Source: Arthonia radiata (lineage: Eukaryota; Ascomycota; Arthoniomycetes; Arthoniales; Arthoniaceae). Taken from it: 64,000 bases of DNA. The stretch's first letter is position 1; each line of letters opens with the position of its first letter. Shown here in pieces: positions 1-64,000 of the stretch. The DNA is taken from NCBI GenBank assembly GCA_002989075.1, contig PSQN01000006.1, forward strand, positions 1,426,001 through 1,490,000, written 5' to 3'. The position numbers were made by a program, and so were the translations under genes. The notes beneath the pieces are model-generated. The model worked only from the letters and a program-made list of their open reading frames with translations. It searched no databases and was not told where the DNA came from.

Positions 1-1317
1 GCGAGATTATGCATCGGGCATGTGCGGCGCGAGGTCCTCGCGACTGCGGGCGGTGCGCAGACTTCTGAGGCCGGATCGAATCGTTGTGCGTCCCGAGACG
101 GAATTTACCTACATTCAAGTCATTCAATTGCAAGTGCTTGTACGGGTCACGCGACAGAGTTTGGAAGTAAGCGCGCAAATGTCCGCAGGACTTGCCTCGT
201 TGCAGATCACGAGCAACATCACTTTCACATGCGTCACTGGAAACAAAGATGCACTTAGTGCGCAAGCTTTAGAGCATCCACACATTCTGTTTTATCACCT
301 CAAAGCCAGTGCCGGGCAGCTAGCGCACTGGTGCTATCTCAAAAGACTGCGTTTGAGACCGTTATACACCTCGGAGAGGGCTGTGCTGACGTCTGGTTTC
401 CGGGTAAGTTCACAGCGTCTACGCTCTAGCTTCTGTGGTATTTTGAGACCTAGTCAAGAGCTCATTCACCGGCTATTGCGGAAAGGAATGCATCAAGCGC
501 GTAGGGTACCCCGTGACAGTCCTCTTCAGAGCGCCACGTGCTAACACTTGAATCTCAAGATTTGCTTGCTGCCTTAGTCGATTGCGCTCAGAATGTTGGG
601 GACCTTTCGTTTCAGAACACACTCCCAGTATCAACATCGCACGCAATAGATTAATTTTGATCAAACAAAAACCCCTTCCAAAGAACACCTTGGCCCCTAG
701 CTATTGGTACTATGTTGCAACTAAGTCACCGAGTGATATAACGCTGCCACGCGCTAATTCTCTCTATGTTGAAGAACACGTTTCCTGATCATCTTATTCT
801 TCTCTATTGTTGAAAAGAAATGTGTAATCATCACGCTGTTGAGCCAATCATATGCATCGAAGCACGCCTCTTTGCAAGAGCAACGATGAAGACCACTGTT
901 CAACAGAAAGCTATGCCGTCCACTTTGTCGATTGGGCAATCTTACTGAATAGTGAAAATCAAACCGGACGTGTAATGCTTTTGGGTCACTCACAAGATTG
1001 ACGAGCAGTGTTTGCATCGTGATGCAATGGTCAATACATCTAAATAAACATCATAATCAATCAGAATTTCTTCGCGGGACGCGATCTCGAGGCGGAGTGA
1101 CACCGACCGTGTAACAGTCATATTTTGTGATTGTACACGTCGCATCCAGGAGATATCATCCAGCGCCATCACACTCGCGCTATTAAAACACTCTGAGCTC
1201 CGCATACGCTCTCGCAGAAGTATCAACTCTCTGTATTCGTTTTCTAAAGCCGTCGACAGGACGTCGAAGTTCGAAGCATTTCTAAATAGTTACACAAGGA
1301 CACTGCCTCGCCGCACC
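1..1317. other. No recognisable gene
   Basis: Reading frames here are short, overlap on both strands, and show no domain, convincing start context or intron pair. Base composition is ordinary rather than AT-rich, so there is no sign of a RIP-mutated transposon. Confidence 0.5.
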
Positions 1318-1875
1318 ATGATTAGCGCTGTGTACCTTTACCTGCACAACGCTCACAAATTCCCTTGCTCCATCACAGTCAACGGCAACCCTTATCAGAT
1401 CACGGTTTTTGTGTCGATCTGGCGTAAGCGCAAAGCCAAGTCCTCGGGTGACCCAAAGGCGTGGGCCAAAGACATGTTTGAAGCATGCGCAAACGAGAAC
1501 GTCGAGGAGTTCGAGAAGAGATTTCAGGACAAGCGGGATCAGCCTGGCGCGCAGAAGCTCCACGGGTGTGTATTGTGAGTACTAGCTAAACTCTTATTAC
1601 ATGTCTGCAAACGAATATGGCAACGGCATGGCATGCTAAAGAGCGCTGACTGCGTCGCCAGTCACAAACACCACTATCACGATCGGGCAAAAGCAGGAAA
1701 GAACTTTATGGCGATTGGGATCAAAGATATCAAGCAAGAAGATACCAAGGGAGCGGACGAGACGGATGCACTGATGATGTGCGAGGTTGAAGTGGACGCT
1801 CGGGGAATGCGCCGCGTAGCGCGGAGCACGTTGTTGACTGAAAGCCAATACGAGTTGGCGTTTAGGTCACGATGA
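1318..1875 (+). CDS. Hypothetical protein, 156 aa, two exons
   Basis: Function not recognised. Exon 1 is 1318-1574 and exon 2 is 1662-1875. The 87-nt intron has a GTGAGT donor, a GCTGAC branch site and a CAG acceptor, and splicing joins the two frames exactly (phase 2). The start has a good fungal context (CACCATG). The product is soluble, with no signal peptide or membrane segment. It has a basic patch (WRKRKAKSS), a charged helical middle, a His-rich stretch at the splice junction (HKHHYH) and an acidic/basic C-terminal third. The exon pairing is what the sequence shows; that it is a real lineage-specific gene is an inference. It stands alone in a gene-poor stretch. Confidence 0.55.
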
Positions 1876-2294
1876 GCGCTTTGCCAGTCACTCGTATGTC
1901 ATATCACCTAGGTAACAGCGCAAGTGGCCTCCGTGCATGTATGACTCTCCACGTCGCACATGTAGTAGGCTTGCGAAACGAGCGCCGCTCGAAACCTGCC
2001 GTCAGCACAACATCAATGAAGGTTCGGCTTGTGCGATGTGATGTCGTCACTACGGGAGCGATGCAGAACTGCCCTCGTTGAAGGACCTACAGCGATCGAG
2101 GGCACGAGCGGGGCCACGTCGATGAATTTCCATATTGCTCATACCAGGACAGAACGCCGCTTGGCTACAAGATGCTCGAAATGTCGAGCACATTTGCAAG
2201 ATACAGTACCGTTTTCGAAAACGCCGTATAGACAGCCAAGAGCTGGCGTAGCTGGCATTCTGTGGGATGAAGACAACACTCGTCCCATGTGAAG
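1876..2294. other. No recognisable gene
   Basis: Short overlapping frames only; nothing supported between the 156-aa gene and the MITE-like element. Confidence 0.4.
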
Positions 2295-2664
2295 GCCAGT
2301 GAAGTTAGTAGAACGGTCTCTAATAGTCGATCTTGGTAACCAACCGCTGAAAGCGGGTCAACTCTCACCTCTCAAGTAACGAGGCGGAGCGGTTATAGCC
2401 TCATTAGGTGGTTCTGGTAATAGTTTGGTAGGTATACCCAGATAAGCACTGTATAGAGTATAGGTAGAGTTTCAGGAAGATTAATACGTAAGGCGACCTT
2501 CCGATTCTGGACTAGGGCACACATACAAACGTTGCCACCGGTTACCATTGGTAACCAGTTCTTAGTTGGTTGCGGCGGTTCTGGAGCGGATCCCACGCAG
2601 ATGGTACGGAGCGGTACTGGTATAGGGCTTAATAAGCGGAGACCGCTCCACTAACTTCACTGGC
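2295..2664. mobile_element. MITE-like element with 26-bp terminal inverted repeats
   Basis: The ends 2295-2320 and 2639-2664 are inverted repeats of each other, matching at 24 of 26 positions; both outer ends read GCCAGTGAAGTTAGT. The 370-bp interior has no credible coding frame but contains further short palindromes, such as GGTTACC...GGTAACC around 2539-2555. Size, non-coding interior and terminal inverted repeats fit a non-autonomous DNA transposon. I could not find a clear target-site duplication, so the superfamily is open; the CAGTG-like tip is compatible with hAT. Confidence 0.5.
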
Positions 2665-3968
2665 ACTGAATGCTCTGCTGATGGTACTGGATTTTAGCTA
2701 ACGCCCATCAATAGTCCGGCCTGACATGAACAATGAGTGTCTCAAACGCGCTGCGGTGCTTGGCCGTGATGAAGTCTAACCCCGACTATATGGACTCCAT
2801 AAAGATCCAGCGAAAGGTCAAGCACAGGATTGTTCGAAGTGTAGAGATCGCTGTTGGTATTTGCAAGAATTGCTCATGCCTGTTGGAGGACACACCTGCT
2901 TGTTTCCCAGCGGGCAAGAAAGGAGGGGTCTACGACAAGATGACATGCGTTCCCGAATCACGGGCTGCACGCTGTTTGCAAACGCTGCATCTCGATAGCC
3001 GGAGTCAGATCTGCAAGCTGACGCAGTTGCCGCACCAGGGAACTCTGAAACGGGCTGCCAGATGTGCGATTGCTGCGTCTGAGGCTGATATGTACAGCTG
3101 TCTTGCATCTTTTCTCCCGATTCAGAAGTCTTGCATTGGAATGCCGCCCTAAGAATGCTGGGCGTACACTAACGGGCTGGCTGAACTTACAAGCGTGAAC
3201 TGCTCTGGGGTCAGAGGAACACTGAGTTTGTACTATATGCCCTGAGGCTCGTATTCATTTTGGACCCCAAGCAATAGCACAAGTAACCTGTTGTTCCTGA
3301 AGAAACATGAAGACTCATTCAGCTGCCTTTCATACCAAATGTAAGCAGTTTGGGTGAGGAAGGCCACGTGACACGAGGATCGCAAAATGCTCTTGCTATC
3401 AAAAGCACAGACCGTTTCAGTTTCCGAACTCCTGCTCCGCTCTTGCTCCGCACGTATTTGCCATATGTGCGACGCTGGGGGCCAACGACCATTGGGACGC
3501 AAAGGGATAGTATGCTCACGTCTTGCTGGCTGTTCGCACAAATTACAGTAGCAACTGGTTTGTGATATTTTCAAGCAGTATAACTTCGTGTGTCACCCAA
3601 TCGGTTTAGATCCTGCCGCCGTGGATATTGGCAAGGCCAGATCCGCCCCATCAGCTTTGCTGCTCATAAGCGCACATATACCTAGTCGCAGAGACGTGGC
3701 CGATAGAGGCTATGCCTTTGGATACGGACGGTCGTTGGCCCCCGGCGCCAACACTGGCATGAACTCGCGCAGCCCGTATCCCAAGCGACATGTAGTGGTG
3801 CTTCCTTACCTAGCAGTCTTCACAAAACAAACACGGAAGAGCTATTTGAGTGGATCTGATACGCAACCTCTTATCTATGACAGAACTATTCTCTCACATT
3901 ATTGGAATCCCGAGTCTTTTTTCATTGTCGTTTCTCATCTCTCATCGGATGTCCGCGGGCTAAACACG
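2665..3968. other. No recognisable gene
   Basis: It holds a 139-aa Cys-containing frame (2733-3152, +) and a 113-aa frame (3233-3574, -). Neither has a domain, splice signals or an advantage over the frame on the opposite strand, so I do not call a gene. Confidence 0.4.
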
Positions 3969-4484
3969 ATGCCTACCTCACGAGAATACGCCTCAAAAGC
4001 ACAATACGACAAGGAAAGAGAAATAGCTTTCGACACCGAAGATGAGTCAGACGGGAAAGGTGGCCACATCCGCTCCTATAAATGTCTGAACTGCGAGCAA
4101 AGATTCTTAACACCCTTTGCTAAATCGAGACATCTCACAAGAGGCTGCGTTACTGGGGACGTAAGTAGCACTGGCTACTCTCTCGTATAACAAACTATAC
4201 CTAATGGTAAAGCAGGGAGTGCCAGCGAACTACCGAGAGCACTACATCCGTCACAAATCAATCGCAGTCTGGGAGTGCACCAAGTGTGGCCTGGCATTTC
4301 ATGGGATCCTGGACGCGAAGAGTAACGCCCTGCAGCATGCACGGCGCAACCCGTGTGATGAGCTTCAAGTAGGCTTTCAAAAGTGGAAAAGAAGACTTGA
4401 GAGCATTTGCTGATTCCGGTAAAGAAATTAGAACTTTTGCCTCAGAGACCACGCCCCACTAAGGAGGAGGAAGATGAAGGCTAG
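3969..4484 (+). CDS. Double C2HC zinc-finger-like protein, paralog A (127 aa)
   Basis: Three exons: 3969-4160, 4216-4368 and 4446-4484. The 55- and 77-nt introns are both phase 0. The protein carries two putative zinc-binding motifs: C-x2-C-x12-H-x4-C in exon 1 (about residues 38-60) and C-x2-C-x16-H-x5-C in exon 2 (about residues 82-109). It ends in a short acidic tail. The gene at 6226-6714 is a clear paralog: both have exons 1 and 2 of 192 and 153 nt, the same Cys/His spacing, and shared blocks EREI.FDT, DGKGG and YREH. Small size and lack of a signal peptide suggest an intracellular nucleic-acid- or protein-binding role; that is inference. Exon 3 is the least certain part: without the last splice, translation stops at 4413. 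The start at 3969 matches the paralog; the frame is open further upstream but unsupported. Confidence 0.7.
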
Positions 4485-6225
4485 CAGTGATCGCGAGACG
4501 CAGTCAGTCGCATAACCATGGAGGAAAGCGCTCAAGGTGCGAGGGAGACAGAATCAGATACCTGTGAACTCGGTAAGGCACGGTATCGCACGTCGAGCTA
4601 GCTTGGCGGGCCCTTCCATTAGGCCGTGCCATTCACCATCAGCACAGCCGCTGTAAATTAAGACCAATATAGCGGTATCCATAGGTAATTTCGGGAACGA
4701 GGGTAGGCACAAGAGGGTAACATAGCACTGCCATAGACTCGCAAGTATACTTGAATTGAGGCCCTGCGAAAACCGCTGCGCTAGATGACAAGTTCCGAAT
4801 GCCGGCAGTAAGTGGACAGGTCTCGAAGATCGTATTGCTGCAGGTCATAAGCAGAAAAGTTCTCGTTAGAGCCACTCAGCAGAATCTTCGGCAGGTGGGA
4901 GAATCGTCTGTAATTTCGGGAGTTATTTGCTATGCCGGCTCTTTATAGTCTGTATAGTTTTTGGGTAGACAGGACCATGTATGCGTATGTGCTCTACATC
5001 TCGGTTCTCAGCCGTGCCGTCGGACCATAAGGCTGGGTTCTGGGTTGGAAGCCAGCTTTCGCGGCTGAGATAGCCGTCACAGCATACACAATAGCTCGCA
5101 ATCATTAGAGGACAGGATGACAAACTGAGAAGAAATAGCGGGTGTCTATGACAGAATGCCACGTGTCGCCCACCCAAGGATTGTATTATGCTTGCAGACG
5201 CTATATCCCGACCGTTAAAGTAGGATTTCTGAAGCTCCTACAACTTTTGCACTAGTACTTTGAAACGCGTTGACGGATGTGCGATAAGCGCACCTGATCT
5301 GCAGGAGCCCCGGGTGTTAAATTCATCACCCAGCAGAGCGCGATTGGGGATCGGCCGAAGATGAGTTCTCGACGGAGCGATGAGGATTCAAGTAGGAGCG
5401 ATGAGGATTCATGCACGGGCCTATCGACTGTTACGAGAGGAGTCGTCGCTGAAGAAGACGGATTGATTACTGTTTGGTAGTCCTTAACTATCACGGCCCA
5501 TAGCTACCGTGCGTGACACGTGAGCACAAACGAGAAGGAAGTACTAGATTTGAGACACTTGGATCACGGGTGTCGGAACCCTTACGGAAGATCGTTGAGC
5601 CGAGTCTAGCCGGAGATATCAATGTATTCCTAAATATTCGCACAAGTCTACTTTATCCTTTCACGTACAGCATATGCTACAGTAGTATGAACGCCATTAA
5701 AAGCAAAGTATCGTCGAGTGTCGATCTGTTGCTAGAGACTCCGTCGTTGTCCGAGGACTAAAGCGTCAGAGGAGTGTTATGTGGCTTCTTTGCAGATGTA
5801 ATGATTATGGCCATGTGGTGAGTACCAATTGACAATTGGTAGTGATTGCTATTTGGGAACTAACATGCATCCTGCCTACAGAATTCCTTCAACAAAACTG
5901 GAAACGCAGCTTGGATCTTCCTGCTATGCGCATGAGCTACGTAACTCAGCAAGATACGATCTGTCCTTGAGTGCGTTATGCATCTAAGCTCCTGAGCTGC
6001 TGTAGTGGCAGAGACACGGCCAATGCAGGATACAAATAGTTGTTCCATCCCCTAGCATTCATTGAAAGTCTTTCTCTAAAAACAATCTGATCCAAGCCAA
6101 TACGCAATCTCTTTTTTTTACAACAAAGCTTACATTTCACACCCTCGGTTTACAAATCGTGTTTCAATTTGTTCTACTACAGCTCGTCGAACGTACATTT
6201 CATCGAAGTACGCATATCGTAGACT
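4485..6225. other. Gene-poor spacer between the zinc-finger paralogs
   Basis: No supported gene. It holds a short direct repeat (5374-5415) and an 82-aa frame (5513-5761, +) without family or splice support. Confidence 0.4.
5374..5415. repeat. 21-bp direct repeat, two copies
   Basis: Two adjacent 21-bp copies sharing GGAGCGATGAGGATTCA, differing only near the end of the unit. No function is apparent. Confidence 0.6.
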
Positions 6226-6714
6226 ATGTCATCCTCAGCAAGAACTACAGACCGCAACAAGAATACAGCCGAAAGGGAAATATCCTTCGACACTCGCCTT
6301 ACTCCAGACGGGAAAGGGGGCAACTTTCTCACCCACTGGTGTCAGAACTGCAAACAAATGTTTAAGGGGAAACCAAACGCAACCCATCATCTAGACGAAG
6401 GCTGCAACACGGGAGAGGTGAGTGTGCTCAAAATTATGAGCAAGTAATGCTTCTAATCATAAAATTAGGGAGTCGGAGCTGAATATCGAGAACACTTTCT
6501 CCGTAACCCGTCTCACGACGTTTGGAGGTGCACGAAATGTAATAAGGAATTCAATAACGGACAGTTTTCGAAAAGCCACGTTATCAGACACGCGAGGGAG
6601 TCCCCGTGTGATGGGTTGAAAGTAAGTAGGGGAGGGTTTCACAGAAGTCTCGATAGTGCTGTACTAACATGAACGTAGCCGCTTCAGCTTCTGCCTGAGA
6701 ACCAACCTAAGTAG
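6226..6714 (+). CDS. Double C2HC zinc-finger-like protein, paralog B (126 aa)
   Basis: Three exons: 6226-6417, 6469-6621 and 6679-6714. The introns are 51 and 57 nt, both phase 0; the second has a perfect TACTAAC branch site before its TAG acceptor. The motifs have the same spacing as paralog A: C-x2-C-x12-H-x4-C, then C-x2-C-x16-H-x5-C. Shared blocks are EREI.FDT, DGKGG, YREH and W.CTKC. The C-terminus (PLQLLPENQPK) differs from the acidic tail of A, so the third exon has diverged most. Identical lengths of the first two exons and intact frames in both copies mean a gene duplication with both copies kept under constraint. The function is unknown. Confidence 0.75.
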
Positions 6715-8456
6715 CCGATGAATTGGGGCGTTCAGTATGCTAGACTAGCAATCATCGCGACATATAGCCAGTGGCCAGCCTGCAAAGGAATCCAAACTAG
6801 GGTCGAGACAGAATACCTTCTGTAGAGCAGCATGTTCGTGAGCACACCGCAGCACAGAGATCAGCCCAGCATTCCTGTTCTAGACTTGCTTCCGTTCCCC
6901 CTCCTAGAACATTGCTCTTCATATCTTGATCACTCTCGCTTTCCATTTCAAGCTGAATGCTAGACGCAGCGTATTGGTCACATATACCTAGTACGCTACA
7001 GCTCTTGATTCTCTATCGCCTCATCGGCACATACTCGTGTGTTGCGAGCATTCACCCGCGACGCCGACATCGACTTTGTTCCATACAACGTCAATGTACG
7101 CAAACTGTTGCTTCGGTCCCTCCCAGCTCACACCCTTCTCGGCCCATTAGGCTCGCGCCATAAGTCGAGCACGAGGCCAAACAAAACGTCGAGACATGCC
7201 TGGGAGCCAAAGAGCGCGTCGAAGTCATGCAGGTAGAGTTTCCGGGTTCCGAGGATGCTGCGAAGCTTGAACACCACGTCGGATGACTTTCATGCTCTAC
7301 TTAGAGTATGCTAGTCGGCCGGCCGCATGTGCTGTCGCAACGTCAAATGAGTCCAGCTATTTGCAGACACCAACAGCGTGGAGCACAGCGCATGCCATTC
7401 TTCTCTTAGATTGAGGAAGTTCAAGAATGGAGACTAAAGAAGCGGCGCAGGACTGACAGTAAGACACACACATCGTAGCACCAGCGTGATGAGGCGCGGA
7501 CATATCGGATTGATGATAGAAAGTCATCGCACAAAACCGGAGTAATCCCTGCTACAACGTATAATCCATTAGGCCTCAGCAAAGAGGGCATCGCTTGAGA
7601 TACTTTGCGCAGAGAACATATACCCTGAACGAGTGACCAGACGTGCAATACATATCGTCAATCGCACACATGCATAGCACAAAGCAATTCTGACTTCCGG
7701 CATCAGACCTACACGTTCAGCACAGCAGACAGTTACTTTTGCTTCTAGGGCGCGCGCATTGACTTGATGACTAGGTAGCCGGCGTAGCGGGCGATGCTGG
7801 GTCCAGAGGCACCACGCTACTGCGTACAGGCTCTGCGCACAGGCTCTGCGGAAAGCCATCTGGTGCGGACTAGTTGTCCGTCAATTCGCCCTCGCTTGGC
7901 ACTCGTGTACCGCTGTGCTTGGACTTACTAGCTTAAGCAAGAGTGGGGGCTTTGTTGCGTCCCTAGGGTGAAAGCATCCGTGGAGGCCGTTAATTGGGTA
8001 GATGTGTTCCATTAGAAGAGGCTTCGGCGATTGGAACACAACTATATCCCTAGTGATGAGTCAGTGTATGAACAGGTGTAGTAATGAGAAAGGAGACTAT
8101 AGCACTCTCGTTGACTGCCAAGTACATTACGGCAGAGTCTTCGGTCACGTGAACGCGGGCTCCGTTCAACAACCACACCGCCCGGGCCTCACTATTGATA
8201 CTAAGGACTACGGGCTGCTGGCTATGTCCGACGGGTATGAGAAGAAGAAGAACTGGATGGGTCAGGTATTAGCCGCTTGGCTAGCATAATTAGTATATAT
8301 GCTGTTGAAGGACAGAGGTCAATATGATATGATCACATCTTACATCTTGTCAGGACCAGAGCGAGTGACTAAAGCTCCATTCATATTGCGTCAGATCATT
8401 CGTGGTCGCCTCGCCCACAGCATGCAGCGCGTCTGCGTCGTACTCTCTGCCTGCCC
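6715..8456. other. No recognisable gene
   Basis: Several 60-100 aa frames on both strands, for example 8002-8289 (+, 95 aa) and 7569-7859 (-), but none has a domain, paralog or splice support. Confidence 0.4.
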
Positions 8457-10973
8457 TCAAGCCGACGTCTCAGCATGCTTTCTGCGCCCACCAAAGAACG
8501 TCCTAGTGCGCGACTTGTCTCGCCCTTTTTTCTTCTCCTCCTTTCCAGCACCGCGCCCTCGATCATCATCAGCTGACGGCTCTTTGGGGTTGTACTTGTC
8601 CTTGTAGATCCAGCTGTTGCCCGCCATGCTGACACCCTGCTTCTCAGCCCGTCTGTAATACTCAGCAGCCTTCGCAAGGTCCTTCTTGCATCCAACACCC
8701 TTCGCATAGCAGAAGCCGGCTTCTGACAATGCGTCGGCGTCGCCCCATCCGGCCGCAATCTCAAAACAGCGCAGAGCCAGCGCCTTGTCCTGTTGGATAC
8801 CCCAGCCGTTCAAGTAGCTCACCCCGAGCTCGTAGATGGACAGAGCCAGCTGGGCTTTGTGCTGCTTCTGTCGCATTTTGTCTTGCGGACCTCCAAAGGA
8901 AGGCGGCAGCAGATGGTCTGGCGCTTCCTTGTCGACCTCTAGCCTCGAGATATCGACAGCTTTGCGTAGCCAGAGCACCGCTTCTTGTTGGTTCGGACGC
9001 ATGCCCCAGCCGTGTCGACATGCAAGCGCATACAACAGCATGGCGGAGGGAAGCCCGGCCCGAGCGGCGATGCGCAAATGATACGTGGCTCTCTGCACAT
9101 TGCCGCTCTCGTGCAGCTCAATACCTTTGACCAAATGGTCCGCCGCAGGTACTTGGTCAGGAGTAGGTGTGTGCGTGTCTCTGAACGGATCCTTAGTCCG
9201 CTTCTTGTCAATCGACCTGCGCGGTTTATCTTCGGATTTGCGGTGAAGATAAGGCACTCGCTCGGTCTCGCGGGAAGGCTTCGAGGTTATGGGAGATGCG
9301 GTTGATGACTTCGGCGACACAGTATTGGACTTCTTCGGCGTTGTGTTGGGTAGAGGCTGTGCGATGCCTTCTTCGTGAAAACGACTCTGACCCTGTGGAG
9401 GACGAGAGACACCTTCGTCGTGAGAGCGTGACCGAGCAATAGAGGGACGATCGTCTTCGGGGGGCTCGGGCGGAATCTTAGCGATGAAGTCGTTGTAGGA
9501 AGCTTGAGGCTTATGAAGCGCAGTCTTGGCAGGTTGCGGGTCCGGTGAAGGCACATCGGCAATGGTAGGCAATGTTGGTTCTCTTTCAAGCCGCAAGTCA
9601 GGCTCTGGCTCTGAAGGCGTGACAGGGCCTTTCGCGTGGCCGTGTGCGCTATCTGGCTTTTGACTCTTCGTTTGGCCGTCGGAATCGTACGTGGGGTGAT
9701 CCCATTCGAACTGATGAGCAAGCCAACTTTGTGCCTTGAAAGATCCGTTTGAGACGACTTTACGTCCTCGAGGCAAGGCGTACCTAGCATAGGTATAGGA
9801 AGCGCCGTTAGGGTCAGATTGCTTCGGCGCTCGCTCATCGTCAGTCAAATGGACGGATGCATTGTCATCGGCCCATGGTTGCGAAGGTGCTTCGAGGTCT
9901 TGAACGGACTCCTGGAACGAGAACCCATCGATTGAGGGGCGGACGGTATCGTTGTCGGCAGTGAGCGTGCGGGTTGACTGATCAAACGAGGGTCGTGAGT
10001 CCATAGAAGGCCGCTTCTGCATTCGCAAAGCGGGACTAATAGGTCTCGAGAAGTTCATGGATCGGCGCGGTGGTCCTTGCAATTCGGAATTGGATATCTC
10101 TGATGAAATGGATGGGGACCGCCTGCCGTTGAGTGTCGGTGAGAAGGGCGAGCGAGGTCTGTCTCGCATACTCTTCAATGACGGCTTCCTCTGATAGCTA
10201 GTCAGATCGTAGGGATCGCTTTGAAAGGACATAGCGTCAGAGTCATCACCGCTGTCCATCCGAACAGAGCGAATGCTAGGCTGGCCTCTTGGTGAGCGCG
10301 GCGCCGCGAAATGGGGCTTGTAAGGCGGAGCTAGACCGTGATTCAACGAGGAGCTCGACTTCAGAGACTCGTTCGTGGGTGCTTTCCGCGGAGGCTCCGG
10401 AGCAAAGTCAACCCGCGAAGTGTCGGAGAAGTCATTGTGAATGGGCTCAGGGGACATGGACCGTGGCGTAAATTGTTGCATGGCATTCAAGTCCGGCGAA
10501 CGCTCTTCTGACACAGGTGCCAAAGCCGGTTTCTCGTACGAAGACGCGTCTGCGAAGAGCCCCAAGGATGTGTCATCTCCGTGTATGGAAGGGTAGAAGG
10601 AGGTATGTTTGTTCTGAGATCGAGAGACTTCGGGATTGTTTCCTGGTTGCCCTGATCGCGGCGGCGATGGGGCTTTCGTCTGTTCTCCATGTTGGAAAGG
10701 CCGAGAGAAGTAGCCTGGCCGCGGCTTGCCGAACTCGTTTGCAACGGTTAACGGTGGTAAGCGGCTAATCCGTCGCCCATCCTGCTCCTCAAATCTTGCG
10801 GCAAGCAAACGTCCCTGCTGAGCGAACGCATCAAGAGGAGACAGCGCCGGCGGCACTTCGCCAGAGCGGGGTGACGGAGGGATCTCGTTCGGAGAGGGCG
10901 TTCCCAGTCTTTGAGGATTGAAGAAGGAAGAGGTTTGGGAGAGGTCGATGTGTTGTGGGCGAGAGGATGCCAT
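8457..10973 (-). CDS. Sel1-repeat (HCP-like) protein, Nif1/Dsf2 type, 838 aa
   Basis: A single-exon gene. Roughly the first 600 residues are low-complexity and rich in Ser, Pro, Arg and Asp, with many SP/TP sites, as expected of a disordered, phosphorylated tail. About residues 620-785 form Sel1-like (TPR-related) repeats, recognised by A.LLYALACRHGWG, GVSYLNGWG and GFCYAKGVG. The C-terminus is basic and lacks a CaaX box, which argues against the prenylated chitin-synthase activator Skt5/Chs4. The architecture best matches fission-yeast Nif1 and budding-yeast Dsf2. Nif1 is known to interact with the mitotic inducer kinase Nim1; a cell-cycle or polarity scaffold role here is inferred from family only. 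The start at 10973 opens directly into a conserved-looking N-terminal block (SFFNPQRLGTPSPNE). Confidence 0.85.
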   Translation of the reverse strand: MASSRPQHIDLSQTSSFFNPQRLGTPSPNEIPPSPRSGEVPPALSPLDAFAQQGRLLAARFEEQDGRRISRLPPLTVANEFGKPRPGYFSRPFQHGEQTKAPSPPRSGQPGNNPEVSRSQNKHTSFYPSIHGDDTSLGLFADASSYEKPALAPVSEERSPDLNAMQQFTPRSMSPEPIHNDFSDTSRVDFAPEPPRKAPTNESLKSSSSLNHGLAPPYKPHFAAPRSPRGQPSIRSVRMDSGDDSDAMSFQSDPYDLTSYQRKPSLKSMRDRPRSPFSPTLNGRRSPSISSEISNSELQGPPRRSMNFSRPISPALRMQKRPSMDSRPSFDQSTRTLTADNDTVRPSIDGFSFQESVQDLEAPSQPWADDNASVHLTDDERAPKQSDPNGASYTYARYALPRGRKVVSNGSFKAQSWLAHQFEWDHPTYDSDGQTKSQKPDSAHGHAKGPVTPSEPEPDLRLEREPTLPTIADVPSPDPQPAKTALHKPQASYNDFIAKIPPEPPEDDRPSIARSRSHDEGVSRPPQGQSRFHEEGIAQPLPNTTPKKSNTVSPKSSTASPITSKPSRETERVPYLHRKSEDKPRRSIDKKRTKDPFRDTHTPTPDQVPAADHLVKGIELHESGNVQRATYHLRIAARAGLPSAMLLYALACRHGWGMRPNQQEAVLWLRKAVDISRLEVDKEAPDHLLPPSFGGPQDKMRQKQHKAQLALSIYELGVSYLNGWGIQQDKALALRCFEIAAGWGDADALSEAGFCYAKGVGCKKDLAKAAEYYRRAEKQGVSMAGNSWIYKDKYNPKEPSADDDRGRGAGKEEKKKGRDKSRTRTFFGGRRKHAETSA

Positions 10974-11750
10974 GACAATGAGGTCCTGAAGAGGATTCTT
11001 GAAGATCTGAGGCGCCCTGTCCGCCCATGCGATGCTGCGCGGAAGTATGGACGGGTCACAAAAGGGTCGATGGTGTCCTCTTCACGTCTGCTTAAGCTGA
11101 TTGTCGGGTTCGCTGCAGAGAGGATCAGGAGCAGCAGAATGGATGGCAACGAGCAGCGAGAGGCGGTTCTTCGAACTTCGAAGAGAAGATCATGTAGAGG
11201 AGACGAGGGCGGAAGTACGGCGTTGGCGGCGTAAGATGGAAAGTGCACTGATATTAGGGGGCATGGTGGTGTAAGGAGCTCGGAGGGGCGTCAATAGCCG
11301 CAGGGTTCACTGTGCTCGGTTCATCTTTCCCGCTCTGCCGGCGCCAAGGCCCACTGACACGCTTTCGCCCCTTGAACACTAAGCTGCTTTCGTCTTAGCT
11401 TACGGAGATCGTAGTAAGCCTAGACCTTTTTGTCTAAATTAGCAGCCTTCTCCAAGATCTTGAACGCCTCTTTGTGGAGGCTACTGCAGGCAGCGCTGCT
11501 ACACCATTCCATGGTGTTGCCAAAGTCACTCAAAGATGGCTGTTCATGCACAGCAGAGTCGTCCTTCACGCAATAGGTGGGCAGTGTTACCCAACGCCAA
11601 CCTCATACGCCGCTGCTCGACGGCTCTCGTGAAAGGGAGCCTCAACAAGGCATTCATGCGAGCCGACGGGTTATGAGTGAGGACGACTCTTCATGATGCC
11701 ATTCAAACAGATTAGAAATAAGAGGAGCTCACACCGCATGACCGCCACCA
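10974..11750. other. Intergenic: 5' flank of the Sel1-repeat gene and 3' flank of the DUF1776 gene
   Basis: No supported gene. Frames on either strand here extend or shadow the Sel1-repeat gene's upstream region. Confidence 0.5.
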
Positions 11751-13686
11751 TCACTGCTCAGGGCTGACTCTTTCCCATGAGCCGGACTCGCTCAAGCGAC
11801 GCGTCCTACTCGTACCATCTACAGGTTTGATGCCCATCATCCGCCTTATTAGGATTGACGGCGTCAAAGCTCCAATGATGCCGTATGCCACACTGCCTTG
11901 ACCTACCCTTTGCACACTCCACGGCCGCGAGCGGGTCAGTGTATCGAAGACTGCGTTGTTCAATTCGCGCAGATGGCTGCCTCGGTTGCGTTTGTTCTGC
12001 CCGATCCCTCGAAGCAGCTGCTGTTTGCCGTAGAAGACGTCCTTGCCGGCGAGATAATTTTGCGCGTATGCAGTGCGAGCGAACGATGGCCAGTTTAGAA
12101 CTTCCTGCCCAGCATCACTGGTAAGTGCGCCTCGCGTTGACGCAGCGTTATGGTCAAAGTGACCAAGCCGTACCTGGCACACTTTAACCCCTATCGTTGC
12201 CGCCTCGCTGCGGAGACTTGCAGAAAAGCCCTCAAGAGCGCCCACCATCGTGCTCTCGACACTCTGGAAGGGTACCCTCATGTTCGAGACTATCGAAGGT
12301 GTTAGGATCAGTATGCGCGATTGAAGCTCGCTCAGGGTGCGCAAGAATGCCTGAGCAATGGCGACGGTGCGGAGCACCTAGAAATAAGACGTCAGCACAG
12401 CCTTATCTTGAGTTGCGGTTCAGACGAAGCCTGTGAGACAACGCCGGCGCGCTTGCTGGCTTATAGTAGCTCCGAGACCAGAGAACAGGATGTGTGGATG
12501 CTCTTCGGCTTACCTAGAGATAAAATGTCAGTACAACCCATTATGAAGAGCAGTCACACTAGCGTGCGCAAATTTCAGACCAGCTTTACGGGGACAACGC
12601 CAGCTCGCTGCTTGCTGGGCGCTAGACATTGTAGTAATGCAGAGAGCGAGCGGCTGCTGATATACTAGTACGCAGGGCTACCAACCAAGACTAGTGACGC
12701 AGCAGTTACCCTAGCAGCGCTTGATCTCGAAAGGCAATCCGCGTGTCATCGCCGGCGATTCAGATGCTGAGGGTGGCCTCCAGGACTACAGAAGGACAGG
12801 TGTGGACGCTGTTGAACTTACCTTCGTGTTGAGTTCATCGGACCATATCTCCGTAGGTATGGTTTCTACAGGACCTGATGGGTATGTAATGTCTGGCACG
12901 AGTACCAGACCAGCTAGCGACAAGTCATGTGGCTCGCTGCCGGCCGATGCATACTGTGGTGTTCTCAAGAGCTGTCTGAACTGGGTAATTGTGTTGTCCA
13001 CATCAAGAGGCTGGCCGCTTTTTGTCAGCAAATCGTCAAGGAGATGGAGCCGTAGAAACCATACATCTTCTACGTCTAGATGCAGAGGCAGTATATCTGC
13101 TTTGCGCTCCGCTTTTACGTCTTCTTCTTCTGCTGGACTTTCCGTCACCACGTAGACGATGAAGCCTCTTCGCTCGAGGTCGAGTATAATAGACCTGGCT
13201 ATGGGCGTATTTGGTGACCCTGCTACGACGACGACCTCGCACCGCGCCCCAGTCTTGGATTTCTTTGCTCTTCTCTTCTTGGCATATATGCGGCGCCTTC
13301 TGGCATAAAGAAACGCGCCAGTGCCGAAGAAGGCGGTTGCCGCCGCGACTGCAGCACGGTGTTCAATGAGCCAGTCCGCGGTTGCGCCAACCATGCCCTT
13401 GCCGCCTCGAGGGAACCGGAGGGTGCGTGGCGGGGGTGGAGGAGGCCTCGGTCTTGCGAAGTTCGGCAGCCATGTGGCCGAATCGAGAGCGCCTCTTAAT
13501 TTGTTGCTGGCTTCGTCTATACCACCGTTGATAGCGTCTGCATAAGGAAATTCAACGACTGTGCGACTGATGTGGGAGGAGTAGGAGGCAAGCTGGGCGA
13601 TGGTCTCATTGGTCAGTATCGTGTATAGTACCCAAGCCAATGGTGATACTCACTGTATCTAGGAAAGCCTGGTCGTCGGACGTCAT
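11751..13686 (-). CDS. DUF1776 family protein, 476 aa, three exons
   Basis: Exons, in transcript order, are 13686-13654, 13592-12822 and 12377-11751; both introns are phase 0. The first exon gives MTSDDQAFLDT, the typical start of DUF1776 proteins. A hydrophobic stretch near residues 100-120, flanked by Pro- and Lys/Arg-rich segments, looks like a membrane anchor. The middle has a Rossmann-like block (VVVVAGSPNTPIARSIILDL), followed by LVLVPDITYPSGPVE and ILILTPSIVSN, family landmarks that recall short-chain dehydrogenases. The family is fungal and its activity is unknown; some members are described as mitochondrial, and I infer a membrane-anchored SDR-like protein. Intron 1 is an ordinary 61 nt, but intron 2 is 444 nt and internally repeated (see 12378-12821). 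Confidence 0.88.
12378..12821 (-). repeat. Second DUF1776 intron: three diverged tandem intron copies
   Basis: Read on the minus strand, the intron falls into three related units: 12821-12691 (131 nt), 12690-12514 (177 nt) and 12513-12378 (136 nt). Units 1 and 3 begin alike (GTAAGtt/cc..., then GTCCACACC versus ATCCACACA about ten bases on). Units 2 and 3 share CCAGCAAGC, a GGCGTTGTC block, and near-identical ends with a TGACATTTTATCTCTAG / TGACGTCTTATTTCTAG branch-plus-acceptor. Each unit ends in CTAG. At the unit 2/3 boundary the acceptor CTAG is followed at once by a GTAAGC donor, so a complete intron sits directly behind another. Confidence 0.75.
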
Positions 13687-14999
13687 TATTGAACGGGAAG
13701 GATATTTCGGTTACTGCTATGCAAGGGAGGACAGAAATAATGGGGTACCGAGACAGGCAGTGCAATGTGAAACAAAAGATGCGCGTTGGCCGCTTTTGGA
13801 CAGTGAAATGCGCCCCCGGAGAATTCGTTGCTACGATAGTGCATGTCAGGATACGCTGCCGACCCTAGGCGCTTGCCATCAAGCAAGTTCACACTGGACG
13901 GCGTCGAGCGTATACCTACGAACACTTTAGTGTTCCCGTTGGCCGTAAAAGCGACAAGAAGCTGGCGTAGCAAACACTACTCCATTCTCCAGACGCAAGC
14001 ATGTAAACGCGAAGGCTGTAGTACTAGCTTTCATTGACTGGGCGGCAACCTATCTTGACACGTACGATTGCCAGTGTATATTGGCGATAGTTCACGGAGC
14101 TGGACGTATTAGCATGAGAAACTCAGCTCAGAATACAACTGTATCACGCCCAGATGATATATATAAGCCTCGACTTGTATGAAGGGATTCCTCGCACATC
14201 GAAGTACCATGGACTCCTCGCACACATCTGCGGGGCCATGATTTGCGTCCGTTGCCCTGGTTAAGAGCGGGAAGCAACCGAGACAAGACATCGGGACCGA
14301 GCTGGCGGGTGCAGCTAAAGAGCACGCTGCACGAGGCCTTTGCGTGATCAGAGCGGCTCAGAAAACGTGTCTTAATTTGGTGACTTTTCGTCCGATCGCG
14401 AATAATGCCATCGCTAGCTCCACTGGCCCGCCCAATCCCCTCAGCCCCATGACGCGAGGCTCATCTCTGCTCTGTGCGTTGCGCCTATCTACTGCGCACT
14501 TCTGGACATGTGTCTTCCACGCCTCGACCATTTTCGAATAACTTCCACTTCCACACATTATCAAGAACCCTCTCGTGTCGACCGGGTGCTGGCGCGTGGG
14601 CCAATCTGATAGCACTGTTATTATCACATTCATTGCATGAACCCAGTCCACGTTTGGCCCTCCACCTCCATCTGGTACCTCGAAACCATCCTTCTTCCTC
14701 TGCCGTGCCTTCAGGCAACATTCTTACTCACCTTCTTCCCGCCATCTCACCTACATTGCGTCCATTGTCGAGCTATTTCTTCCCCCGCGCTGCAGTCCTG
14801 AGACACTCATACACCCACCTCTTCGTCCAACACGTCCCGCATCCCGGCTCCTTCCGCAGCATTTGCGGACTATGCCCTCGCTCCTCTCGCCTCCACAACT
14901 ACTCGTGCGTTTCATTCGTACAAGAAGACACGTTAGCCCCCAAACTCTCTATCGCCAGCGCTCATCTTCCTTGCCCCGCCACACCGAGCCGCCACCAAC
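13687..14999. other. Intergenic between divergent DUF1776 and Wss1 genes
   Basis: A wide divergent promoter region. The last ~400 bp before 15000 is pyrimidine-rich on the + strand, typical of a fungal promoter/5' UTR. The 196-aa frame at 14474-15064 reads through this C/T-rich leader and into the Wss1 start in another frame; I treat it as spurious. Confidence 0.5.
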
Positions 15000-16920
15000 A
15001 TGCGCGAGCTAGACGCACTCGTAGGTTCCTACGTGCATCTCGACAAGCTTCCTCGCGCCAATGAGGCTTTGCGCGAGCTGCAAAAGATCGCCTCGCTTGT
15101 CAAGCCGGTCATGCGGAATCGAGGCTGGCATGTCGGCACACTGACAGAGTTTTGGCCCGAGCAGAACAACCTTCTGGGTGCGTACTGCCATGCTTCATAC
15201 TGTCCGGATCAAGACATCAAGCTAACTGGTGGGTAAGGCCTGAACGTCAACCGCGGACAGAAGATTTGCCTGCGCTTGCGCTACGCCGGCGACAAGACGC
15301 AATTCCTCCCCCTCGACAGCTGTGTGGATACCATGTTACATGAGTATGTAATTCACGTTGACGTAAAACTATCGCAAATACTCGAAGCTAACTTCGGTGC
15401 CCAGGCTTTGTCACAATGTGATCGGCCCGCATAACGAAGCCTTCCATAAGCTCTGGAATGAGCTCCGTGACGAGTACACAGATCTCAAGATCAAGGGCTA
15501 CACGGGTGAGGGCTTCCTGTCAGAAGGATACCGACTTGGAGGCGCTCGAATACCTGCACACGAGATGCGACGCCAGCGCCGACTGACTGCCGAGCGGCGC
15601 AACACCTTACAGAAGGGCTCTGGACAGCGACTGGGTGGCCGACCTGTTCCACGAAGTACCGACATTCGCGGTGTGATCACGGACGCAGTCAGCAATCGCC
15701 GTCAGACAATCACACAGGGCTGTGGATCTGGTAACCGCGACCGAGACGAGCGCCTGGCAAACGAGGCAACCAGGAACGGTTTCCGAACGCAAGCTGAGGA
15801 GGATCAGGCCAACGACAGAGCCATTGCTGAGGCGTTGTGGGAACTTGCGCAGCAAGATGAAGCGAACCAAGAGCCTCAAGATCCATTGCAGTGGAAGAGT
15901 GACGGCTTACATTGGGATCAAGAGAGGGGCCTCGATGTTCCTGCTCCACTGTCGAAGCACAAGAGAAGTCACTCCGCAATGGACTCGCAGGCAGCGACCT
16001 TCTTCGTGGACGACGATGACGACGTCCCTCGAGGCCTGAACATGACTACCGATGACATTCCTCCCGCAGTTGCCCGCTCCAATCGCTTATCCGAGACACC
16101 AAGGCCAGATTCTGATACCTTGGGTAACGACGTCTTTCCGACCTCAAGACCGCCCCTGCCAACTGCGTCCAATAACAAAGCGCGCCCCAAGGTCTTCCTG
16201 CCTGAGAAACCCCTTCCTTCGAAAGCTCCTCCACTCGAGGAGCATCCTGCATTCCGCAACTCTGGCGGTTCGTCAGCTTCAGCAGGTTCATGTCACTCTT
16301 CAAATCATTCAGCCGCTCCATCAGTTTCCTCCTTCACCAGCTCCAACCCTGTCAACTCTCCACATCCTTCAGCTTTCATGTCACCGGTCGAACACAACAC
16401 TCGACGTCCTTCCGCAGTCGCACCCACACCGCTCCAAACATCGCTCAGCCGATCACCTTCACCATTGCGTTCGAGAAGAGTATCAACCTGGACATGTCCC
16501 AGCTGCACGCTGGTAAACCCTCAGGACTACTTGGCCTGTGACGCTTGCACAGGGCCGCGACCTTGTTCTGGCACTATCGATGACTTCTCGACGATGCAGG
16601 ACATGGGTCCTGACGCAATGCCGACTCAGAGCCCGATGTCGCCTGCAGAGCTACCGGGTTCGGCTGTTTTCTGGGAAGACCGTCGCTCAACATCATCTGG
16701 CTACAGCCCGTCAGCATACAGTAGTCGGCCATCTTCCGTCCGGACGGTGGCAACGATGACAGCGGCACAAAAGACCGCAAGAAGTCTCGCTGCTGCCACT
16801 AAGAACGCCGTACCGGCACACGAAAAGAGGATTGGATGGAACTGCCATAATTGCGGTACCTTCATGGAGGATAAGTGGTGGACTTGCAGCCTTTGCGAAA
16901 GAATGAGGACGACTTCATGA
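15000..16920 (+). CDS. wss1: Wss1-type WLM-domain DNA-protein-crosslink metalloprotease, 599 aa
   Basis: Three exons: 15000-15177, 15238-15343 and 15405-16920, with introns of 60 and 61 nt. The N-terminal WLM domain spans about residues 1-170. Its zinc-protease signature, HELCHNVIGPHNEAF (residues 94-108), is formed across the second splice junction and supplies the HExxH plus third His ligand. The block GYTGEGFLSEG follows. The long middle is disordered and Ser/Pro-rich. Two C-terminal RanBP2-type zinc fingers follow, WTCPSCTLVNP...CDAC near residue 460 and WNCHNCGTFM...CSLC at the very end. Wss1/Spartan proteases cleave proteins covalently trapped on DNA and bind Cdc48 and SUMO. Family assignment is firm; substrates are inferred from yeast. 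The start MRELD matches the usual N-terminus of fungal Wss1. Confidence 0.93.
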
Positions 16921-17381
16921 TACGAAACGACACGAGCTTTCTTTGCGCTTCGAGCGCGGCATTTAGCATAGCGAACGGGGTGCACGCTTTGATGATACCT
17001 CTTGTTTCTTGATAGTACACAGATAGCCATTATAATGGCCGAAGGCAGCTTCAAGAAGTGTACCAGATATACGCCTTGGATACCACCTGAACTCTCAATG
17101 CTATTGCTACTGCGTCGACAATACTTGACATTGGAGGGTATGCTGGTATTTCTCGTCAGGAACAGCTTTTCTGAGACGTAGGAGCAACGTCACACCTACC
17201 CTGACATTTTCTTGAGCACGTGAACGCGTCTGGCGCTAAAACGCGGCTCGACCCCACAAATCAGGTGGTGCGAGATCTGGGGGCTGAAACACGTCCTCCG
17301 CTCGGCCAACCTCAAGCAGCTCCTGGATTTACAAGTTTGAGCAAGCTTCTCTACATACATAGCTTCGGCTTCTCCGAAAAT
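16921..17381. other. Intergenic between wss1 and ams1
   Basis: Wss1 3' flank and ams1 promoter/leader; no further gene seen. Confidence 0.5.
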
Positions 17382-20300
17382 ATGGGAGGATCTTCGCAAT
17401 CAGCTGTAGTCAGCTCAGGCTACCCCAAATACTCCTCCGGGCCCAAGCCGAAGCAGATACATAGCATATACAGGGAGCGGCTGCGGCAGTTCACAGATCA
17501 GGGCCAGTTCTACGAGAATGGCCTAATGTCGTAGGTTCCGACCAGATGTGAGACCCCCTGGATGAAGTGCTGACAAAAGTGATTTCATAGAAAGCTCAAT
17601 GAAGGTGTAGCAAGAGGTGGACCCTATGTGCGCCTTTCTGTCTGGTCTGCTCCTGGCACCTCCCGTCCGACCTTCCAAGAAGCCACCGCTGCCGACAAGC
17701 ACTACCGCCAGACACAAGTTGGTCAAGCTTTCGGTCCAAGTTGGTCAACCCACTGGGTCCGCGTTGAGCTTGTCGTACCTCCCGAACTTCGCAAGAAGCG
17801 ACACCTCGAGCTGCACTGGGACGCTGACAATGAGGGCATGGTATGGACGACCGAGGGCGTACCACTGCAGGGTCTTTCTGGTGGCGGTGAGCGCGTTGAG
17901 TGGGTGCTGCCCGAATCATACAGAGACGGGCTGAAACACACGATCTATATCGAGATGGCGTGCAACGCTATGTTTGGAAACGCCGTGGGCGACACGAATG
18001 GACCGCCACGACCAGACAACTACTATCAATTGAAGCAAGCCGAGATTGTGGCGGTCAATTTGGACGCTCGTGGTCTATGGATGGACTTTTGGGAGATTGG
18101 CGATGCTGCGCGAGAGTTTCCTGAGAACTCTTGGGAGGAGCACGACGCTCTGCAGGTCGGTAATCGGATCATGGATGTCTTCATAGCCGCAGACGGTAGC
18201 AATGCTTCCATCCTTGAGGGTCGTAAGATTGCGTCAGAATACATCGGGAAAAAGGTCGACAAGGCGGATGTGTATGACGATTCGTACCCTTTCCAAATCA
18301 CCGGCATCGGAAATTGCCACATTGACACTTGCTGGCTGTGGCCTTGGGCCGAGACGAAGCGTAAGATTGCGCGCTCGTGGCTCAATCAGTGTGACTTGAT
18401 TGAGAGATATCCTGAATACCGCTTTTGCGCCTCGCAAGCACAGCAGTTCAAATGGCTCAAGACGTACTATCCCACGGCGTTCGACCGCGTGAAGGAGAAA
18501 GTGAAAGACGGTCGCTTCCACCATATTGGCGGTAGCTGGGTCGAGCACGACACAAATATGCCGAGCGGTGAGTCTCTAAGTCGCCAGTTTCTGTATGGCC
18601 AGCGCTTCTTCGAGAGCCATTTCGGCGAGCGATGCACGACTTTCTGGCTGCCGGACACGTTCGGCTACTCCACTCAATTGCCGCAGCTATGCCGGTTGGC
18701 AGGTATGAGTCGCTTCTTCACCCAAAAGCTTAGCTGGAACAACATCAACAACTTCCCTCATACAACCTTCAACTGGGTGGCGCTAGACGGAAGTCAGGTG
18801 CTCTGCCATATGACTCCCTGCAACACCTACACGGCCGAGGCCGACTTTGGTGACGTGAAGAGGAGTATCACTCAGCACAAGAGCATGAATGAATCACCTC
18901 GCAGCTTGTTGCCGTTTGGCAAGGGCGATGGTGGTGGCGGTCCGACATGGCGACATCTCGAGAAGCTGCGACGCACTCGAGGCATGGCTGATACTGTAGG
19001 CTCAATCATGCCACGTGTAAAGCTAGGTGAGAGTGTGGATGATTTCTTCGCGCGGCTTGAGAAGGAGAGCAAAGAGAAGGGCGTTGACTTTGTGACCTGG
19101 AATGGCGAGCTGTATCTGGAGCTGCATCGCGGCTGCTACACCAGTCAAGCGAACAACAAGCGCAACAACCGAAGGGCCGAGCAGCTACTTCATGACATTG
19201 AGTTCTTGGCCACTATGGCCAGCTTGAAGGAGGTGACCGATAGCAGCTCCGACAAGTATCGCTATCCGAAGAAAGAGGTCGACGAGATGTGGGAGAATGT
19301 GTTGTTGTGTCAATTCCATGATTGCTTGCCTGGCAGTGCGATCGAAATGTGCTATGATGATTCCGATGAGGTAAGTATCGATCGGCGTCACTGCAACGGT
19401 TCGTTCGCTGTATGCTGACTGTTCTGTAGCTCTATCAGAAGGTGTTCACAATTGGTGAAAGGCTGCTCGCCGATGCGGCCGCCTATCTTGGGTTACGGCA
19501 TCCTGAGCCGAGCGACACCAATGACAGATTGGTGGCGGTCAACACGCTTCCATTTGCGCGCCATGAGATCATCAAGACACCTCCTCGACCTGGTCAGTCG
19601 GGCTACGCGTACGTTTCTCCATACTCGGACTCGACCACCAGCGCAGGATCTTCCGTCGGACTTTGTGAGGTCGCGCCAATTCCTAACTTTTCTTCGTCTT
19701 CGTCGCCACCCTTCCGGTCCAGTGCCGTGACTTGCAAGTTCTTGAGCGCAGGTTGCTTTCTCCTGGAGAACGCGCAGTACAGGGTGACCCTCGACAATGG
19801 TGTGATTCCTTCACTGTATTCTAAGGTCCTTGATCGTGAATTGGTGCCAGAGGGCAAGAAGATGAACCAACCTGTCTTCTTCGACGACAAGCCGCTCTTC
19901 TGGCAAGCATGGGACACCGAGATGTTCCATCTGCGCTCGCGGAAGGAGGTGCCATCAACCACGACCTTCGTTCTCGAACAGGGCCCAATGCGTGTTGCGG
20001 TCCAGACCTACTGGCAGATTACACCGCGCTCTTGGATGAAGACAACCGTCTCTATGATGGGTGTGCCTCTAGCTGGCGAGTCGCACGTTCCTGCTGGAGA
20101 GCTGCCTGCCGTCCCAATTGAGGTGTCTGCTGAGATTGAGTGGCGAGAGGATAAGAAGGCCATTAAGACCGAGTTTCCAACAACGTTGACGCCTCTTCAC
20201 AATCAATTTGTGGCTGAGACGCAGTACGGGTTGGTCTCTAGGCCAACCCACCGCAACACTTCCTGGGACGCTGCGAAATTTGAAGTTGTCTGCCACCGGT

Positions 20301-21175
20301 TCGCTGCGGTTCAAGAGGCTCATGATGGCCTGGCGATCCTGAATGACTCGAAGTATGGCTTTGCTGCTGAGGGTTCGACAATGCGGCTGAGCGTGCTGCG
20401 AGCTCCAAAGGCTCCTGATGGACATGCTGACATGGGTCGTCACTACTGTCGTTGGGCCATCCTCCCCTTTTCGACCTCGAGCTCAGCTGGAGGTATCAGT
20501 AAAGTCGTTCAAGCCGCTCGTGCATTCAACAACCCCATATCGCTTCCCTTTCCCAACGGCATAGGCAAAGAGTACGCCACTGAGTCGCCTTCAACCGGCT
20601 CACCGATACCATCGTCGACCGCAGACAACATACCATCCTCACCCGCGAGCGTCCAGCCATCAACAGCCGCCACCAGCCTTTCGAGCCTTTCACTGAATTC
20701 CGAATCTGCACCTCTGAGGGGTACCAGCAATCAAGGAGGCCGTGGTAACCTAGGGTCCTCTGCTCTTTACCCTTACACGTCACTGCAGTCTTACATCTAT
20801 GCCGCCAAACCCTCGCTTTTGTCGAGCCTCGCCCAGCTGCTGTCGGCCTTCACTATTCACCAGTCTGGAGAACAGCACGTCGTGCTTGACACAATCAAGC
20901 GTGGTGAGGATGATGAGGACCTGTATTACGATGGCTCGCTGTTCGCGCCGCGGCAGGAGAGGAGCGTCATACTGAGGCTGTATGAGGCTGTTGGTGCCCG
21001 AGGTAAGGCCGTGCTGAAGGTCGGGGCTGGGTTGAGGGTGAAGAAGGCGTGTAGATGCTCTTTGCTGGAGGATGAGGAGGAGAGCTTTGAGGTTGTGAGG
21101 GCGGAGGGAGGCGGAGAGAGTGTGGAGGTGGCGTTGAGGGCCTTTGAGGTCTTGACCGTGAAGGTTGTGGTGTAG
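17382..21175 (+). CDS. ams1: Vacuolar-type alpha-mannosidase, GH38 (Ams1), 1224 aa
   Basis: Three exons: 17382-17530, 17591-19370 and 19430-21175, with introns of 60 and 59 nt (GCTGAC branch sites). Family GH38 class II alpha-mannosidases trim free and N-linked oligomannosides; yeast Ams1 reaches the vacuole by the Cvt pathway. Visible landmarks are FGPSWSTHW in the N-terminal sandwich, the zinc site GIGNCHIDTCWLWPW (His near 293, Asp near 295), and the nucleophile Asp in FWLPDTFGYS (near 405). LELHRGCYTSQA and QFHDCLPGS also match. There is no signal peptide, as in Ams1. It is somewhat longer than yeast Ams1 (about 1080 aa) because of a Ser/Thr/Pro-rich insert of roughly 85 residues (coded around 20550-20800) and a shorter Ser-rich loop. 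Both are in frame and look like disordered loops, not introns. Confidence 0.93.
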
Positions 21176-21531
21176 GTTGCTGGGGGAGGGCGGAGCGGTC
21201 GGAGCGGCTGGGAGGGTGTGGTCTGTACTCTATGTATTAGTGAAATGCACGGCGTTCTGATCTGAAGCCCCCGAGGGTGCCTATTACTTACGTGAGGTCT
21301 GCTAGGCTGAGGCTGCCCGGGACGAGAGTGCTTGCGATGGACGAGGGCTGGTCTACAAGGTGAGTGAATCAGTCTCTCTTTCGTCTCCTTGTGGAAAAGA
21401 TGGCTTCGTACCCCAATAATATGCTTCGCCAAGGCGGCGCAGAGGCTCAGCTGCGCTTCGCCTAATAGTCGAGGTCAGAGACTTGTGAAGTTGTCAATGC
21501 TAGGACTGAAGTACATACCATGGCGAGCCGT
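21176..21531. other. Intergenic: 3' flank of ams1
   Basis: Convergent spacer between ams1 and the first Met-Cys family gene; nothing else seen. Confidence 0.5.
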
Positions 21532-21786
21532 TCAGGCCTGGTAGTCCGGCGGCGGCTCGTAATCAGGCGGCGGAGGGCCAGCCTGCTCATAAGGCGGCGG
21601 CCCGTATCTGCGCACCAGCCTGCACGCCGGACACCGCCGGAACGGCTGGCTCAGGCCCATTCTGAGGTCTGAGGGTGCGCCGCACCCGCTGTGGAAGATG
21701 CGCTCGCGGAGACAGCGCACACTGTGGTCTGTGACGGGCCAATGCCCGCACCAGTACTTCGTTGTGAGGGAGATGTGGTAGCACAT
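21532..21786 (-). CDS. Met-Cys family member 1, with PPxY tail, 84 aa
   Basis: Intronless. The N-terminal part carries the family ligands: Met-Cys, then YWCGHWP, an isolated Cys, GCG and the closing CPAC (about residues 52-55). The last ~25 residues are Pro/Tyr-rich and contain one PPPY and two PPDY tetrapeptides, all fitting the PPxY consensus bound by WW domains, for example those of NEDD4/Rsp5 ubiquitin ligases. A small zinc-binding adaptor for a WW-domain protein is therefore possible, but this is inference. No signal peptide or membrane segment. It lies convergent to ams1. Confidence 0.7.
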   Translation of the reverse strand: MCYHISLTTKYWCGHWPVTDHSVRCLRERIFHSGCGAPSDLRMGLSQPFRRCPACRLVRRYGPPPYEQAGPPPPDYEPPPDYQA

Positions 21787-23238
21787 GTTGCAAGTTTATA
21801 TGTGGTGTTTGCTATACTAACGTGTGCTGGGGAACAGTCTGTCTACAATGTGATTTTGGTCACTTGGGGAGGGCAAGTGGCTTACGTCAGCTAATGGTAG
21901 GGTTGTTGCTGGGCCAGAGGGATGACACGTGCTGGTGTTTAGAAAGAAACACGAACAGCTTGCGCGCTTTCGTCTGGACCTTCTTGAGGTCAATTTTGCG
22001 CGCACGCCGTCAGAATAATTGGCGAATTCCGCTGATTATAATGCTCTCACTATCATCCTGCCATACTGGTCTGATATTCCGCCAAAGCACAGCAATTCCC
22101 GCCCTGTCGAGCCTTCGGAATACCTTCACGAGTTCTCGCACTATTCCTCCGATCTTTGACTTCTCACAAACCTATTCACGCCACATGCTCTTTTGAAAGG
22201 TTGCGGTACATCAGCAGCATTACGGTACAGCATTCCTCCACTGCGGGCTCATCGGCAAGCGCGCCATCTCCTCAGAGTCGAGCTTCAATTCAGTGCGGAT
22301 CCGCATTCGCTGCTCAAAAGCACGATTCAATGGCTGATCTTGTTCGTTAGGCACAGGTCGCTGCACAGCAATGTCACTGGGTCTCTGCGATCCAAATTTC
22401 GCCGCTAAACGACCATGCCGGGTTCTCGGAGCTCGCGCACGATCACTGCTACCATATTCGATTATTGCTCCACGCTATTACGAGAACCCACATACTCTCA
22501 TACTGTTCTGGACGACAACATCTACTTGCGAAATTCAGATCCTCGAGCATGGAACGCCTTTCGAAATTCTCTCTACAAGGCTCTGGAGCGCCGACGGCGG
22601 CACGATCGAATGCAAAGTCCCGGTCACCCTTAGTTTGCCGACCCCTTGAGACGCTGTTGCGAATGAAAAGGGCGCACATTACGATACGCGCGTTCTCACG
22701 ACCCGGTTCGCAAAATAAAATCGAGATGGCATCGTTAAAAGCAAGGTCTTCGACTCAGGTTGACGTTGTGGCCAGTAAACAAGAAGTTATAGCTCTGAGG
22801 GATGGAGTGTGTTCCCAAGCGTCTTACGGAGACTGTCATACGTCCAGACTCTCTCCACATCAAGCAAAAATCACGAGAAAGCATCGGCGCAGTGGGAGGG
22901 AAGAGTTTTGTGCAATCATGCAATTGAACTAGGGTCTGGGATACTGCTAATCGGAGAGGGCCTTGCGCTATTCAAACAACAAAGCGAGCCTGCTTCGGCG
23001 AAGACATGCGTCTTGCCCTATTTGAAGGTGGGTGTAAGAGCTCATCCAGCAGTCTCCAACACCGAACGTTCGTCCCATTTGTGTGTGTTTGTGCAAAGTC
23101 AGCGTGACAACCCTGTCGATTGCCCCAAGCCGACCAGACAAACGCCGCCGCTTTCTCCAATCCGTGGACCAGGGAGGTCTCTTTGTCATTCTAGTCCTGT
23201 TCATTTAGAAAGTGCTAGGAAGCTTGATCGCTGTCCAT
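21787..23238. other. Spacer inside the Met-Cys cluster
   Basis: No gene I can support. A 72-aa frame at 22415-22633 (+), with a helical, Arg-rich end, is the only one with protein-like composition; it has no family or splice evidence. Confidence 0.35.
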
Positions 23239-23565
23239 TCAATCTTCGTCATCATCATCAGTGTCATTATACTCCTCAGACAGCTCGACAGACTCCTCAG
23301 CCCCATCGTCAACGAACGGCACCTGTCTCTCGAGCGAGCCACCGCAGTCGGTGCACTTCTCGTTCGGCGCTTCCTGGATGCGGTAGTACTTGGTGACGTG
23401 TTTCACGAAAGCCCAGCGACACTCCCCGTCTCCTCGCTCTCTCACCGCGCATTCATAGAGTTCAGGCCGCAGAGTGTTCGGTTCGAGGACGTAGTGGCGG
23501 CTGGCGCGGAAGATGGAGTGACCGCAGCCGGGTGCGACCCAGAGGATGCGCTTGACGAAGCACAT
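23239..23565 (-). CDS. Met-Cys family member 2, 108 aa
   Basis: Intronless from the ATG at 23565; the frame is open upstream, but the family's Met-Cys start fixes this codon. Ligands in order are Cys2, CGH (residues 14-16), two isolated Cys in the middle and CTDC near residue 80. The tail is strongly acidic (a run of Glu/Asp ending DTDDDDED). It is the closest relative of the member at 27627-27947: both read MC..R.....AP.CGH.IF...H.VLE.N and have C-x2-CGG.L. An acidic tail on a probable zinc module would suit binding to basic proteins, but no function is known. Confidence 0.72.
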   Translation of the reverse strand: MCFVKRILWVAPGCGHSIFRASRHYVLEPNTLRPELYECAVRERGDGECRWAFVKHVTKYYRIQEAPNEKCTDCGGSLERQVPFVDDGAEESVELSEEYNDTDDDDED

Positions 23566-24514
23566 GGCGACTGTTAGAGTACTGAGCCGTGGAAGAGTGT
23601 TGATGGGTGTGTCGTTCGTGCACGTGTTCAGGGATGTCGACGGCGGTAGAATGGATTTGCGATTATGGATCACCCAGCCAGTGTGGGTGGCTGACTTGAG
23701 GCGCGTGTTTCCGTGAGTTATGACAGTGATTGAAAACGCCGACACGAGGGTTGGGGGAGGAGATGCAGGTAAGATGACCGAAGTAGATTCTGTAAATTTG
23801 ATGTCTGATGGCTGACGTTAGCACAGTCTTTGAGCGAGCTTTGACGAATTACAAACTTGCCCGAAGTCTTATCGATTCCTTGTGACGCGAGCGAACCGCT
23901 GCGTTTGCCTGTCCGAACAGAACAAAGGCGCCACTTGAGTGGGGAATCGTGCATCAAGAGCAGCTGCAAGAGATCGATTGAAACAATCGCACGATGTGAA
24001 GAGAGGGTCAAGTCGAAATCAGCAGATTGAATTCTTGGAGCTTTCACTTGAGATGTCTACCTCACGCTAGGATCCGGAAAATAAACCGACTAGCACTAAT
24101 TAGGGTACGTCTAATTCGATGTCAGCCAAAAGTGAAGACAATGCAGGGAGACGCCAATATTGGCAGTGGAAAGCGGCTTGTGATATCACTTAAGTGCAGG
24201 CTCCCAAATCGATAGCAAACCCGTCCGTGCTCTCCAGCCTTCTCTCTATCTGATCATCGTATCGCTCTCTTCGTCAGCCTTTCGCCACACTCGACAACGC
24301 TCAATTCTCGACCGTCTACAATCACAGCAGCGACGATACCTATTGTAAGGTTCCTTTCCCTCCTCTCAACAAGTTTGAAGTATTGCAGCTGTAACTTGCG
24401 GCCGCAAAAGTACTTCTGGTCCCGGTGCAGACGCAACGCTAACCAAGAGCCCATAGGCCTTCTCAACACCAATCCCACCACACCAAAGCACCCGCAGCCG
24501 TTCTCACCAGCACA
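23566..24514. other. Divergent spacer between members 2 and 3
   Basis: Carries the promoters of two divergent family genes; no other gene seen. Confidence 0.45.
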
Positions 24515-24877
24515 ATGTGCTTCAGATCCCGCTTCTGGACCTACTACATGTAAGCGGCAGAGCCTCCAAGCCTTCCCCCATCTCCCCTCCCGGTATCCTA
24601 CTGGCGCGCCTCACTCAGCTGCAACCACAACGTCCCCACCATCTCCTTCACCATCCCGTGCGAAGCTGCGAAAGCGCGCAACAGCTTCTGCAACAGGGCC
24701 CGACAGCGCCAGCCACTCGCCATCAACCTCGAGCGACACTGCCCCCTCTGCCACGCTGTGCTGCCGGGCTGGTACCCCGGCGAGGTTTTGGATACGGATC
24801 TGCGTGTGCGGATGACGGATCGGGGCGGCGCGGTTCATAGGAAGAAGATTGAGGCGTGGATGGAGGGTGTTTGGTAG
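24515..24877 (+). CDS. Met-Cys family member 3, two exons, 97 aa
   Basis: Exon 1 is only 35 nt (24515-24549) and exon 2 is 24619-24877. The 69-nt intron has a GTAAGC donor and TCAG acceptor and is phase 2. Splicing places the C-x-H ligand pair (CNH) immediately after the junction. Then come TIPCEAAK, another Cys, and the closing CPLC. The C-terminus is charged and ends ..KIEAWMEGVW. Member 4 has the same exon-1 length, donor sequence, splice phase and TIPCEAAK block, which strongly supports this exon model. The start lies in ACCAGCACAATGTGC, the same start context as member 6. Function unknown; zinc binding inferred. Confidence 0.72.
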
Positions 24878-25532
24878 CTTGAGGTAAGCTAAGCGTTGGG
24901 CCAGCTGCGAGTGCTGGAGCTAATTGGGTGTTGATAGATTCTGCGGAGAGCGCCGGTGGAGTGATGCGACCTTGCTGCGGCGGTATGAAGGGGAGATACT
25001 CTTCCACGGCATAAGGGGGAGTTGCGGGCTTCGAGCAATACTATAGGATCAGACATCTTCTTGATACCTTTCTCTTCCTCAACGCGCGCTTCTTAGCTTC
25101 TACTCGTGACTCCTCACAACATTTGTCTCCCCAGGGTGACGCTCAGCATGAATGGACATTGATTGACATTGAAAACTTGAAGCAAAGTAAAGATACGTCA
25201 TCGTCGTGCTGTACCTCAAAGGCAAGTGCACGAACCCGAAAATGAGGCAAGACAGCTGACCATACCACTCGCTCTGCATCTCTTTTACCGGATACAAGGT
25301 TCCTAAAGAATTGAATAATCATGTTGATGCCTACGTCGCAGAGGTTGTGCTAATCTCAATAGGTATCTCTTTGCGCAACACAGACACGCTTGCACCATTT
25401 CCAGCAGGGAGATGCGAGTGGCGACTATATTGACATCGTTAGGGCGTGATTGCAGCAGCTCCCCTCGCAATATAAAATCTTGCTTTCCCCTTGAGCTTCT
25501 CCTGCCTCTCTACTCGTCACGGTCAAGCCTAA
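24878..25532. other. Spacer between members 3 and 4
   Basis: Nothing supported; short frames on both strands only. Confidence 0.45.
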
Positions 25533-25607
25533 GACATTGCCCAGCAAGAAATTGCCCAGCAAGACATTGCCCAGCAAGACATTGCCCATCAAGACATTGC
25601 CCAGCAA
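25533..25607. repeat. 15-bp minisatellite, five copies, ending at a start codon
   Basis: Five tandem copies of GACATTGCCCAGCAA with two single-base variants. The array ends one base before the ATG of member 4 (25609), so it forms its immediate 5' leader. Near-identity of the copies means a young array. Confidence 0.9.
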
Positions 25608-25608
25608 G

Positions 25609-25947
25609 ATGTGTTTCAAACTGCGCTGGATGACCATCTAACTGTAAGCGAGCCTGCCAACGGTTCTTGTCAAGGAGTTTGTACTGACAATCTGCTCCAG
25701 CTGCGAACACGTCGATCGTTTCATGTCGGAGACGATCCCGTGCGAGGCTGCTAAACAGCGTGGCACCACTTGCGCCACGATCACTCAGCGCGAGCCGATC
25801 GTCACCCGCCCCAACCGTCATTGCAATGACTGTCGTAACAAGAACCCGGGCGCCTATCCCGACGATGAGATCGATGACGACGAGATGGCCAAACACGGCG
25901 GCAAAAACAACCACGACAAGGTCATGGCGTGGATGAAGAAGGTCTAA
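25609..25947 (+). pseudogene. Met-Cys family member 4, in-frame stop in exon 1
   Basis: The closest relative of member 3. Exon 1 is 25609-25643 (35 nt, as in member 3) and exon 2 is 25701-25947; the 57-nt intron has a GTAAGC donor and CTCCAG acceptor. Exon 2 keeps every family feature: CEH, TIPCEAAK, a middle Cys, CNDC, an acidic stretch and an AWM..V ending. Exon 1 reads MCFKLRWMTI, then TAA where member 3 has TAC (Tyr), and then the splice. As sequenced, only a 10-residue peptide would be made. Either the gene is freshly lost, or the base is a sequencing error, or translation starts downstream at Met 25723 without the CxH motif. The otherwise clean frame favours a very recent change. Confidence 0.6.
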
Positions 25948-26659
25948 GGACACTTCTCTAGTGCACACACGAGCTCTGCGTAAGGCATGCCTTAGGCCAG
26001 GTACTACGGCTCCTAGCTGACCTACCATTGACAGGCATTCGGCAAGCGCCAGCCACATTCTCTTCCACTCCCGCTGCCCAACGCACAAGGACTGCTCTTC
26101 GCCGGCTTCCACAATCTCCAGCCATCGAGCAACATCTGTACGACGTATCACGAATGTCCATCAGCGGCTTGTCACGAACCACGAGTCTTCAAACCCCTTG
26201 TTAAGGTCAACACTCTACCAAAGAGCTTCGCTCTATGAGAGTAGCACGCACGCCCCAATCCAGCATGATCAACTGAATTTGTCGTGCGCCAGCTGAGAAA
26301 ACCACAATCAGACCGCCAGTCAACCTGCCGATGGCTCAACCATGGCGGCGACATCATTCAGAGCATCACAAACTATCACTACCTGTTCATACCACATGTA
26401 GACTACTATGCCCTCCAGAAGCTAACGCTCGGGCACAAGTAGCAGATCTAGCTGCGCTGGAGTCTCTTTCAATAGTCTTCTAGGTATGTCACAGAATCAG
26501 ATACCTATCTCACTCCTCGGATTCTCACTACGCGCGCTTCTTGAGTTCTGCCCGTGATGTCTCCCGCTATCTGCTGCAGTAGGTCGACGCTCGTGAGGTG
26601 CAGAAACTAACACTGGTGTAGAGACTCTACGTATAGCAATCCACTATCTTCTCTGGCTT
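25948..26659. other. Spacer downstream of member 4
   Basis: No gene seen. Confidence 0.45.
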
Positions 26660-27560
26660 TTCAACTCCGGCGAAACGCTGCAAGCTCAGCAAACAAGATG
26701 CGAAGCTCCTTTTGCGACTCCTTTCTCAGGAGTCGACCGCGCTATAGCTGGAGTAGTATGCAGTTATCTTCATTCAGCGCAGTACGACTTTAGCTGGCCA
26801 CTTGTTCGCTTGGGTTTGTCGCAACTTGAGGGTATTGGTCATGAGACTGCCGGTGAGAGATCTTTTGGTAGGAGTCGACAGTGCTGTGGATGGAGTGGTC
26901 TGTAGGCAAGTTCAATCAGCGCTCTCTGATCCCACGTAGCGTTCTCATTCTGGCGGGATAACACAGCTTCAGGAGATTTACCGCAAAATGACGGTGGAAA
27001 GACTTGTCGGCAGAGGTTCAGCATGCTGTAGGTCGAGCATATTTCGAACCTATCCATGCAGCAGACTGCGGGTCTTGCCCGACCTTCAATTCCTTCGATC
27101 TTTCACAGGTTCAGGAAATGGGAGCTGGAGCGCGTGCTCGGAGAAGTATTGAAAGCGCTCGAAGGCGCTGTAGGTCGAGGACCATGCAGATACATACTTA
27201 TAGCAGACTGTAGGTCTTGTCCAACGTCTTGACCCCTTCGGTATATCACAAGTTCAGGGAATGGAGTGGAAAAGTCAGGTCGGGAGACACATTACGAGGC
27301 TGCGACGGTGCTGGGGTTATCCGGATTCATTCAGCAGACTGGGGCTTTCTAGACCTTTGCATACCTGCGAGATACCACATCTTCAGGTAATGGGGCGTGA
27401 AAGTCTTATTCGGAGAATGATTGCGAGGTTGCGACGGTGCTGGGGTTATGGAGACCGGATCAGTAGACCAGGGTCCCTCCTGGTCTACACCTGCATGCGA
27501 AATACGACACCTTCAGGGAGTAGGAGCTGGAACGCGTGTCAGAAGACCAAGTAACAAGCT
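26660..27560. repeat. Decayed tandem repeat, ~130-145 bp unit, six to seven copies
   Basis: A recurring landmark, (C/G)TTCAGG(G/A)(A/T)ATGG-like, appears near 26825, 26968, 27110, 27252, 27381 and 27510. It is followed each time by a ...CGGAGA...GCGACGGTGCTG(G/T)...-type block. Spacing shrinks from ~144 to ~129 bp. The two units starting at 27252 and 27381 are most alike (both contain GCGACGGTGCTGGGGTTAT). Earlier copies are much eroded. A partly open + frame (27261-27554) repeats with the units, but I see no evidence that it is a gene. Confidence 0.65.
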
Positions 27561-27626
27561 TCGGCGCTGCTGTGCTTCGAGACCCTCAATCACAGCACCA
27601 CATCCATACGAGCTAACTCGAATCTA

Positions 27627-27947
27627 CTAGCTCTTCTCAAACATCGCGACCACCCTCGCCATCTTCATCCTGATCTCTCTATCCGCCTCGCCACTCACGG
27701 ACAAGTCGCCACCGCAGGCCGTGCACAGCCCCTCTCCTTCTTTCCTGAGCAGCCCAACATCCCAGTACTGACTGCGCTCCATCTGCTGGTCGTAGAAGTC
27801 TGCACAGACTTCCACGTTCTGCTGTGCCCCAGCACACTTCATGATGAGCGGACCGCCGTTGTTTTCGAGCACGAAATGAGTGTCGGAGCTGAAGATGCGG
27901 TGGCCGCAGCGCGGCGCGTAGTAGAAGATGCGAATGAGGTGGCACAT
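27627..27947 (-). CDS. Met-Cys family member 5, 106 aa
   Basis: Intronless from the family-type start at 27947; the frame upstream is open but the added N-terminus is Pro/His-rich and unlike any relative. Ligands are Cys2, CGH (residues 14-16), isolated Cys in the middle, and CTAC followed by GGDL. The tail is helical and charged (REIRMKMARVVAMFEKS). It is the sister of member 2, with the same spacing from Met-Cys to CGH and the same VLE.N and CGG.L blocks, but lacks member 2's acidic tail. Function unknown. Confidence 0.72.
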   Translation of the reverse strand: MCHLIRIFYYAPRCGHRIFSSDTHFVLENNGGPLIMKCAGAQQNVEVCADFYDQQMERSQYWDVGLLRKEGEGLCTACGGDLSVSGEADREIRMKMARVVAMFEKS

Positions 27948-28610
27948 TTTGAGAGCCGCTGCAATGGGAGGGTGAGGGTGTGGGTGGGGTGGTTCTGGGT
28001 TGACGCCGGCGGAGGGGGTGCGCTGGAGCGAGATTCGGGAGGCTATGGAGGAGATGGGTCTGCTGATGGTGCTTATGTTAGTAATCTGCCTCAGAGGAGC
28101 CGGATAAGCTTGTCTACTGACCGGATTCGTTGACGCGGAATTGACGGCGTAGAAGATCCAGACGCGTTCTTGAGCTTGGAGAGAAATGCTTACTGCTGTA
28201 GAACTTGGTAGCCTAGGATGAGTAAATTGACCTGGTAAATCAGGGTCTAGCACAACAAGAGTCGCCCTCACTTCTCCGGCAACCAGGTGGAAACAGTCAA
28301 CAAACCACGTCATTGTCCCAACAACCGCTGCAGCCCCGAATGTCAGGCCAAAAGCCACTTGAGGGTTCTGCCTGGTGTAAATTTGCCTGTGAGTGATCCT
28401 GTCTTGTCTCTTCGCGCACGTCTATAAGCACTCCCATAAGCACATAGATACTAGCACACAGCACAGTGAGTCTGAAGCCTCCCCTCTTGTACTGTCAAAT
28501 GTATTTTGCGGCTTGCCAACTGGCATCGCAATGTCAACTCACACAAGAATCTGACCTAAGGAAATGCAAATACTGACATTCCGCAGCACAATTCACCAGC
28601 GACCAGCACA
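27948..28610. other. Divergent spacer between members 5 and 6
   Basis: Shared upstream region of two divergent family genes; no other gene supported. Confidence 0.45.
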
Positions 28611-29125
28611 ATGTGCTGGCAACAAGACTTCGTGCTGCTCGGCGCCTGCGGGCATCCAATCGAGCAGTTCGTGCAGTACGAGTTCTGGTAAGCGCTCCTC
28701 ATCTTCGTCCCTTTCCTCTAGCAAACCCCCTTGTCCTCCCCACATCTAACCACAACGCCTTGACTCCTTCTTTCCTGGCGTGGGCTCCACCTCACCTCCT
28801 ACCACCCCTACCATGAGTGCGGGATACTGACACAAAGCCCCTTAGCCCCCCAGCCCTCCAAGCGCGCGCCCTCTGCGCCGCGCCGCAACCAAGGCCGGCG
28901 GCAGAGGGCCGCCAACCCGGTGGAAGAGTGTGCGGGGGCTGCGCGGGCCCGGAAGAGCGGGAGAGCGTGGAGGCGGGGGCGGCGCAGGAGGAGGTGGAGT
29001 TGGAGGAGGCGGCGAAGAGGGTGGGGGAGTGGCGGGCGGAGTGGCGGGCGGAGTGGTTGATGGGGTGGCGGGGTGCGGTGAAGCGGTTCGGGCGGTGGGT
29101 GGTCCGCAAGGCGAGTGAGATCTGA
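28611..29125 (+). CDS. Met-Cys family member 6, two exons, 118 aa
   Basis: Exon 1 is 28611-28687 and exon 2 is 28846-29125. The 158-nt intron has a GTAAGC donor, a TACTGAC branch site and a CTTAG acceptor; it is phase 2 and creates a Cys at the junction. Exon 1 holds Met-Cys and ACGH; exon 2 supplies an isolated Cys and CGGC. The C-terminal ~65 residues are a charged amphipathic helix with the motif WRAEWRAEW and a basic end. Exon 2 is very GC-rich, so long antisense frames (28792-29590, -) open up opposite it; these are shadows. The intron is placed after the CxH, unlike in members 3 and 4. Confidence 0.62.
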
Positions 29126-29297
29126 GGAGAGTGTGTGGCGGCTGCGGCCTGTTGTTTGTTTGAGTTTGTGCATGGTTTGTCTGTCGGTGTGTCTGGGGGT
29201 TTGCTGGTGGGTGGGGTTGCTTTTGTGTGGAATTTGACCGTGTTGTTCTTGAGTGTGTCTTTGGTTTCTTGAGTGCCCCGTAAGGTTTTGGATGCGG

Positions 29298-29543
29298 CTA
29301 CGCTTCTTCCTCGCTGGTATGAGTGCTCTTTCTTGGCTTCGATTTCGCAGAGCGTTTGCGAGCCTCGAAATCCTTGACGGCACATTCTTTGCAAGGCACG
29401 GGTGGGTACTTGTATTCGAAGAAGACAGGTACGGAAGCACATATTGCGCTGAGCATGGCTGCTGGCCCACAAGAGCGCGCGGTGGTGTGGTGTGTAATGT
29501 GAGGGCAGCGCCAGAAGAGGATCGTAGTGGACTGGAGACACAT
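29298..29543 (-). CDS. Met-Cys family member 7, 81 aa
   Basis: Intronless, starting at 29543 with Met-Cys. The ligand pair here is CPH instead of CGH (RCPHITHH), then a Cys, another Cys, and the closing CKEC. The tail is Lys/Ser-rich and ends in a short acidic run (SEEEA). The layout is nearest to member 1 in length and spacing, but without the PPxY tail. The frame is open 13 codons upstream; the family start was preferred. Function unknown, metal binding inferred. Confidence 0.65.
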   Translation of the reverse strand: MCLQSTTILFWRCPHITHHTTARSCGPAAMLSAICASVPVFFEYKYPPVPCKECAVKDFEARKRSAKSKPRKSTHTSEEEA

Positions 29544-29629
29544 TGTAGGCGTTTGTGGAAGTTTAAGCTCGCTGAGTGACAATGTTGCATGAGTCTAGGA
29601 AGTCAGCAGGGCGCGAAAATGGATATATG

Positions 29630-30950
29630 TCAGATGGAACGTGATTGCTTGCGGGTTGGCACAATGAATGCACAGTGAATCTCGATTTGCGAACAAAAGT
29701 TGCGCTGCTTGACTGCGTAGCAAAGCCACAGCATCTCATTCACTGCCAAATGGTCTGAAACCCCGCCAGCTCTTCCACGCTGATGGGATCTCCACGCAAG
29801 TGGAACTCTGCGTGAGTATGTATGGCTGAACGCCTGCCCCCCTTCCGGGCAGCAATCCACTCCCAGACTAAGGTGTGTCAGTAAATTTATTGTTATGCCG
29901 GCGCGAAGCGGCCTGGAACACGTACGTCTCTCAATACAAGCCCTGTTGGGCTGCGCCACCCACTGCCATTGCCTTAGCAGTTCCTCCTCGGCCAGTGGGC
30001 CTGTGTAGCTAGCGCTGTCTGCAGGCAGCCAGAGTTCCAGGTTGTCGCTTGGGTAGCAGCTCCTCTTCGACTCTTCGTCCAACCGGCAGCAAATGCAGCT
30101 TCCCACCAGCGACAGCCCACCATGCTCACTCACGAAAAACACGTCCGGAAGATTGTGACGAGCATGGCGCTCGCATGTCGGCCAGGTAGACCGGAAGTAA
30201 GCCCACGGCTTAGGAGAGACGACAGGCTGTATTTGCTGATAGACGCTGCTGATAGAATTTTCTGGCTCGCCGGGTCTGGGCAGCTGCACTGCCACTGTGA
30301 AGGAGATTGGGGAGGCGGTGTTGCTGCTGTTGAAGCGCACGCGTAGAACTTGGTAACGGGTTACGATGGGTTTGCCGTCTGCGGTTGCCTTTGAGAATTG
30401 GTAGACGCCGGCGTGGGTCCAGATCATGATGTATTCGGGGTAAATAGCCTTGCCCAGGAAGCGCAAGTCTGGCAATCCGGCCTAAGAGCATGATGTCAGC
30501 TTTGCCTAGATTAGAGAATTTGCAGCGCCAGCATTTGGTAACTGGAAAGCAGTTGCTCAGGCCCAAAACAAAAAGACGTGCGTGCTGTTGACTCACCATA
30601 CTGATAGATCTGTTGTCCTTGACGGATTGCTTTGAGTGAGCAGAGAGCTGGATTGTTGTCTGCCTGGAGATTCGTGAAAACGATTGACGCCGGGAAATTG
30701 GCTCCAAAAGACCCTGATATTGATAGATCTGTGACGATGCGTCGAGCTCGAAGTTAAAGACTACGCTTCTGCGAGTTGATCGCTGGATGTGAGCAGAGAG
30801 CTTGCTTGATGTCTGCTTGGAGAAGGGTGAATTTGATTGACGCGGAGGAACCGGCTTAGAGAAACCCTTAGATCGAAAATTTCGCAAAGGTGCGTCGGGC
30901 TCGAAGTGGCAGGCAACCATTTTGTAAGTGCCACACTTGACCTGAGCCAT
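29630..30950 (-). CDS. Hypothetical protein with internal duplication, 401 aa
   Basis: Not recognised. Exon 1 is 30950-30597 and exon 2 is 30481-29630. The 115-nt intron is phase 0, with a GTGAGT donor, AGCTGAC branch site and CTTAG acceptor, and it joins two frames that each stop just beyond the splice site. Exon 1 contains two tandem copies of a ~51-residue unit (F E.DA..., PRRQS-type, S...Q...LSAH..S...), also visible in the DNA with a 153-bp period. Exon 2 has scattered Cys (CICC) and no known domain. The frame intactness and clean splice support a real, lineage-specific gene; the C-terminal part is the least certain and could hide another intron. Confidence 0.45.
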
Positions 30951-32532
30951 CTTGTCGCTCTCCCGCAGATTTTCGCAAACATTTTGCTATGTCTAGGGCG
31001 AATTCTCAGGCGTCACCAGCATCCATGGAAGAACCGCACAATCAGATTGCAATGCAAGCGATCGTACTTATTTGCAGGAATTATGTCGCCATCTTCCGAT
31101 ATAGGTGCTTTGAGCCGATTTCCTACATGATGCAAAATTGCCTTTGGGTGGTTTCCGCCTGCCAGACAGCCGATAATCACCATATTCGAAGCTAGCAAGC
31201 TCTGCGTTCATGATTGCTTGATATACAAACAAATTGTCAAATAAAAAATGTTGGTGGTGCGGGTCTAAAGATGATGCAGATGGCAGCTTGAGAGGAGGAT
31301 GTCAAATCGCAGGTGGACGCGGACTGCGCTAGAAAAGGGGCGATTGTTTTTTACGTGTAACTTTCCATCTCTCATTTTGCCGTCCCGTCTCGTCCCAAGA
31401 CCTAACCTGAGACCACAACCATCTATCTATACCTGTGCTTTCAAATCTGTCACGATGACGGACACACTGGTAATGCGACCTCTATTCGATAAAGCTTGAA
31501 AGTAGCATATTTTGTTGCGCGATATGGCACGCGGTGTCGTTGCTTTGGAAATTGCCATCAAAGCGCAGACCTGCGCGCTGAATCCGACTCGACCTTTTCA
31601 AGCGTACTGATCGGTACCGTGATAGAGGATAATGCCTCTAATGCTTGCGATCAAGGTGGCGCAGTGCCAAAGCGCCCAGACTTCTTGCCATCCCCACTAA
31701 TGCCAACTGCTGCACGGTTCGCCAACGGTATCCAGAAAGCTCTTGTGTCCTAGATCCGAGCTGTCTTCCTTCGAGCTTGCTGCCGGATACTCCAATGCAG
31801 CAGGATAAGTCAAATACTTGCGTCAGAGATGGCGAAGTGCCAGAGCGCCCAGATTCTTACCATCTTTATTCATGCCAATTGCTGCGCGGTTTGCTGCAAC
31901 GCCGACCCCAAGCCTGGCCTATACGAGTGCGCTCGAGGGTCATGAACTGTCCATTCGATGGAGAGAATAGTAGAATGCGTCTGTATTGGGGGACCCTAGA
32001 AGAAGATGGCAAACGAATGCAGCACTGTACGTTCAGGCCTCCAGGCGCGAGCAAACGGTAAAGGTGGATGGCGGTTCCCCAAGTGATTCACGGCTACCTA
32101 GCCTCATTTCACCTTCGAAAAAGTCTTGGCTTCAAAGATTGTTGGGCTCTCTTTGCCTCCTTCCATTCGACAGCAGCTACAGACTATCAACAACAAATTC
32201 GACACCCATCGAAGAGAATCACGCCAACACTTGTTCAGGAAGTCCGCAGCACTCGCCACCTTGCATCCTGCTCAGTTGAAGCTCTCCATCGAACCAGTTG
32301 TGAGTCTCAATCAAATCTCCCCTCCTTGTTACGGCGATATCTGCACCAGAGTATCTATCTTTCAAGATACCACAAACTCCTCATCGAAATGCTCAGGCAC
32401 CCTTCTCCGCTTTCACAGCGCCTGCCAACGAATTCTGACCTTTCAATGTAGTGCTACTCTGTTAAAACAAGGCTGTCGAAGCTCTCATACGTCTCCCAAG
32501 CCCCGAACAAGCACTGCTCGAAAGCACCTACA
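30951..32532. other. Gene-free spacer with a degenerate duplication
   Basis: No supported gene. Contains the 31625-31905 repeat and the upstream region of family member 8. Confidence 0.4.
31625..31905. repeat. Degenerate tandem duplication, 173-bp period
   Basis: Two copies of a block containing AGTGCCA(A/G)AGCGCCCAGA, then ATGCCAA(C/T)TGCTGC(A/G)CGGTT. The first starts near 31658 and the second near 31831. Divergence is about one base in six by eye. Non-coding as far as I can see. Confidence 0.65.
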
Positions 32533-32889
32533 ATGTGCAACATCCACGAGCGCGTCCTCCGCGGGACCTGCGGCCACACAATCTCCCGAGGCTGCATCCG
32601 CATGGAATACAAGGTCAATATGCCCAGCGGCGAGACGCGCATCTACAGCGACGTCTACCTCGAGCCATGTGAGGCGGCGCTGGAAGAGTCGCAGCGCCAG
32701 GGCAGGGATCTCCGCTGCTCGGCACAAACGGTGGTACCGATTCCAATACAAGCCGGATATGCGTGCGCGCTGTGCCGCGTCGTTGCCAATCGTCAGCGTG
32801 AGGCAGAGAGGCGAGCGAGGGGCGAGGCGGACGAGCATGTGCGCGGTGGGATGATGGAGGGGATGAGGACGGATAGGGATGGGCTTTGA
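32533..32889 (+). CDS. Met-Cys family member 8, 118 aa
   Basis: Intronless. It starts Met-Cys-Asn-Ile-His, with CGHTISRGC near residues 13-21, an isolated Cys in LEPCEAAL, another Cys, and CALC near residue 80. The tail is charged (RQREAERRARGEADEHVRGG) and probably helical. It is the most isolated member, about 3 kb from the next one, and has a longer stretch between CGH and the closing C-x2-C. No signal peptide. Family membership rests on the ordered Cys/His skeleton and the Met-Cys start; function unknown. Confidence 0.7.
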   Translation: MCNIHERVLRGTCGHTISRGCIRMEYKVNMPSGETRIYSDVYLEPCEAALEESQRQGRDLRCSAQTVVPIPIQAGYACALCRVVANRQREAERRARGEADEHVRGGMMEGMRTDRDGL

Positions 32890-35800
32890 AGCTGGAGGAA
32901 GGGAGCGTGGTCGTGAAGCAGAGACACTCGAGGTCAGGCGCTGTTTACGATAGCTTGAGAGGTAATGCTAGTGGAATTCGAGTGAGATACATCAAGCTTT
33001 GCCGCTGTTGGCGCTAGACAGATGCGCAATGCTTCTAGAGCAATACTTCATGTACAGTGATGCAGGGCAAGTGTAAAGAAATGACACCGCCAGCGATCGA
33101 GCGTGAGATGGACATGATTCTAACCATTATTGGTAGAGGTAGAGGGCTGGTCCATTCCCATCATGCTCGACTTGCGACATACATTGCATTCCACCTGTGC
33201 CAGCAAAAGGGAAGCTGTATGGACAATCTGACTAAATAAACAATCATTGCATTGCGCTGAATAAGTACAAAGCCGTACAAAAGGCTGCACATCATCATTG
33301 AGACCGCAAAATGAAGGTGAGCGCCACCATTGACCAATTCCAAGCAAAAACCGAAAGCAAAAAAAGATGTGACAGTTGAATTCGAACTCGGAGTCGCCGC
33401 TGATGTTGTGTTTGGTGGTTGCCTTCTGGTTGCGGTGGCGGAAATCGTAGGGTTGTGTCGTAGGTTGATCTGCTTCTGCTACACCATTAGCGAATTCAAC
33501 TCGAAGTTGAAATTGCGCAAACTTGAAAGCACTAATGAAACTGCGTCTGGGACCCGCATCGAGAGATCTTACTCTTATTCGTAATATAAGGATCATCCAT
33601 CCAAAGCTTTCGCTGTGGCGGCCGTGCTTGTTGTTAGCTCTACGTCATTTCCCAACACGTTCTGTTTCGCGTTGACCTGGAGCGCGTGGCGATCTTTCAA
33701 CTTCTTCAGCCTCCGCAATTCTTTTGCTATTGCTGCAATCTACAAAGACGGTACGTTCTTCTCAGTCTTTGTTTTCGCGCGAGAAACGCTAATGAAATAG
33801 TGACCTCGGCAAATTTACAAGCATCTGTCGCATGGTCAAGCGCTACTCTCAGCTCCCTCAAATACCACAAGTTGCACAGACGATCGCGAACCCCGCAGCG
33901 ACCCTCGACACCCACATCGGCGCTTAACGACCACATTGACGCCCCACTCCTCGGCGGAAAGCTCCTCGGCGACTCGCACTCTCCACCAGCCTCACAAAAT
34001 CGCTCATTCGCGTCCAACACAACGCAATTGCGCCGAGAGTTCAAATCAAAGCGTCGATCACGTCGCGCAATGCTCGAACTTACCTGATTGCGCTTGAAGT
34101 TTCACTCCAAGCCCAAGCATACCCTCGACACTCCTGACCTTGAAATGCTCGCTTAGCCTTCATAAGACTTCTCCCCAACAGCTGAACACTCACCAGCAAC
34201 CTACGGGGAGCTGGAAAGATGTAACGTCCTCAGATTTAGGCTTCGCCAGCCATACGTCTTCAGAAGCGGCTTCAAGCCTTCTCGCAATACTATGTAAACC
34301 GGCTCGGCGTCAACGGGGTCCTGGAGAAGTCCATAACGCTTCGAAACCCTTGTGATAGCTCCTGTGCAGGTTTAAGCGAAAGAATCATGACGTCGTGTGT
34401 AATAATTGAGTGGAGGACCGTTTAAATCTCAAGCGGGAAGAACGCCTTGAGGAAGGAAGATACCAGGGGAGGAGAGACTTTCGACGCATAGCCGATAACC
34501 TTCGCTTTCCGATAGCTGAAACCAAGAGGAAAGCCGTAAGAGGGAAGAGGTCAAGAGAATAGCCATCAACAGGAGAGTCGTCAAGGCAAACACCAGAAGG
34601 AACCGTGCCAGCGTGAGGGAAGGCCAAAGAAGGGGACCGTTGAGAGGGCGGACGGTCAGTAGCTGATAGAGTCGGCCACCAGCGGTGGAAAAAGAGAAGA
34701 CCTTGTCCAGAAGCCGCTGATGATGAGAAGTAATCATAAAGCTGTATGCTTGTACTGGGAGACAACGATCAACAGAGTGGATCGATTGTGAACATTAGGA
34801 TTCAGAAATTTGAGAGACAGCCTCCGGCGACAAGATAGTGGCCAAGTGGAACTTTGATAACAGCGGCCGAGGTAGTGAGTTGACAAGATTGACTGCTAAG
34901 ACATGGCGCAGATGGCGCTCAACTCGATCAAAAATAACTGACAACGAGGGTGCTCATTGTTCAAACCCGATGAATGCGGGCTATAGTCGGATGGCAGTCA
35001 AGCGTCAAATCGCTGCGACGAGCGCAGAAGGAGCCGCTCGACGCTCTCGAACGTACTGATCTGTCTCGCGCGCTCGTAGCATGCGGCGCTTTGATCGAAG
35101 TGCACCCAAGGTTGAAGAGTCTGAATATAGCCACCGAATTCGACTCTATCAGGCTGATGCGCCCTGCAGTCGCAGTCAATAGAGCTGTGGATGCAAGCGT
35201 GACTGAGTAGTGTGGTCCATCAGGAGCTCTGTATTAACGAGGCTAGCGCCGTTAAGCACGCGTGGTGCAAGCCGAACAGAACGGGCACTTATCGTGCGCT
35301 AGTGGCCATGCAGTCTGTGATGAGTCGGATAGCCGAGACACCGATGGCTTCTTTCATCCTAGTTCGGCAATGCGAGAATTGACTTTCACGAACAGGAAAC
35401 CGGGCACGGGACCAGCGAAACAATGACAGTGTCTTGCAAATGTAACATACCACTTTGTAATCTGTCTTTGAAGCTGGGAGTGTTGGCTTGTGGATACATG
35501 TTCTTCGACTCCTCGACTCCTCGGCTCACCTCGCTCAAAGGAAGACATGCCACGGTAGGCTGTTTTGAACACAAAGGGGATTTATGAGTGTGTGGCGGCG
35601 CTGGCCACATCTAAAAATCTAATGATCATGTTCAACGGATCTCCGCTGGCGGACGGCCACAAAAGCAAGTCGAGCAAAAGGCGGCCCCCTCCGTCCGACC
35701 CTGCACCGAAGTGAATAGAACCATTGTCAGTACCACGTTGAATATCAGCGCTCGAGACGTCAAGCCAGCCGATGAGAAAATAGTGAAAGAAAATGGATGG

Positions 35801-36022
35801 AACAAAATTGAGTATACTGTCTGTTAGTACGATGCGTTCGCGGCCGCCGCGGTTTACGTTTCATCTATTGCCTACGCCACCACATCGGCGCGCATGGGGT
35901 GGTTTACTTAGACCGTACCGCCCCCTAGTTCTGGCCTCCAGTTTGGTACCCCCCTATATCCATGCCAGCATGCCAATCCCTATACGTGAGGCTTGGGATG
36001 TTAAGCTGTAGACCGTCTTTCT
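32890..36022. other. 3.1-kb stretch without a supported gene
   Basis: One possible fragment: an intron-like GTACGT...AAATAG (33752-33801) would join the + frames 33615-33751 and 33802-34087, but no start codon lies in the first exon's frame. Otherwise only short frames on both strands. Confidence 0.35.
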
Positions 36023-37039
36023 TCATACTGCAGACTTCTCAAGATCGCATGGTTTCTCGCGATCGTATGGCCACTCACCCTTTTCAAGTAGAGTGCCAAT
36101 CGTCGCCACTTCATATTTCTCGTTCAACATTTCAAGGTTTTCCGCCAGCAAATCTTTCGTCCATTCTCTGCCGTCATGGTTGATGATGATGCTTCCGGAT
36201 CGGGTAACTGTCCTTCTCATATGGAGGGCATTGAGCCATTTCCACGATATCTGCGGATCGTGCGGATAGACGTTTCCAAGAACGATCGTGAGTCCCGCCT
36301 TGCGGGCGGCATTGCACACCCTGTCAGTGTAGTGGCCACTACCCGGTCTGAACAGCTTTCTACCGCGTTTGATGCCGCACTTTCTGTAGGCCTTTTCATA
36401 TGCCTTATCAATGAGCCGCTCAGTGCGAATGAGCTGATCGTAAAGCGCCTTTTCACTCCCGCCCTTGCCACACAACCTGCCAAACCAGGCCGCAACGATC
36501 CAGCTGGCTTCATCGGCCTCGGCGTGGTTGCCCAATTCATGTCCTTCCAAGATCATTCTGTAAAGAACATCGGGATTTTTTCTAAGGTTGTCCAACTTCT
36601 CTCTCAGATTCTTCAATTTCTTGTTTAATTTTTTCGCATCTGCCGAGCTCGTGCTTGTCCCGGATTTAATTCCCTTCTCGCACTCAGTGATATCTTTCTC
36701 GCACTCGGCGATTTTCCAGGGAATCATATTTTCGTACTCCCTGATGTGCTCGCCAATAACAAAGAATGTAGCGTGTGACTCCTTTTCTGCCAGGATCTGG
36801 AGTATGTCATCGGTGTAGTTTGTGGGCGCATCATCTAGCGAGAGCGCTACGAGATCCTTGCCGCCTTTACCTTTTCCTTCTGTATGTTTGACATAATAGA
36901 GAGCTTTCCCGCTCACTGCAAAGAAGTAGATGAAGAAATGAGGCTGAAACCATAGAGGGGTACCAAGGAATAGAATCGTGAGTAAAATAGCTATCGTCAC
37001 ATATGTTCCATTCCTGAAAGAACGTGCAAGAGCTGACAT
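36023..37039 (-). CDS. Membrane-anchored CE4 polysaccharide deacetylase with coiled-coil insert, 338 aa
   Basis: Single exon. Residues about 13-45 are hydrophobic (signal anchor), so the catalytic domain would face the ER lumen or cell surface. NodB-fold motifs are visible: motif 1 as SLDDAP, motif 2 as HELGNH and motif 3 as FRPGSG; HDPQIS and IIINHD complete the domain. The family removes acetyl groups from chitin-like or peptidoglycan-like polymers; the substrate here is unknown. Between the first motif and HELGNH lies a ~50-residue Lys/Glu-rich insert (about 109-158) predicted by eye to form a coiled coil. The neighbouring paralog (37839-38696) lacks it. The gene is noticeably richer in A/T codons than that neighbour. 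Confidence 0.82.
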   Translation of the reverse strand: MSALARSFRNGTYVTIAILLTILFLGTPLWFQPHFFIYFFAVSGKALYYVKHTEGKGKGGKDLVALSLDDAPTNYTDDILQILAEKESHATFFVIGEHIREYENMIPWKIAECEKDITECEKGIKSGTSTSSADAKKLNKKLKNLREKLDNLRKNPDVLYRMILEGHELGNHAEADEASWIVAAWFGRLCGKGGSEKALYDQLIRTERLIDKAYEKAYRKCGIKRGRKLFRPGSGHYTDRVCNAARKAGLTIVLGNVYPHDPQISWKWLNALHMRRTVTRSGSIIINHDGREWTKDLLAENLEMLNEKYEVATIGTLLEKGEWPYDREKPCDLEKSAV

Positions 37040-37838
37040 TGTTAGTATACCACTGCGCTACAGAGACGCTGTTGCTCGAGTTGGAGCCAGAAGTTAAAAG
37101 ACAGAGAGACTTTGCGACAACGTGGCCGCAGCCCTCCCGCGCCATCCGAAAGCCGTACGATTCGAAACGATCTGGGCGTTTTCCCCGCGTCAGAATTCGT
37201 CGCTTTCGTTGTAAAGGCCGTTCGCACTATGCGACAGCCTTCGCGCTCCGAGAATAAATATCATTGTGTTTCCGACAAGTCCGCCGGCACGCTGGCGCAG
37301 TTCAGAATTTGTCATCGAACAGGTTGTCGTTCGCAAGGCGTACTTCGCCGGAGCTGCCAAGACCCGGCGCAAGGTGGTCAGCCTGCATACTGCGACCGAA
37401 ATACCCTTTCCTGGCCTAATTTTTCATGTATAAGCCGGCGCAGTTGCGATCCGGCCGTCGAACAGGCTGTTCAATAAGGCGTAATTCGCTCGCTTGTGCT
37501 GCTGGACGGAGTGGAGAATGTAAGACGGAAGAAGGACGGGACGAGATGAGAATAGGAGAATCTGAGGGTTAGGGTTAGACCGCTACCGCGGGCCAGTACT
37601 TGTTTGGGAACCCGCGAGGTCAGTATAGCAGAGCATATGGAGGCGTGAAAGGCTCGAAGTACTGTCAATATCGGGCACGATATGCTATGAAGGCTGTAAG
37701 ACGGTAATGCTTTGATCGAGTGGGGTATCGCAAAGGCCATAGCATCCTCAGAGGGTTCGCGAAAGAAACGGAGCAGTATTGGCTCTTTGAGACCACGTTC
37801 ACTACCTGCGGTATGCTGTCTACGCGCCACGCGCCATC
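37040..37838. other. Intergenic between the two CE4 deacetylase genes
   Basis: No gene seen. Includes two adjacent telomere-type units (GGGTTAGGGTTAG, near 37566-37578). Confidence 0.45.
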
Positions 37839-38696
37839 TCAGTCATCCTTGCCCTTGCTCGCGGGCCCGCGCTGCGACTCCTGGCTGTGCGCCTCCCCCT
37901 GCGCCGCCTTCTCCCCCTCCGCCACAAGCTGGCTGATCGTTACGATCTGGTACCCCCTGCGCTTCAGCTCCGGCAGCACCTTTGCCAGAGTCTTCACGGT
38001 CCACGCGCGGCGATCGTGGTTGATGATGATGCTTCCAGGTCTGACCATACTCAGAACATGCGCGGCGTTCAGAGAGGGCACACTGATCTGCGGATCGTGT
38101 GGGTAGACGCTACCGAGGGCGACGCGCAATCCCTGACCTTCCACCACGTTGATGAGACGGTCACTGAAGAATCCTGAACCAGGGCGGAACCACTTGCGAG
38201 CGCGCTGCGTGCCGATGATGGTGTATGCGTCGACGATGCTTTGTTCGACGACTCTGATTTGCTTCTCCAGCTCGGGGCTGGAAAGGGATCTTGAGGGCTC
38301 GTCGTACTGTGCGTGATTTCCGAGTTCGTGTCCGTCTTTGACGAGGTCGCTGAGGAGCTCTGCACGGCTTTGGACTTGGCTGCCGATGACGAAGAAGGTG
38401 GCGTGGGCGTCGTTGGCTTTCAGAATAGCTGCGATCTCCATGGTGTGTGCTGAAGGGGCATCGTCGATTGAGAGCGCGACAAATTTGCGGTCGGGTGGGA
38501 GTGGAACGTGCCAGAGAACCTTGGGGTAGCGGTAGGCGAGGTAGCGGATGAGGAGATGCGGTGGCTTGTAGACGAAGTAGAACGGCGAGATCAGAGTGAG
38601 GAAGACCAGTGCGATGATGACGAGCACTGCCATTCGCGAGCGGCGAGCACGGCGGCGAAGTTTAGGCGGGAGCCAGAAGAGGCGGAGAGGAACCAT
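37839..38696 (-). CDS. Membrane-anchored CE4 polysaccharide deacetylase, 285 aa
   Basis: Single exon, tandem paralog of the gene at 36023-37039. A basic N-terminus (LRRRARRSR) precedes one transmembrane segment (about residues 22-44), giving type II topology. NodB motifs are SIDDAP, HELGNH and FRPGSG, followed by YPHDPQIS and IIINHDRRAW, all shared with the paralog. The D-D-A-P form of motif 1 replaces the usual D-D-G-P but keeps both Asp, so activity is plausible. The C-terminal ~25 residues are polar and variable. The frame is open to an ATG at 38783, which would add 29 residues; I chose 38696 because the anchor then sits near the N-terminus as in the paralog. Confidence 0.82.
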   Translation of the reverse strand: MVPLRLFWLPPKLRRRARRSRMAVLVIIALVFLTLISPFYFVYKPPHLLIRYLAYRYPKVLWHVPLPPDRKFVALSIDDAPSAHTMEIAAILKANDAHATFFVIGSQVQSRAELLSDLVKDGHELGNHAQYDEPSRSLSSPELEKQIRVVEQSIVDAYTIIGTQRARKWFRPGSGFFSDRLINVVEGQGLRVALGSVYPHDPQISVPSLNAAHVLSMVRPGSIIINHDRRAWTVKTLAKVLPELKRRGYQIVTISQLVAEGEKAAQGEAHSQESQRGPASKGKDD

Positions 38697-39278
38697 GACT
38701 GCTACTAGGTCGGTGATGGCATGAGTGTCGAAGTCTTTGTTTTCAGTAGAACAGGGCAAAGTTTTGTTTCGACTGGTTTCCAAGGCGATGGTGGTAGCCG
38801 GCTACCGAAATTGCCAAGACTCGGTCGCAAGTTGAGAAATGACCATTCTTTAACTCCAGACTCCCAAGACAGCAGGGGGAGGGCTTAAGCGCGTAAGTAA
38901 GAATCTCGGTGTCTTTTCCAATGATTTTCAATCAATTTTAGTAAATCTTGATGTCTTACCGGGCTTGCGCATGGTTGAGAGGAGAGGGAGGGACGGCTTA
39001 GTTGGTCTCGACGAGAATAGGGGTTGAGTTTGGGGCGGTATGTGCACCAGCCCGGCGCTTTCTAATGCTGTCTTGTGAAGTTCAGATCACAACATCGCTA
39101 TGTTTGACACGACAATGCTCATCAATGCACCAGAGCTTCGAAGTTTGAATGCCCAACTTGCTGGCGAAGGACAAGGAGGTCCTGACCCACCAGCGTGCAC
39201 CTAAGAAAGATCGACCTGCTCCTCACATTCGATCGAGTGCATCAACAACCATGCCTGGGATGTATGGTTCTCTCTCTC
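38697..39278. other. Intergenic between the second CE4 gene and cap2
   Basis: No gene seen. Confidence 0.5.
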
Positions 39279-40484
39279 CTACCTATTCATGCCGCTAATC
39301 ATCTCTCGATGTGCATCCCGATCTCGGTTTGCTTCTGAAAGCGAGGAGATGCCTGCAATGTACGTCAGCAACGTTCGACGCGGTAGGTGGCTGGGTGGCA
39401 TGCTTACTTCTCAGATCTCCCACAACATCCTTCGCCTTTCCGAAGTATACCTCTTGCAACAGATTGCGCATTTTACCCTCCATATCCTCGACCATCCTTC
39501 CCACGTTGCCGATGTGGCTGCCATCATTCTCCACTGGCAGGTCCTGCTCGGTTTGCCGAGTCAGATTGCCGCTCAGACCGAGCGAGCCTATCGTGTCTTT
39601 CTCCTCTGACGAAAGATTGAGGATGACAGTCGAAGTTAGCTTGTAGTGAGCCATTCGCGCTCGATCCAGGGCTTCGAAGACGTGGATCGAGTCCCAGATA
39701 CCGGTCGAGCGACCAGAGGTGTTCGGCGCAGTCTTCTTCAGCAGCACAACACCTGCAAATCCGTCATCCACGTCCCAGAAGTAGACCGATGAGGCGCCGC
39801 CTTCGTAGTAGCTGGTAAGGTACGTTGTTAGAGGATCTATTTCACTGTCGCGCGACCACGCCGCATACTTCGATATTTTGACAATCATGAGACACAGAGA
39901 TTCCGCACAAACAGCTACTTGTAAAGCAGAGCTGGTCTGCTGTCTGTCCAGGCCGAAGGAGATGACCAAGAAGGTAATGTTTGGTTGCTGACGAGAACGC
40001 CAATGGAATAACAGACTCACAGATCCCGATACACATCAATCCCATCATTCATCGCCACCTCCATCTTCCTCACCCGCTCACTCGGCACCGTTCCTTCTCC
40101 GTCCGGTACCTCAGGATCAAACTCATTACTCCACGGACTGCGATAGCTGTCGCCATCGCGATTGTAGTCGCAGAGGAGATACTCACGCCCAGTCTTCTTG
40201 CATCTTCGGACATCCAGAGGTACGTCCACGGAAGACAGCAGGTCCTCGGTTAGCTCTGGTACCAGTGCACATATTTTGTTAAGGTTCTCTGTCGTCTTCG
40301 CGGGGTTCAGACGACGCAGCAAGTCCCTGACCACATCAGCTTCGTCTACTGGTGTCTGGAATCGTTGAGATGCAGGGTCGTATTCGCCCAGGCCTTCAAA
40401 GGCGAGGGGTCCAGGTGATGAAGGCAGAGAGGGAGGCATAATGAGGAGGTAGACTTACAATGCGCTGTCGAATGGATCTGCCAT
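39279..40484 (-). CDS. cap2: F-actin-capping protein subunit beta, 269 aa, four exons
   Basis: Exons, in transcript order, are 40484-40459, 40326-40021, 39811-39408 and 39352-39279, with introns of 132, 209 and 55 nt. The spliced product starts MADPFDSALDLLRRLNP and contains LLSSVD, YLLCDYNRDGDSYRSPW, TVPSERVRK, YYEGG and SVYFWDVDDGFAGVVLLKK. It ends SLSEANRDRDAHREMISGM. All are hallmarks of capping protein beta, and the length is typical. With the alpha subunit it caps actin barbed ends and shapes cortical patches. The 26-nt first exon is the usual fungal arrangement. Exon boundaries are supported by conservation across each junction. Confidence 0.93.
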
Positions 40485-40755
40485 TTCAAGGACTGGTGGC
40501 TCAAGCCGTCGTTATATCATTTCGTTTGCTCAAGATGCAGGGAGCCGCATTCCTTGTCCTGAGTTTCGTCCCAAGTGAGAGTGTTTGCAAAACGATGGGC
40601 CAGACTCTCACACTCGGCCGAAATATTATCTCCGACCGCTAGCGTCACCGAAACACCAGCACAACTTTCAGCTTGACTTTACACGTTCAAGATGGGTTGA
40701 GAACGAGCGGAAATTTCTCTCATCTCATCACTGTCAACAGAAATCTCCCTCCATC

Positions 40756-41859
40756 ATGGCGCCCAATCACGGCTTCGCAGACCTCAAGAACGACCTCCTC
40801 CTCCGCACCGCGCGCAACGAGTCCGTCGACCGCGCACCATGCTGGGCAATGCGACAAGCAGGCCGCTACCTCCCGCAATACCACGAAGAAAAAGGCGATC
40901 GCGACTTCTTCGAATGCTGTCGTAACCCTGAGATCGCCTCAAATCTCACCGTGCAACCTATCGACGAATTCCCCGACCTCATCGACGCCGCCATCATCTT
41001 CTCTGACATCCTCGTCATCCCCCAAGCGCTCGGCATGGAAGTGATCATGGACCCGGGCAAAGGTCCTCAGTTCCCTCATCCACTTAAAACGCCGCAGGAT
41101 CAGCAATATACACAAGTCCTCACGACACACGTGGACGTCCAGGAAGAGCTCGGCTACGTCTTCGATGCCATCACCATGACGCGGAGAAAGCTGAAGGGAC
41201 GTGTTCCGCTGTACGGCTTCTGTGGCGCGCCATGGACGCTGTTGTGCTATATGATCGAAGGTGGCGGGTCCAAGATGTTCAAAGAGATCAAGACGTGGAT
41301 CAACAAGTACCCGGCGGAGTGCAAGAAGATGCTGCAGAAGCTCGCGGACGTGTGTGTAGACTACCTGGCGCGGCAGGTGGAAGCTGGCGCGCAGATCGTG
41401 CAGGTGTTCGACAGCTGGGCGGGCGAGCTGAGTCCGTGTGATTTTGCGGAGTTTGCGCTGCCGTATCTGAATATGATTGCGGATAAGTTACCGAGCAGGA
41501 TACGGGAGTTGGAGTGCGAGGTCGTACCCATGACGGTGTTTGCGAAGGGTGCGTGGTACGCTCTGGAGGATCTGTGCAAGAGCGGATATGATATCATTGG
41601 GCTGGACTGGCTACATGATCCGGAAGAGACGTATCGGATAGCGCAAAAGCATGGGAAGGTCGTGCAGGGGAATCTTGATCCGGGCGTGCTTTATGGGACT
41701 GAAGTCAATTTGAGAGAGAAGGTGGGAAAGATGGTGAGTGGGTTTGGGAAGGGCAAGAAGGGCTGGATATGCAATCTAGGGCATGGGGTGACGCCTTTTG
41801 TAGATAAGGAGATGCTAAGAATCTTCTTTGAAGAAGTGCATGCACAATGTAAGTCATGA
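40756..41859 (+). CDS. hem12: Uroporphyrinogen decarboxylase, 367 aa
   Basis: The fifth haem-synthesis enzyme; it decarboxylates uroporphyrinogen III to coproporphyrinogen III in the cytosol. Single exon. Landmarks are CWAMRQAGRYLPQY (residues 29-42, substrate-binding Arg), the FSDILVIPQALG block, GFCGAPWTLLCYMIEGGGS, VFDSWAGELSP (catalytic Asp region), GLDW and QGNLDPGVLYG; the protein ends GHGVTPFVDKEMLRIFFEEVHAQCKS. The start MAPNHGF is at 40756, after an in-frame open leader of 57 codons. The last codons read CAATGTAAGTCATGA, which contains a GTAAGT donor-like string, so a further terminal exon cannot be excluded. It is divergent from cap2, with a 271-bp shared promoter region. Confidence 0.95.
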   Translation: MAPNHGFADLKNDLLLRTARNESVDRAPCWAMRQAGRYLPQYHEEKGDRDFFECCRNPEIASNLTVQPIDEFPDLIDAAIIFSDILVIPQALGMEVIMDPGKGPQFPHPLKTPQDQQYTQVLTTHVDVQEELGYVFDAITMTRRKLKGRVPLYGFCGAPWTLLCYMIEGGGSKMFKEIKTWINKYPAECKKMLQKLADVCVDYLARQVEAGAQIVQVFDSWAGELSPCDFAEFALPYLNMIADKLPSRIRELECEVVPMTVFAKGAWYALEDLCKSGYDIIGLDWLHDPEETYRIAQKHGKVVQGNLDPGVLYGTEVNLREKVGKMVSGFGKGKKGWICNLGHGVTPFVDKEMLRIFFEEVHAQCKS

Positions 41860-41959
41860 TGAACGAGCAGACTTCGTGTCAGCTGTCAAGCCAAAGCCAT
41901 TCTCAAGATCTAAGTAATCTTACAAGGTTTAGAAGATCGGCGAGAGCTCCGTGAAGTGC

Positions 41960-43754
41960 TTACTCTGCCATTTCATCGTCTTCATCGTCATGATTCTCCT
42001 TATTGCTCTCCCCGCTCGAGTCTTCTTCCTCATCTACGTCGTCCTCGACCTCGTCCTCGCCCCCTCCTCCACCTTCTTCGTCATCCTCACTATCGTCGCT
42101 CTCGACGTTATCAACGCCCTCCTCCAACGCGATAATGCGTTCCCTGATATTCCCAGACGCTCCATTGGCGTCCCCGCCGTCGCCTCGCGCACGCGATAGC
42201 TGGCTTTCGAAAGCAGCCCGTACAGCTCTGTTCGTACTCGTGTCCCAGATCTTTAGCGCGCCTTTGCTGCCAGCGACGGCAAGTCGGAACGCAACAGTTT
42301 CATCTGGAGCGAAGTGAACGCTGAAGACTCTGCCAACATCGATTTCCTTTGACGTAATCAGAGTGGGGCCCTTGGACGCGTCTGACTTTCCGTAAGCGTT
42401 CCAAAGTTTGACAGTCTTGTCGTCCGAACCGGTCGCAAAGTAGCCTTTGACGACAGAATTTGGTGAGAAAGTCGTTAGTGCAGCGCCATGTGCCTGCAAT
42501 CTCCATACTGCACGAGCTGGCTCAGTTGCAGTGCTGGCTTGCCTCGCGTCGAAGTAGTGTAGAATGCCTGACTCTGTCGAGACATAGAAATAGTTGGAAT
42601 CATGTGGGTCCCAAGCCACCTTCTCAACGTCGCTGTCAACTTGCCATCGTCTCACCCCTGCGTCGGGCGCTCGCATATCTGAGGCAATCACCATCTTGTC
42701 GTAGCCTCCACTCAGCATGGCCGTTGACTCTGTTGGATGCCATGCTAGACTACACACTTTGTCGGAGTGATATGAGTATGACTTTGCACAGGTCGCAGTG
42801 TTCACATCCCATAGCTTCACGGTTTGGTCGGCGGACGCGGACGCGAGGAGATTTTGGTGATGTCGATTTGCCGCCAACGATAGAACTGCGTCCACGTGAT
42901 ATTCATCGTGCGGCTTTCTTGATTTCTTCTTTTTCTTCTTCGTGGGCTTCTCGGCTGTGGGATTGCTGCCTGCTCCCAGAATCGCGTTTGGGTACATGCT
43001 GTCGACGGTGTCCAGATCCCAAAGTTCAATATCCGGATCCATAGTACCTACTGCAACAAAGTTGCCTCTGATGTCGGACTTATCGCTTGGATCACCAGTT
43101 GGTAAACTTAGCCACTCGATACATAGAGGTGTCGCTGGTAGCATTATGTCGTGATGCACATAGAGGTTGTCTGCATCGTCCTCGTACAGATAGCACTCGA
43201 GATGTGCGACCTCTTCTTCTACTCGCGCTGCCAAAACCAAATTATCTTCTGGAAGGATCTCCAGTTCTTCCCGCTCGTCCTCATCTGACACATTGCCATC
43301 CGCTGCGCCCTTCAGCGTAATGTAAGGGTCTTCGTCGTTATCTCTATGGTATGCAAGCGACTTGATATTGCCGAATATCGACTCTCCCTCTTGAGTGCCA
43401 GAGTCGACATCACGCTCCGGCTCATCATCATAGTCATGTAGATTGTATTCTTTCAGATCATCATCATCATCGTTTGCTTCGCGCTCACCCGACCTGCCTC
43501 TGAAGTCAGTGAGTGAGGAGATCGCACATGCAACGCATATTGTACCCATTGGTCTGGCTTACAGCTACGCCTCCATCAGACTCTTCTTCATCATCCCCTT
43601 GCTTTGCGCCTTCGAGGTCGCCTTTTGCGTCGTCCAGCTGCAGCTTCGCAAGCTTCGAGATGCGGTCATACTCTTCTTCGTCGAGCTGATGCCGCGTTGG
43701 GAATTGAGCAGGACAGCCGCGGGGCACCCAAGCCGTCGCTGTTATCATGGACAT
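41960..43754 (-). CDS. pwp1: Periodic tryptophan protein 1 (PWP1), WD40 ribosome-biogenesis factor, 582 aa
   Basis: Exons 43754-43546 and 43499-41960. The N-terminus (MSMITATAWVPRG, RISKLAKLQLDDA) and the acidic segment with LKEYNLHDYDDE identify PWP1. WD40 repeats follow, seen as VLSLAANRHHQNLLASASADQTVKLWD, SLAWHPTESTAMLSGGYD (split here for brevity into typical WD blocks), and FATGSDDKTVKLWN. The C-terminal ~80 residues are extremely acidic, ending DDEDDEMAE. Yeast Pwp1 is a nucleolar factor in 60S/25S rRNA processing. The only intron is 46 nt with a weak GTACAA donor; a better GTAAGC donor 20 nt upstream would break the frame, so I prefer the weak one. The junction lies in a variable acidic linker. 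Confidence 0.9.
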
Positions 43755-44011
43755 TTCGACGACGCGGGTGATTTGAGAAGCCTTTAGAGGTATGTGTATT
43801 CGTTGACAGTAGTGCACGCACAAATTTTGGACGCGTGATTGAAATCTTGGCATTCCGGCGGGGCGGGTGACGGGGCGGGATCAGCGGCTGCCAAGGGACG
43901 AGGTGATCGCAAGGCAGAGGACGACGAGGTTCAGGCCAGATTAGCGGTTGTGAATTAAGTTCGTGTGTGCAGGTAATAGAGCATTCAAGAACATTCAGCA
44001 TAGCAGCAACT

Positions 44012-45447
44012 ATGGCAGCAGACCGCCCACCCCGCAAAACCCCCTCAAAGTCCTTCCTCACCATCCTCCAAAAACTCCGCCCACGCCGCCCAACCCAACC
44101 CAGTCCCCCAAATACATCATGCCCCCTTCTCGCGCTCCCCTACGAAATTCGCACCCAGATATACCGCCACGTCCTAGCCTCCGCACCACTCATCCACATC
44201 ATCCGCGCCAAAGGGCCGCCACGGCGCCTCCGCAGCGTTGTCTGCCTCGATGACGACCCCTATGACAAGCCGCTGAGCCTGCACAATTGCTGGGACGAGC
44301 ACATGTGGTGGGTGCAGCATAAGAACTTTCCGCACGTGTTTGGGGATCCGAAAGTGGAGGGACGGGTCACGGGGGTGGGGAATGTGGGGGTGATGGGGTT
44401 GTTGTTGGTGTGTTGGGCGGTGTGAGTAAGCCTTTTCTTATATATTCTTTCGTTGTTGTACGTGTCACGTGAAGATGCCAGGCCTTTCGTTAGAGCCGGT
44501 TGCTATGAGCAGAGCGTTCGCAAAATGACCAGTGTTGTTTGCGTCTTGAAGGTACTGGCTACGCCAACTCCTCGTTGTCTATACGATTATCTTGAAGGTA
44601 GAATGATTTTGGCATGCGCGCTCGAGATATTGAGCATTGGCCGTTTCATGGAGTTGATTTTTCCGTTTGCACCCTTGAGGGTCGGCAGCCTTTCTAGACA
44701 TGCACAATAGTGCAGGCCAATCTAGGGTGTGCAGCAAGGGATTGGCTCTCCAGTGCTGACATTCCCAGCTATCGAGAGGCCTTGCCCTTGCTCTTCCAAT
44801 ACAACACCTTCGACCTCATGCATGTCGATGCGCTTACCATGCTCGCGCAGCCCACGTACCTGCCGCCAAGCTCTTTCCACCAAATTCGACATCTACGGCT
44901 CGGCCTTACCCCGAGCGCTGATTTCTACTTTACGCAACCCACAGCGGCCATCTCGCCAGACGAACTCGCAGACATGTATAGACCACTAACAACTGACATT
45001 GACGTCGCGACAGACGTGGCAGCCCTTGTACCAAGCCTGGAGGAATGCAGACGCCCATTGACGAAGTTCGAGTACGCCGACTGGGTCAACATATGGGAGA
45101 TTTTAGCACGCATGACGTCGCTGACGACGCTACGATGCCGACTGACTGGTATGAATAATCTTGCAGATGGCCTGGATACTCAGGCTGCTCTGCTGCGACC
45201 ATTGATGAAGCTGTATTGGCGAGACGCGGAGGGCGGACTCGATCTACAGCCGCTGGAGAGCTTTGAAGTTGCCTTTGACAGGAACACGGACTACTGTGGC
45301 TCGTTGGAGGAGAAATTGCTGTGCGAAGCGGGTGCGCAGAATGGCGTTGGCAAAGCTCGACTGCCGTTCCGCTTGGTCAGTGGGACTATGTGGGTTCGCT
45401 ACAGCAAGCCGAGAGGAGTGTACGTTTGTCCACAAGCGCCTGCTTAG
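44012..45447 (+). CDS. DUF7730-like (F-box-associated-type) fungal protein, 362 aa
   Basis: Exons 44012-44421 and 44769-45447. Splicing restores LLLVCWAVYREALPLLFQYNTFD, listed here in two parts: the hydrophobic LLLVC and YREALPLLFQYNTFD. This block and LLALPYEIRTQIYRHVL near residue 50 are hallmarks of the large fungal DUF7730 group, whose N-terminal helix resembles an F-box. Roles are unknown; an adaptor function is inferred only. The intron is long (347 nt) for this genome, with a GTGAGT donor and GCTGAC branch site, and I find no gene inside it. The start has context CAACTATGG. It is divergent from pwp1, about 260 bp apart, and convergent with prp16. Confidence 0.75.
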
Positions 45448-45607
45448 CGGCACAACCGAAAAGTCAGCGCGTGCTGATGAGCTGGCGCAACAGCCCACGT
45501 AGATCTGGCTGTATCACAGTCTGGAGTGACGGACTCTCAGAGGTCTATCGACAGCTCGAAAGAACAGGCGAATATCGACAGAAGCAGAAGCGGGCGTCGC
45601 GGCGTCG

Positions 45608-48600
45608 TTAGAAACCGCGGCCGCCGCGCTTGACCATCGGCTTCTTTACGACGCCAGAGGACACCAGCTTCTTCGCGGTCTTCGAAGCGCCCATCCTCAC
45701 AAAATCATGACCGTTTGCCTTGGCTAGCTTCTCCTCACGCCTGCGCTCTTCCTCTTCTTTCTTTCGGGCTTCGCGTTGTCTGTCTTGTGCCATCTCAGCT
45801 TCAATTTCCTCTTTTCGACTCCATTGATTTTCGGTCACGGTTGCGTCTTTTGCGTCGTAAGTCTTCTCCCGTGCGCTATAGAAGACGCCACCGAGGTCTG
45901 CTAGCCACATTGGGTCGACGGCGGTCACGCAGGACATGTACTCTTTGCTTGTAAGTATCAGCTCATGGTAGACGACATATTCGGGCAGCACGCCTTTGCT
46001 GTTGAGTGCACTCGTGGGGTGTAACTGCACGCCAACTTTCGTTCGCAGTATGGCGAATTCGGTGATTCCGCGTGCGACAGCTGCCTGGTGGTAGTAGCCT
46101 GCGCAGATCGCTTTTCGAAGTGGGTCCCAATCAGCGCCGCAAGGGTTGAGGGTCAAGCGCTCTTTCTTCGCTGCGTCTTCAAGTTGTGCACGTGTCTGCA
46201 GTAAAGTCAGTGAGGTGGCAAGAAATGTCTCGGCTACGAACTACTCACCTCAGCAGCGCGACGAAGCGACTTGGCTTGCAGAAAGAACTTTGTAGCCCAC
46301 TTGTCCGAGCAGTTGCCTATCCGCTGCCACTGGTTGAACACATTCATTAGTGTCAGATGGTCGCTCTCTGGAACTGCGAAGCGTTCATGCGCCGCTTCAG
46401 CTTCTTCAAGTCGCTCCTTAGGACGGTAAAAGACATTTTGAACCGAAAGCATGCTGACGATTGTAAGCATGTCCGCAGCGCAGTCATACTCTGGATCAGC
46501 GGCCGTAATGATCATCTTGGACATTGCAGGATCGATCGGAAATGAGGACATCTTCTCGCCCAGCTTCGTCAATCGGCCCATGTTGTCAAGCGCGCCGAGG
46601 GCCCAAAGATCGAATAAAGCGGTCGTGATGGCCTCTTGAGGCGGCGAGTCGAGGAAGTCGAACTCAAGAAGGTTATCAACACGCAAAGATTTGAGCAGCA
46701 ACACCGTGTTGGCCAGATTCGTGCGTTGAATCTCTGGTATGGTCTGCACGTAGAGCTCCTCCTTGTAGGCTCGTTCGGTGTAGAGGTGGAAAGCACGTCC
46801 AGGTCCAGTACGTCCGGCACGTCCGGCACGCTGGCCTGCGCTGGCCTGCGATATGGGCGTCATCTGCAGTGAGTCCATGCCGACTCGGGGATTGTAGACC
46901 TTGAGTTTCGAGAAACCAGCGTCGACGACGTACATGATGCCGTCTACAGTGAGTGAGGTCTCTGCGATATTGGTAGCAACTATACATTTACGGACACCAG
47001 GAGCTGCTCGGTCGAAGATCTTTGCTTGAAGGTCTGCCGGCATCTGTGAGTATATCGGTAGGATGGAAAGCTTTGGCGGGTCATTGAGTAGTGCGAGACG
47101 CTCGGCTAAGAACTCGCAGGTGACTTCAATGTCTTCTTGGCCACTCATGAAAATGAGAATGTCTCCAGGGTCTTGCGTGACATGAATGGCGAGCGCTTGG
47201 CGAACAGCACCGTCAACGTAGTCTTCACATGGCGAACGACTGTACTGGATGTCTACTGGAAACGTCCGGCCAGGGATAGTGAACTGTGGCGCTCCGCCGA
47301 AGAATTCAGAGAAACGTTGTGCATTCATGGTTGCGGATGTCACAATCAGTTTCAGATCCCTTCTTTTAGCCAGCACTCTTTTGAACAAGCCAAGCAGCAC
47401 ATCGGTATTCACCGTGCGCTCGTGCGCCTCGTCCATGATTATGCAAGAGTATTTGCCTAGATCGGACTCTGTCAGACACTCACGGAGGAGCACACCTTCG
47501 GTCATATATTTGATCCGAGTTTCTGGTGAAGTGCAGTCTTCGAAGCGGATGGCATAGCCAACGACTCCTCCCAGTGGCACTTCCATCTCCTCGCTGACGC
47601 GTTTTGCGACGGACATTGCAGCTACACGGCGGGGCTGCGTGCATCCGATGAGACCCCGGCCACCGTACCCATCTTCATGTAGGAACTGAGTAAGCTGTGT
47701 CGTCTTTCCCGACCCTGTCTGGCCAACAACGACCGTGACTTGGTTGTCGCGAATGACGCTGAGCACTTCCTCTCTGACAGCAAATGCAGGAAGATATTGT
47801 CGCTGCTCTTGAATCGATTTGCTTTTGCTGAAGCTGCTTGAGCCTTCGGTCTTTCCCTTGAAGTATTTAGCGAATTTGCTGTCGGCGATTTTCTCATCGG
47901 CTGCAGTCGGCGCAGCCGTGTCCATGTCCTCTTCAGCGACGCCCATGATGTTTCCCAAAGTTGTGCCGGCAGCATTGGTAGCTTCCTGCGCCTGCTTTTG
48001 CCTTTCCTTTTGCTGCCGCCGCTCTTTTACGACCCGACTGCCTTTTCTACTAAAGACTGCCATATCACTAGTTGAGTCCTTCACGGCGCTGACCGGTTCT
48101 AGCTGCTTAGTGAAGACGGTATGACCTTTCAAAAAGTCGGGTCTGAGGTCGTGAGTTAGGAGATGCACGCGACGGTCGTCATCTTCTTCGGCCTCTGTGT
48201 AGTGTTCCCTTCTTTGAGCAACACCTGACTGCAGCATTCGATTGGTTTCCCACGCATCGTTGTCTCGTTGTCTCTGCATGGCCCGCGGGTTCATCCGCCT
48301 GTTGTTCTTCTTCTCTGCAAGCGCCACCTCCTGCTCTCGCGCCGCCCACGAGGCGTCTGCCCCTCCGAAAGGGTTGTGGAAGTCATCGCCCAACGCCACG
48401 CCATCCTCTTGTCCTCCATACCAGTCTCGATCGAGGGCCTCTGCATCGTCTTGGCCGTTTCGGGTGCCATCGCGATCGGTCGTTGAGCGATATTCCGAAG
48501 GACGGGGAGTTGACCTGTGATTGATTAGCAGTGGGAAACCTGATCGCAAGAGATGAGTTACACCAACCTCGCGCGAGAAGCTTGACTCTGAAAGCGGTGT

Positions 48601-48701
48601 TTCAAATCGGGACGATTGAAGATGGGTGTCGAGGCGCCAGACGCATGGTTGGAGCGAGAGTCGTCGATTCGACGACGCTTGGGACTATGGACGCCGTCCA
48701 T
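45608..48701 (-). CDS. prp16: Pre-mRNA-splicing DEAH-box ATPase Prp16, 995 aa
   Basis: Exons, in transcript order, are 48701-48568, 48514-46249 and 46195-45608, both introns 53 nt. The N-terminal third carries Prp16-specific blocks: [38 protein letters not shown] and [13 protein letters not shown]. The helicase core follows with [10 protein letters not shown] (motif I), DEAH (II), SAT (III) and [12 protein letters not shown] (VI), then the ratchet and OB-fold regions, with [13 protein letters not shown] near the end. The C-terminus is Lys/Glu-rich. Prp16 remodels the spliceosome after the first catalytic step and proofreads branch-site use. The specific blocks separate it from Prp2, Prp22 and Prp43. 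Confidence 0.93.
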
Positions 48702-49539
48702 GTGAGAGGATGCTGTTCTACTGTGTGAAATGAGACCTACTCACAACGATAGCAAGCACCTATGCAAGCGGTCAGGCTCCAAAACGGGTTTCCCCGGTGA
48801 CGGAGACGTAACCATTCTCACTTCAAGCACACATCTGCGACCAAGACATAAATTCCCCGATGTAGAAACTCATGACATATCAATCACCCTGTGAGCTGCT
48901 GCCTCCGCCATCAGACAAAACTCGCCAAAGATAATTCTCTCTAGTCAATGCGATGCTGATCACCCTCCGCCTCGTGAGGACTGCTACAATGCTGTACTCA
49001 ATCCAGTCTCGTCAACTTTGCCCCATTGGCGATGGACCGGTGACCCGTTCCTGCCATGAGAGGACTGACACCTCCAATCGCGATATTCCAGCAAGGCAGG
49101 CAGCTATTGTTGTTGGCGCTCATCGACGGCAGGTACAAGCCCTTCTGGTTACTGCAGGCTATCTAGTCTCCCCCAATTCTTTACATTAGGCAGGCTCGTC
49201 TTCTCATTCTGGATGGCCGCTCCACGTCCCTTCCCTGCGATCCCTGCGCTCTTGCCCTCCCAAGGTGAGTAGAACGACGTGACTTCCTCCACAAGCTCCC
49301 AACAGTTCAGACGGCATGGCAACGCCCATCGGCTCAAATATCCCCTGCGTCTTCTCTCTTCCTCTTCTTTTCTTTTCTCTCTCTTGTCACCAGCATTTCT
49401 TTGCAACCACTATTGCTTGCATCACTTATCCACCCGGCCTTGTCCGAGTCACTCGCTGCCATCTACGTCCAGCTCATAACTCCTCTCATCCATTCTCCAC
49501 TTCAACACAAGCCCTTAACACAGCCTTCGAACCATCACC
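48702..49539. other. Divergent promoter region between prp16 and the GPI-protein gene
   Basis: No gene seen. The last ~200 bp before 49540 is C/T-rich on the + strand, a typical fungal leader. Confidence 0.5.
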
Positions 49540-51042
49540 ATGAAGATCTCCCAGCTTCTCTTTCCAGCTCTTGCTTCTGCAGCTGCAACCAATATGCCCC
49601 CCGACTTTGATCCCAGTGGAGCTTGTTCTCAGGCCTGCGATGCCTACCTCAACCCAAAGAGATTTGTCACCAAAGAAGAACGACAAAAAGCCAACCTCGA
49701 TTGTTACAACGGTTGCATGGGCATCGTTCAGATGCCAAGCGTCTTCTCGTCTCAGGACATCTCTGCTAAGCAGGCTCGGAGTGCCTACGTGGACCAAGTC
49801 TACACTGAGATGGTCAATGAACTGCAACCCGCCCCAGCTGGCCTGGAGCAAGCACTCGAGAATATCCGTGTTACGATGCTCTGTGCTGCCGGTTGCGAGG
49901 ATGACAATGGCGTCTGCGGCTTTGGTTGCTTCCGAAACATGACTGCATCCGACACTGGCGTGCCAGCCATCGCGGCTCGTCAACTCGATGATGATGAAGG
50001 CGATGATAACATCATCGATCAGTTCATCTCCCGTCGGCAGGCTGATGACGAGGACGATAGTGACGGTGACGACTCTGACCTTGACGACGGCGACGATGAC
50101 AATGACTACGTCCGCTCTTCTCAAATCGTGCTGGCAGCCCGCGGCTTCAAGGGTCCGTGTCTGTCCAATTGCAAGCCAGAAGATATCCGAGGAAAGAAGT
50201 GGAAGTGCGTTGACAAGTGCACCCAAGATGCCGGTCTCTCGGGTCAAAAGTCCAAGGACAAGACGCGTACGTGTATGACCCCCATCAGCGGAATCTTCCA
50301 CGGAGACTACTTCAAGCAGAAAGCAGCCGACTGCCAGAAGGAGCTTGACCAACGGGTCGCCAACGCAAATGCTGGTCCACCTCGTCGTCATCGTCGGGCT
50401 GCTACCTCAACTGATTCCATTGAGTGGGCTGTCAGCACTACTACCTGGGCGACATCAGGCACACTGGCATTGCTAGTCCCCACCTCCCGAACTACCAGCA
50501 CCACAACCCTTCTGGCCGAGGTCACTGCTACTCAGACTGTGGACCGATGGGCGACCGCAACTGTTGACAAATGGGCAACCAAGACGGAAAGTAGTTGGGT
50601 GACCGAGACTGTCGAGACTACTGCAACGGCTTCCGTGGACTTTGGCGTCATGAGCGTGTTTCTTCCACCCAGTCCTACACGCACACCTACTCCGGTCAAG
50701 TACACCACTTCCATGGTTGTCATGTCGAGGCCCACCGTCGTTGTTGTCACAGACGAAGTCAAAGAGCAGGCTATCGGCTCACCGGCATCAAAGACTGCAC
50801 TTACCACGTCGACTAAGGCTGGTCCGATCACATCATCTTGCACGACATCCTCAGCGCCTACGTACATCACCGACAGGACAACGTACGCAGTCACTGCCGA
50901 CCTGGCAACTCGCAAGGTCGATGCCAACGGCATCACTATCATGACTCTCAAGAAAGGCGCAGCATCCTCCAACTTTGCTAGCGCCTCAAGGAACGCTCTG
51001 TTCGGACTGTCTGCCGTCATCGCCGGTGCAATGTTGCTATGA
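49540..51042 (+). CDS. Secreted Cys-rich, probably GPI-anchored surface protein, 500 aa
   Basis: Single exon. Residues 1-17 are a signal peptide (MKISQLLFPALASAAAT). The N-terminal domain has repeated C-x3-C pairs (CSQAC, CYNGC, CAAGC, CGFGC, CLSNC, CVDKC), suggesting a disulfide-stabilised fold. A highly acidic Asp-rich segment (about 150-190) interrupts it. The second half is Thr/Ser-rich with short WATxTV-type repeats (DRWATATVDKWATKTESSWVT), expected to be heavily O-glycosylated. The last ~15 residues are hydrophobic (ALFGLSAVIAGAMLL) after small residues, fitting a GPI signal. A wall or plasma-membrane role is inferred; no known enzyme domain. The 301-aa antisense frame is a shadow. Confidence 0.8.
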   Translation: MKISQLLFPALASAAATNMPPDFDPSGACSQACDAYLNPKRFVTKEERQKANLDCYNGCMGIVQMPSVFSSQDISAKQARSAYVDQVYTEMVNELQPAPAGLEQALENIRVTMLCAAGCEDDNGVCGFGCFRNMTASDTGVPAIAARQLDDDEGDDNIIDQFISRRQADDEDDSDGDDSDLDDGDDDNDYVRSSQIVLAARGFKGPCLSNCKPEDIRGKKWKCVDKCTQDAGLSGQKSKDKTRTCMTPISGIFHGDYFKQKAADCQKELDQRVANANAGPPRRHRRAATSTDSIEWAVSTTTWATSGTLALLVPTSRTTSTTTLLAEVTATQTVDRWATATVDKWATKTESSWVTETVETTATASVDFGVMSVFLPPSPTRTPTPVKYTTSMVVMSRPTVVVVTDEVKEQAIGSPASKTALTTSTKAGPITSSCTTSSAPTYITDRTTYAVTADLATRKVDANGITIMTLKKGAASSNFASASRNALFGLSAVIAGAMLL

Positions 51043-51433
51043 GAAGGTCTGAGTCAAGAGTTGCTGCTATTCTCCTGGTTTGATGTGCTTGTCGAGTTCA
51101 GCGTCCGCGTTCTGGCGTTTGAGGGACTGATTGATCTGGGATCTGGACTCCCTGTGCCTTTGGGCTTTGCTGTATGATCGAGCCTACATAATCACTTGAA
51201 CACGTCCATCCTAACTTTTTTTGACTTCCAAACTGCGTCAGCTGCATTGACTTTCCGACTTTTCTCTCTTCTGCATGCTCAAAAATGACTTGCAGCTTTT
51301 TTTAATGACCACACGTGAACGCGAAGATGTCGCGCTGCACGTGATATCTTTGGCTTGGCTTCCCATCACTCTAGGTTCTACGCTCGCGGGCTTTACAGAT
51401 ATACTGCTCACTCATTTGTACGATTAGTGATTG
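51043..51433. other. Intergenic
   Basis: 3' flank of the GPI-protein gene and promoter of the next; nothing else seen. Confidence 0.5.
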
Positions 51434-52872
51434 ATGCAAACATTGCCTTTATGGCATCTGCACTGTTTCCGACGGTCGTTCTGCGGGGCGATATCTAGAT
51501 GCCAGCCTAACGGTTCGGACTGGCAGCGGCGCGCTCCTTCAGCGCCTGTCTTCCGATCGCGCACAATAGCAGATTCCGAGGATGATCAGCTTTCCAGCCC
51601 GGATTCATTTCACGAGGAGGCAAGGGTCGATCTCGATCCAGCACCCGCCAAGCTTGCGAGGATTCCAGCCATATCCGTGAAAAACAGGCAGCCGAAGCCC
51701 CGGTCCTGGTCATCGTGGGTTGAGAAGAACACATCCAAGGCCGAGGCCATAGACTCGTCGCGGGCACATCACCCGACACTTTTAGAAGAGCTGTTTCCAC
51801 ATGAGACGGCTAGCGAACATGGCGCGTCCTCGGGGTCGGCTAAGACCAGAGAGATACCACGACGTCCTTTAGCAGCAGCGCCTGCGGGGTTCGACGAGGC
51901 AATGCCACAGCGCGACCCAGTACCTAAGGGGAACGAAGCGCAATACAAAGACTCGCATGTCCTCGTCATCAAAAACGCGGCGATGTGTCTAAGTGAAGAT
52001 GACTTCCGCAGGCTTGTGCCCGGCAGCGGCCATTTGGAAGGTTGGAACTCGTCTGGTGATCTGATCAAAGGTACATTGGACAACAAATAACGATATATCA
52101 GAAGCGGCTGACAATTGAAGCAGTCATACGTGGCCGTGACACCAAAACCCTCGACACCAATGGAGATTACTACCTCCTCTTCCGCAATGGCCGCGCCGCC
52201 GAAATATACAAGAAGCATGTCCGCTACCTCCACCGCGAGTCGCAACAGCGCGCCATGCTGTTTGGTGGCTTTGCTCCCCCAGCTCCGCCTGAGCTAGGGG
52301 ACGCTTTCTCCGAGACAGGCATACCCTTCGACAACAGAGTCGCGGACACCGCACGAGAGGTCCGAGACCCTCTTGCCCACTTCACACTCGCGTTGCCCAC
52401 CCAGCGTTTTGATCTCCGGCTTGCGAAACGCCCTTTCGCGCCGTTACTTCGGCAGATCATGGAGCGGGGTGGATATCCACGTCTCGTGCGCAACAGGCTT
52501 ACGGATCATGAGGTGCTGCTCACTATCGAGGGCATGCAGCCATCTCTGCAAGCTCTGCAATACGCGATCAGTGAAGATGGAAGGCAACGGCAGATGCGCT
52601 GGAACATCGCGGGCACGTCCAGAGCGGTGAGGGAGATTGCGATGCCGAGGCGGCAAGACACCGATGGAGAGAGCTTGGACGATACCAGGGAAGGTAATGG
52701 AGAGAGTGAGAAATGGCAGAAGGTAGTGTGGAAGAAGTGGATCGTACCGTGCAAGACGGCGAACGAGTCGGAGAGGTTTATTGCGAGTTGGCATCGGAGA
52801 GATATCAGAGACCTGCTTGGAGGACGGCTGCCGACGGAGGAAGAAGTCGTCGTCAACGCGGAGCTGGTCTGA
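51434..52872 (+). CDS. Conserved-looking hypothetical protein, possibly mitochondrial, 462 aa
   Basis: Exons 51434-52070 and 52121-52872. The 50-nt intron has a GTACAT donor, GGCTGAC branch site and GAAG acceptor; it is phase 1 and rejoins ..GDLIKA with VIRGRD. The N-terminus is rich in Arg, Ser and hydrophobic residues without acids (MQTLPLWHLHCFRRSFCGAISR), like a mitochondrial presequence. Residues ~60-190 are disordered. The region after HVLVIKNA.. through DYYLLFRNGRAAEIYKKHV looks like a small alpha/beta domain. No domain named with confidence; an RRM-like fold is a guess from alternating patterns. It is convergent with the alkyltransferase-like gene. Confidence 0.7.
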
Positions 52873-53081
52873 CGACTGCAGAATCGACCGACGGAGGCTA
52901 TCCAGAGCCAAGTGTCCACCGCCAGCCCAAAAAAGCTTCTCAGCTTCTCAGCGCCAGCTACAACCAAAGTGGTGGCGTCCGCCGGTGCTTGCATTCACAC
53001 CAGTTGGGACCGGTCAGAGCAGATCTCCCTTGCGAACCACCTCTCGAACCCTATTAAAGCGTCCGACCAGGGCCTCGAAGT

Positions 53082-53749
53082 TCACTCCATCGCATCAGGA
53101 AACCACCCAAACCGCTCAAAGTCAATCTGATACTCTCCGAGGCTTCCTCGCGTAACCTCCACGCCCTCGCCTTCGAGGACCTGCGCTTGTCGACTTGCTT
53201 CTGACGCGCCTCTGAGACTTCGTCAGCCATGACCCTCAGTCCTTGATCTCTCCACTATCAGTCCACGTTGAGACTTGACAGACAGAAGCGTAGGATGCTC
53301 TTGCGGGAAAGGTGAGGGCGAACGCACCGCGGTGTGATCGTCCCCTTCGCATTAATCACGCGCTGCCACGGCACATTATCAATATGGTACTCAACCTCTC
53401 CAGCGGGCGACGGCAGGTGCTTGAGCGCTACGCCGACTTGTCTGCTTCCATCAGCTCTGCTGTCTATCCAACTTCCCCGTCCGTTTCTGGCCTGGCATAC
53501 CTCGGTCGTTCAGCTACACTCTGTTAGCTCTGCACTCACCTCGACGGATTGGCACGCGCAGCAGTCTACATAGCGGGAGAGAGGACGTGTAGATAGCCTA
53601 GACTGCATGTATGAATGTAATGGAGTGTACATACGCGTCCCCACCAACAAGGCAATATGCCCGTACGTCGTCACCCTACCCGAGGGTATCTGCTGGATCG
53701 TCTCGTAGACTGTGGCGAACCAGGCCGCTGCTTCTTCGGATTGGGGCAT
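53082..53749 (-). CDS. atl1: Alkyltransferase-like DNA-repair protein (ATL), 123 aa, with 13-nt microexon
   Basis: Exons, in transcript order, are 53749-53635, 53513-53501 (13 nt), 53441-53328 and 53211-53082. The spliced protein reads ..IPSGRVTTYGHIALLVGTPERPRQVG.. (given in short blocks: VTTYGHIA, GTPERPRQVG), then VPWQRVINAKG, ASRQAQVLEGEGVEV and a C-terminal FERFGWFP. These match the MGMT/ATL fold. In true methyltransferases the active-site block is PCHR; here it is PWQR, the ATL signature, so it should bind O6-alkylguanine without repairing it and flag it for nucleotide-excision repair, as fission-yeast Atl1 does. The microexon encodes the PERPR turn and is needed to keep the frame and motif; without it the protein ends early. 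Confidence 0.9.
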
Positions 53750-54713
53750 CGTTACATCTCGGTCTTTGGGTTCTGTAGGAGCGCAGGCACCAGGGGGGCT
53801 GTGGGTGAGTCAAGATGCGGAGGGGGGTATCGTGTGTTTCCTCTTTAGGCTTTCTGTGGTGTGTTGGAGGAGTGGATGTGAGCTCGGATACGGGTATCAT
53901 GCGAGGAGATGGGAGACGTAGGGTTTGGATGTACTCTAAAATGCGGCAATAGAATGTAGCAATTAAAAGTGCAATCAGGCATGGGCACGAAGAGGCAACG
54001 TGGATGGTGCATGCAGTGGTGGTAGACGATATGTCTTTCATACGTTGTGAGTATAGAGTGTACTCAGACTCGCTACTCGAATGTCCAAAGTTCCTATTCA
54101 AGTGTTGGACTCGCTACCCCAGCCTTCCCACTTTCTACCCAAACATGTTGATTGTTGGGGTGTATATCAGGTCCCAGTGGTGGATTGCATATATCTCCCT
54201 GCCCTCGGCGGACGCTAGCACGCTAGCTTTCCTCGCAGATAGGCGTTGCTGCGTGGTGTGGTCGTTAGAGGGCGTGTGAGAATGCCAGGTGGTGTTGTTG
54301 TAACCTTCATCTCGGAGCGCTGTTGAAGCCGCGGCTCGACGATGAGCGAAGGAGTTTGACGGTCCGTTGGCTATGTAGAGTCAGAGGCTTGAGTTCTGAG
54401 CTGGGGTGTGCCTTTCGTTCTGAGCTGGGGTGTCCCTTTCTGGCTGAGCGGTATGATCCGCGCGCTCTCTTGCCAGAAACTCGGCCCCTTCTTTCGTTGT
54501 TTGCGGTATAGGCGAAACCGTAACCAAAGGCTCGAGGTTTCCGCGGTTGAAGAGATCCTCAGCTCGGTTGGGCGTCAAGCCGGCCGCACTGTAGTCAACA
54601 TTTGAACAGCGTCCAGAGGTGCAACGACTCCTGCGCATCTCAACAAACTGTCAGACACCATCCAGTGGAGTTCACCACAGTAATACATCATCCAATGACA
54701 CTAGCGTTGTGTC
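53750..54713. other. Intergenic
   Basis: No gene supported; includes the 24-bp repeat at 54393-54440. Confidence 0.5.
54393..54440. repeat. 24-bp direct repeat, two copies
   Basis: Two adjacent copies of a 24-bp unit (GTTCTGAGCTGGGGTGT, then G or C, then CCTTTC) differing at one base. Confidence 0.8.
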
Positions 54714-56912
54714 TCAGCCGAAGACCATGCGCGGAGCATTACTCCAGTCCACGTTCAGCCAGTCTTCCAAATCAGCGCCGAAGGCCGGCACATTTGCCAC
54801 GGACATCTCGTTGAGATCGAAGCCTGCAAACTGGTCTTGAGGCGAGTAGTAGCCATTGACGGCGGGCGGTGCCAGCACCCGGTCAAGAATGTGTCGTAGG
54901 AGCTTGGCGACACGTTGGCATAGTGCGTAGTTGCCGTCGATCTCGCTGACCCACTCCAGCCCGGCAACGAACAAGATCAGATCTTGTATGGTCTTCGATC
55001 GGTTGGGCGATGGCGGCCGCGAGTGGTTGCCGTTGACCTGGTGGTAGAGGTCCACAGACAGCGTCGATGCGCTCGGGATGCCGTAGTTGGTCAAGAACCA
55101 ATGCACATCGTCTTTATGCTCAACAAAGCGGTCGCGCTCCGTCCAAAGGAGATTCACCGCCTCAAGCAGTCTCCGCGCCGTATCCAAATGGCGCTCCTCA
55201 TCTCTCGCGGGATGGTCAAGCTGCTCCAACAAAAAGCTATGATGTATGAACCGCAGTTGAATTTGCGCGATACAAGCGATATCCCACGCCTCCTTCGAAT
55301 GTATCAGCTCCTTCGACAACGGGGTCTTGAGCTGGTCTGGGAAGTTCGCAAACTCAGCATCAATGCGCTCGCGGACTTCCTGCACCCGTCGCTGTAGTTC
55401 CTCCGGCGGCAGCTTCCGACCGAGACAGATCTCGAGGATCTCCTCGCGGATCAGATGCGAGACCATGAACGCCCGGCCCATCGTCGCGGGGTGGATCTTG
55501 CCGGTGACGTTCCAGCCGCCGGAGCAGAGGTTGCGCTTGACGGCCTCTTCGTCGTCTTGAATCAGCTCCTCCTCGGAAGCGTCGAGCGGGTAATCGTTGG
55601 AGAGGTAGTGGCGGGTGATTCCCGGAGGCCGGCCGTGGAAGGTGGCGAGCTCGTAGCAGATGCCGAGGCCGGAGGAGAAGATGCGTTTCTGCATCTCGAC
55701 GAAGAGTAAGGAGTAGGGTTTCTCTTTGATGGAGGGTTTGTGCAGACCGAAGGCGGTCGTGGCGGCTATGAGGCTGCCCATGCGTCTCCAGAGCGAGGAG
55801 CTGATGTCGCCGCCGATCATGGCTTGGTAGCATGTGCATTTGTACAGTAGGAGTAGTGATAGAAGGTTGCTCTGTACGTCGAGCTCGTCGCACAGCATCA
55901 GGCATGCATCGGCGACTTCGAGAAGGCTAGTACCGTAGTCTTTGACGAGCATGCCTTTTGGGATGATCTCGCAGAGGAAGGGATCTGTTGGCGGTAGAGA
56001 CATCGCCACGAAGCCAATGGCTACAATGACAGACCCGAGCATGTCCCAGCGCGACTTTGGGCCTGAGAATGAGTCGAAAAATTCCGGAGTCGATCTTGGT
56101 ACGGCTAGATCGTTCGTGAACTTGAACGAAGCTGTGTTCTTGCATAGTGTCCTTGACACTGCTGCGAGGTTGCTTGACGAACGAGGCTCGTCCAGTAAAG
56201 ATCCAAAATGATCGTAGAAACGTCGAACGTACAGTTCGTACATTGGCTTACAGCTTGTGACGGCCAGCGTCACGCGGAAATACCGCGCCATTGCCTCCTG
56301 ACACAGATGGCGGCCGGGCAGCCATGCCAAAATGGTCGTCCCAAAGCGCACCAAGCTTTCATTCTCGCACGACTCGCACCATTCCTGCGAGCTCATGGGA
56401 GGGTCGTTGGACCAGTCCTCATTGATCAGGCCCTTATTGTTCAATAGCATAGCTGAATGGCCAGTACTCCCCAGATATCCAGGAACGTAGCGCGACGGAC
56501 CGCGATTATAACGGATCGGACCTCCCGTCTCCAGCGTCAGCGGGTTAGAGAGCGGCGACGCCTTGGCTTCCGGTCTGAAACCGATCCTAGGATGGGAGGT
56601 CTCATGGGAGTGCTTGGTCTTCTCCGAGTCTGGAGTACCCGGCACCCATTGCTCCTTGCTCTGACTGTCGGAATGCGACGTGGGGGAGACATTGCCTCTG
56701 CTCATTGGGCTTGGGTGGTAGTGACAAGCTTTCTTACCGCGTACACATCGACTGCACGGCAGCTCGTGGTTGCAGGCGAGCTTCGACTTCCGGCATGGCT
56801 CGCAAGAGGATGCGATGCCATTTCTTCGGACTCGTTTCGTCTCTGGCTCTTCGGACCGCTGTGTAGGTGGTTCGGTCGGGAAAGACGCGTCGACGGAGTG
56901 GCTCGGATCCAT
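54714..56912 (-). CDS. Zn2Cys6 fungal transcription factor, 732 aa
   Basis: Single exon. A binuclear zinc cluster with perfect C-x2-C-x6-C-x5-C-x2-C-x6-C spacing lies at residues 37-63 (Cys 37, 40, 47, 53, 56, 63), next to a basic stretch (KRVRR) that probably aids nuclear import. A disordered Ser/Pro linker follows. The central ~400 residues are helical and match the fungal-specific transcription factor domain (SSLWRRMGSLIAATTAFGLH, KRIFSSGLGICYELATFHGRPPG region). The C-terminus is acidic with aromatic residues (DLEDWLNVDWSN), a plausible activation segment. Target genes cannot be told from the sequence. Neighbouring genes do not form a biosynthetic cluster, so a local pathway role is unsupported. 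Confidence 0.93.
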   Translation of the reverse strand: MDPSHSVDASFPTEPPTQRSEEPETKRVRRNGIASSCEPCRKSKLACNHELPCSRCVRGKKACHYHPSPMSRGNVSPTSHSDSQSKEQWVPGTPDSEKTKHSHETSHPRIGFRPEAKASPLSNPLTLETGGPIRYNRGPSRYVPGYLGSTGHSAMLLNNKGLINEDWSNDPPMSSQEWCESCENESLVRFGTTILAWLPGRHLCQEAMARYFRVTLAVTSCKPMYELYVRRFYDHFGSLLDEPRSSSNLAAVSRTLCKNTASFKFTNDLAVPRSTPEFFDSFSGPKSRWDMLGSVIVAIGFVAMSLPPTDPFLCEIIPKGMLVKDYGTSLLEVADACLMLCDELDVQSNLLSLLLLYKCTCYQAMIGGDISSSLWRRMGSLIAATTAFGLHKPSIKEKPYSLLFVEMQKRIFSSGLGICYELATFHGRPPGITRHYLSNDYPLDASEEELIQDDEEAVKRNLCSGGWNVTGKIHPATMGRAFMVSHLIREEILEICLGRKLPPEELQRRVQEVRERIDAEFANFPDQLKTPLSKELIHSKEAWDIACIAQIQLRFIHHSFLLEQLDHPARDEERHLDTARRLLEAVNLLWTERDRFVEHKDDVHWFLTNYGIPSASTLSVDLYHQVNGNHSRPPSPNRSKTIQDLILFVAGLEWVSEIDGNYALCQRVAKLLRHILDRVLAPPAVNGYYSPQDQFAGFDLNEMSVANVPAFGADLEDWLNVDWSNAPRMVFG

Positions 56913-57804
56913 ATTGGATATATATCTGCGCCGGTCCCTCTACGGCTACTACGCAGCTTTCACTTACAGGTCTCCGCTCATTGCTTTCGCTTCTTCCAAT
57001 TTTTCAAGCGCCAGATGAGATGGCCTGATACCTACCGCCCACGATGGAGTTTCCTGAGACGCGGAATGAAGAGCAGAGTCTTGCGTAAGCATTTGTTATC
57101 AGACGAACTTTGTATAGCCCTAGTGGTGCTAGCTAAGGACGCGAGTCAAAGCTAGGCATCAATGACTGATTCTCGTCCATCACCCCTCACTGGCCTCGGC
57201 CTTTCGGAGTGCTCGCCAAATAGCATTCATAGCTTCAACATTGCGAGCAACCAGCATGACTGGGATGTCACGTTAATTTCACCCAGCTCTATCGCGGAGA
57301 TAATCGAGATCAGATAACGGAAGATCCGAAAGATAATGACCCCTGTCTATACGCCGACCCCTCTCTTCCACCCTCGCGGCTCGGCCACTGCTTACTCATT
57401 CCGATTCCGTTTTCACTGTCTTCCATGTTCCTTTCCCAGCTAAAGCCCATACACTTGCTTCTAAACGCGCTTATAACTGACCGCGTCTCCCACTGGTGCC
57501 TGCTGCCGCCTAAAGCTCTTACTCACGCGGGTTACTTCGTGCCATCTTTAGCAATCCTAAACTCACCGGGCGGACTCCGTTGTAGGGCGTGAGGCTGTGC
57601 GTAAGCATGTACTCTATAAATGTAGGGCGTGCTCCACGCATTATGACTGTTCAGTCGGAAGTGTCGGCTGCGTATTAATAGTGGAGACCGTCATCGATTG
57701 CGGTTCTTTAATCAACCACAGACTTTCATATCAAAGGCAGTCGTCTTCATAAGTATTACGGACATCCTCCAATTCCACCTCTATAAATATCACATATCAA
57801 CGCA
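56913..57804. other. Divergent spacer upstream of the transcription factor
   Basis: No gene seen. A TATA-like string (CTATAAATA) at 57781 lies about 25 bp before the ATG of the next gene, and a similar CTATAAATG lies near 57612. Confidence 0.45.
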
Positions 57805-58112
57805 ATGGCACGAGACTCACTCGGCTCCCTCTCCAGCGCTGCGAGCAGCACGTCCTCTGCTTCCCTGATTGAGAAAGATACAGCATCGCTGTCATCTAAG
57901 GCGTCCACTTCGAGTTGGAAGAATAGTCAGTCACAGCAACTCGCATGTTTCATCGCGGAAGACTAACGATAGCAGAGCTTTTACCAAAGAGCACGTCCAA
58001 GCCCATTCCAGCAGCATCAAGCCCAGGCACACCGTCCAAGCCCACGAGCACATCAGCTTCAAGTTGGCAGCCGAGGAACATGGCTAATGCCACTTACCTT
58101 TCTCTGCGATGA
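57805..58112 (+). CDS. Small Ser/Thr/Lys-rich hypothetical protein, 85 aa
   Basis: Exons 57805-57925 and 57976-58112. The 50-nt intron has a GTCAGT donor, ACTAAC branch site and GCAG acceptor, phase 1. The product is soluble and disordered, rich in Ser, Thr, Ala and Lys. Exon 1 ends KASTSSWKN and exon 2 contains TSTSASSWQP, so a Ser/Thr-Ser-Ser-Trp motif occurs twice. Between them are Lys-Pro-rich stretches (KLLPKSTSKPIP). No domain is recognised. Clean splicing that joins two compositionally matched exons supports a real gene; a regulatory or stress role would be speculation. Confidence 0.6.
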
Positions 58113-58399
58113 TTCATTGGAACACCACGACAGCATACATGTGACGCGGTCACCCACGCGGGCTCTACATAATCAGCAGTAGCGATATCCCAATTGAATG
58201 AGATCTCAATCGAGATTGAATACTGTTAATATGTCGAGCGGTGACTAATATACATATCTATGACTTACAGCGTAACGCTTACCATCAAGCCCGCCCCTTC
58301 TGCTCGCTACAGGCAGTGATCGATCATCCCACGGCCGCATCTTACAGGTCTGTAATGTTACAGTGAACGGCGTTGCATCATGTCGTCTGCCCCTTCTCT

Positions 58400-60297
58400 T
58401 CATCCTTCATCATCGACAAGCCACGGGTCCTCAAGCAGCTCGACTGCTGTAGCACGCTCCTTAGGATCCCATGTCAGCATGCGCCCCGCAAAGCGAAGGA
58501 ACTGTGCTTTCTCGGCACCCTGGTGGTGATTAACATCGCATTGAGTGAGAGAGCGTGTGCGGGTGTCCTCACCTCTAGTCGCGTGATCTTGTCCGCAGCA
58601 TTCCAATCACGTGGTATAAGTTCCGGTCTGAGAAGCTCACCCTCACCATTGAAATGCGGTCCTTTGAACAGCTGCTCTGGGCCGTTGCTCAGCTCATGAT
58701 TGGGGTGCCACTTCAGCTTCGTAGAGTAGCGCCACTGCTTCTTTCGCTCAGCTTCGATCCTCTCGATGAAGCCAGGCGACGGTTTGCCCAGCATCGCGTA
58801 GATGTACGCGACGTGAAGGGCTGGATTATAGTCTTCGCTACCACTGCTGAAGGGCATCGGCTCGAAGATGTTCTTGTTCTCGAGGATGTTCCAGAGCAGC
58901 ACACCCAGGTTCCATATATCGATGGGAGCGGAATAGGGCATGCCGAGGAGCATCTCCGGGGCGCGATAATGGTGGGTCTGCGCTGGCTGTTGGGTCTTAG
59001 CTGCTGTGCCACTCAAAACTCTTCCATTTGTGCAATGTGTAACGTACCGTAATGCTGACCATGCTCTCAGGCTGTATGTCTGCTTGGCCTAGGTCCGCGA
59101 TCTTCGGCATGACTTTGAGCAAGTATTCTTCTTTTGGCTGCTTGAGGGTTGGGAAAACTGTTAGAGAGCGGAAGATTGATCTCCTTGCTGCATCGACTTT
59201 GCGCTCCATGGGGTCGTTGAAACGACGCTCGACTTGATCATCGATGGTCGATGGGTGCTCGCATGTCATCAGGATATTATCGAGCTTCAAATCTGTGTGC
59301 AGTGTTCTGCAAGCATGCATGAAGCTCAAGCCTTCCAGTAGACGTCGGACGTATAGCTTGACGAGGAACAAGGGGAATTCTTTGGGGACAAAGATATTTC
59401 GCCAGTCGTATAAAGTCTCGCGCATCGGCTCGTATAGGTAGCAGCTGTGTGAACCATTTGGACCTTCTATGCTCGTGACGCCGGCCGGAAGATGAATCGC
59501 CTGTATTCGTGAGGCGACTTCAGGCTCAAGCTGTTCAAACTGATCGATGAAATGCTCCAGCACTTTGACTTCTTTGCCCGCGTGATCTGCATCACCGCGG
59601 CTTGGTTGCTCTACTTGATTGAACTTCAAGGCCCAGTAATCTTCCGGCTCCCAGCGCCACCTGTAGGCTCGTCAGACGGTCATCATCAGGAACCGAGCAG
59701 CGACGAAGTCACCTATCGAGGTCTCTCGCAAGCCACGCCGAGGAGTGGTCTACGAGGCAAAGTCAGTAATCTGTTCCAGTATCTAGCAATCATATTGAGC
59801 ATGAGATGAAACGACAGCTCTATGCAGCGACGTCTGAATATGACACCTGCTTCAAGGCGTGGCAAGGGGTCTAACGACAGGAACATTCGCACAATACCTG
59901 CCTGCTTCACGAGCTCAAGATGCCGAAAAGCATGATTTGATTTTCACAGCGCTGCAAATACTGAGCGCTCAAGTCCTCAATATTTGCATGTAGACAAGAT
60001 CGCAAACTCACGTCCAAATCCCAACTTCTCAATGAGCTCGAGGCGACCTCCTACAATATCTCCAGGGTGAGCATAGTGTCGCTTCTCCAGTCTATAGGAA
60101 GGCAATCGCTCTTCTTCTATGAGCTGTTCACTCGGCAACGTAGCTGGCGCAAATGAGTCCTGGAAGCGCGGTTGCTTTTGGAAGACGTTCAATGGGTTCT
60201 GATAAAGCCTTCGCTGTACCCATGGCGCTGATACTCCACACCGTGGAAGCTTTGGTAAATAGTTGATGCAGCCGGCGAGATGCAAAGACCGAATCAT
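58400..60297 (-). CDS. SRPK-like serine/threonine protein kinase, 492 aa, five exons
   Basis: Exons, in transcript order, are 60297-60012, 59749-59713, 59660-59048, 58995-58573 and 58519-58400. Introns are 262, 52, 52, 52 and 53 nt in the same order where present (four in all: 262, 52, 52, 53). Kinase landmarks are LIEKLGFGHHSSAWLARD (glycine loop), YWALKF (lysine), HTDLKLDNILM (catalytic loop), ADLGQA (DLG in place of DFG), HYRAPEMLLG and DIWNLGVLLWNI. The split of the domain by a long spacer after the catalytic loop and the Thr in HTD resemble fungal SRPK-type kinases, which phosphorylate Arg/Ser-rich proteins. The N-terminus is basic and could be a targeting peptide. The 262-nt first intron and the weak third acceptor (CTAAG) are the least secure points. 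Confidence 0.83.
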
Positions 60298-60821
60298 GTG
60301 CAGGACCTGCCGCAGTCGAAGGCAAAGAAGCAAGTAAACAGTGCTGGTGTGGCAGTTGAGAGGAAAGGTTCCTCAAGCGGACGCGTTTCAAGCGCGTTAA
60401 GTCCAGGCGCAGCCTAACCCCGAAGAAGCGCCCCAAAGTTTGGCCGACAAGCCCCACCTTCCCCCTGAGGCCTGGCACGCTTGGGGCTAAAATGTCACCA
60501 GTGGCCTGGTACGATGCCTGCAAGATCGGACTCTTTTTGCGCCGTTTCGGTGATGCTTCATCGTCTCAACGTTACCCTTTGTTACGCATGTCTCTTTACT
60601 TCTGAGAACTCTTCGATCCAATGAGACTGCACGCTCTGCCACTAACGAGCCCTCCTCCATTGATAGGAGGCTGACAAAGCCTCGGCACCAACCTCGCCTC
60701 GCCGCGCGTCATCCATCTTCAATCTGCAAACGCTCGCTCACAACAAATACTCTCTTCAACCTCTGCCAGCCTTCCTCGAAGCTTCTCCTACAGCTCAAAC
60801 AACATCAACAAAACAATCATC
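60298..60821. other. Divergent promoter region between the kinase and hydrolase genes
   Basis: No gene seen; C/T-rich leader before 60822. Confidence 0.5.
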
Positions 60822-62024
60822 ATGGACACACACAACCCCCAGGATAAACCCAAGGCTTCCGAGAGCAAGGCGCCGCCATCTCGACTGTACCTGAAGCTCA
60901 AAGCTATCTTCTGGCGCGTCTTGATGCAATTTGGCATGTACCTACACCGCTTGCCTGCTCCTCGACCAAACCCTGTTGCCTTCACCCGTCATATACCCAC
61001 CACACTCTCTTCATCTTCCGGCATCGTCACCATCTACTTCTACACCCCGAAGAACTACAAGGTGCAGCAGAAGCTTGGCACAGATGACAAGCGTTACCCG
61101 GTCGTCATCAACTTCCATGGCGGCGGCTTCACGATAGGCAGAGCCACAGATGACGCACGATGGGCGACCCAGGTTGCCGAACAGACGCAAGCAGTCGTCG
61201 CAAGCGTGGACTACCGACTGGCGCCGGAGTATCCCTTCCCGACGGCCATTGAGGATGGAGTGGACAGCGTACTCTACATCATACGACATGCGGAGGAACT
61301 GCAACTCGATCCGAAGCGGATTGCGCTTAGTGGATTCAGTGCTGGCGGCAACATGGCGTTCACGGTCCCCTTGCGACTGCTGGAGGAGACTGATCCCAAA
61401 TTCAAGCAAGGTGATGAAGGGACGCATATCCAAACGACCAAAGGCGACCTAGTATCAGTCAGCAGGAACATTAACACCTCACAGACAACCTCTCCTCAGG
61501 ACCTCCCCGGTACCTCATCACACGATGTCAACCCCGTGAAGTTGCCGCCGTACAAAATCGTGGCGATCAGCTCATGGTACCCTTCAACCGATTACACCTT
61601 GACGCGCGAGCAGCGAAACAAGACCATCCTGCGACAGGACATGGCAGTCCCGGACATGTTCACCAGCCTCTTCGACGCAGCCTACCTCACTCCCGCCGGT
61701 CTTGACAGAAAGAACCCATACCTATCTCCAGGAAAAGCGTCTGATGAGCTATTGAAGCTGGGCTTGCCCCACAACATCTATCTGTACACGTGTGAGTGGG
61801 ATATGCTGCGCTCCGAGGCAATGGCACTGCGCGATCGATTGCAAGGGTTGGGGAAGAATGTGGTGCATGAAGACGTGAAGGAGGCCCCGCACAGCTTCGA
61901 CAAGAAACCTTACCCATTCGAGGAGGCGCATCAAGTGAAAGGACATTACCGCAGCGCCTGCAAACAACTTCGTATTGCATTTGGCGACGCTGAGGAGACC
62001 GGCACTGCGGGGTCGACAGTGTGA
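60822..62024 (+). CDS. Alpha/beta hydrolase of the hormone-sensitive-lipase type, 400 aa
   Basis: Single exon. The oxyanion-hole motif HGGGF is at residues 99-103, the nucleophile elbow GFSAGGN at 171-177 (Ser173), SVDYRLAPEYPFP precedes it, and the Asp and His of the triad are most likely in CEWDMLRSEA and EAPHSFDK. A hydrophobic/basic N-terminal segment (LYLKLKAIFWRVLMQFGMYL) may attach the enzyme to membranes. A Ser/Thr-rich insert (about 205-235) lies in the cap region. The family cleaves small esters, acylglycerols or similar; substrate unknown. An esterase acting in detoxification or lipid turnover is the general inference. Confidence 0.9.
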   Translation: MDTHNPQDKPKASESKAPPSRLYLKLKAIFWRVLMQFGMYLHRLPAPRPNPVAFTRHIPTTLSSSSGIVTIYFYTPKNYKVQQKLGTDDKRYPVVINFHGGGFTIGRATDDARWATQVAEQTQAVVASVDYRLAPEYPFPTAIEDGVDSVLYIIRHAEELQLDPKRIALSGFSAGGNMAFTVPLRLLEETDPKFKQGDEGTHIQTTKGDLVSVSRNINTSQTTSPQDLPGTSSHDVNPVKLPPYKIVAISSWYPSTDYTLTREQRNKTILRQDMAVPDMFTSLFDAAYLTPAGLDRKNPYLSPGKASDELLKLGLPHNIYLYTCEWDMLRSEAMALRDRLQGLGKNVVHEDVKEAPHSFDKKPYPFEEAHQVKGHYRSACKQLRIAFGDAEETGTAGSTV

Positions 62025-62620
62025 AGGACTGAGCGTTCTCGGTGTTGACAAGCTCCTTGTGAACATCGAGGGGCGCTTGAACAAGGATAGAGTGTCGCCA
62101 CGAGACACCTTCCACTAAGGCGAAGAGACCGAGCAATCTATCGCTCTGAGGCTCAGCACAAGAGCGACGTAGGAGGTGTTATCCGCGTGATAGGTCCCAA
62201 AGACTCCGCCGATACGCAAGTCACAGACGTAACGATATTGCATTCGTCTGCTTGACGAAGCTCATGAACCTATCGAGAATGTCATGATCAAAGATACCCA
62301 TTACTCGCCTACCTTTCCCGCAATGCCTGCTTTTTCTCCTCATGAAACTAGTGATCTGAGCTCAATGGCGGATATCATAGTCGCTGTCAGCCAAATCAAA
62401 TGTGCAATGCTGCAAAAGCCCATGGCAGCTGGCCACGCGTGCCTGCCTTGGCTCTGCTTTCGAAGACCCACTTCTCAATGCGTGAGCTTGTTTTCCTTCT
62501 GATGACGTACCTATAGTTGATCTGGAAAGTTACGCATACCTAGCCTACAAGCGACGACATCCTTATTCAGACGATTCACCGAGCCTGTAAACGAGCAAGG
62601 ACCGAAAGATCATTGCAAAG
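62025..62620. other. Intergenic
   Basis: No gene supported between the hydrolase and GH43 genes. Confidence 0.5.
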
Positions 62621-63858
62621 ATGGCGTACAACAATGCAGTCATGACGCTAGCCCCGCATGGCACACCAGATCCATTCGTAGTCCACCGCAACGGGAAGTT
62701 CTACTTGGTATGACTCGCGAGACAGAGCCTCAATCGAGAAGACTGCTGATTATGCTTTTATCTGCAGACATACACGACTGGCAATGACATCCAAATATGG
62801 GAGTCCGACGACATCCAAGGCTTCATGTACACCAACAAGAAGATCATCATCTGGTAAGCATCGTAGATCTCCAAACGCCGCCAACCCCACCCCCAAACAC
62901 ACGGTCGAAGCCTTGCAGATAAGCCAAACTCACACCCCACAGGCAACCCAAACCCGGCACCGAAAATGCCTGCGGCGTATGGGCCCCCGAGCTCCACGCC
63001 CTCAACGGCCGCTGGTGGCTTCTCTACAGCGCCGAAGTCGAAGGCCAAGGCAACAAGTCCCACCGTGCCTACCTGCTCGCCGGCCCGCCCGACAACACCG
63101 ATCCATGCATCGACCGCCACGAGCCAAACGCCTGGCAGGACATCGGCCACGTCCAGGGCATGCTGCGCGATCAATGGTGCATCGACGGCACATTCATCAC
63201 GCTCAATGGCGGCCTGTACATGGTGTATGCGGGCAGTGAACTCGGCGCTAATCTCGATACCTTCAACTACAGTAATTTGTACATCGTGGGCATGAAGGAC
63301 CCGACCACTGTGGCGACGGCGCCACCAATCGTCATCTCGAAACCGACGCATAGTTGGGAATGGGAGGGAAATACGGGCGTGAACGAGGGTCCACAGTGGC
63401 TCGAAGCGCCGAATGGATCGTGGAGTGGACTCGTCATCTCCGCGAGCGGTACCTGGTGTCAGAATTACAAGATGGTGCTGCTGCAGTACCTTGGCGGCGA
63501 TCCTCTCAACCCCAACTCATGGCGCAAAGACAACAAGCCGTTCCTTGTCAGCGCGAAGGGGCTTTATGGGCCTTACGCGCCGGGGCATGGCAACACTCTC
63601 AACCTTAATGGCGAAACGTATCAGTTCTTCCATGCTACGGATAATCCGACGGATGGTATGGAGAATCGAAAGGGCAGATGTCAGAGAATCAACTGGACAA
63701 CAAGTGGCCCGGACATGGGCGGCCATGTGGGCATCTTGGTGCCTGATATGCAGAGCTTCATGGCCGGTCCGAGTGTCGAACAGCAGAAGAAGGGGAATAC
63801 GAAGGGGTTCGCGAAGGACTTCAAGGCTGGGTATAAGAAGTATACTTCTGGGTGGTAG
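62621..63858 (+). CDS. Glycoside hydrolase family 43 protein, 362 aa
   Basis: Exons 62621-62707, 62768-62853 and 62943-63858; introns of 60 and 89 nt. The five-bladed propeller family includes arabinofuranosidases, arabinanases and xylosidases. Candidate catalytic residues are the Asp in HGTPDPFVV (base), the Asp in WCIDGTF (pKa modulator) and the Glu in NEGPQWLE (acid); WAPELH and GHGN are also typical. No signal peptide is seen at this start (MAYNNAVMTL), so either the enzyme is intracellular or an upstream exon was missed. Action on arabinose-containing plant or wall glycans is inferred from the family. Confidence 0.87.
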
Positions 63859-64000
63859 GGATCTGGCAGCAGTACATGCTGGTGCAAGTGACCTTGTGTA
63901 TTTCTTTGTTATTGAAGCCCTATGATTGTATGAGTTGGAAGAAACGAATTGAAACGGAAAATGATTCTCGTCTGGAATACATTGCTTGGCAAAATCTGGC

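What the first reader, a model, noticed from the sequence alone, without database searches (positions are those of the whole stretch)
21532..32889. Eight-gene cluster of an apparently uncharacterised Met-Cys / C-x-H / C-x2-C microprotein family
Eight short genes within 11.4 kb, on both strands, all begin Met-Cys and keep an ordered skeleton of C-x-H, one or two lone Cys and a closing C-x2-C. Loop lengths and tails vary widely (acidic, Pro/Tyr-rich, amphipathic, Lys-rich). Conserved ligands with free tails look like a metal-stabilised knot displaying variable extensions. Mixed orientation and two sister pairs imply repeated local birth. I know of no named family with this signature; that it is undescribed is an inference.
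Basis: partly seen in the sequence, partly recalled or inferred. Interest (0 to 1): 0.92.

Follow-up and report, generated by a model that had tools for sequence, protein, structure and literature searches.

The report
Cluster of fungal zinc-knot-like microproteins
A short stretch of what looks like a fungal chromosome carries eight related small genes whose proteins keep the same probable metal-binding residues while almost everything else has changed, which suggests a shared metal-held core with exchangeable tails.

Summary
Eight small genes at 21532-32889, on both strands, share one skeleton: Met-Cys, x10-11, C-x-H, x9-30, Cys, x9, Cys, x15-26, C-x2-C. Shuffled sequence almost never gives it, and third-position G+C separates the eight from 16 chance reading frames nearby.

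Two corrections. The loop between the two lone cysteines is not variable: it is nine residues in 7 of 8 members. Gene 4 has an in-frame stop just before its intron. Genes 3 and 6 show the skeleton only when spliced. The sister pairs 2/5 and 3/4 are confirmed. No ninth member was found in the 64 kb.

Pfam and NCBIfam gave only weak single-member matches. Local likeness to RING fingers and ribosomal bL33 is weak, and the ligand layout fits neither. Structure models were too poor to use. No fungal genomes could be searched, so distribution is untested.

Best reading: cytosolic, probably zinc-stabilised heads with diversified tails, acting as small binding adaptors. Gene 1's tail has three PPxY motifs, pointing to WW-domain ubiquitin ligases. 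Metal binding and adaptor role are inferred.

The parts
21532..21786 (-). Gene 1, intronless, 84 aa. Skeleton C2, C13-x-H15, C25, C35, C52-x2-C55. Tail Pro/Tyr-rich with three PPxY motifs (residues 63, 73, 79).
   Evidence: leave-one-out only marginal
23239..23565 (-). Gene 2, intronless, 108 aa; strongly acidic tail (net -14). Sister of gene 5.
24515..24549 (+). Gene 3, exon 1 (phase-2 donor GTAAGC at 24550)
24619..24877 (+). Gene 3, exon 2; spliced protein 97 aa. Sister of gene 4.
25609..25643 (+). Gene 4, exon 1: starts Met-Cys, has in-frame TAA at 25639-25641 directly before the donor
25701..25947 (+). Gene 4, exon 2: C-x-H to C-x2-C and tail, open throughout
27627..27947 (-). Gene 5, intronless, 106 aa. 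Sister of gene 2.
28611..28687 (+). Gene 6, exon 1; the intron splits the codon of the first lone Cys
28846..29125 (+). Gene 6, exon 2; spliced protein 118 aa, long tail with Trp/Arg-rich repeats
29298..29543 (-). Gene 7, intronless, 81 aa, Lys/Arg-rich tail. Skeleton spacing nearly the same as gene 1; membership rests on the skeleton
   Evidence: fails the leave-one-out profile test
32533..32889 (+). Gene 8, intronless, 118 aa; longest first loop (30), Cys-x15-Cys instead of Cys-x9-Cys, one extra Cys

Best explanation
A lineage of small cytosolic proteins with a metal-stabilised (most likely zinc) head of 60-80 residues and a free, fast-changing tail. Six Cys and one His in a fixed order hold the head; C-x-H with the closing C-x2-C would make one complete four-ligand site, while Cys2 and the two lone Cys would form a second, three-cysteine centre. 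The head serves as a stable platform; the tail of each copy binds a different partner, so the copies act as small adaptors. Gene 1 would dock through three PPxY motifs on WW domains, such as those of the Rsp5/NEDD4 ubiquitin ligase. Local duplication and rapid divergence make new copies. Shown here: the gene family, the skeleton, the duplications, and silent variation at ligand codons. Inferred: metal, site partition, cytosolic location, adaptor role.
For: Six ligand columns are invariant in all 8 aligned members (gene 4 by exon 2) and Cys2 in the 7 in which it was aligned; gene 4's exon 1 also starts Met-Cys. 6 of 7 ligand columns use both synonymous codons across members, so the constraint is on the protein. 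Outside the ligands the 26 non-sister pairs of the 28 share only 2-22% of aligned residues. The nine-residue Cys-Cys loop recurs in 7 of 8 members, including the spliced gene 6. N-termini lack a long hydrophobic run: 7 N-termini scored, longest run without charged or strongly polar residues 4-9 in the first 25; conserved Cys2 and C-x-H lie where a signal peptide would be cut off. Invariant His and a reducing cytosol favour metal over disulphides (inference). Three PPxY in gene 1's tail: 66 of 20000 shuffles of that tail reach three, and no other six-frame stretch of 60 aa or more in the window has more than one. PPxY motifs of fungal adaptors bind Rsp5 WW domains (passages of PMC8050425). Sister pairs show dN 0.60 / dS 0.93 and dN 0.76 / dS 1.23 by NG86, i.e. 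fast protein change.
Against: AlphaFold models of genes 1 and 2 had mean pLDDT 49.6 and 46.7, so clustering of the ligands is untested. Only gene 1 of 8 has PPxY motifs. Gene 1's tail is Pro-rich, so PPxY motifs come more easily there. Six Cys could in principle pair as three disulphides. dN/dS was computed for two pairs only, YN00 failed, and dS is near the range where it is unreliable. Gene 4 is interrupted, so not every copy need be working. No expression data.
Confidence: 0.4

Rival explanations
1. Secreted, disulphide-linked small cysteine-rich proteins (effector-like or antimicrobial) that leave the cell by a non-classical route; the six Cys form three disulphides.
For: Small, Cys-containing, clustered and fast-diverging, as many fungal secreted proteins are (general knowledge). 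Six conserved Cys is an even number.
Against: No signal-peptide-like N-terminus in the 7 N-termini scored with a simple hydrophobicity measure (no dedicated predictor was available). The invariant His of C-x-H has no role in disulphides. Met-Cys at the very start is invariant where a signal peptide would stand.
Confidence: 0.12
2. A degenerate, shortened RING-type domain: seven of the eight RING ligands in the same order (second to eighth), possibly working with E2 enzymes.
For: Order Cys, C-x-H, Cys, Cys, C-x2-C is that of RING ligands 2-8 (recalled). Gene 8 matches zf-RING_UBOX at E 0.0014, 19 bits against a cut-off of 25.2 and Roquin-1 at E 0.12; the profile of 6 members (A4) touches Arkadia at E 1 and TRIM30 at E 9.9.
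Against: The first ligand is missing, His to the next Cys is 9-30 residues and the two lone Cys are 9 or 15 apart, whereas RING has about 2-3 and 2 (recalled). Only 1 of 8 members matches the Pfam RING model at E up to 1; the profile of all 8 finds no solved structure at E up to 10.
Confidence: 0.12
3. Oxygen or nitric-oxide sensitive proteins: Met is removed, the exposed N-terminal Cys is oxidised, and the protein is destroyed through the Cys/Arg N-degron route.
For: Met-Cys at position 1-2 starts all 8 genes. Met-Cys proteins are such substrates in plants (start of the abstract of PMC11773813 in the listing).
Against: Cys2 behaves as part of the same fixed-spacing ligand set, which already explains it. 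The listing showed 8 of 47 papers, none with the term 'filamentous fungi' in its text count; no test was made here for the enzymes in this organism.
Confidence: 0.06
4. A metal buffer (metallothionein-like) whose tails are of no importance.
For: Cys content and small size.
Against: Conserved spacing with separated ligands and a His; no dense C-x-C arrays are seen in the eight sequences; large non-Cys loops and tails.
Confidence: 0.06

Closest known systems
RING-type zinc finger (Pfam zf-RING_UBOX, PF13445)
   Same: C-G-H motif after a hydrophobic stretch, closing C-x2-C, ligand order of RING positions 2-8 (RING layout recalled).
   Different: First ligand absent, middle spacings do not fit, match below cut-off and in 1 of 8 members.
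Ribosomal protein bL33
   Same: Gene 3 residues 22-58 align with bL33 chains; best E 0.0031; 15 of 16 hits are bL33.
   Different: Gene 3 has C-E-A-A where bL33 zinc ribbons have C-x2-C (recalled); NCBIfam L33 match was in 1 of 8 members at E 0.071.
Rsp5/NEDD4 adaptors with PPxY tails (for example Bsd2, Tre1/2, arrestin-related adaptors)
   Same: Gene 1: folded head (presumed) followed by several PPxY motifs.
   Different: No arrestin fold or membrane span detected in gene 1 (no Pfam match); 7 of 8 members lack PPxY.
Unnamed ascomycete hypothetical proteins starting Met-Cys with C-G-H and a late C-x2-C
   Same: Recalled impression of the same signature.
   Different: Not tested: no fungal sequence collection was available.

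Membership tests
RING finger | Eight metal ligands, starting with C-x2-C | tested here: not met
   Chain begins at Met-Cys with one ligand; seven conserved ligands
RING finger | Short spacing C-x-H-x2-3-C-x2-C in the middle (recalled) | tested here: not met
   9-30 residues, then 9 or 15
RING finger | Score above the Pfam cut-off | tested here: not met
   Best 19 bits against 25.2, 1 of 8 members
RING finger | Cross-braced fold | tested here: inconclusive
   AlphaFold mean pLDDT 49.6 and 46.7
bL33 / zinc ribbon | Two C-x2-C knuckles | tested here: not met
   Only the closing C-x2-C is conserved
Secreted small cysteine-rich proteins | N-terminal signal peptide | tested here: not met
   Hydrophobicity of 7 N-termini; simple measure, no dedicated predictor
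Rsp5/NEDD4 adaptor | PPxY motifs | tested here: inconclusive
   Three in gene 1, none in the other 7
Rsp5/NEDD4 adaptor | Binding to WW domains and ligase recruitment | not testable with these tools
   Needs a binding assay
Metallothionein | Dense C-x-C / C-C arrays | tested here: not met
   Cys positions of the 8 members (gene 4: exon 2) show none
This Met-Cys/C-x-H/C-x2-C family | Full ordered skeleton | tested here: met
   8 of 8 (gene 4 by two exons with a stop between; genes 3 and 6 spliced)
This Met-Cys/C-x-H/C-x2-C family | Recovered by a profile built without it | tested here: inconclusive
   6 of 8 clearly; gene 1 marginal, gene 7 not; rows were deleted from an alignment made with all eight

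The most novel reading that the evidence does not exclude
A seven-residue, two-site metal fold that starts at the first residue: after Met removal, Cys2 gives both its thiol and its free amino group, standing in for the missing eighth ligand, and the same head has been fitted with many tails, one of which recruits a ubiquitin ligase. This would be a new minimal zinc fold, used as a platform for rapidly evolving adaptors.
Probability: 0.1. Interest if true: 0.8.

Novelty: new variant of a known kind. Interest (0 to 1): 0.5.

Why it matters
Small proteins without a named domain are a large unexplained part of fungal genomes. Here a fixed set of Cys/His survives while neighbouring residues are almost completely replaced (genes 1 and 7 share 1 of 48 aligned residues outside the ligands), and copies sit side by side. 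If the head is a metal-held platform, the cluster is a natural experiment in how new binding functions are tried out, and it gives a signature by which such genes can be gathered across fungi.

Tried and rejected
Four scans of viral contigs and two of genome contigs gave pattern matches but no relative by tblastn; these collections hold viruses and prokaryotes, so this says little about fungi.

Family libraries: Pfam, NCBIfam and PHROGs gave only weak matches, each family in 1 of 8 members; best E 0.0014, 0.071 and 0.018. For several weak Pfam and NCBIfam matches the cut-off was not shown in the member mode. Solved structures: none with the 8-member profile; weak hits for gene 8, gene 3 and the 6-member profile A4. 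bL33 origin of gene 3 rejected: first knuckle missing, other members do not match.

Structure: both AlphaFold jobs gave models below pLDDT 50; no fold search was run on them, since low-confidence models give meaningless matches.

Upstream motifs: 7-mers in 300 bases upstream; the script printed no 7-mer present in 5 or more of 8, so no shared element was found at that setting. The first alignment A2 of five members placed the ligands badly and was not used further. A first alignment query to viral contigs failed for lack of conserved stretches. Literature: ten searches, listings seen, passages of one paper read (PMC8050425); none described this family.
Full report
What is there. The window looks fungal: spliceosomal introns, an Ams1-like GH38 alpha-mannosidase, a uroporphyrinogen decarboxylase and two polysaccharide deacetylases. 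Between the alpha-mannosidase (ends 21175) and the deacetylases (from 36023) lie eight small genes at the coordinates given.

Gene models. Genes 1, 2, 5, 7 and 8 are intronless. Gene 3 has a 69-base intron and gene 4 a 57-base intron at the same place, directly before the C-x-H codons; gene 6 has a 158-base intron that splits the codon of the first lone Cys. Introns of genes 4 and 6 carry a CTGAC branch-like site 17 and 19 bases before the acceptor end; the search found none in gene 3. Splicing gene 6 by open frame and splice sites yields the same Cys positions as gene 3 (C2, C13, C26, C36), which supports the model. Gene 4 reads Met-Cys and then meets an in-frame TAA at 25639-25641, just before the donor. 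As assembled it is interrupted; a sequencing error or a start at the later ATG (25723) cannot be excluded.

Is it more than chance. The full skeleton occurs in the five intronless members and nowhere else; 200 Markov resamplings of the window gave a mean of 0.01. With the Cys-x9-Cys loop required, the stretch from C-x-H to C-x2-C gives 7 hits in 6 members, against a mean of 0.013 in 300 resamplings. These patterns were fitted after seeing the members, so the numbers are descriptive. Independent of the pattern, GC3 is 0.61-0.86 in members, 0.47-0.59 in 16 control ORFs, and 0.54-0.72 in six other gene stretches of the window. A profile of all eight finds no ninth member: all segments below E 0.01 belong to the eight, the next being 0.068 (gene 3's own exon 1) and 0.17. 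Against the family: leaving out gene 7, 9 of 300 of its shuffles score as high, and gene 1 is only just above its best shuffle.

Anatomy. Residues between ligands: Met-Cys to C-x-H 10 or 11 (7 members); C-x-H to first lone Cys 9, 22, 10, 10, 21, 10, 9, 30 (genes 1-8); first to second lone Cys 9 in seven and 15 in gene 8; second lone Cys to C-x2-C 16, 21, 16, 16, 26, 18, 15, 15. For gene 8 an extra Cys (residue 21) was skipped to make this count. Ligand codons vary silently in 6 of 7 ligand columns. Tails run from 27 to 60 residues with net charge from -14 to +3.

Evolution. Two sister pairs are clear: genes 3/4 (40% over 84 aa, E 5e-16) and genes 2/5 (34% over 83 aa, E 5e-10) by tblastn. Each pair is on one strand (3/4 on +, 2/5 on -). 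The other 26 of 28 pairs share 2-22% outside the ligands. NG86 gives dN 0.60 and dS 0.93 for 3/4 (81 codons) and dN 0.76 and dS 1.23 for 2/5 (93 codons); YN00 failed. This is fast protein change, though one method on two short pairs is weak evidence.

How it may work. The proteins lack a long N-terminal hydrophobic run and the conserved residues begin at position 2, so a cytosolic place is likely. There, six Cys and a His in fixed order point to metal, most likely zinc (inference). By analogy with cross-braced domains (recalled), C-x-H could pair with C-x2-C in one complete site, and Cys2 with the two lone Cys in a second. Met before Cys is normally removed (general knowledge), so the free amino group of Cys2 could complete the second site; this is the bold reading and nothing here tests it. 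The tails look like the business end: gene 1 has three PPxY motifs, which 66 of 20000 shuffles of its own tail reach; PPxY motifs of fungal adaptors bind the WW domains of Rsp5 (passages of PMC8050425). Gene 2's tail is strongly acidic, gene 7's Lys/Arg-rich, and genes 3, 4 and 6 end in Trp-containing stretches (sequence).

What it is not. RING: wrong ligand number and spacing, one weak sub-threshold match. bL33: gene 3 alone, first knuckle absent. Classical secreted protein: no signal-peptide-like start by a simple measure. Metallothionein: no dense Cys arrays.

Limits. No RNA data and no fungal genomes could be reached. That the family is undescribed rests on the family libraries and ten keyword searches of open papers, which are a weak test of absence.

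Verdict. A real, coherent and unusual gene cluster with a precise new signature; mechanism inferred; probably one local outburst of a wider unnamed ascomycete family (recalled impression, untested).

Noticed in passing
25531-25609: A 15-base tandem repeat (AAGACATTGCCCAGC, 5.3 copies) ends exactly at the start codon of gene 4.
   Followed up: partly
26719-27473: Degenerate direct repeats between genes 4 and 5: 110-base copies 129 apart (71% identical) and 62-base copies 142 apart (73%), a sign of local duplication in the cluster.
   Followed up: no
24498-28620: Genes 3 and 6 share the start context ACCAGCACAATGTGCT although their proteins are only distantly alike.
   Followed up: no
29630-30427: ORF of 265 aa on the - strand between genes 7 and 8; GC3 0.69 in its first 420 bases, no Pfam match: perhaps an unrelated gene inside the cluster.
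   Followed up: partly
36023-38801: Two polysaccharide deacetylase genes side by side on the - strand.
   Followed up: partly
24620-24790: Gene 3 residues 22-58 resemble ribosomal protein bL33 (E 0.0031); probably chance.
   Followed up: partly
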